Virus record (IMG/VR): IMGVR_UViG_3300003690_000163 | Location: 1-30,211 of that record | DNA from: a virus | Strand: one strand, 5' to 3' | DNA length: 30,211 bases | Part shown: one piece after another, positions 1 to 30,211 of the stretch | How positions within the stretch are numbered: the stretch's first letter is position 1 | Layout of the letters: the number at the start of each line of letters is the position of its first letter | Made by a program: the position numbers and the translations under genes | Notes under the pieces: generated by a model | What the model saw: only the letters and a program-made list of their open reading frames with translations | Database searches by the model: none | What the model was told of the DNA's origin: nothing

Positions 1-360
1 CTGCGCAGGATTATCAGCCAAGCTGGACAGTGCCTCAAGCTTCTGCGGAAGTGCTTCCATACCTCCTGAATCGCCCACAATGTTGCTTAAATAACCCTCA
101 AGTAATTGTCGTTCTCGACTTTTAATAGCTGTGCCTCCACCTTCGGGAGTTCTAACATCGGCCCATCCCAATTCTGATACCTCAATATCAGGGATCATGG
201 AAATAGTAAGTGTCTGGGTTTTTCCTCGTTTCTCTTCCTTGATGATAAAGGAAAGAGGGACTTCCATCACCTCTTCAATCATCTTCATCAAAGAGTGTGG
301 AGTGATTGTCCTCTCTTTCTTTGTATACTCTTCTTTAAGAATGTTTCTTAAATCGGACAT
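1..360 (-). CDS. Unrecognised phage protein, N-terminal fragment
   Basis: The reading frame begins at an ATG (360-358) and stays open for 120 codons to the window edge, so the C-terminus is missing. A TGAGG ribosome site lies about 8 bases upstream and overlaps the stop codon of the preceding ClpP-like gene, indicating translational coupling. The visible protein starts MSDLRNILKEEY, is charged and soluble, and has no signal peptide or membrane segment. I do not recognise the family. Its position directly after a ClpP-like protease makes a head or morphogenesis role possible, but nothing in the sequence itself shows this. Confidence 0.75.
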   Translation of the reverse strand, partial: MSDLRNILKEEYTKKERTITPHSLMKMIEEVMEVPLSFIIKEEKRGKTQTLTISMIPDIEVSELGWADVRTPEGGGTAIKSRERQLLEGYLSNIVGDSGGMEALPQKLEALSSLADNPAQ

Positions 361-369
361 TCAAAAACC

Positions 370-1011
370 TCAGATAATTATATCAGCAATACCAAATTTT
401 ACTGCTTCTTCTGCTGATAAGTAGACATTCACTTTGCGTTCTAGCATTTTTTTAATTTGGCTTTTGGTCATTTTAGTCTCCGATACTAGAGCATCAATAT
501 AACTTTCTTGGAGCCCTTGCAGCGCTTCCATTTCGTTCATCAAGTTGGGCAGCGATCCATGGCTTCCAGCAATCGCTGAGTGGATCATGACGCGGCAGTA
601 TTTTCCGATTTTCCTTTGTCCTTTGGCTCCCGCAGCCAACAGTAAAACGCCGGCTGACATCACCTTCCCCATTCCAATCGTATGGATTTCGGTGGTGAGT
701 TGGACTTGCCGCATAATATCATAGAGCGCAAACATATCGTCTGCGGCGCCGCCATAAGTAGAGATATAGAATTCTATGGGCTTTCTGTCATCTGCAGTCT
801 TTTCGAGTTTGTTAAGTTCACTTAAGTATAAAAGAGCATGAGATAGTTCGGCCACCTTTTCTTCTACTACATCAGTAAAAAGGCCGATGATGCGCATGTC
901 GGGCTCGGGGGTCCCCTGCAGAGTCATAGGATCAACTATAACTATTTGTTGTTCTTCATCTGGGGTATTTGTAATGAAATTACTTACTTTTTCTTTAATC
1001 TTGTTAATCAT
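370..1011 (-). CDS. clpP: ClpP-like serine protease, copy 1 (Asn at the triad Asp position)
   Basis: A 213-residue ClpP/crotonase-fold protease. Family landmarks are in order: the substrate-binding glycines in STYGGAADD (about 84-92), the nucleophile Ser119 in GKVMSAGVLLLAAGAKG, and the catalytic His144 in VMIHSA. The C-terminal YLSAEEAVKFGIAD matches the ClpP ending FLSAPEAVEYGLVD. The position of the third triad residue (Asp in E. coli ClpP) aligns with Asn195 in VNVYLS. ClpP-like enzymes in phages often act as prohead proteases, and stand-alone copies can also process host proteins; which applies here is unknown. The ATG overlaps the 3' end of the upstream membrane-protein gene by 8 bases. 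A second ClpP-like gene lies at 6622-7227 and keeps a normal Asp. The family call is firm; activity is not. Confidence 0.92.
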   Translation of the reverse strand: MINKIKEKVSNFITNTPDEEQQIVIVDPMTLQGTPEPDMRIIGLFTDVVEEKVAELSHALLYLSELNKLEKTADDRKPIEFYISTYGGAADDMFALYDIMRQVQLTTEIHTIGMGKVMSAGVLLLAAGAKGQRKIGKYCRVMIHSAIAGSHGSLPNLMNEMEALQGLQESYIDALVSETKMTKSQIKKMLERKVNVYLSAEEAVKFGIADIII

Positions 1012-1411
1012 TTCTTTTTTGCCAATATTGTAATGCCATCTTTTGATGGTCGGATAGGTACTTCATGGCGGTTGGCCAGTCTTTAAACTCTATCGTCGAA
1101 TGAAAGAATTTGGGGTGATTATTTATGAGGACTTCGATTGATTGATCTTTAAATTTTTGGACCTCGTCATCAAAACGAATTTTAAATGCACTAATTTGAA
1201 CGCTATTCTTTTCTGTTATGATCATATATTCCAGCATTACTTCATGTGAATAGGAAAGATACTCCAAACCTTTTATGAGGGTGGAAAGGTAAACAATATG
1301 AGACGTCTTTAATAGGTTGAGACTAAACCGGGCCAGTCTCAGAAAATAAAAGATGTTGCAAGTTACGTAACCAAATATAAATATTATGAGGTAAAGCCAC
1401 CAAGATTCCAT
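1004..1411 (-). CDS. Membrane-anchored protein of unknown function
   Basis: A 135-residue protein. I chose the ATG at 1411 over a TTG 24 bases upstream because GGAGA sits 5 bases before the ATG and the longer reading would place codons inside a terminator hairpin. Residues about 3-24 (WWLYLIIFIFGYVTCNIFYF) form one strongly hydrophobic segment, and the remaining roughly 110 residues are polar, with a mixed charged and helical pattern. This suggests a bitopic inner-membrane protein with a cytoplasmic domain. A near-perfect sigma-70 promoter lies just upstream at 1455-1483. The stop overlaps the start of the ClpP-like gene. I do not recognise a family, and any tie to the downstream protease is only positional. 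Confidence 0.75.
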   Translation of the reverse strand: MESWWLYLIIFIFGYVTCNIFYFLRLARFSLNLLKTSHIVYLSTLIKGLEYLSYSHEVMLEYMIITEKNSVQISAFKIRFDDEVQKFKDQSIEVLINNHPKFFHSTIEFKDWPTAMKYLSDHQKMALQYWQKRND

Positions 1412-1420
1412 AGATTCTCC

Positions 1421-1452
1421 AAAAAAAACCGTCAACCAAAGCGTCGACGGTT
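1421..1452 (-). terminator. Intrinsic terminator overlapping a promoter start site
   Basis: On the minus strand, AACCGTC (1452-1446) pairs with GACGGTT (1433-1427), closing a 12-base loop, and is followed by a run of eight T (1428-1421). This is a standard rho-independent terminator shape, placed 33 bases after the stop of the acidic-protein gene. The T-run is followed at once by the GGAGA ribosome site of the next gene. The predicted start of the promoter at 1455-1483 lies inside the first stem arm. Confidence 0.75.
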
Positions 1453-1454
1453 AT

Positions 1455-1483
1455 ATTATAACATCTTACCGAATAAGTGTCAA
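1455..1483 (-). promoter_or_regulatory. Consensus sigma-70 promoter
   Basis: On the minus strand: TTGACA (1483-1478), a 17-base spacer, then TATAAT (1460-1455), preceded by TG as an extended -10. All twelve hexamer bases match the bacterial consensus. Expected transcription start is near 1448, directing the membrane-protein and ClpP-like genes. Confidence 0.85.
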
Positions 1484-1484
1484 A

Positions 1485-2129
1485 TTATTTTGTAAGGCGA
1501 TTCAAAATTCTTTCCGCCAACTGATTGGCTATTTCTTCATTGTGCTTTTGTTTGGTTAAGCGAGCAACAACGCGGCGCGCAACTTCGGCTACCACGTCTT
1601 CTTTGCCTTCGTAGGCCATGCTTACATCGCGGTTCGGGGCTATGTCCTCTTCACCAGTTCCAAACTCCGCGCCACCTTCTGGGTCCATTTCAATGTCCAT
1701 ATCCATGGGAAGGTCCTCACCCCCTTCTATATCGCCTTCTAGATCGCCTTCGTCGCCGCCTTCAACATCCATGGCGACACCATTCTCTTCGGCCCAGTCT
1801 TCAATACGTCCTAGGAGATCAAGCACAAGGGCTTCCGCATCCACGGGCCCTTCCTCGGCATCTTCAACATCGAGATCATCAGCATCTAAGTCTAGTTCGG
1901 CCTCATCGGCTGCAGCCTCTTCATCACCTTGAAGGGTATCATCTCCAAGGTCATCGTCAGCGTCCATCTCTAGTTCATGGGGTGGGGCGATCTCTTCTAA
2001 AGCATCTTCGTCCTCACCATAGGCTCCGTAACCCATTTCTTCCAATCTGCTATTGCCGACCGGCCTTAAGTCAGCCAGTTTGAGGAATCGACGGATTTCA
2101 GATTCTGTTAAAATTGTTTTTTGAGCCAT
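1485..2129 (-). CDS. Highly acidic protein, possibly scaffold or core-like
   Basis: A 214-residue protein. The ATG at 2129 is preferred over one 30 bases upstream because AAGGAG lies between them, about 10 bases before the chosen start. The N-terminus (KTILTESEIRRFLKLADL, residues about 4-21) is a compact basic/amphipathic helix. Residues about 35-170 are dominated by Asp and Glu with many Ala, Gly and Met and very few bases, so the region is probably disordered. The last 40 residues again form an amphipathic helix rich in Lys and Arg. Helix, acidic linker, helix is typical of phage scaffolding or internal core proteins, and ClpP-like proteases nearby would fit that, but I cannot identify a homologue. 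A terminator follows at 1421-1452. Confidence 0.75.
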   Translation of the reverse strand: MAQKTILTESEIRRFLKLADLRPVGNSRLEEMGYGAYGEDEDALEEIAPPHELEMDADDDLGDDTLQGDEEAAADEAELDLDADDLDVEDAEEGPVDAEALVLDLLGRIEDWAEENGVAMDVEGGDEGDLEGDIEGGEDLPMDMDIEMDPEGGAEFGTGEEDIAPNRDVSMAYEGKEDVVAEVARRVVARLTKQKHNEEIANQLAERILNRLTK

Positions 2130-2206
2130 AGTATACTTTCTCCTTAAAATCGAACTCATCTATAAATAGTCATCATTTTCTTTAAATTCCAAAAAAAGCA
2201 CTTCCA

Positions 2207-2449
2207 TTAGGATTGTCTTTTCTTGAGTCTCTTTAAAACCTTGGTTTCAATTTGTTTAACCCGGGCAAAAGAGATGCCTAAGCGATCTCCTATTTGCCGT
2301 AAAGTCATCGACCCATTTTGATATATTGATATCAAACAACAGTTGTGTTCTTCTTTGTAATCAATCCACAGGCGACAATCGGTAGCAGTGCAACTTTGTT
2401 TGTTGTTTATGCATTGACGGGAGCAATGCCGCAAGCCATCATGATTCAT
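2207..2449 (-). CDS. Small sigma-70 region 4-like DNA-binding protein with a Cys-rich N-terminus
   Basis: 80 residues. The C-terminal half, MTLRQIGDRLGISFARVKQIE then a basic tail (about 48-77), matches sigma-70 region 4.2, the helix-turn-helix that contacts the -35 element (compare TLEEIGKVFNVTRERIRQIE). The N-terminal half has cysteines at 9, 13, 20 and 25 and a CC pair near 37-38, which could bind zinc. There is no region 2, so it cannot be a complete sigma factor; an activator, anti-sigma or appropriation factor is more likely. Its ATG overlaps the preceding stop as ATGA. The family call is good; its regulatory role is inferred. Confidence 0.8.
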   Translation of the reverse strand: MNHDGLRHCSRQCINNKQSCTATDCRLWIDYKEEHNCCLISIYQNGSMTLRQIGDRLGISFARVKQIETKVLKRLKKRQS

Positions 2450-2781
2450 AAGTCGGGGTGCTCTTCTGCTATGAGATCGAATAGATCTTCTATTTGTTCT
2501 CCATCCAATGCTAAATCAGTTTCCAATTGCCGTCCTGCACGAAACAACTTTTCACTTTTCTTTTTCCTGGGAATTGATTGCTTTTTAACGCTATTAACGT
2601 AGTCTTGAATTCTTTCGTCACCCGCGATGTATCCGCTTATTATGTGTCTAAAAAAAGCAGACTGAGTTAAATCATCATAACGCAACCGAATGATTAACTG
2701 TGCGTGTCGGTGGGCGTTGTCAGTAAAGACAATTGTTTTATTTAAATTTTTGTAGTCTACATCCAACTTATCATCTGACAT
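2446..2781 (-). CDS. Conserved-looking small phage protein, unknown function
   Basis: 111 residues starting MSDDKLDVDYKNLNKTIVFT. GGTGA lies just before the ATG and overlaps the stop codon of the IMPDH-family gene, and the gene ends in an ATGA overlap with the sigma-like gene, so the three are translationally coupled. The middle (residues about 25-60) is predicted helical, and there is a basic stretch, SIPRKKKSEK, near 70-79. No catalytic motif, membrane segment or Cys cluster is seen. Coupling to a sigma-like protein would fit a regulatory partner, but this is only inference from position. Confidence 0.75.
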   Translation of the reverse strand: MSDDKLDVDYKNLNKTIVFTDNAHRHAQLIIRLRYDDLTQSAFFRHIISGYIAGDERIQDYVNSVKKQSIPRKKKSEKLFRAGRQLETDLALDGEQIEDLFDLIAEEHPDL

Positions 2782-2784
2782 GAT

Positions 2785-3825
2785 TCACCATTTTCGTCCC
2801 ATAATATGCGTGCCGCTTTCTATGATTCCTGGCGTGGTTTGCCGCACAAACTGAGAGCGCGCTTGCATTTCTTCCAGCGTTCTGGCGCCCGAATAGGAAA
2901 ACCCAGATCGGATGCCACGAGACAAATCTTCAAGGATGTCCGTTACAGATCCACGCAAGGGAACTGTCGTGGAAACTCCTTCCAACGAAGAGTACTTCCC
3001 TCGCCAATCTCGCTGGGCTTCCTTGCTCGCCATCCCTCGATATATCTTCCAGCGATCGCCCTTTTTGCTGGTGATGATTTCACCGGGCGTTTCATTAGTC
3101 CCTGCTAGTAGCGAACCTACCATTACAAGATCGGCTCCGGCTGCGAGGGCCTTTACAATATCCCCGGACGTTTTGATGCCGCCGTCTGCGATGATTTTTA
3201 CATCGCGGTCTGTTTTTGCACAGTCCATAATTGTTTGAAGACCCGGCATGCCGTGGCCTGTTTGAACGCGGGTGGAACAAATAGAACCCCCACCGATATT
3301 ACAGCGCACAGAGTTAGCACCCCAATCTGCTAAATCGTTAATAGCCTCCAGGGTCGCCACATTTCCTGCCATGATATGAAATTCATCCCCTAGCGTACTG
3401 CGCAGAGTGCGGAGGGCCTCTTTCATTAAAACATGATGACCGTGAGCGACGTCGACGCAAATAAACCGAGCGCCGGCCCGTCTTAAAATAACAGCGCGTT
3501 TTAAAAAGTCGCCGCTAATGCCGACTGCACCCCCTACTAACTGATACTTTTCCTCTTTTAGCGCCTCACCAATAGAGGCTATCATGGTTGCCTGTTCTTC
3601 TACTGTATTATAACGATGAATAACGGCGCCAGCCCCTTGATTCGCCATGGCAAGCGCCATATCTACTTCTGAAATGGTGTCCATTGGGGCCGATATGATC
3701 GGCAGTTCCAGCGTAAGGTTCTCATCTAGCCTGGAAGATATGTCAATCTCCGCACGTGAGCGAATGTCAGAGTACTGGGGCACTAATAATACATCATCAT
3801 ACGATAGGCAATCATCCCTCTTCAT
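2785..3825 (-). CDS. IMP dehydrogenase / GMP reductase family enzyme
   Basis: A (beta/alpha)8 enzyme of purine nucleotide interconversion. Visible motifs (numbering from an alternative ATG at 3846): the N-terminal [25 protein letters not shown] near 131-138, the phosphate-binding and catalytic loop [11 protein letters not shown] with Cys190 as nucleophile, [28 protein letters not shown], and [10 protein letters not shown]. There are no CBS domains; about 346 residues is the size of bacterial GMP reductase. The loop after the second phosphate site ([10 protein letters not shown]) looks more like GMP reductase than the IMPDH Arg-Tyr flap, so I lean to GMP reductase. I chose the inner ATG at 3825 because the outer one leaves no room for a ribosome site. 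It would adjust host guanine pools during infection. Confidence 0.88.
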
Positions 3826-4168
3826 TTTGTTTTCTCTTTCTGGCATCCCTTTTAGATGCTTCTAAAATCTTCTGCTTCTTGCGAGCGCGCTTTAATGTAG
3901 GAGAACGATCTTCGGTGATAACCAGTGACTCTCCCGGCTCTTCCGCTTCCTCTTCTTTTTCGGACTCAGATGGGAGGCCTTCCCCAAAATATTGTTGCAT
4001 TGTTATCATGGCGCCCTCTAGGCGCGCCAATACAATCGCTTGCTGAGCAATCTTTTCAGTTGTGCCGGCTTCAGGCGCCTGTTTAAGCAAGTCTTTAATA
4101 ATTCCATATGACTCTAAAGCTTTTGCCTTCAGGTACAGAATGGACGAATGTGCTATCTCTTTTGACAT
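3812..4168 (-). CDS. Small charged protein, unknown function
   Basis: 118 residues. The ATG at 4168 follows AAGGAG by about 10 bases; a TTG 21 bases upstream lies before that site and was rejected. The first 65 residues look helical (EIAHSSILYLKAKALESYGI and on). Then comes an acidic stretch, SEKEEEAEEPGE, and finally a strongly basic tail of Lys and Arg that would suit nucleic-acid or protein contact. No family is recognised. It overlaps the IMPDH-family gene by 14 bases and sits 4 bases after the thioredoxin gene, so it belongs to the same operon. Confidence 0.75.
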   Translation of the reverse strand: MSKEIAHSSILYLKAKALESYGIIKDLLKQAPEAGTTEKIAQQAIVLARLEGAMITMQQYFGEGLPSESEKEEEAEEPGESLVITEDRSPTLKRARKKQKILEASKRDARKRKQNEEG

Positions 4169-4172
4169 TATA

Positions 4173-4538
4173 TTACTTCTCCTTTTCAATAAAATTAATG
4201 ATATCTTTTACCCGATACCATGTATGCTTATGAGGAGTTTCGGGATCGGCGAGGGCTCTAATCTTGGGCTTCTTGGCGCCAGTTCTAATCGCAAAAATAC
4301 TCGGAGTTCCATTAAAATTTAAAAGTTTTTCTACATTTGGATAATCGTCAACGTTAAAAGCAAAAAAATGTAAGTCTGCGTATGTGTCCTTTTCGGCGAC
4401 CTCCTCGTAATACTCTCTTAAATTATGGCACATCGGACAGTCATTTGAATAAAACTTCACGATGCACGTGGCTGGCATGATTGTATCTCCAGCGAGAATT
4501 TGCTTAAGTGCTCTTTTAGATAATCTTTGTACTGACAT
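4173..4538 (-). CDS. Thioredoxin-like protein
   Basis: 121 residues with a thioredoxin fold pattern. The redox motif CPMC (residues about 36-39) follows the strand TCIVKFYSND. FFAFNVDDYPNVEKLLNFNGTPSIFAI carries the conserved Asp-containing strand and the cis-Pro (GTPS). The C-terminal helix is short. Phage thioredoxins can reduce ribonucleotide reductase (a class II enzyme with a C-terminal Cys pair is in this window) or serve as a polymerase processivity factor as in T7; either is possible here. GGAGG lies 6 bases before the ATG. The start overlaps the zinc-ribbon gene by 23 bases. Confidence 0.88.
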   Translation of the reverse strand: MSVQRLSKRALKQILAGDTIMPATCIVKFYSNDCPMCHNLREYYEEVAEKDTYADLHFFAFNVDDYPNVEKLLNFNGTPSIFAIRTGAKKPKIRALADPETPHKHTWYRVKDIINFIEKEK

Positions 4539-4788
4539 TTTTATCCTCCACTTGTTTTATCGCCTCGTATACCTTTTCAATACATTCGGGACAAAATAAT
4601 CTAATTGTTTCTTGTCGAACTACGACCTGCCATGATTGTACCATATCTTTGTTTTTCTTGTCAAATGAATTTTGACAAGTGGTGCACTGTTCTGGTAGTC
4701 GCTCAAACTGGGAAATTTTTTGGGCGAAATTATTGGACGCTTTCTTCCCCACTTTCTTTTCTATATGGCGGCGAATCTTTCGATTCAT
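4516..4788 (-). CDS. Small zinc-ribbon protein
   Basis: 90 residues. A basic N-terminal helix (MNRKIRRHIEKKVGKKAS) is followed by two CxxC knuckles, CTTC (about 35-38) and CPEC (about 66-69), separated by roughly 27 residues, an arrangement typical of a four-Cys zinc ribbon. The central DKKNKDMVQSWQVVV segment is polar with beta character. Function is unknown; small zinc ribbons in phage operons commonly bind nucleic acid or host RNA polymerase. The ATG overlaps the methyltransferase stop as ATGA, implying coupled translation. Confidence 0.8.
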   Translation of the reverse strand: MNRKIRRHIEKKVGKKASNNFAQKISQFERLPEQCTTCQNSFDKKNKDMVQSWQVVVRQETIRLFCPECIEKVYEAIKQVEDKNVSTKII

Positions 4789-5258
4789 CGATTCATCGCT
4801 CCAAGTATTTGTTGTTTATTACTTCCGTCAAACACCACCACCGCAGACGGGAAAGGAGCACTGTTGTCGCTATCACCAAACTTAAGTCTGCCTTTGATAA
4901 AATACAACTCAGACGCTAGCATCACATACTTGTGCCAATACTTTGTGTCTGTGCGCGCTGGAACAAGCATCACGACTTTGGTGTTTTCCTTTAGAGACTC
5001 TTTATAGCCCTTCGCGATCCACTTGTCTAGGCCGCGGCCATAGGGAGGATTCACGAATGCTGTATGGCCTTCCCAGTCTTTCTGGAGGCCGTCATCGTCT
5101 TCGCTGAAGAAAGCCGTGCACTTGGTGTTGGCTGCGTTAGCGCAAGGATCCAAATCAAATGGCCCAAACCTCCAATTTAGTTTATCAAAAAAATCTTGAG
5201 GTGTTGACCATTCGCCCGACTTGGATGAAAACATGACTACTTGAGTGGCACTATTCAT
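4785..5258 (-). CDS. dam: Phage DNA N6-adenine methyltransferase (Dam-type)
   Basis: 157 residues. The layout matches the small phage Dam family: an N-terminal SGEWSTPQDFFDKL segment, the cofactor-site strand GPFDLDPCANAANTKC, the catalytic NPPYG in AFVNPPYGRGLDKWI, then VVMLVPARTDTKYWHKYV and the closing GRLKFGDSDNSAPFPSAVVVF. NPPY marks amino-methylation of adenine. The start is one of two in-frame ATGs (5267 or 5258); I chose 5258, which overlaps the ParB-like gene by 8 bases and has GGTGGG upstream. No restriction enzyme is seen, so it probably protects phage DNA or marks replication or regulatory sites. The family is well supported; target sequence is unknown. Confidence 0.9.
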   Translation of the reverse strand: MNSATQVVMFSSKSGEWSTPQDFFDKLNWRFGPFDLDPCANAANTKCTAFFSEDDDGLQKDWEGHTAFVNPPYGRGLDKWIAKGYKESLKENTKVVMLVPARTDTKYWHKYVMLASELYFIKGRLKFGDSDNSAPFPSAVVVFDGSNKQQILGAMNR

Positions 5259-6258
5259 CGTCGCCATCCCACCATGTATGATAGCGATTTGGGCGGGCGC
5301 CGCGGCCAATGGTTCCCTTTTCAGAGGGTCGCTTATATTGCTTCACTGTGACGTTGTCCATGTATTTCTCGATGCACCACAAAAAGAAATCCAATTGCCT
5401 CGGCAAATTAACGGCATCCGTAAATAAGCCATCCGGGAACTGTTTGCGCTCCAAACATTCTTCAAGGATTCTTGTCATTCCATCGGTGCCCCCCTGGGGG
5501 GAAGAAGGCCCTTTGGCTTGGTCTTTTAGCTGCCTAAGCCCCGTAATAAGACGGGCATTTGTAGCCCCATATGTTTTGAGGGACATTAAAAAGGCAGTGA
5601 TGGTAGTTGCGTTAAACGCCTTGTTGCTTCCACTAAAACCAATTTCATCGAGTGCCAGAAGTTCGTCCTGAAAATCTCTAACTGCCTCGTAACAATCGAC
5701 ATACCTGCGTGCTACAGGATCGCCGTTAACATCACATTGCGTAGGCCGGTTCTGGGACGCATATTCTAATGGCTTAACGAGCTGTCCGCAAGCAATCTTC
5801 TTAGTGTTAAAACTTAACCCAAGATCACGATAATATCCGGTAATCTTGTCCTTAGTTTTCTCCACCGCATCTTGGCTGTCCAAGGCATAGTAAATAGCCT
5901 TTGCTTCTTCGTAATCGGTCACCTTATAAACCGTGACAGACAGATGCGATGGAATGGGGCCCTTATAAGTTGGGGAATTCCAAATCACCGTACGAGTGCT
6001 GCCATTAACGCGCTGAATAGATCCGTCCGGATATTCCACTACCTGCACCTTCCCGTGAATTGGAAGCCAGCCCTTCTTTAAGAGCCTTCCTATGCGCTTA
6101 AGCCGGGTCTCGACGTCGCGCTGAATCGGAATGGGCTCCAGGGCCGAGAATTCTGCGAACGCCATAATTCTCTCCTCAATCTTCGTATCGGCCGTATTAA
6201 GAGTCGGGGTCCTAGCAATAGGAAAGGTAAGTAGTGTCGCTGTCTTAGGCTTGTTCAT
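5251..6258 (-). CDS. ParB/Srx-fold-like protein
   Basis: 335 residues, starting at ATG 6258 with GGGGG about 6 bases upstream. Residues about 45-120 follow the order seen in ParB/sulfiredoxin-type domains: RLKRIGRLLKKGWLPIHGKV, a strand pair, then VNGSTRTVIW where ParB proteins carry the vDGhhRl signature, then a strand and EEAKAIYYALDSQDA. The rest is helical with no motif I recognise and ends HTWWDGDDE. ParB-like domains in phages serve as DNA-binding or CTP-dependent clamps or, in some families, nucleases. The gene is sandwiched between a small helical gene and a Dam-type methyltransferase with overlaps on both sides, suggesting one DNA-marking unit. The fold call is moderate. Confidence 0.6.
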   Translation of the reverse strand: MNKPKTATLLTFPIARTPTLNTADTKIEERIMAFAEFSALEPIPIQRDVETRLKRIGRLLKKGWLPIHGKVQVVEYPDGSIQRVNGSTRTVIWNSPTYKGPIPSHLSVTVYKVTDYEEAKAIYYALDSQDAVEKTKDKITGYYRDLGLSFNTKKIACGQLVKPLEYASQNRPTQCDVNGDPVARRYVDCYEAVRDFQDELLALDEIGFSGSNKAFNATTITAFLMSLKTYGATNARLITGLRQLKDQAKGPSSPQGGTDGMTRILEECLERKQFPDGLFTDAVNLPRQLDFFLWCIEKYMDNVTVKQYKRPSEKGTIGRGARPNRYHTWWDGDDE

Positions 6259-6502
6259 TGCTACCCCCACTAATCACTTCAAAGTTTTCCACTATCTCTT
6301 CCATATCATACTTGTGCTTATAAAGACGATATGCCTTTACCGCTGCTCGGATCTCATCTGTATTGAGCCATCCGTTCTCGCGGAATTCTGAGCGCAGTTC
6401 GCGCTTTTGTTCCTGATAAGGCTCGATGCACCCTTCGATTGCTGATAAAGAACGAATGTATTCCTTTACGTATTGTTTCTTTTCTTCGTTTGTGGTTGCC
6501 AT
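6245..6502 (-). CDS. Small helical protein, unknown function
   Basis: 85 residues. The ATG at 6502 follows AGGAGG by 4 bases; longer frames reach into the promoter and were rejected. Residues 15-70 look like a long helical hairpin (AIEGCIEPYQEQKRELRSEF, then NGWLNTDEIRAAVKAYRLYK). This pattern of a helix, a Gly-containing turn and a basic helix is loosely reminiscent of GapR-type DNA-binding proteins (DUF2312), but I would not call it that without a profile search. It is the first gene after a perfect promoter and overlaps the ParB-like gene by 14 bases. Confidence 0.72.
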   Translation of the reverse strand: MATTNEEKKQYVKEYIRSLSAIEGCIEPYQEQKRELRSEFRENGWLNTDEIRAAVKAYRLYKHKYDMEEIVENFEVISGGSNEQA

Positions 6503-6535
6503 TTTCCCTCCTATGGTTTTGGCTTTGGTATTAAT

Positions 6536-6564
6536 ATTATAACAATATAGGATGCGCCTGTCAA
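6536..6564 (-). promoter_or_regulatory. Consensus sigma-70 promoter
   Basis: On the minus strand: TTGACA (6564-6559), a 17-base spacer, TATAAT (6541-6536) with TG one base before it. All twelve hexamer bases match consensus. Expected start is near 6529, about 27 bases before the ATG at 6502. It would drive the ParB-like, methyltransferase, thioredoxin and purine-enzyme block. Confidence 0.85.
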
Positions 6565-6571
6565 GCAAGAA

Positions 6572-6587
6572 TATCAAAAATTTGATA
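6572..6587. repeat. Perfect 16-base palindrome just upstream of a promoter
   Basis: TATCAAA, two bases, TTTGATA: two 7-base half-sites in exact inverted repeat. It lies 7 bases upstream of the -35 hexamer at 6559-6564, a usual place for an activator or repressor site. It is AT-rich, so chance cannot be excluded. Confidence 0.45.
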
Positions 6588-6621
6588 GTGCCTAGCGTTT
6601 CTTGCCTTGGCCTCTGGTCGC

Positions 6622-7227
6622 TTATTTAAATGTAAATTTAATATCAACCTTTATTTTTAATTCAGGCACATAGAGATGATTTGCCAATTTGTGTTTTTTG
6701 GCTTCATCGGCGTCTAAAAACCAGTCTGCATGTCCTTTCTGGTGGATGATGTCAAGAAAGTAATCCTTAGATTGTCGACAGTTTTCAGCCATCATCTGAT
6801 ATATCTTAGTGTTTAGGCGCTCGGTTTCCTCCGCGCCGGCTTTGATTTCTTCGACTTTCCCCCACTTCATTGAACTCACATCGTGAATCATGAGAGTGGC
6901 ATCTGGATCCATGTAGCGATAGCCTTCGGTGCCGAAACTAAATAGCAGTGCACCGCACGACATGGCCTTTCCTTGCGCGATTGTTGCTACCGGAATCTTT
7001 GAGTGTTTAACATCTGAGATCATCGACATTAAACTATAAACCTGTCCGCCGTAACTATCGATAATAACGGGCACAACTGGCTGACCTGTGTTCTGCGCGA
7101 CAGATATTTGATCTGTGAATTCTTTGGCGCCGGCCTCGTCAAACTTTTTTACTCGAATGATCACAGGCAAGTCATCTATAAGTTTGGGCTCTTTTAAAAG
7201 GGGACTAAAATATTTTATTACATTCAT
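6622..7227 (-). CDS. clpP: ClpP-like serine protease, copy 2
   Basis: 201 residues of the ClpP fold. IIDSYGGQVYSLMSMI (about 55-70) is the glycine-rich binding loop, Ser90 in GKAMSCGALLFSFG is the nucleophile, His115 in LMIHDVSS the base, and Asp168 in HADWFLDADEAKKHKLAN the third triad member, so the triad is complete. The N-terminus lacks the usual axial loop and the C-terminus is a short strand-rich tail, so it may not pair with a ClpX-type unfoldase. It overlaps nothing but starts immediately after the QueF-like stop, with GAGG as ribosome site. Its substrate is unknown; prohead maturation or host-protein processing are both possible. Confidence 0.9.
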   Translation of the reverse strand: MNVIKYFSPLLKEPKLIDDLPVIIRVKKFDEAGAKEFTDQISVAQNTGQPVVPVIIDSYGGQVYSLMSMISDVKHSKIPVATIAQGKAMSCGALLFSFGTEGYRYMDPDATLMIHDVSSMKWGKVEEIKAGAEETERLNTKIYQMMAENCRQSKDYFLDIIHQKGHADWFLDADEAKKHKLANHLYVPELKIKVDIKFTFK

Positions 7228-7641
7228 TTACCATTCCTCTAGTTGACCGATCCAGTCTCTATATTTTTCGCTCCCGCCGCGGGACGTCCAATCTGAATCA
7301 ATGGTTAATTTAGAACTAATCCCTCCGCGTGGGTTACAAATCATTACGAGCCGTAGGCGGTGGGGATCGTATACCTTTACCATATCATCATATATTACAT
7401 TAATTAATCTTTCGTATGAATAAATCTTACTTCGGAACTGATAAAAGTATTCTTTTAATGATTTTAATTCAATTACTTTTGTATTTGGATAAAAAGTTAT
7501 ATACAATAATGCAAAATCAGGCTGTCCTCTCACACCTTCAAATGTGATTTCTGGTGCCTTCAATTTTATCTCGTAGGCATCCCCCGAAGGATTCGGAATT
7601 GACTTTAATATCGAACTATCGGACCATGATTTTTGTTTCAT
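7228..7641 (-). CDS. QueF-family (T-fold) protein lacking the catalytic Cys
   Basis: 137 residues. Hallmarks of QueF, the NADPH-dependent preQ0 reductase, are clear: KAPEIT then GQPDFALLYITF (39-50), VIELKSLKEYFYQFR (56-70) matching the VESKSLKLYL signature, DPHRL, and NPRGGIS (103-109) matching the TPRGGIS substrate loop. In QueF the segment before GQPDFA contains the nucleophilic Cys that forms a thioimide with preQ0. Here the segment reads ITFEGVR, one residue shorter, with no Cys; I checked the codons. Asp42 of GQPDFA is kept. It may bind a 7-deazaguanine or pterin-like ligand without reducing it, or do something new. It starts 3 bases after the corrected dnaE stop and abuts the ClpP-like gene. 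Confidence 0.85.
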   Translation of the reverse strand: MKQKSWSDSSILKSIPNPSGDAYEIKLKAPEITFEGVRGQPDFALLYITFYPNTKVIELKSLKEYFYQFRSKIYSYERLINVIYDDMVKVYDPHRLRLVMICNPRGGISSKLTIDSDWTSRGGSEKYRDWIGQLEEW

Positions 7642-7644
7642 CTA

Positions 7645-10600
7645 CTATCCTAATAGCTTGAAGGTTCTTCCAATGGCATAGGTACTGAATCCCCAATTCG
7701 GATCGTATTTAAGGGATGCCATATAAGGACGATTCAACTGAATGCAATCCTTCTCGGGTTTTACTCCCCAGCACCTAATTCGCGTCAACTCATTATTTGA
7801 ATCTATAACTTCTACAATCCAGTAAAGTTTGCCGTTCTTCGTTTTCCTAGGAACAATCTTCCGCGGAATAAACCAACAAACTTGTAGGGCGGGGTCAAAC
7901 TCTGAAATTGGAGGGATAAATTTTTCTTAAACTGAATGATCTCTTCTTCCGAGAAATCTCCTTCTGGCTTGTAGAGTTCAAGATTCTCGGCAAATTTCTT
8001 AAGACTCTTCGGACGATCAACGACACACGTTGACCAAAAATGCTTGCGTCCTGTAAATCTATCATCAACCAGATTGTCTAAGGCGCCGCCGCGAGTCAGA
8101 GCATCCATCGCTTTCTTGTTGAGTTTGCTGTAAGAGACTCCCTCCCTGAACAAAAGATCTTCTGCGTTCATGAAGGGTCGGTTATCGAGTACTTGTTCAA
8201 TCGCCGCCATCCCCAGGCCCTTGATGGAAGTCAGAGGCTGAATGAGGGTCTTGCCGTCGTCGCTAATCTCCCACACGGTACCAGACTGGTTGATATCCAG
8301 AGGCGCAATGTCAAATCCAAACTTCTTTGCGATGTTAATTGCCTTTTCTTTTCTGGTCTCAGGCTCTTTGTCCAAGAACGCTGCCATCCATTCGGCCGGA
8401 TAGTAATTCCACAGCCATGCACACTGAAAAGAGATAATAGAATAACTCACAGCGTGAGACTTGTTAAACCCATAACCGGAGAAGTATTCAAATTTGTCCC
8501 ATAATGATTGTGCGTCGTCTCTGCGCACGCCGTTCTGGGCACACCCGCTAATAAACTTATCATGCAACTTACCTTTAACGCTGCCTTTGCCGGTGCCCTT
8601 CTTCGTTAGCACCTTGCGCAGTATGTTGCCCTCATCGAGAGTCAGCCCACCTAACTTGTGAGCAAGAAGTGCGATCTGTTCTTGAAAAATTAAGAACCCA
8701 AATGTTTCCTGCGTGATCTCGCGAGATTCCTCAGAGAGATACGAAATTCGTTGGGGGTGTTTCTTTGCCTCCACGTAATCCGCATCCACACCCGCCGATA
8801 AGGGGCCCGGTCGGAAGATAGAAGTTACCGCTGAAATATCAATGATGTTCCGTGGCTTTACCATGGTGCAGAATTTTTGGGCGCCCTGTTCTGTGAACTG
8901 AAAGATGCCGGCCCATTTGCCAGCGTGGAAAATGTTTTCATATACGTCTTGGTCGTTAAAGTCTATGACATCGGGATGAAGATGTTCGTTATAATAGGAT
9001 AATACTTGTTCAAAAGTTGGAGTAGCAACCCCGTGATGACGTCTGAGGATATGCTCAATGCACCCTTCCATCATCTTAAGTGTGGAGAGCCCAAGCAAAT
9101 CAAACTTAATGAAGCCCATCGGCTCAAGGTGTCGTACGTTTTGGCCCTCGGCCCAGGGCGCCTGTCGCACCCCTCCTGAGTTAATAAGCGGCATGCTACG
9201 ATCTAGATCTTCCGCAATCACAACGCCGCCCGCATGCCGAGAGCATGATCGCACTTGACCAACAAGCCCTTCAACACGAGCCTTTACTGCTGGATACTTG
9301 TTAAGATAATTTTGGAGAGAGGGCGAATATTCCATCACCTCTTCCCAGGTAGGATTATAGACGCCGGCCTTTACCCCGTGCTTCTTTTTGGCTTCGGGAA
9401 TGGCTTCTCGTATCATCACAGACGTAACGGTGTTTGCCTCCGTAAACGGAATGTTGTATAACTTTGAAATGTCTTTAATGAGGCTTCGAAGTTGAAGTGT
9501 GTTCCAATTAGAGATAGGCGCGACACAATCTTCTCCCCACATTTCTACCAGCTTTTCCTTAAGAGTCATGCTGTCAGACACATCGTAATCAATATCTGGA
9601 TAGTCGGTTGCATCTGATCGCAGGAAACGGCTAAACAACAGGCCGTGCCTTATTGGATCGACCTGGGTGATTCCTAAACAGTATGCAACGAGAGAGCCGG
9701 CGGCAGAGCCGCGGCCAGGCCCGGTGAACATCATGCCCGTGGCCACGTCGACAATGGATTTCATTGTTAAAAAGTATTTGGAGAATCCGCGATCATCGAT
9801 CACATTCAGTTCGTGCTGGAGTCGCTGGACATATTCAGGATTATGATGCAGATTGCGTGCCTTCAAACCTTCTATTGCAAAATTAACAAGTGCGCCGCTG
9901 TCAGTAAAACCTGCCGGCACGACAAAATCAGGGAGCCGTACAGTATTATCAGGCAGAAAATCTTCAATTCTTCTAAAGGCGATTGCATGAGTTTCCTCAA
10001 TACTTTGTAAGACTAAGTCATCTTTGTATTCTACTTTACATTCTTGAGAGTACTTTTTGTAGCTCTCCCACATCTGGTCTCCATTCTTGGGATAAAGTTC
10101 ATATCCAATTTCATCAACGCCGGCCGGAAGGTCAGACTCTTCCTCGGCCCACGACGGCTTTCCTCGTCCAAGCCATCCTAACCGCTTATAAAGTTCGCGA
10201 TCTTTCCAGGCGTCTGGATTCGGGTAATGGCTGTCGGCTGTGGAGATAAGTTTAACACCCATTTCAGTAGCAATTTGAATAATGTATTGGTTTAACTCAT
10301 GTTGCTCGGGGATGTTGTTCCACTGCAACTCTGCGTACCATCGATCACCGAAGATCTCTTGCATGTTCATGGTAGTATCGCGCATGGCGTCTACAACGGC
10401 GTCTACGCCTTCTTCGCGGTTTTCCCAGTAGTTACCCGCATATACACCTCCGAGACAAGCAGAGGCCGCTATAACCCCCTCATTGTACTTCTTAAGCAGT
10501 GCATAGTCCAAGCGAGGATAGCGATAAAAATTCTCTGCCTTATAGCTCTCGGATACCAATTTAAAGAGATTGTTCAATCCTGTTTGATTTTGCGCGAGAA

Positions 10601-11009
10601 GAATAAGATGTCGGCGACGACGAAGGATCGACTGAAGCTTCTTGCTATCGCCTTCATCTTCGACGGTAGCGCCCGAGGCAGTATCCTTCTTAATGCTGCG
10701 TGCCTTCTTTTTGTCTTCCATCGCTTTGGCGTACTCGGTGCGCCAATCATCAAGAGAGGGAAGGAAATACGCTTCGCACCCAAAAATAGGTTTAAAGTCT
10801 TTTTCCTCTTCCTTCATCTTCTTTGCATGCAAGACCTGATACGCTAAGCCGTTCATGTTGCCATGATCAGTTAGTGCTAATGCATCACAACCATTTTCAT
10901 ATGCGAAATCCATATGCGCTTGCGGGTATCCTACCGCGTCAAACAGGGAGCCTGCCACACTATGAGCATGAAGGCCGACAAATTTAATGTTGGATTGATT
11001 TCTTTGCAT
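7645..11009 (-). CDS. dnaE: DNA polymerase III alpha subunit (DnaE-type, family C), interrupted by a -1 frameshift
   Basis: Replicative polymerase. Residues 10-90 and about 255-265 form a PHP domain (GLHAHSVAGSLFDA, ALTDHGNM, STADSHY). The palm has GPGRGSAAGSLVAYCLGIT (431-449) and the metal-binding Asp472 and Asp474 in PDIDYD, with SRHAGGVVIAED and IKFDLLGLSTLKMM further on. GYGFNKSHAVSYSIISFQ lies in the fingers. AAGGAG precedes the ATG. The zero frame stops at 7812 after 1065 codons with a non-homologous tail. Shifting -1 at A AAT TTA (7923-7917) gives 90 more residues, including an OB-fold-like segment (VCWFIPRKIV, KNGKLYWIVEVID), and ends at 7645, 3 bases before the next gene. Full product about 1121 residues. 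Either programmed frameshifting or one missing A in the A5 run explains it. Confidence 0.93.
7917..7923 (-). promoter_or_regulatory. Candidate -1 ribosomal slippery heptamer in dnaE
   Basis: On the minus strand, in the dnaE zero frame, the bases read A AAT TTA, which fits the X XXY YYZ rule and equals the Rous sarcoma virus gag-pol slip site. Slipping back one base puts the ribosome in the frame encoding the conserved C-terminal domain. I see only weak stems downstream (CCAAT with GTTGG), and no well-placed stimulatory ribosome site upstream. Confidence 0.5.
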
Positions 11010-11295
11010 TCTTTCTCCTTGAAAGTTTAATCCAAGCGCTCCAAATAATAGGAACTGCTATGGGGTGAAGACACATTAAAAGACTAATGGGTGCGCCTGT
11101 TATGAACCAAGGATTAACATTGTGTCCTAGCCAGATGAATAAGACAGGGAATAGAATATCCTCGATAATTTCCCACCCAATAATGATAATAACTAGGGCG
11201 GCGCCGTGCTCTTTTAAGGTATCTAACAGGCGAGCTGGATGAAAATGTTGAACCTTGTGCTTTAAACGATGTATAATCCATCGGATTGCTTTCAT
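10984..11295 (-). CDS. Two-TM inner-membrane protein, unknown (holin-like possibility)
   Basis: 103 residues. A basic N-terminus of about 30 residues (RWIIHRLKHKVQHFHPARLL) precedes two hydrophobic spans, ALVIIIIGWEIIEDILFPVL (about 34-53) and an ISLLMCLHPIAVPIIWSAW stretch (about 71-89), and a short basic tail, RRKNAKK. Size and topology fit small phage membrane proteins including class II holins, but there is no holin signature and the endolysin is 2.3 kb away. The ATG shares one base with the previous stop (TAATG). The gene overlaps dnaE by 26 bases, so the two are expressed together from the promoter at 11317-11345. Confidence 0.75.
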   Translation of the reverse strand: MKAIRWIIHRLKHKVQHFHPARLLDTLKEHGAALVIIIIGWEIIEDILFPVLFIWLGHNVNPWFITGAPISLLMCLHPIAVPIIWSAWIKLSRRKNAKKSIQH

Positions 11296-12185
11296 TATTC
11301 GCTCTCTCTATATGGTATTTTAACGTGTTTGTGGGCTCTTGTCAAGGGTTCAAAGGGTTTTTCTACAGAAAAATCTGATGCAAGAAAATCCCGATATCCA
11401 CTCCAATTAGAAATATCGTAATACCAGTCAAGATCAATTTTTATCGCATTCTCTTCGCTCACTCTCTGGAATATTTCCTGTAGATCGAAATGGCGCGCGC
11501 TCCACCTCTCGTGTAAGGGTATCCTCTGGGTGGGATATTGGTGGCCTTCTAAGGGGGGTAAATACTCCCTTGTTGTTTGTTTGTTTACCGAACGTCTGCA
11601 TTGTTTAAAATCGTCTCCTGTGAATGTAAATGCTATTGGTTTGTTGTCTTTTATTGTTTCTCCATTAAATGATAGAAAGACATTTCCATTTATATGCTGT
11701 ATCTTTGTCCTATGTTCCCGTATTATACTAACATCGTATGCCGCCATGGGAAACGATACGTAGTATTTGTCGGGACAAATCCATTTCGAAATCTTGCGAG
11801 CAGTCATATATGCACGCAGGGCTCCGTAGAGAATGCCCCAGCCATAAGAATCGCGGCGGTCGCGATCTTTCGGATGAATAGGAACGTAATAAATAGGTAT
11901 TTCTTTTCTTAATTCGCTAGGGTAGGGAGATAAATGTCGAGCATAATAAACCGGATCATACACCCATTCTCCTACCACGTTTCGAACTACCGGCGCAAGG
12001 TCGTCATTGGCCACAATCCATATGGTCTTGCAGCCAGCCATAGCGCACTCAAACACTGATTTTTGAATGGCGGTCCAGCCGGGCTCCAAGGGCACCAAAA
12101 CATCGGGTGTTTTTAAATCATAATCCGTTTTAAGGTTAGCAACTGGGATTATGCCGGCTAGGTGTGATACAAATCTTCCGCTCAC
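11295..12185 (-). CDS. Nucleotidyltransferase-like protein (NDP-sugar pyrophosphorylase resemblance)
   Basis: 296 residues beginning at GTG 12185, which overlaps the preceding stop as GTGA; no nearby in-frame ATG exists. The N-terminus HLAGIIPVANLKTDYDLKTP, then VLVPLEPGWTAIQKSVFECA and GCKTIWIVANDD, follows the layout of sugar-nucleotide transferases: first strand, nucleotide loop, a conserved Pro-Leu step, a helix, then a second strand. The usual G-x-G-T/S-R loop is altered (ANLKTDYDL), so activity is uncertain. Near the C-terminus DLDWYYDISNWSGYRDFLAS resembles the WyDIdtweDYr segment at the end of such domains. A role in sugar activation or glycan or DNA decoration is possible; the fold assignment is moderate. 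Confidence 0.6.
   Translation of the reverse strand: MSGRFVSHLAGIIPVANLKTDYDLKTPDVLVPLEPGWTAIQKSVFECAMAGCKTIWIVANDDLAPVVRNVVGEWVYDPVYYARHLSPYPSELRKEIPIYYVPIHPKDRDRRDSYGWGILYGALRAYMTARKISKWICPDKYYVSFPMAAYDVSIIREHRTKIQHINGNVFLSFNGETIKDNKPIAFTFTGDDFKQCRRSVNKQTTREYLPPLEGHQYPTQRIPLHERWSARHFDLQEIFQRVSEENAIKIDLDWYYDISNWSGYRDFLASDFSVEKPFEPLTRAHKHVKIPYRESE
11317..11345 (-). promoter_or_regulatory. Sigma-70 promoter upstream of the membrane protein and dnaE
   Basis: On the minus strand: TTGACA (11345-11340), a 17-base spacer, TAAAAT (11322-11317), eleven of twelve hexamer bases matching consensus. It lies in the 3' end of the nucleotidyltransferase-like gene. Expected start is near 11310, giving a leader of about 15 bases before the ATG at 11295. 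Confidence 0.65.
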
Positions 12186-13066
12186 CAGTATCTCAAAAGT
12201 CTATCGTAGGCCACACAAGCAGTCGATATATCTTTAAGCCAATTTTGTTCGTCAATTTCCGGAATCGTGATATTGCTGGCTTGTGGTTTGCACGCATTTG
12301 TTTGCTTGCTCGTCTCGCGGTAGATGCTAGTAGTTCTAAATTTGTAATGTTTGGGGTTTCCGGCGGTGGTGTAGTCATGAGCAAAGGGCCCTTTCATTCC
12401 TCTCGATTCCATTTCGTGAATGACTTTAAATCTGGACATCGTCTGAGAATAATCAAAATCTAATAATTGTTGTTTATTTAACTGTGAGACAGCACAAGCA
12501 TCTTTAACAGGAGTATTTCCATCAATACGGTCGGAAGAATAAAACCATATGTCGCTAACAAAATCATCCTGTGTTTTAATGTAATCAACTTCATGCTTGC
12601 CCCCTTTATTAAACGCAATATAATCATAACATATATACTTATCATCGTCAAGTTCTTTTTGTTCGATAAACCCTGTAGAATTATTATCTCCAAAATAATA
12701 ACCCTGATTAAATTTAAACTCCATTATTTTAGAGTATTCATTGGAACACACTACTGTATCCCCATCGTAACGAATAGTGCCGCACAAATTAGCCAGGGGC
12801 GAGTGCCCTTCAACTGCCATCAAAAATAACATTTTTTCCCACAGTAGTTCTTTAGAGTACCCGATGACCTTGGGACTATCGAAGGTCGTTAAACTTTTCG
12901 CCTGCCGTGGGATCTTAAGCGACGACAGATCAAGAGGTGGGGGCAGGTAGTCAAATCTAAAGGGACGTCTTTCTTCAGCAAAAAAAATGGGATAATTGTT
13001 AATGAAAGCATATAAAACAGCGGGGAATGAACTGCCGATTACTATTTTATCGTATTCACAAATCAA
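12182..13066 (-). CDS. Unrecognised protein with a Rossmann-like N-terminus
   Basis: 294 residues. The start is TTG at 13066, supported by AAGGAAG 5 bases upstream; no ATG is nearby in frame. The first 30 residues, DKIVIGSSFPAVLYAFINNY, give a strand, a small-residue loop and a helix as in FAD- or NAD-binding proteins, though the GxGxxG signature is degraded to IGSSFPAV. A conserved-looking RPFRFDYL follows. The rest is aromatic-rich, mixed alpha/beta with no motif I know. It is coupled by GTGA overlap to the nucleotidyltransferase-like gene, so the two probably act together, perhaps on a sugar; this is positional inference. Confidence 0.7.
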   Translation of the reverse strand: MICEYDKIVIGSSFPAVLYAFINNYPIFFAEERRPFRFDYLPPPLDLSSLKIPRQAKSLTTFDSPKVIGYSKELLWEKMLFLMAVEGHSPLANLCGTIRYDGDTVVCSNEYSKIMEFKFNQGYYFGDNNSTGFIEQKELDDDKYICYDYIAFNKGGKHEVDYIKTQDDFVSDIWFYSSDRIDGNTPVKDACAVSQLNKQQLLDFDYSQTMSRFKVIHEMESRGMKGPFAHDYTTAGNPKHYKFRTTSIYRETSKQTNACKPQASNITIPEIDEQNWLKDISTACVAYDRLLRYW

Positions 13067-13067
13067 A

Positions 13068-13607
13068 CTACTTCCTTAAACCATAACTTTCATAGCCGCC
13101 CGCATCCCAATCAGGATTCATGATGTGGCGACTTTGGGGATAGTGAAGCCAGCCAAGGGCATGCCCTAATTCATGCTCCAGCACCCGAGGCCGTTCTGAA
13201 ATTTTCTTGGTAATGTGTATGGTGGCAAAGGCTATCTCTCCTGTCGCCTTGTGGGTTGAAATTTGGGTCATGGCTAAATATTTTTCCTCAAGGGTCGAAT
13301 TCGGAATGGTGATCTGGATTTCACGGAGATAAAAAGGGGTGTGATGACACTTGCTCATATCTTTTTCTATCAGGATGTTTCCAAATTGATGCCCCAGGTG
13401 CTCCCAATAATTCATGGCGCGAGAAACGCGGGCCGGATCGATGGAGAGGTTGGGACAAATTCGGATGTCTGGCGGTGTTTCCCAACTGGCCTGTTTGCTT
13501 GGCTTGGACAAGACGATGGTAGGATAAGTGCCTGAGCAGTATTTGTAGTGTTGCTCGTTAGTTTCGACTGGAGAGGTTAACAAAATCAACCATAATAGGG
13601 TGTCCAT
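13068..13607 (-). CDS. Metzincin-type zinc metallopeptidase
   Basis: 179 residues. The zinc site HELGHALGWLH (145-155) is the full HExxHxxGxxH metzincin motif with three His ligands and the catalytic Glu146, and a Met-turn follows at HIMNPDW (161-167), as in matrixins and astacins. The N-terminus MDTLLWLILLTS is hydrophobic and could be a short signal or anchor, though it lacks basic residues. Four Cys are scattered (24, 51, 87 and nearby), compatible with an exported protein. It sits between the amidase endolysin and the Rossmann-like gene. It could act in the periplasm during lysis, on virion proteins, or on host surface proteins. The family call is strong; the target is unknown. Confidence 0.85.
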   Translation of the reverse strand: MDTLLWLILLTSPVETNEQHYKYCSGTYPTIVLSKPSKQASWETPPDIRICPNLSIDPARVSRAMNYWEHLGHQFGNILIEKDMSKCHHTPFYLREIQITIPNSTLEEKYLAMTQISTHKATGEIAFATIHITKKISERPRVLEHELGHALGWLHYPQSRHIMNPDWDAGGYESYGLRK

Positions 13608-13627
13608 ACCCTAAATAGTGCCATTTT

Positions 13628-14563
13628 TTATTCTTCGTTTTTGAAGCCGTCCAGAATATCAATTCCATATTTGGTTTCATCGATGAGTGTTTTAATGTCT
13701 AGGCCGCCGCAATCAATCTTGTTCTTGCTTATGTGATAATGGCTAACAAATCCAGTGTACTTTCCATATGCCACCTCTTGTTCATACTTGGTTGAGGTTT
13801 TATCAAACTGATTAAGCGGCGTTTTATAGGGAATTCCTGTAGCTTTGTGGATTGCCTTCCAAAGTGCTTTAAGCGCTTCTATTTGTTTGGGATAAAATCC
13901 CAAAAATGGATCAAGTTTATTTCCATGCACCCATGCATCTTCTATAAGTGATCGTTCGCCAAATCCATTTTTAACGTACCATCCTTGATATTTGGGGTAG
14001 TAGGCATTAGTAATCTCAACGCCAATAGATGGACGATTGGTGCGTGAGGAGCCCGCATGCCACGCTGCATGTTGTAAATCCAGAGTTTGGTAAATGGTGC
14101 CGTCGTTATCGATTAGGAAGTGCACTGAAATGCCGCGGCGGTCCAGGACGCGCTGGCACGATTTCGATGATAAACAAACATCCCAGTGATTTACAAAGTA
14201 GCGAATCTTTCTTTTGGGGCGGCCTGAGTAATCATAGTAGTGTCCAGGCTTTGCTTGCATGCCGCCTTTTTCTGACCATAACACAAACTTATCCCACTCA
14301 ATGGGATGAAACTCGCCATTATAGACAATGTAATTGGAATAATGACAATCGTTTGGCTTATATTCGTCAATGTCGGCTTGGCGGTCAGTCCACAACCGAC
14401 GAAACGTCATTGGTCCACACAAGCCATCCGCAGTTATATTGCGTTCTTTCTGCCATTTTTTGATGGCTCTTACAAGTTTATCATCAAAATATCTCTCACC
14501 GAACCAGCTCGGTTCCCATCCGAGTTTTTTGGCAGATGCTTCGTTGTAAAAGTGTTTGTCCAT
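13628..14563 (-). CDS. N-acetylmuramoyl-L-alanine amidase endolysin with a peptidoglycan-binding domain
   Basis: 311 residues. Residues about 8-60 form a PG_binding_1-type helical domain (DDKLVRAIKKWQKERNITAD then GLCGPMTFRRLW). Residues about 118-290 form an Amidase_2 domain: zinc ligands His126 (FVNHWD), His277 and Cys285 (HISKNKIDC; the 8-residue spacing is that of T7 lysozyme), plus HFLIDNDGTIYQTLDLQHAAWHAG and RPSIGVEITN. It cleaves the amide bond between MurNAc and L-Ala. No signal peptide is present, so release needs a holin or other route. The ATG has only a weak upstream purine run. Cell-wall binding at the N-terminus is an arrangement more usual in large phages. Confidence 0.93.
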   Translation of the reverse strand: MDKHFYNEASAKKLGWEPSWFGERYFDDKLVRAIKKWQKERNITADGLCGPMTFRRLWTDRQADIDEYKPNDCHYSNYIVYNGEFHPIEWDKFVLWSEKGGMQAKPGHYYDYSGRPKRKIRYFVNHWDVCLSSKSCQRVLDRRGISVHFLIDNDGTIYQTLDLQHAAWHAGSSRTNRPSIGVEITNAYYPKYQGWYVKNGFGERSLIEDAWVHGNKLDPFLGFYPKQIEALKALWKAIHKATGIPYKTPLNQFDKTSTKYEQEVAYGKYTGFVSHYHISKNKIDCGGLDIKTLIDETKYGIDILDGFKNEE

Positions 14564-14580
14564 ACATGGCGCGCCCCTAC

Positions 14581-14850
14581 TTAGTCAATCATCCCCACAA
14601 CGTAGTTGTCGAGGATAATATTATAAATAGTTCCACCAATGGTTATTTCCTCGATCATGCTCCGATCAACGACCAACTTGGTGGCTGGGCTTACTTCAAA
14701 CCTAACGTCTGAGGCAGAGGCTATGGCACTTACTTCGATAAATTTCTCTTCTTCTGGTTTATAGTCTTCTGGGAGAACGATTAAGGACTCGTGGCCTTGG
14801 TCTACAGAGGGAACATCTATCAAAATATGACGATTTACTGGGTTAAACAT
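14581..14850 (-). CDS. GroES/gp31-like co-chaperonin
   Basis: 89 residues. The layout resembles GroES: an N-terminal strand after PVNRHILIDV, a flexible segment ESLIVLPEDYKPEEEK at the place of the mobile loop, a central valine-rich strand set, and a C-terminal strand pair TIYNIILDNYVVGMID comparable with the GroES ending. T4 gp31 replaces GroES for capsid folding with host GroEL; this protein would do the same. Sequence identity to GroES is low, so I hold the assignment at moderate confidence. GGGAGG lies 8 bases before the ATG, and the start overlaps the Cys-rich gene by 16 bases. Confidence 0.58.
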   Translation of the reverse strand: MFNPVNRHILIDVPSVDQGHESLIVLPEDYKPEEEKFIEVSAIASASDVRFEVSPATKLVVDRSMIEEITIGGTIYNIILDNYVVGMID

Positions 14851-15056
14851 TTTTCTGCCTCCCGTGATATAAGTCTTTCCTGAACCTTGTATTGACTTGC
14901 ATTTAAGAAGACGTCTTCTCGTTTCTCACAATGCTTGCAACACATCGTAATGCACACGTAGCCGCCAGCGGTCACTCTTCCGGTGCCTACGGGTTGCCAG
15001 TAGCACTCTTTATGTCCTTTCTTCGCGCATTCTTTTATTAAGATCCGCTTTTCCAT
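14835..15056 (-). CDS. Small Cys-rich (zinc-binding-like) protein
   Basis: 73 residues starting at ATG 15056, 7 bases after the reductase stop; a longer frame from a TTG overlaps the reductase and was rejected. Cysteines lie at ECAKKGHKECYW and again as CITMCCKHCEKRED, giving at least five Cys and two His in 45 residues, consistent with one or two zinc sites. No known family is recognised. Location directly behind the ribonucleotide reductase suggests co-expression, but a functional link is not shown. Confidence 0.72.
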   Translation of the reverse strand: MEKRILIKECAKKGHKECYWQPVGTGRVTAGGYVCITMCCKHCEKREDVFLNASQYKVQERLISREAEKCLTQ

Positions 15057-15063
15057 TAAATGA

Positions 15064-17031
15064 TTAAAGTTCACAATTCTCCCCGTCGCAGAATTGAGTA
15101 CCCACGCCTCCAACGTCTATTGTTGTACGCTGGATAGGGGTGATGTTTTTGATTTGCTGTTCGTATTCTTCTTTAGTAATCGACTCATAAGGCGCCTGCT
15201 TATATCCGGTCGTTTGGTATTTCAAAAATGAAACGGCCTTTAGCCGAGTTTCATACATTTCCAGCGCATTCTTTAATTGCGGTGCTTCTTCTTCCTTGAA
15301 AGTTATAGTTACGGACACAGCATTATCAGCCCAATAGTATTGGTACTGCGCTGCGATTTCCAGTTGCTCCCACATGGACACGTCGCTTTTCCCCTTCTGA
15401 AAGTGTGGCTCTTTTACAGGAAATTCAACGCATGCGGTGTTGGGAGAATATTCATCATCTTCGATAGTGTAACCAGCTTCAAGCAAACTGTCAAGCAGTG
15501 GGGAAGTTTTGGAGAATCGAATGCGCCGAATATAATACTCGTCTTCAGGGAAGTGAATGCCCGGCGTAGACCCATTAAGCAACGATACCGTACCACTAGG
15601 CTTGATGGAAGTGGTGCGCACAGATTTGGGCACACACAACCAATCGGAGTATTCTTTGTCGAGTTGTTGAATATGATCATACGCGTTGTCAGACCATTCC
15701 AACATGGTGCGGCGGCCATGCTTATTAAACGCCTGCACAATCCCTGATTGAGATAGGCCAATCCGACGGTTCTTGAGCATCATCGCATTTGTTTCAGGCC
15801 AATGAGTATTGACAAGAGTGACAGTCTTTCCATAAAGATAAGCACACTTAAGGGTCTTGAGATAGTCTTCATACGAATCATGCTTCGCGGGGAATGTCTC
15901 CACTAAGCAACAGCATTCGCCATCGTGGAGTTGCTGTTCGCTACACGGATTAAAGCCTGCAACATTGGCATCATCATAGCGCTCTGCATCTTTAAAGCGT
16001 CCGCGGGTTTGTGCGTTCTGGAGCCAGATATATCCAGGCTCGCCATTCTGTTGTGATTGCTCCGCGTGCCATGTATAGTCCATGCCCACTTGTGCATTGA
16101 AGGAATTGTTCGACCCCCAACGATGATGGTAAAGCTTTTCTTGATCGTTCTTCATTTCTAAATAACGACGATCATCGTGTTCTCCCATGGCCAAGGCGGC
16201 TGAGCGCCGCACATTGCCCGACACCACGCAGCGGCCAATCAAATTTTCGGTATCAACGATATCTACGGATGTGATGGCTTCTCCAATTTTAGAAGAAAAC
16301 AGTTCGGCCAGGTTGGCATGCAACTCTTTAAGTGGAGCGGCACCACTCGACGTTCCTCCGAAACCACTAATCTTTGCTCCTTCGGCGCGGATGGCCGAGT
16401 AGTCAAACTTGGGCACTTTATGGCCAAAGAAGAACCCATTCAACAAAGTATGAACAGAGTCAACCCACCCTTCACGGGAATCGTCAATGATAAGGGTATC
16501 ACCAGTATAAGCCGGTTCTTTGATTGTGACAGCCCCAGACCCGAGGGTGTCAAACCCCACGCCCACGCCGAGCATCAATGCATCCATCATCCAAGCAAAG
16601 AGATAACCACCTTTGGTGGCCAGTTCTTTGGTCGATCTAAACGCGCAGTTAAACAACGCGGCGCCGGATTTCTCCTCTACAAATTTGGTTCCCATCATCC
16701 ACAGGCCGCGGCCAGGAGGGGTCCACTTCAAATTAAAGAGGCGTTCATATGCATCTTTGGCTGTCTGCTGTGCCTTGTTATCATTCCATTCAAGACCAAG
16801 GCGAACTACGTGCTCTTTTTGTATATTAAACATCCCCTCAATTACGCGGCGACATGTTTGCCACCACTCTTCAGACCCTTTTGCGTCTGAATCGAATTCG
16901 GACAAACGCCGGGCGTACGTACGCTTGAAAGTTATGTACCCGATGGGGCCCCAGGGAACTTCCGCCATTTTATATGGCTCAATAAACGTGTCTGATAATC
17001 TAAATCTGCGAATACTTTCTAATGTTCTCAT
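15064..17031 (-). CDS. nrdJ: Adenosylcobalamin-dependent (class II, monomeric) ribonucleoside-triphosphate reductase
   Basis: 655 residues. It reduces NTPs to dNTPs with a B12 cofactor. Active-site residues match Lactobacillus RTPR: Cys129 in ALFNCAFRST; Asn361, Cys363 and Glu365 in FNPCSEQQL; the reducing partner Cys374 in GECCCLVE, 11 residues on as in RTPR; and a C-terminal pair Cys648 and Cys653 with the same 5-residue spacing, reduced by thioredoxin (a thioredoxin-like gene is at 4173-4538). It is shorter than the 739-residue RTPR but complete. KPSGTVSLLNGS (about 485-496) is a phosphate-binding stretch. AGGAAG overlapping the helicase stop serves as ribosome site. The host or medium must supply cobalamin, as no synthesis gene is here. 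Confidence 0.95.
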   Translation of the reverse strand: MRTLESIRRFRLSDTFIEPYKMAEVPWGPIGYITFKRTYARRLSEFDSDAKGSEEWWQTCRRVIEGMFNIQKEHVVRLGLEWNDNKAQQTAKDAYERLFNLKWTPPGRGLWMMGTKFVEEKSGAALFNCAFRSTKELATKGGYLFAWMMDALMLGVGVGFDTLGSGAVTIKEPAYTGDTLIIDDSREGWVDSVHTLLNGFFFGHKVPKFDYSAIRAEGAKISGFGGTSSGAAPLKELHANLAELFSSKIGEAITSVDIVDTENLIGRCVVSGNVRRSAALAMGEHDDRRYLEMKNDQEKLYHHRWGSNNSFNAQVGMDYTWHAEQSQQNGEPGYIWLQNAQTRGRFKDAERYDDANVAGFNPCSEQQLHDGECCCLVETFPAKHDSYEDYLKTLKCAYLYGKTVTLVNTHWPETNAMMLKNRRIGLSQSGIVQAFNKHGRRTMLEWSDNAYDHIQQLDKEYSDWLCVPKSVRTTSIKPSGTVSLLNGSTPGIHFPEDEYYIRRIRFSKTSPLLDSLLEAGYTIEDDEYSPNTACVEFPVKEPHFQKGKSDVSMWEQLEIAAQYQYYWADNAVSVTITFKEEEAPQLKNALEMYETRLKAVSFLKYQTTGYKQAPYESITKEEYEQQIKNITPIQRTTIDVGGVGTQFCDGENCEL

Positions 17032-17037
17032 TGTGTT

Positions 17038-18411
17038 TTACTTCCTATTTCTAAATTTTTCGTATTTGTTTTGCAGCAAATCTTTTTGCATACTCGTGCT
17101 CAACGCTACAGGGTTTAGTGGGATAACCCCGTTTGTCGTGCCGTTGGTGTGCGATATTATTTTAATATGCGCAATAGACGGATCCATAAATATATTATAA
17201 ATCATTCCATCGGGTCCATTTCTATTTTTGGCAATAAACATTTTCCCTCGATTGTTCTGTTTATCTTCGACGGTGCGAGAAACTGAAAAGATGAAATCAG
17301 CAACAAAGCACTTGTTAAATGCTTCTGAAATCTGCTCCATTGTAATAACTTCGGCATTCAATCCTGAGCGGTTAGTCTGCGATGCGGTCCACACCGGACA
17401 TTGAAACTCTGTTGAAATGGCGCGAAGGTCTTCATAAATAGATTCCAACTCATTTCTCTTCTCTTTTCTTGGCACTACGGGCCTTAAAAGGTCCGCATAA
17501 TCAACGATAATTATTCCCGGCTTGATGCCTCTCTTCAACAACTTGGTAAGGTGGGATTTAATGGTATTAGTTGATGCAGATTTGGTAGGATATTCTTTAA
17601 TAATCAATTTTCCATTGATGTTTTTAATCTCTTCGTAAATCTCTTCCTTAAAATTAATGATATCAGAAAGCGGGTAACCTGTTAAGCAACTATCGTACCT
17701 GCTGGCAATAATAGTGTCTTGCAGTTCCAGTGTATAGTGGATCACCACTTTCCCCTCTTTTAAGCCTTGAGTTCCTAAATGAACGAGACAAAAAGATTTG
17801 CCGGCCCCAGTGGGCGCGATCACAACCCCGAGTTCACTTTTCCCTAAGCCCCCACCACAGATGGCATCAATCTCTTTCCATCCAGTAGTAACAGGAAGAC
17901 GATGTTTGGGCACGAATCGAGCCTCAAAGTCGGCCAAATAATCATAACCAAAATTAGTGTCTGACCCTAACTTAAGAGAATCATTAATAGTTTTGGAGAT
18001 CTCGTCAAAAGAACAAGATTGTAAAAGATTGACTGACTTAAGCATCGCCTCTTTAAGATTTTGCTTGCGACAGAAATCCAATGATTGCTCTTTTATATAT
18101 GCAACGTCCGTAAGATCTTTGGCGACAATGCGGGAAAAATAATCACGCACTTGCTTGCGCACCACATCATCTTCATCATCTAGATCCGTACGCAAAATTG
18201 TGATCATTGCTTGGGCTGATGGGTGTGTGCCGTAACGCTCTCTGTATGACAGAATCTTCCCTACGAATACGCGCAAATATTCGAGTTCGAGAAAATTAAC
18301 GTTCAGGACTTCGGTGATCTGATCGGCAAAAGGGCGATCCTCATAAATGAGTTGAATCAAATCCTCTTGGAAGACCTTACCATATCTACTAAAACTAGCT
18401 TTTTCGATCAA
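17038..18411 (-). CDS. Replicative DNA helicase, DnaB/T4 gp41-like
   Basis: 457 residues. An all-helical N-terminal region (1-165) is followed by a RecA-fold motor: TTGWKEIDAICGGGLGKSEL, Walker A APTGAGKS (199-206), the DnaB-type Glu after VVIHYTLEL, Walker B IIIVDYADLL (Asp304), the sensor WTASQTNRSG, and KNRNGPDG near the end. This unwinds the fork 5' to 3' as a hexamer. The start codon is TTG at 18411 with GGGGTG 5 bases upstream; no in-frame ATG lies before conserved sequence. A promoter at 18436-18463 gives it its own transcript, shared with the reductase downstream. No separate primase gene is visible in the window. Confidence 0.92.
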   Translation of the reverse strand: MIEKASFSRYGKVFQEDLIQLIYEDRPFADQITEVLNVNFLELEYLRVFVGKILSYRERYGTHPSAQAMITILRTDLDDEDDVVRKQVRDYFSRIVAKDLTDVAYIKEQSLDFCRKQNLKEAMLKSVNLLQSCSFDEISKTINDSLKLGSDTNFGYDYLADFEARFVPKHRLPVTTGWKEIDAICGGGLGKSELGVVIAPTGAGKSFCLVHLGTQGLKEGKVVIHYTLELQDTIIASRYDSCLTGYPLSDIINFKEEIYEEIKNINGKLIIKEYPTKSASTNTIKSHLTKLLKRGIKPGIIIVDYADLLRPVVPRKEKRNELESIYEDLRAISTEFQCPVWTASQTNRSGLNAEVITMEQISEAFNKCFVADFIFSVSRTVEDKQNNRGKMFIAKNRNGPDGMIYNIFMDPSIAHIKIISHTNGTTNGVIPLNPVALSTSMQKDLLQNKYEKFRNRK

Positions 18412-18435
18412 ATTTCACCCCGCGTTCCCATAGTA

Positions 18436-18463
18436 AATATAACAGATTTAGGCGGAAAGTCAA
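18436..18463 (-). promoter_or_regulatory. Sigma-70 promoter for the helicase
   Basis: On the minus strand: TTGACT (18463-18458), a 16-base spacer, TATATT (18441-18436) with TG one base before. Ten of twelve hexamer bases match consensus. Expected start is about 18 bases upstream of the TTG start codon. Confidence 0.65.
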
Positions 18464-18468
18464 GCAAT

Positions 18469-19425
18469 TTAGGATTCTGCATTGATTTTATTTAGGTGTA
18501 ATTTTAGGTCTTCCCAGTTCAATTCGCCGAACCCATCGTCGCGCATTTTCTTTATAATCTCTATCTTATTGAAACTACACTTAAAATTCTCCACTGCGTT
18601 CTTAATAAAGTCTTTGGAATAGATTGAAAGGAGCGGAGAATAAAGCTGCATCATTGAATAATTATGCTCAATTATTTTTTTGCCCTCGATAATATTCACA
18701 TGAAACTTAAGTTTTGAAGCAGTCTTTTCACAGAATTCCACCACATCGTCAATAGTGTAATCCTTATCTGATCCTAAGAAACTAAGGCGTTTCTGGATAG
18801 TCTTAAATCCGACGCTCTTAATGCCCGCCAGATTGTCGGATGCGTCTCCAACCAAAGAGCGAGCCAGCGCCATATTGCGGGGGTGAACGCCGAGTTCTTC
18901 CACAATGCGCGTCTTATTATAAACGATGTTGCTGGTAGGGCGATACACCACCGTTTCATCATCACACAATTGGTAGAAATCCTTGTCGTTTGAGACAATG
19001 ACTTTCTGCCACCCCTTATAGTGTGGCATTTGGGTGAGATATGAAATAACGTCGTCGGCTTCCACTTCGGGAATCATCACCTGCACGATTGGCATTTCAT
19101 TGAAGTATTCGATGGCGCGCGTCTGCTGCCAAACTTTGTTCCGCAACTCTTCGTCTTCGCTGAGTGCTTTCACATTCCGGTTTAGGCGAATTGGCTTGCG
19201 ACCCTCTTTGTAGTTCTTATCCATGGATCTCCGCTTTCGGGATCCATTTGGGCCATCCCATACAATTACAATGTTGTTGGGTTTAATGGTGCGAACCAGT
19301 TTTTGAAGGATTTTAAGGGATCCTTTAAAGCCTCCGATGGGCTCCCCATTCGTCGAGAGTGACGGATCTACAATATACGCTCTCAAAAACATATTGAGCG
19401 CATCAATAATCAATACTCTGGGCAT
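18469..19425 (-). CDS. 5'-3' exonuclease / flap nuclease (T4 RNase H, Pol I 5'-exo family)
   Basis: 318 residues. It removes RNA primers and flaps. Acidic metal-binding motifs are in order: Asp8 (VLIIDALN), Asp57 (VIVWDGPNGS), EVEADD (120-125), SNDKDFYQL (145-153) and GDASDN (193-198), the last leading into a helix-hairpin-helix DNA-binding loop, LAGIKSVGFKTI. The basic stretch SRKRRSMDKNYKEGRKP (62-78) corresponds to the helical arch. The stand-alone nuclease complements the family A polymerase in this window, which lacks a nuclease domain. AGGAGG lies 8 bases before the ATG. A promoter is at 19455-19483. Confidence 0.93.
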   Translation of the reverse strand: MPRVLIIDALNMFLRAYIVDPSLSTNGEPIGGFKGSLKILQKLVRTIKPNNIVIVWDGPNGSRKRRSMDKNYKEGRKPIRLNRNVKALSEDEELRNKVWQQTRAIEYFNEMPIVQVMIPEVEADDVISYLTQMPHYKGWQKVIVSNDKDFYQLCDDETVVYRPTSNIVYNKTRIVEELGVHPRNMALARSLVGDASDNLAGIKSVGFKTIQKRLSFLGSDKDYTIDDVVEFCEKTASKLKFHVNIIEGKKIIEHNYSMMQLYSPLLSIYSKDFIKNAVENFKCSFNKIEIIKKMRDDGFGELNWEDLKLHLNKINAES

Positions 19426-19454
19426 GAGAAAGCCCTCCTACAAGCTTATACATA

Positions 19455-19483
19455 AGTATAACCCATCACAGGAAGGCTGTCAA
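19455..19483 (-). promoter_or_regulatory. Sigma-70 promoter for the exonuclease
   Basis: On the minus strand: TTGACA (19483-19478), a 17-base spacer, TATACT (19460-19455). Eleven of twelve hexamer bases match. Expected start is near 19448, about 23 bases before the ATG and just before AGGAGG. Confidence 0.75.
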
Positions 19484-19491
19484 GTGTTTTT

Positions 19492-20619
19492 TTAGGTGGG
19501 ATCAGAATAGAACTGTTCTGCCGATCCTTCTCTTTTGTCGAACTTTTGAACAACTTCTTGGTTCATTAATTCTATAACGTGCTCACGAAACTCTTCGTCT
19601 GTTTGCACCAATTCAGCCCATTTAGACGGCTGGAATTTCTTCTCGTATCCGTCGTCTGTCTTAAGTGTGTACCATGCGCCCGCACTTGTCATATGATCCG
19701 AATTCTTGATTGCATCAAACCATGACTCTTCGTCTCTAATACCTACATCCTCGGTGCCCCATAGAATACGGAAGGCACAAGATCTCCCTTGCGTGCCAAA
19801 TCTAGATTTCTCAATCTTCGCTTTGACTTCTGAACCAATCCGAAAGCCCTTCTCATCCTCGACAAAGGCCGCTTTTGCCTTTCGACCCGTTAGCCAAATC
19901 CGCAAGGAATATGAATAATGAAGCGCCTTCCCACCAGGGGTCATGTAAGGGGTGGTCATTGCAATAATGCGTGCATTGGGCCCTTGTGGGATATTGGTCT
20001 TAAGTTGATTAAGAACCAAAAAAGTGGCCTGCTTGTCGGCGATAGGAATAATCAACTTGGACATTCCCTTGGCCAGAATGCGTGCCTTGACCGCCATCGA
20101 TGATTGGGGGTTGAAGTCACCTTCTACATCCGACACCGATGGCGTCAACGCCAGAGAGTCCCAGATAAACAATAGCTGTTCATCGGTTGCTCCCAACAGT
20201 TCTTCCACGGTTTCTAACACAAACTCGACAGATGACGCCTGAACGTACATTAAACGCCCTAGGTCGCATCCTGCTCGCTCCAAGAAGCCTGGGTCGATAG
20301 CTGACTCGGAATCGAAGTAAACGACCATCTTGCCCGTTTTCTGGGCGTTTGCGGCAACTTGCGCTGCCATGTAGGATTTGCCGGTGCTCTCAAGCCCGGC
20401 GAGTTCCGAGACTTTCCCAACAGGGATGCCCGCTACTTGCCCCCTGCAAACAATAGAGTCCAACCAGCGCGAGCCAGTCGGGATCCATTCCTTCACTTCT
20501 GTCGGGTTGGCGCCTGTTAGATCATGGGCGACATGGCGGCCGGCTTTCTTGTTTACAAGGTTCATTAGGTCGTGCATCGAAACTCTGCCGGCTTTTGGTT
20601 CTTTAGATTTTCTGGACAT
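19492..20619 (-). CDS. uvsX: RecA/UvsX-family recombinase
   Basis: 375 residues, starting at ATG 20619; an ATG 51 bases upstream lies inside the tRNA and is rejected. Walker A is GLESTGKS (75-82). VVYFDSESAID, LLFIWDSLAL (Walker B) and FLVLNQLKTNI (sensor) follow, with TTPYMTPGGKALHYSYSLRI as the RecA MTTGGNALKFYAS-type L2 region. The long bacterial RecA C-terminal domain is replaced by a shorter tail like UvsX. It would catalyse strand exchange for recombination-dependent replication together with the SSB. The tRNA 3' end is only 24 bases upstream, so tRNA and recombinase are likely on one transcript from the SSB promoters. Confidence 0.95.
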   Translation of the reverse strand: MSRKSKEPKAGRVSMHDLMNLVNKKAGRHVAHDLTGANPTEVKEWIPTGSRWLDSIVCRGQVAGIPVGKVSELAGLESTGKSYMAAQVAANAQKTGKMVVYFDSESAIDPGFLERAGCDLGRLMYVQASSVEFVLETVEELLGATDEQLLFIWDSLALTPSVSDVEGDFNPQSSMAVKARILAKGMSKLIIPIADKQATFLVLNQLKTNIPQGPNARIIAMTTPYMTPGGKALHYSYSLRIWLTGRKAKAAFVEDEKGFRIGSEVKAKIEKSRFGTQGRSCAFRILWGTEDVGIRDEESWFDAIKNSDHMTSAGAWYTLKTDDGYEKKFQPSKWAELVQTDEEFREHVIELMNQEVVQKFDKREGSAEQFYSDPT

Positions 20620-20643
20620 TTTGCCTTCTTGGTATAAATAAAA

Positions 20644-20719
20644 TGGATGCAGGGGATGGATTTGAACCACCGACCTCCGGGTTATGAGCCCAGCGAGCTA
20701 CCAACTGCTCTACCCTGAC
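20644..20719 (-). tRNA. tRNA-Met(CAT), initiator type (tRNA-fMet)
   Basis: A 76-base cloverleaf with encoded CCA. D stem GAGC/GCTC, anticodon stem CTGGG/CCCGG around loop CTCATAA (anticodon CAT), variable AGGTC, T stem GGTGG/CCATC around TTCAAAT. Initiator hallmarks are present: position 1 unpaired with A72, purine 11 (A11:T24), and three stacked G-C pairs next to the anticodon loop. The acceptor is weak: 5' GTCAGGG against CCCTGCA leaves 1:72 and 2:71 unpaired. The discriminator is T rather than A. Most of the body matches E. coli tRNA-fMet. It sits between the SSB and recombinase genes. Confidence 0.92.
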
Positions 20720-20727
20720 ATAAGTGC

Positions 20728-20753
20728 GGCACCCTATTCCCGGCCGGGGTGCC
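20728..20753 (-). repeat. GC-rich hairpin between SSB and tRNA
   Basis: GGCACCC and GGGTGCC form a perfect 7-base stem around a 12-base, GC-rich loop, 8 bases upstream of the tRNA and 20 bases after the SSB stop. No T-run follows on the minus strand, so it is not a normal terminator. It could be an RNA processing or stabilising element separating the SSB message from the tRNA. Confidence 0.55.
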
Positions 20754-20773
20754 AGCGGCTTTGTACAAGTCGG

Positions 20774-21541
20774 TTACTTGTTGGTCATTAATTCATCAAA
20801 CGCTCGGTCCACATCGCTTTTATCGCTTCCGTATTTGGTGGTTTCCGTCGAGCGGCTTTCAGCACTTCTATTGCCAGCAAGTTGTTCATCAAGAATTGCA
20901 TCGATTTGTTCTGGAGTATGACGCTCAAAGAGAGAATCAAAATCAGGGATGCCATCAAGGAGGGCGGAGATGGCTTCTGTATCCTCCAGAAGCGGCGAAG
21001 TGTTACGACGCATCTTAAGACTTGTTTGGGGGTACGCGCCCGGGGTTGTGGGCTTCGTATAAGTGAGGGCAATATCGGTACCTTCAAGAGTATCAGTAAT
21101 GTCCCCATAGTCTGGGTCTAGAATGTAGCCCAGAAGATTTTCATAGGCTCGCTTGCCATAGCCATAAAACTTAACTCCCTCAGTTTCACGACCACGGATT
21201 ACGACAGGTGAGAAAAAGCGTGCACGCACAAATAGCGACTTGGCAAGCTTCTTGCTCTCTTCATCATTCTTATCCGTTCCTTCGCGCCATAGCGCAGAGG
21301 CGAATTCGCAAATTGGGCACTTATCTCCAAAATTGCGTTTGGGGCAAAGGATTCCGCCCCGATGATCTCCCACGTTATAGTGGAAAAACATTTCCTTCAA
21401 AGGATCGCCGTCCGGACTGGGTACAATCCGAATATCCTGATCCCCTTCCTCTGGTCGAAACCAGGGTGACTCCGACGAATCGGTGCCTTCGCCGCGAAGT
21501 GCGGCTAGCTTCTTTTTCATTAGTTCCATGTTAATTGACAT
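20774..21541 (-). CDS. Single-stranded DNA-binding protein, T4 gp32-like
   Basis: 255 residues. The N-terminus is basic (MELMKKKLAALRG), as in the gp32 cooperativity domain. The core has a gp32-type zinc site: His60 (or His54), Cys66, Cys75 and Cys78 in ILCPKRNFGDKCPIC, close to T4 gp32 C-x9-C-x2-C. Then comes an OB-fold with KSLFVRARFFSPVV and FYGYGKRAYENLLGYI. The last 60 residues are acidic and flexible, ending DRAFDELMTNK, the usual docking tail. AAGGAG precedes the ATG. Two promoters (21593-21621 and 21804-21832) and an inverted repeat in the leader (21570-21590) suggest careful control of dosage, as known for gp32. Confidence 0.88.
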   Translation of the reverse strand: MSINMELMKKKLAALRGEGTDSSESPWFRPEEGDQDIRIVPSPDGDPLKEMFFHYNVGDHRGGILCPKRNFGDKCPICEFASALWREGTDKNDEESKKLAKSLFVRARFFSPVVIRGRETEGVKFYGYGKRAYENLLGYILDPDYGDITDTLEGTDIALTYTKPTTPGAYPQTSLKMRRNTSPLLEDTEAISALLDGIPDFDSLFERHTPEQIDAILDEQLAGNRSAESRSTETTKYGSDKSDVDRAFDELMTNK

Positions 21542-21569
21542 TGATTTTCTCCTTATTGATGTCTAAAGT

Positions 21570-21590
21570 ATATCAAGCGTTCCTTGATAT
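21570..21590. repeat. Inverted repeat at the SSB transcription start
   Basis: ATATCAAG, five bases, CTTGATAT: a perfect 8-base inverted repeat lying between the -10 element (21593-21598) and the SSB ribosome site. The expected start near 21586 lies within it. It could be an operator, or a leader hairpin in transcripts from the upstream promoter. Confidence 0.55.
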
Positions 21591-21592
21591 CT

Positions 21593-21621
21593 AATATAAC
21601 ACTCTTAACGTATCTCGTCAA
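21593..21621 (-). promoter_or_regulatory. Sigma-70 promoter for SSB, proximal
   Basis: On the minus strand: TTGACG (21621-21616), a 17-base spacer, TATATT (21598-21593) with TG one base before the hexamer. Ten of twelve hexamer bases match. It overlaps the stop codon of the tubulin-like gene and would start about 45 bases upstream of the SSB ATG. Confidence 0.65.
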
Positions 21622-22463
21622 GAGTTTTTTTGTTGTTGTGTCGCATTTGTGTGGGCTACGACAAACCCAAAATCGTTGTAAGGTGTTTCATAGATGGCAT
21701 AAGAAATTTTACGAAACGCATTGGATGGTTTCTTTTTCAATAAATCCACTATCTTTTTATGCAAGCGACCCTCGGTCGCCAATCGTTCCTCATTTATACA
21801 TAAATAATAACACAGATCGCGCTCCATGTCAAGGTTAAAAAACCATTTTTCTTCTAAATTATCAACATTCAATGCTCCAATGGAGCGAATGCGATTGATG
21901 TGGCCCGGTTTCGCCACCTGACCAATCTCAGGCTCCGCATGAGTAAAATAATTTAAATAATGCACTGATGAAAATATCGTATTGTTTAGCACATCGTAAT
22001 AACTTTTGATGGGGACATTTCCTAATGTTTTTTCTATTTCTTCGTTTGAAAAAACTGTGAAAGAATCCATGAGCCCTGACCGAGCATACTCTTGGAGAAC
22101 CCCAAATACCACATTCTCTACAAGGCGCGGAATGCCAGTAATTAATTCGATATCGGGCTTCACGTAAAAGACTTCTATCCTTTTATTTTTCATTTGTTGT
22201 AAAATGCCCAGCGCATAATTTGAACTAGAAGAAGAGCCCACTATAAAGATCTGAATACGATCTTTTAAGTCTTTGAAAAACTTGGTTAAATCGGGAATAT
22301 TCTTTTCATATTCTTCTGGCTCTTTGTACGATTTTAATCTAAATTTCCGAGAAGTAACCCTCTTTACATTGTTATTCATGGTATAAACATCATACTGGTC
22401 AATCTCGCTGAATTTTTCAGCGATTGCAGAGCCCCCGTTTCCTATGCCTATAATTGAAATCAT
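21618..22463 (-). CDS. Divergent tubulin/FtsZ-like protein
   Basis: 281 residues. The pattern follows FtsZ: IIGIGNGGSAIAEKF (4-18) as loop T1, VYTMNN as strand and loop T2, IFIVGSSSSSNYALGIL (72-88) at the T4 phosphate loop, VFYVKPDIELITG (98-110) as T5 (FtsZ VVTKPFxxEG), then VVFGVLQEYARSGLMDSFTV and SNEEIEKTLGNVPI like the helix and NDKLL segment, and GALNVDNLEE (197-206) at the catalytic T7 position (FtsZ NVDFADV). The T4 glycines GGGTGSG are replaced by a serine run, so nucleotide use may differ. It is shorter than FtsZ, with a brief basic tail. It is coupled to the polymerase gene by ATGA overlap. Recognised by eye from motif order; a structure comparison would settle it. Confidence 0.65.
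   Translation of the reverse strand: MISIIGIGNGGSAIAEKFSEIDQYDVYTMNNNVKRVTSRKFRLKSYKEPEEYEKNIPDLTKFFKDLKDRIQIFIVGSSSSSNYALGILQQMKNKRIEVFYVKPDIELITGIPRLVENVVFGVLQEYARSGLMDSFTVFSNEEIEKTLGNVPIKSYYDVLNNTIFSSVHYLNYFTHAEPEIGQVAKPGHINRIRSIGALNVDNLEEKWFFNLDMERDLCYYLCINEERLATEGRLHKKIVDLLKKKPSNAFRKISYAIYETPYNDFGFVVAHTNATQQQKNS
21804..21832 (-). promoter_or_regulatory. Sigma-70-like promoter inside the tubulin-like gene
   Basis: On the minus strand: TTGACA (21832-21827), a 17-base spacer, TATTAT (21809-21804) with TG one base before it. Eleven of twelve hexamer bases match and the spacing is ideal. It lies in the 3' part of the coding region and would be a distal second promoter for the SSB gene. Confidence 0.5.
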
Positions 22464-23653
22464 ATTGAAATTATCTCCAAGTCCTGATAGTTTTGGCCTG
22501 CTTTCAAGTTTACCACAAACTTACCGAGTTTGTTTTCAGAAAAAAGATCTCGAATTTCATGTACCAAGTCGCGATCTTTGCTGCAAAAATCGATTATGAT
22601 TTCATCATGGACGATGTGAGAAATAAACGATTCTCTGTCTTTCAACACTTCATCAATTGCGACGGCGCGATCCAACACCAAATCTGCGGTGGTACTTTGC
22701 AGCAAGTAATTCAGGGCCCTGTAATGATCAACTTCGATATGCCTCCCAAAAATCGTATGAATATATCCATCTTTATAATGCATCTTAAGCGCCTTTTCGC
22801 GATCATAACATGTATCCTTCTCTTTTATAACCGTGGAATGGTCATTATAAAGCCATCCAAAAAACTCAGTTTTTGCTTCGTCGCGTGTCATACGTGGGCG
22901 CTTAAAAATGTTGCGAATATTCCAATTGTGAATGTCCTTTTGTGGTTGTTCTTCCTTTAAAAGACCCATTAAAGTGCGCACTTCGGCGCCGTTGTAATCT
23001 AACGATAGAAACCAATCGTTATGAGGCTTTATAAGTTGACGCAAATCTTTTCTCAAAGTAAGCATTGGAAATGAGCGGGAGTAAGTTGTAAGACGCCCTG
23101 TGGCTGTTCCAAAAAGATTGTAATTAATATATTTGGGGCTTTGTAGAAGCCGCTGTACCATATACCGTGTAGTACTATTCGCAAGAAGCGCTTTTGTATT
23201 GGTGGTGCTGATGTTTAAATTTTGGTATTTAATCTTGTATAACAACTTGTCTACTTTCTCTAGGTGACTGTAGTGGTCAGGTCGCGGAAGAGTATCAAAA
23301 ACATCTTGTGTAATCTGATTTCTTGCTTCGCAAAATTCTACTAAAAAGTCGTGGGGCACCAAATCGAAAAAGCAATGTTCACGAAAGTCAATTTTTCCAA
23401 TATCGAATGACTTTTTATAGGCCCTCATTTTTCTTTGTAAGCGTTCCCACTCATCTTTAATTTCTTCTGGGCACACTTCATCCAGTGATTGACCATCCGC
23501 ATAAATCCATGCATATTCCACCTCCCTGTCTTTTAAGGAGCCGGTATATTTCCAAGTTTTGGTAAGATTGGTGGGTAAATTGTCAAAATGGAGTGCACCA
23601 TTGGTATACACACCAATGCACTTGCTCTTATCATCCAGGCTCTGAAAAATCAT
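22460..23653 (-). CDS. Compact family A DNA polymerase without exonuclease domains
   Basis: 397 residues. The polymerase signatures of the Pol I family are present: TATGRL (183-188), motif A SLDYNGAEVRTLMG with Asp219, the O-helix RxxxKxxxFGxLY pattern at Arg257, Lys261, Phe265-Gly266 and Tyr269 (motif B), and motif C HDEIIIDF (349-356). The first 140 residues carry neither the DEDD proofreading motifs nor a 5' nuclease, and the thumb is short; a typical Klenow fragment is about 600 residues. The stand-alone 5' exonuclease at 18469 could supply the missing activity. Start and stop are both ATGA overlaps, coupling it to an upstream probable tail gene and the downstream tubulin-like gene. A repair, primer-extension or replicative role is undecided. 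Confidence 0.9.
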   Translation of the reverse strand: MIFQSLDDKSKCIGVYTNGALHFDNLPTNLTKTWKYTGSLKDREVEYAWIYADGQSLDEVCPEEIKDEWERLQRKMRAYKKSFDIGKIDFREHCFFDLVPHDFLVEFCEARNQITQDVFDTLPRPDHYSHLEKVDKLLYKIKYQNLNISTTNTKALLANSTTRYMVQRLLQSPKYINYNLFGTATGRLTTYSRSFPMLTLRKDLRQLIKPHNDWFLSLDYNGAEVRTLMGLLKEEQPQKDIHNWNIRNIFKRPRMTRDEAKTEFFGWLYNDHSTVIKEKDTCYDREKALKMHYKDGYIHTIFGRHIEVDHYRALNYLLQSTTADLVLDRAVAIDEVLKDRESFISHIVHDEIIIDFCSKDRDLVHEIRDLFSENKLGKFVVNLKAGQNYQDLEIISI

Positions 23654-24792
23654 TTAATGTGTCCACATAAGGAGCGATAAACTCCGTTAGACTTGTAAAG
23701 CTCTATACAGTCATCATATAAAATACTTAACTCATTATCAGATGGGGGCGCCTCTTCTTCAATACTTCTTATCTTAAAGTATAAGTTTAAGAAATAGGCT
23801 TCCGAATAGCGGGATAAAAATTCGTTTAAAGCATATTTGCGGGGGTAAACCTTTTTGGAAATAGTGGCTCCTTGACATTCTTCTTGTTCGCGAAAACTAT
23901 TCGGGGTAACCCTATTATATAAGTTATAAAGATCATATTTGAATCTATCCCTATAATATGTCCCGTGGACGCGAGAATAGCCCAAGTTGAGTATTTCATC
24001 GGTGCCTCGCAAGTTATATTGAGATACATAATGTTGCATGCTTTCAGAATCAATATCGGCTACTATGCGCCAGGGAATATTTTGATCAATCATAAATCCA
24101 TAAGAATTACAAGCATTTACAAAAAAATCCCAATTCATACTATCGATAAAATCCTTTATTTTTTGGTCGTCGTTTGTTACATCCAAATCGGCAATTTCCA
24201 GCGCCAATCCCGAAGAGGCGATGGAGCAATATCTACTTTTAATAAAACCCGGTTTAGTAAACGCTATTTTCCCCGCTGAATCAGTGAGCATCGCTAAGAG
24301 TTCTACAATAAATTCATCAAAATTTCTTACCTTTCTTTGTTGATTTTTAAATTGCTGGGCTAACGCATTAAAATATTTTCTGAGGTGTTCGGCATAGGCT
24401 ACGGGAGGCTCTATATAGGCCTTATAAATCGTCAAATTAGACAGAAATGGATCCGAAGTGTTAATCTGCCCGGTTGCTGTGCATTTGCGAAATTGCTGCG
24501 CCATATCATTAAAAGCGTCCACCACAAAATTAACTGCGGCAGCACGAGAGGACGCGACGGCCAAAAGATCTTGATTGAATCGTTTTAACTGCAACCTGCC
24601 GCCTGCTACTAACTGAATGGGCACAAAGAAGCGATTCACGCGTCCATAAAAAAACTTTTCACCAAAATTAAAATCAACGATATGATCATCGCCATTCGCG
24701 CCGGCCTCGATTAACCTCCCCTTATATAAAGTTTTTTTACGAAAAAGATCTTTGGCTGATTCAAAATTTCCTTCTGCATAAAAAATTGACAT
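23650..24792 (-). CDS. Probable virion protein, unknown function
   Basis: 380 residues with AAGGAA before the ATG. It is mixed alpha/beta, aromatic-rich, with no signal peptide, membrane segment or Cys cluster. Notable stretches are SYGFMIDQNIPWRIVADID (about 234-252) and a Tyr-rich run YYRDRFKYDLYNLYNRV near 282-298. It follows the large baseplate-like gene in the same operon, so a tail or baseplate part is the simplest reading, but I do not recognise the family. Its stop overlaps the start of the family A polymerase (ATGA), placing the border between the structural and replication modules on a shared message. Confidence 0.75.
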   Translation of the reverse strand: MSIFYAEGNFESAKDLFRKKTLYKGRLIEAGANGDDHIVDFNFGEKFFYGRVNRFFVPIQLVAGGRLQLKRFNQDLLAVASSRAAAVNFVVDAFNDMAQQFRKCTATGQINTSDPFLSNLTIYKAYIEPPVAYAEHLRKYFNALAQQFKNQQRKVRNFDEFIVELLAMLTDSAGKIAFTKPGFIKSRYCSIASSGLALEIADLDVTNDDQKIKDFIDSMNWDFFVNACNSYGFMIDQNIPWRIVADIDSESMQHYVSQYNLRGTDEILNLGYSRVHGTYYRDRFKYDLYNLYNRVTPNSFREQEECQGATISKKVYPRKYALNEFLSRYSEAYFLNLYFKIRSIEEEAPPSDNELSILYDDCIELYKSNGVYRSLCGHIK

Positions 24793-24824
24793 AATTTAAT
24801 TCCTTCTGTGTTCTGGTATCTGGG

Positions 24825-27800
24825 TCAATATATTCGGCGGCCGAGCTTGGGCGCCATATTTACGGTATCTTTCTTAACTGCTTCGCTCCAGGCCTGGGCC
24901 TTTTCTTTTGCCGTGGTGGGAGTTTGGATGGCTTTTTCCTTCCTATTAGAATATAGCTTCGCGCACGTATCATCAGAAAGTTTTTCATCGTTTTTAGTGG
25001 ATTGGGACGATTTGCTTTGTTCCTTGTCGATTGCAGCCACCCATTTTGCAATGATTTTGGTGTCTGCTCGGCCAGGACCGAAGGAATGTTCTGAACGCAT
25101 TATCATATAATAACCCCCTAGACCATAGTCTGTCAAGTCCTCTAAGTTAAATCCTTCATCTTTTAAATTGAAAGATAGGTTTGGGGCAAACCCGCGAGGA
25201 TCTACAAATATATAAGTGCCGGGGAAAGTGTGTACATCCGCAAAACAATCTATATTCACATCGTAGACTTCTCTTAACTGTGCCAGGCCGTCATAGCCCT
25301 GCTGTTCAAAGCGCGTCTCCTTGTGTCCTTTGATGTCGGTTCTTTGCATTTTGATGGTCTTCACTATTCCTCGATCCCTGCCTGCTATGTAATGAAAAAT
25401 CCCACGTTGAGAATCCTGAAAGCGGCTGCCGTTCATGAGTTCCAACGGCTGCGTACGACCGGCGAAATAAACCAAATAGTTGGTTTCCTCGGTGACATCG
25501 CGTGATGTTTCGGGAAGGCCTGTGCGGCCGGATATATTCAAGACTGGCTGGGGTGCTACTGGCAGATAGAGCCGCGAAGGAAATTTTACATCGGCAGCCA
25601 GCGCTGTGGTGAGTAACTGTTGGGTTATTTCATCTAATGGTTGTCCTGGGTTTTTGTAGGAGGTGATGACGGACTGATTCATGTGTATTTTTTGTGATTC
25701 GTTAGTGTTAAAACAACTATCATCATTTAAGAAACTGTTGATGAGATCATTAAACAAATCATTGAGGAATCTTGTCAGAGTATACACCGTTTGATCTTTT
25801 TTGAGTAACTTCTCGGTTAACCATTCGTTAAAATATTTAACTGAAATTGGCAAATCGCCAAAGTTGACAAACTCGGAGTCCTTCTTGTTTTTTGGATTAA
25901 CTATTTCGACGGGCCCGAGCAGGAGCCGAAATTTTTTATATTGTTCATAGAATTTAAGATAAAGGCTTTTTTGGATCATTTTTTCTTTTTCTACGCCCAC
26001 TAGTTGCTCGGAGTCGTACGTTTGTTGATCAGTTTGTGCTCCCCCTGCATTAAGGTTTTTCTTTAAACCATCGATAACCATAGGAGCGCCACGAAGGGTG
26101 ACTTCTATATTGAATAAGATGATATCAACGAGATCGCTTACATAAAAAAACGCAAGTTGATCGTTGGTAGGGTTGGCCACGTACTTCTTAAAAAATTGCT
26201 CATTGTATTCGGCCGTCGCCTTCTCTCCTTCTTCTTCTTCTTTTTCTTGGGCGGCTACGGCCTGTGCAACATCCTGCTCCATGCCCTTGGATGTACCCTC
26301 AGTAGAAATAGATATATTTTTAATATCGGGAGCATACGGTCCATATAAAATAAAATCTTGTAGTTGTTTCGGGCCAATATCAACAAAATAGATTCTATTT
26401 CTTTCTCGCAATTGGCAAAGAATTTGTTGCATTGCTGAGATTTTGTCTTGTTTAATGTTGTCCGCTTCTTGTTCTAAAAATCTGTTCACCTCTTCCTGTT
26501 TACATCTTTTTCTTAAATCTGCTTCTTGTACCTTTCGCGTAATAAAGTTTTTAAATAATCTAAGGCTCGAAAAGACATTCAATTGAGATTGATCAAAAAA
26601 GTCATCTACATATGCCAAATAATCAATGATGAAATTGACGCGGCCGCTATCATCAATGTCAAATTGATGGATAGTGGGAGTTAAGTTTAGAGTAACGTAT
26701 GAATCTCTAATGGCCTCTAAAAAATTTCCTTTTTCTTGGGTACTTCCAGCATTACCTCGTGGCTCAGCCCAGCCTATTACGGCCTTTAGTCTAAAATTTA
26801 ATTTCGAATATTGATTGTCCAGAAGCGCGGCCTTCTTCGCTTTTAATTCATCAGCGTCATTTATGGAGGGCGCAGTAGTTGTTTTTAGAGCGAGATCGAT
26901 ATAGCGATACAGGCCGCCGGGCCCGACGCGGGGGCGCATTAATTCATCAAAACTATTTGCATATATACTTAATCGGGCTTTAATGCTCTTTTTGGCGGAG
27001 AAAGGGTTGCTTCCATCGTAAGTAAAATTAAAGTCTTTAATTCCTACGCCGAATCCTCTTTTCTTCTTGTCTCCCATCAAAAATAACAAATCGGTTTTAG
27101 TGGCGTTAGAATCGAATTGAATTTCTTGCTGGCGTTCTCCTGATTCTTCGTCACTAATTTTAAAAAGGCGAATTTTGGGTACTAAACTGGATATCACATC
27201 ATTAGGCGCATCAAAAAAGGCATCCTTCGAAGGGCTTTGTGTTAATTTATTAATAAAGGCAAACGGCTCTCCCTGTGCCATCAGCGATGCATTGGGGGAA
27301 CCATCCACATACGGGAGGGTCTTTTTAGCAGCGAATGTAGACTCTAGAACATGCATTTTATGGCTGGCGACGTTAAAAATGTTGGCCAGCAAATAGCACT
27401 GCTCTTTATATACAAAAAACTCTGCTCCTTTGAATGCTGCGGCTTTGCCCGCGGTCGTGACGGTTTTATCCATTTCTTCTAGAATGGTGGCTGTGGCTTT
27501 CGTGTCGCCGTCGGCCATGGCCTGCCTGAGCCGGCCCTGCAGCTTCCGGAAGCGTTCCGTCTGCATTTCGGCAAATTCACCCTTGGCCTTGATATCAACC
27601 GTAACGGTGTGAGAGAGCGTGGCGTTATAAGTGTCGAATTCGACTTTTGTTGTGAAGGCAGCCTCTCCCTTGGACCCCACATCAGTAGGGGTTAAGGCGC
27701 CTTTTAAATAAGTGTTAAAGTGCGCAAATGCCAGGTAAAGTTCTTTGGCCGTCTCAGGAAAGGGGCTGTTCGTAACCCATTCCCACTCTATTCCTCCGAG

Positions 27801-28145
27801 TTCCCCTCTTAATAGTTCAAAATCTTCTTCCCACGGTTGCCGGGTTTTCGGTAAAATCGTGGCTTTCGACGTCCCCGGGAAAAGCATTTCCCAAGCCTCT
27901 TCAGGAGAGCCGCCCACCTCCTGTCGTAGTGCTACCATAAGACCGCGCAAAGCCGCTCCTATTCGCGCGGCATTTTTCTTAATCTCTCCTTTGATCTTTG
28001 GCAATGCCTGCACATGACGGTAAGTAATAGGAAGTTCGGTGGCTTTCAACGTTGCAAATTCGGGGAAGTCCTTCAGCGCCGCGTCGACGTGTTCTATTGC
28101 TTTCTTAGTATCAAACTTGAAGAACATTTCGTTAAAAGTGGCCAT
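24825..28145 (-). CDS. Very large tail/baseplate-like structural protein
   Basis: 1106 residues with GGGAG 6 bases before the ATG. No enzymatic motif is visible. Regions: a helical N-terminal 100 residues; an Ala/Thr/Gly-rich 150-250; a beta-rich centre (KRGFGVGIKDFNFTYDGSN, about 362-380, and KKSIKARLSIYANSFDELM); an acidic coiled segment, QEKEEEEGEKATAEYNE, near 640-656; and a C-terminal domain with FPGTYIFVDPRGFAPN and YGLGGYYMIMRSEHSFGPGR near 990-1060. It follows tape-measure, tube-like and LysM genes, the order in which many myoviruses encode the baseplate hub, so a hub or wedge function is likely from synteny. I cannot place the family by sequence alone. Confidence 0.8.
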   Translation of the reverse strand: MATFNEMFFKFDTKKAIEHVDAALKDFPEFATLKATELPITYRHVQALPKIKGEIKKNAARIGAALRGLMVALRQEVGGSPEEAWEMLFPGTSKATILPKTRQPWEEDFELLRGELGGIEWEWVTNSPFPETAKELYLAFAHFNTYLKGALTPTDVGSKGEAAFTTKVEFDTYNATLSHTVTVDIKAKGEFAEMQTERFRKLQGRLRQAMADGDTKATATILEEMDKTVTTAGKAAAFKGAEFFVYKEQCYLLANIFNVASHKMHVLESTFAAKKTLPYVDGSPNASLMAQGEPFAFINKLTQSPSKDAFFDAPNDVISSLVPKIRLFKISDEESGERQQEIQFDSNATKTDLLFLMGDKKKRGFGVGIKDFNFTYDGSNPFSAKKSIKARLSIYANSFDELMRPRVGPGGLYRYIDLALKTTTAPSINDADELKAKKAALLDNQYSKLNFRLKAVIGWAEPRGNAGSTQEKGNFLEAIRDSYVTLNLTPTIHQFDIDDSGRVNFIIDYLAYVDDFFDQSQLNVFSSLRLFKNFITRKVQEADLRKRCKQEEVNRFLEQEADNIKQDKISAMQQILCQLRERNRIYFVDIGPKQLQDFILYGPYAPDIKNISISTEGTSKGMEQDVAQAVAAQEKEEEEGEKATAEYNEQFFKKYVANPTNDQLAFFYVSDLVDIILFNIEVTLRGAPMVIDGLKKNLNAGGAQTDQQTYDSEQLVGVEKEKMIQKSLYLKFYEQYKKFRLLLGPVEIVNPKNKKDSEFVNFGDLPISVKYFNEWLTEKLLKKDQTVYTLTRFLNDLFNDLINSFLNDDSCFNTNESQKIHMNQSVITSYKNPGQPLDEITQQLLTTALAADVKFPSRLYLPVAPQPVLNISGRTGLPETSRDVTEETNYLVYFAGRTQPLELMNGSRFQDSQRGIFHYIAGRDRGIVKTIKMQRTDIKGHKETRFEQQGYDGLAQLREVYDVNIDCFADVHTFPGTYIFVDPRGFAPNLSFNLKDEGFNLEDLTDYGLGGYYMIMRSEHSFGPGRADTKIIAKWVAAIDKEQSKSSQSTKNDEKLSDDTCAKLYSNRKEKAIQTPTTAKEKAQAWSEAVKKDTVNMAPKLGRRIY

Positions 28146-28475
28146 CTATACTCCCAAAGCCTTTATTGCTTGTTCGATATTTATAGGTATTTCAATGGGA
28201 ACCCCAGGTGTAAGATGGGCTTCCGTTGGAGTGCCATTGTACCAAGCAATCACCCACCAAAAACGTGCATCACCATAATATTGATCTGCGAGATTGTATA
28301 AGCGATCTCCATACTTCCAAATGTAGGTTGTAGAGGCGACGGCAGTACGCACCGCAACGCCAGGATTTATAAACCGAGGTGTTTCATAGTGGCGAATGTT
28401 CTTTTTGCCTCTTCTAATGGGGCTATAGTATTCACTGCTATTATTGAGAATTGTATATTTGCTGTATCTTGCCAT
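28146..28475 (-). CDS. LysM-domain tail/baseplate protein
   Basis: 109 residues. The LysM fold is clear from about residue 50: TYIWKYGDRLYNLADQYYGD, ARFWWVIAWYNG, then TPGVPIEIPIN as the closing strand. The N-terminal 45 residues are basic (RRGKKNIRHYE) with a Pro-rich bridge. Small LysM proteins such as T4 gp53, Mu/P2-type tail X proteins and XkdP sit in the baseplate between tape-measure and hub genes, as here. AAGGAAG precedes the ATG, and the next gene starts the base after its stop. The domain is certain; the exact baseplate position is inferred. Confidence 0.88.
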   Translation of the reverse strand: MARYSKYTILNNSSEYYSPIRRGKKNIRHYETPRFINPGVAVRTAVASTTYIWKYGDRLYNLADQYYGDARFWWVIAWYNGTPTEAHLTPGVPIEIPINIEQAIKALGV

Positions 28476-28488
28476 AATTTACTTCCTT

Positions 28489-29580
28489 TTAGTCCGACGA
28501 CACGTCGCCCGCCGGATCGTCACCGAAGGCGCCGTCGCCGGTTTCTTCGGGGCCCCCGGGAAGTCCCTCAGTATATGCATCAAGCCTTGCCTGAGCCTCG
28601 GAGTCTCCCCTTCCGGCGCGCCGTTGGTCCCGATTATGTCGCCCTTTATTCAATTTTCCATTTGCCTTATTGTAGCGTGCATTGGCGTTTGCAATACGCT
28701 GTTCTGTGGCTTGTCCTTCCTTGAATATTCTGAGAATTTCATCTACATCATTTTTGGAATTGGCGTCTTCGAGTGCCGTCGAAAAGGGATTATCGAGTTG
28801 CACGCCGTAGGGGAAAGACTTGCTTTTGAAAGAAGAGACTCCCCGATTGCCTCTTTCCCAGCCCAAGGGGGTCTCGTGGATAACGGAAAAATCGATGTTG
28901 ATATCAATCAATTTCGGTAAAATGGTGTTGCTTTGAATAACAAACCCTCCCCCTTCATTGGTTTCTAAATTGTGATTTATTGTAAGATTGTTTACAACTC
29001 CCAGCGTGCCCTTTGAAGAAGCAGAATCTGATTTATATTTCCTATACAGTCTTTTGGGACCCTGACTACGATCTGGGGCGCGCTCATTGGTGGGGTTTTG
29101 CAACAAGTTCATTACTTTGAGTCGAATGAGGGGAGACTGTGCGATAGTCGTGGCTGAGCCGGCATCTGTATAGCTCGGGTATAAGAATTGGGCTAAAGTT
29201 TGCACTTTGCCTAAGTTCTCATATGCTTCACTCTCCGATGATGCGGGGATTTTTAATGCTAATGAAATACGCCGGCTTGTATTTTTAAACAGGTGAATAG
29301 GGTCAGCACGACCATAAACTTCTTCAGTCACCCAGTTACTATTATAGGTCTCATTAAAGACCAGAATAAATGCTTTAAAATAGACGGATTGGCCAGAGGG
29401 AACATGCTGAAAAGAAACAACCATTTGACGCAAATTTGCATAAGCGTCTGAGCCGTCTGCATAAGGCAGATTTTTGTGTTTTCCTACTTGATTATCTTTA
29501 TAGCGAAGACTATCAAAGTCTTTATTAAAATAATCATGTATTTTACTAACATCTCCTTGAATCGGATCATCTTTCGCCAT
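28489..29580 (-). CDS. Tail tube-cap/baseplate-like protein
   Basis: 363 residues with AAGGAAA before the ATG. The centre has the pattern of proteins capping tail tubes: SVYFKAFILVFNETYNSNWV, VYGRADPIHLFKNTSRRISL, KIPASSESEAYENLGKVQTL, then AQFLYPSY and SPLIRLKVMNLL, followed after an insert by LTINHNLETNEGG and DINIDFSVIHETPLGWE. The last 80 residues are low-complexity, first basic (RHNRDQRRAGRGD) and then acidic and Gly-rich (GAFGDDPAGDVSSD), so probably disordered. It lies between the tape-measure and LysM genes. A T4 gp48/54 or XkdP-neighbour role is inferred from order and pattern rather than recognised identity. Confidence 0.75.
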   Translation of the reverse strand: MAKDDPIQGDVSKIHDYFNKDFDSLRYKDNQVGKHKNLPYADGSDAYANLRQMVVSFQHVPSGQSVYFKAFILVFNETYNSNWVTEEVYGRADPIHLFKNTSRRISLALKIPASSESEAYENLGKVQTLAQFLYPSYTDAGSATTIAQSPLIRLKVMNLLQNPTNERAPDRSQGPKRLYRKYKSDSASSKGTLGVVNNLTINHNLETNEGGGFVIQSNTILPKLIDINIDFSVIHETPLGWERGNRGVSSFKSKSFPYGVQLDNPFSTALEDANSKNDVDEILRIFKEGQATEQRIANANARYNKANGKLNKGRHNRDQRRAGRGDSEAQARLDAYTEGLPGGPEETGDGAFGDDPAGDVSSD

Positions 29581-29603
29581 TTTTATTATTTCCTTATATT
29601 ATT

Positions 29604-30211
29604 CTATGTGCCTAAAACACTGTTGCGCGTCTGTCCCCCTACGACATCCACTACCATATCCACAATGGGCTTATCACCAACGTTGACCACCAGCGGCATC
29701 GTGTAGTGATCGGGCTTTCTATTTTCTTGCATATTTTTCATTTCCATAACGGGTGCACTCAGCGCTTTTGTGGTGGCTTCTGCTGTTGAGGTGGAAGCCG
29801 CCTGCATGGCGCTAGTTAATTGTGTGGCTGCCACTGTCGGAGATTGGTCCCCGGGGGAAGGAGTGCGGCCGCGGAGGGCCGGCGAAAGTCCGCTCAATGT
29901 GGACCCTTTTGCTACACTGTGTTCTATTTCAGGGTTAGTCATCCCGGCCCACCCTTTTACTTTCTGCCATCCACTCTTTGCCAAACCTGCCATTTTTTTC
30001 ATAACATTGGATAGCGCCTCGGCCATGGCCTTTAGTGGGGCTATTATTGACTCGACCATTTCCTTCAGACCCGCAAGCGATTCTGTCATAGAGTCGAATC
30101 CCTGGCCAAACACCCCCAATCCTACGAGGAAACTCGGTGGATTTACGGGATCTTTAAACAACAGGTACATAAGAGCGGTAAACGCGGCAATCGCCACGCC
30201 AATGGCTACGG
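29604..30211 (-). CDS. Tape-measure-like protein, C-terminal part
   Basis: The frame is open to the window edge; a GTG at 30197 is in frame but the upstream codons continue without a stop, so the N-terminal part lies outside. The visible roughly 202 residues start with a hydrophobic span, VAIGVAIAAFTALMYLLF, followed by helical, Ala/Met-rich sequence (ESLAGLKEMVESIIAPLKAM), a Ser/Thr/Ala-rich linker, and a C-terminal strand pair, MPLVVNVGDKPIVDMVVDVV, ending NSVLGT. This membrane span plus helical repeats plus final beta motif is typical of tail tape-measure proteins, which set tail length and help DNA cross the membrane. Position before the tube-cap and LysM genes agrees. Confidence 0.72.
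   Translation of the reverse strand, partial: VAIGVAIAAFTALMYLLFKDPVNPPSFLVGLGVFGQGFDSMTESLAGLKEMVESIIAPLKAMAEALSNVMKKMAGLAKSGWQKVKGWAGMTNPEIEHSVAKGSTLSGLSPALRGRTPSPGDQSPTVAATQLTSAMQAASTSTAEATTKALSAPVMEMKNMQENRKPDHYTMPLVVNVGDKPIVDMVVDVVGGQTRNSVLGT

Follow-up and report, generated by a model that had tools for sequence, protein, structure and literature searches.

We analysed a 30,211-nucleotide stretch of viral DNA (the window; IMG/VR record IMGVR_UViG_3300003690_000163), which belongs to a lineage of uncultured viruses with T4-like genes. Its minus strand carries a replication operon that includes tub1, a gene whose product, Tub1, almost certainly has a tubulin/FtsZ-like fold. The genes of the operon and the segments of Tub1 considered below are listed in Table 1.

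Table 1. Genes of the replication operon and segments of Tub1 in the window
Feature	Position	Strand	Basis
tub1, divergent protein of predicted tubulin/FtsZ fold, 281 aa	21618..22463	(-)	ORF, AlphaFold model, Foldseek, relatives, dN/dS
T1-equivalent GIGNGGSA, residues 6-13; G6, G8 invariant	22425..22448	(-)	column counts
T4-equivalent GSSSSSNY, residues 76-83	22215..22238	(-)	between S4 and H4 of model; column counts
T5-equivalent VKPDIELITG, residues 101-110; P103, D104, L107 invariant	22134..22163	(-)	model, column counts
T6-equivalent SNEEIE, residues 139-144; N140 invariant, proposed guanine contact (E. coli FtsZ N165)	22032..22049	(-)	column counts, weak ftsZ match
Predicted core helix H7, residues 155-175; aromatic 156 and invariant N160	21939..22001	(-)	model, column counts
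T7-equivalent segment AEPEIGQVAKPGHIN, residues 176-190, without NxDxxD	21894..21938	(-)	model, column counts
Family-A DNA polymerase, 397 aa, overlaps tub1 by ATGA	22460..23653	(-)	PF00476 (DNA_pol_A) E 2e-13
X380, 380-aa protein without known family, overlaps polymerase gene	23650..24792	(-)	ORF, family searches
gp32-like ssDNA-binding protein (SSB)	20774..21541	(-)	PF08804 E 5.7e-13
UvsX/RecA-like recombinase, same operon as tub1	19492..20670	(-)	PF00154 E 1.8e-32
5'-3' exonuclease	18469..19425	(-)	PF02739 E 3.7e-28
DnaB-like replicative helicase	17038..18411	(-)	PF03796 E 1.7e-18

The ATGA overlap of tub1 with the family-A polymerase gene, from which the original prediction had argued for a replication-linked role, is real in the window. 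We examined 131 Tub1 loci, counting for each position only those with room on that side. The family-A polymerase lies immediately upstream of tub1 in 120 of 120 loci and the gp32-like SSB immediately downstream in 117 of 117, while X380 is found further upstream in all 88; past the SSB follow RecA/UvsX, the exonuclease, DnaB and a class II ribonucleotide reductase. This perfectly conserved place between polymerase and SSB supports a replication-linked role; a direct link of Tub1 to the replisome has, in our estimate, an even chance. Elsewhere on the same strand the window carries a full DnaE-type polymerase (7812-11009), alongside the short family-A enzyme (palm motifs recognized by eye), an IMP dehydrogenase-like gene (2785-3846), whose product might enlarge the GTP supply of a tubulin-bearing virus, and two ClpP/head-protease-like genes (370-1011 and 6622-7227), about 6 kb apart and away from the head genes.

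tub1 is a real gene under purifying selection. A first scan with simple patterns gave 53 relatives (51-73% identity), and a profile search found relatives in at least 516 stretches. The median dN/dS was 0.063 (51 close pairs), indicating strong purifying selection. Since the relatives span 279-288 aa, the length of 281 residues, earlier regarded as an oddity, is ordinary. At two loci, L217 (G002) and L225 (G027), the match to the Tub1 profile crosses a stop codon (TAA and TGA), probably reflecting a variable C-terminal tail. No relatives were found among 50,697 phage records or in a cellular genome collection of 84,980 species; one alignment of 51 residues between phage G and this family's profile (E 0.007) was treated as chance. 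Sequence searches of Pfam, PHROGs, NCBIfam and PDB sequences gave no identity for Tub1, apart from a weak match to NCBIfam ftsZ (E 0.003), in which residues 132-168, the S6-H7 stretch, align with FtsZ profile positions 164-200. This match (TIGR00065) scores 17 bits, well under the curated cut-off of 295. The Pfam search of Tub1 found neither PF00091 nor PF22334, the phage tubulin C-terminal domain present in phiKZ PhuZ.

Structure prediction pointed clearly to a tubulin. The template-free AlphaFold model of Tub1, made with 37 sequences, is confident (pLDDT 86.8, pTM 0.88) and has the order S1-H1-S2, S4-H4-S5-H5-S6-H6-H7, then a C-terminal mixed domain. It thus presents a Rossmann-like N-terminal domain, a long central H7 and a C-terminal mixed sheet. 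When the model was compared with the PDB by Foldseek, all 50 matches listed were FtsZ or TubZ (E 2.3e-12 to 2e-10), nearly all with TM 0.61-0.74. In a viral library, the best nine matches were two orders of magnitude clear of the rest, and the named ones among the nine were FtsZ, tubulin or PhuZ, except for one uncharacterised Vibrio phage protein. The fold that had been proposed from the motifs is therefore borne out by the model and by both sets of structure matches, and we have very little doubt that Tub1 has a tubulin fold. The tubulin Rossmann core and H7, whose absence had been named as the finding that would speak against the proposal, are both predicted (H7 at residues 155-175). Among the checks that had been suggested, structure prediction gave the tubulin fold, and profile comparison by hhalign (Tub1 against single FtsZ or Tub2 sequences or a Tub2 profile; Tub2 is the second tubulin described below) gave nothing significant.

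Because such profile comparisons with FtsZ or Tub2 were not significant, the mapping of Tub1 residues rests on predicted secondary structure. The motifs quoted in the original prediction are present (GIGNGGSA at 6-13, GSSSSSN at 76-82, VKPDIELITG at 101-110 and NEEIEKTLGN from 140), and we counted residues column by column in 100 distinct Tub1 sequences. The glycine-rich T4 signature is lost throughout the family, GGGTG[ST]G occurring in 0 of the 100. Its replacement is G-[STA]-S-[YLMF]-S-S-N-Y, with G76 and L85 in every sequence, S/T78 in 92, S80 in 96, S81 in 93, N82 in 89 and Y83 in 97. The serine run does not hold as a family trait; it belongs to this copy in particular, with Tyr at residue 79 in 54 sequences, Leu, Met or Phe in 39 and Ser in only 3. 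The assignment of NVDNLEE (199-205) to T7 also fell, as this segment sits past strand S7 in the model and D201 occurs in 4 of 100 sequences; the predicted T7-equivalent comes after H7, at about residues 176-190. No NxDxx(D/E) motif appears in the segment so mapped. Residue 177 is Glu or Asp in 96 sequences, and residue 179 is Glu in 85, with His, Ile, Gln or Leu in the other 15%; with these acids, residual catalysis is possible.

The guanine pocket tells a different story from T4 and T7. N140, an aromatic residue at 156 (Y/F/H) and N160 are each found in 100 of 100 sequences, so that, by the secondary-structure mapping, Tub1 has both the T6 Asn and the H7 aromatic-x3-Asn/Asp pair. The proposed counterparts are N165, F182 and N186 in E. 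coli FtsZ, and N226, Y243 and N247 in Tub2. The spacing is N-x15-aromatic-x3-N in Tub1, N-x16-F-x3-N in E. coli FtsZ and N-x16-Y-x3-N in Tub2, the H7 pair itself being spaced like FtsZ F182/N186 and the tubulin Y/N pair. With pocket residues kept and T4 and T7 changed, guanine recognition looks retained and phosphate handling remodelled; hydrolysis by Tub1 is probably impaired. At the level of sequence, the data support the earlier suggestion that Tub1 may form a new branch and handle nucleotide differently. Tub1 is most likely a tubulin homologue that has diverged far and become catalytically degenerate, apparently a pseudo-GTPase.

When long contigs with Tub1 were searched for PF00091, a second tubulin emerged, Tub2 (379-382 aa), which scores above the Pfam cut-off and matches FtsZ in NCBIfam (ftsZ, E 9e-14) and, by sequence, in the PDB (E 1e-10). 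Its T1 (GVGGGGNKM) and T4 (GGGGGTGSS) are in place, and the T7 aspartates D271 and D274 are invariant in 17 sequences. At least 183 viral stretches contain Tub2, which shows no detectable sequence similarity to Tub1. Its structural model is of low confidence (pLDDT 49), and the Foldseek matches of that model, to CetZ and FtsZ, do no more than agree with the sequence evidence. The gene is preceded by an SbcCD-like nuclease gene, and terminase and portal follow it at a distance of 4-6 kb. The acidic N-terminal tail of Tub2, 66 aa long, is nearly invariant (L133:1039-2187, L134:1033-2172, L135-L214), and identity to one query was 88-100% in the best 80 IMG/VR loci, unusually slow evolution for a phage gene. 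Around Tub2 (L204, L151, L135) we observed many small genes with common N-termini, MKITKSQLKQIIKEEL, KLLMENWRKFVNE and RRIDPRYFMDEKTDIIKEE, which may resemble the capsid-targeting sequences of T4 internal head proteins; one small gene there has a weak ParB-like match.

All 10 contigs of sufficient length carry both tubulins, with Tub2 upstream of Tub1 on the same strand and 39.0-46.3 kb between. A further 17 of the 31 contigs surveyed have Tub2 only and reach at most 33 kb downstream; the remaining four have Tub1 only and reach at most 38.8 kb upstream. As these single-gene contigs end before the other gene is expected, the 31 contigs hold no counterexample to co-occurrence. Three contigs measure 194-196 kb, one needing circular wrapping, which suggests a genome of about 195 kb for these viruses. 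The window ends short of Tub2, and to judge from the sequences of its relatives, its own genome would carry the gene. Pairwise identity in the same ten genomes is 90-98% for Tub2 (mean 94%) and 50-88% for Tub1 (mean 61%). The second tubulin, which lay beyond the view of the original prediction, changes the reading of Tub1.

By terminase, the nearest cultured relatives are Microcystis phage Mel-JY01 (44%) and Flavobacterium phage immuto (48%). Both have SSB, RecA, exonuclease and helicase in the same order without Tub1, and neither gave a match to the Tub1 or Tub2 profile. Tub1 is thus a lineage-specific part of an operon older than itself, either gained in these viruses or lost in the relatives. 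Two unrelated small genes occupy the Tub1 slot in immuto; the idea that they are a split tubulin was dropped, as they show no family or sequence resemblance. A weak host hint comes from a Flavobacteriaceae metagenome assembly, in which a binned contig (L240, PAAD01000063.1) carries a Tub2 fragment of 95% identity; this agrees with the terminase similarity to immuto.

PhuZ positions phage DNA by dynamic filaments, and its catalytically dead D190A variant forms stable, non-dynamic filaments (PMC4244570). A natural tubulin lacking the T7 motif, in the company of a canonical one, points to a component, be it subunit, cap or anchor, that fails to trigger hydrolysis. We propose that Tub2, coded near terminase and portal, would supply a dynamic GTP-driven filament, and that Tub1 would bind guanine nucleotide without driving normal hydrolysis in the neighbouring subunit, entering Tub2 filaments as a subunit that does not hydrolyse, or capping or anchoring them. 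Made with polymerase and SSB, Tub1 might recruit or stabilise these filaments at replicating viral DNA. We put this model forward tentatively, its chance as a whole being slightly under even, and judge the functional partnership of Tub1 and Tub2 in itself to be a little short of evenly balanced. Co-occurrence is weak evidence for interaction, since any two core genes of one lineage would show the same. Against a partnership stand the very different rates of the two proteins (mean identity 61% versus 94%), where tight co-evolution might predict closer ones, and their separation by 40 kb, outside a common operon. The more ambitious version, a two-component cytoskeleton in which Tub1 co-assembles with or caps Tub2 and so links genome replication with positioning and packaging, as a viral equivalent of hetero-tubulin systems, is rather unlikely.

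The invariable place between polymerase and SSB, the remodelling of the nucleotide loop and of T7, both with a part in polymerisation, and the 40 kb to Tub2 would fit another reading, in which the tubulin fold serves replication as an accessory that makes no filaments, such as a clamp or adaptor for the small family-A polymerase or the SSB, and acts independently of Tub2. We consider this less likely than not, because the invariance of the guanine-pocket residues would be unexpected if nucleotide binding had been lost, the whole tubulin core, H7 included, is retained, and the related operon works without Tub1. Less likely again is an independent filament-forming phage tubulin, binding and hydrolysing GTP by means of unconventional loops (a serine-rich T4, with E177 and E179 as T7 acids) and positioning or segregating viral DNA like PhuZ or TubZ. 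The SSNY kept in the place of T4 (S80 96%, S81 93%, N82 89%) and the acid at residue 177 in 96% agree with it, and an H7 one turn shorter would bring E179 near the T7 acid; yet E179 is replaced in 15% of sequences, whereas the Tub2 T7 aspartates are invariant in 17, and the PF22334 domain of PhuZ is lacking. That Tub1 is instead a Rossmann-type dinucleotide-binding protein (GxGxxG), as weak N-terminal Pfam matches to NAD(P)-binding families (E 0.02-0.06) might suggest, is very improbable, as these matches are below cut-off and vary among members, and the fold rejects a dehydrogenase identity, the whole chain matching FtsZ/TubZ at E ~1e-12 and nucleotide-sugar epimerases more weakly by many orders (E 5e-3).

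Tub1, as the proposed degenerate partner of Tub2, can be set against known systems. Archaeal FtsZ paralogues that have degenerated are on record (PMC2875224), and much is known of PhuZ and TubZ as phage tubulins (PMC7950403). Tub1 and Tub2 belong to this known superfamily; the degenerate family and the two-tubulin combination appear new, and we found no description of a phage with two tubulins, or of the Tub1 family, in the open-access literature searched. With FtsZ (TIGR00065, PF00091) Tub1 shares the predicted fold order, T6 Asn, H7 aromatic-x3-Asn pair and short C-terminus. Unlike FtsZ, it is without GGGTG[ST]G, the GAG of T3 and the NxDxxD of T7, has a shortened S2-S4 region, matches the profile at E 0.003 at most, and is encoded in a viral replication operon. 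PhuZ of phiKZ and 201phi2-1 is likewise a viral tubulin fold, and viral PhuZ is among the Foldseek matches, but phiKZ PhuZ has PF22334, a glycine-rich T4 (GGASGS) and the T7 acids, all three missing from Tub1. TubZ (plasmid/phage c-st) shares the tubulin fold, 2xka being among the top PDB matches; the matched chains, however, have 379-410 residues versus 281 and no sequence similarity. TubZ belongs to a partition locus with TubR/tubS; the genes directly beside tub1 code for polymerase and SSB. Tub2, CetZ/FtsZ-like and with Bacillus phage G gp138 as its nearest named relative, shares superfamily and genomes with Tub1 and differs in its canonical T1, T4 and T7 aspartates, its conserved acidic tail and its high identity between genomes.

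In BtubA/BtubB and alpha/beta-tubulin, two tubulins act together, with one interface impaired in hydrolysis. We propose these as a functional analogy; they are close heterodimer paralogues, whereas no similarity is detectable between Tub1 and Tub2. As sequence annotation misses tub1, viral tubulins are probably under-counted. TubZ and PhuZ have been described as one gene per phage, with an intact GTPase, whereas the Tub1 lineage has two tubulins. If our reading is true, a lineage with two unlike tubulins, one a pseudo-GTPase in a replication operon, would widen the scope of viral cytoskeletons and offer a testable system for the control of filament dynamics by a non-hydrolysing tubulin subunit.
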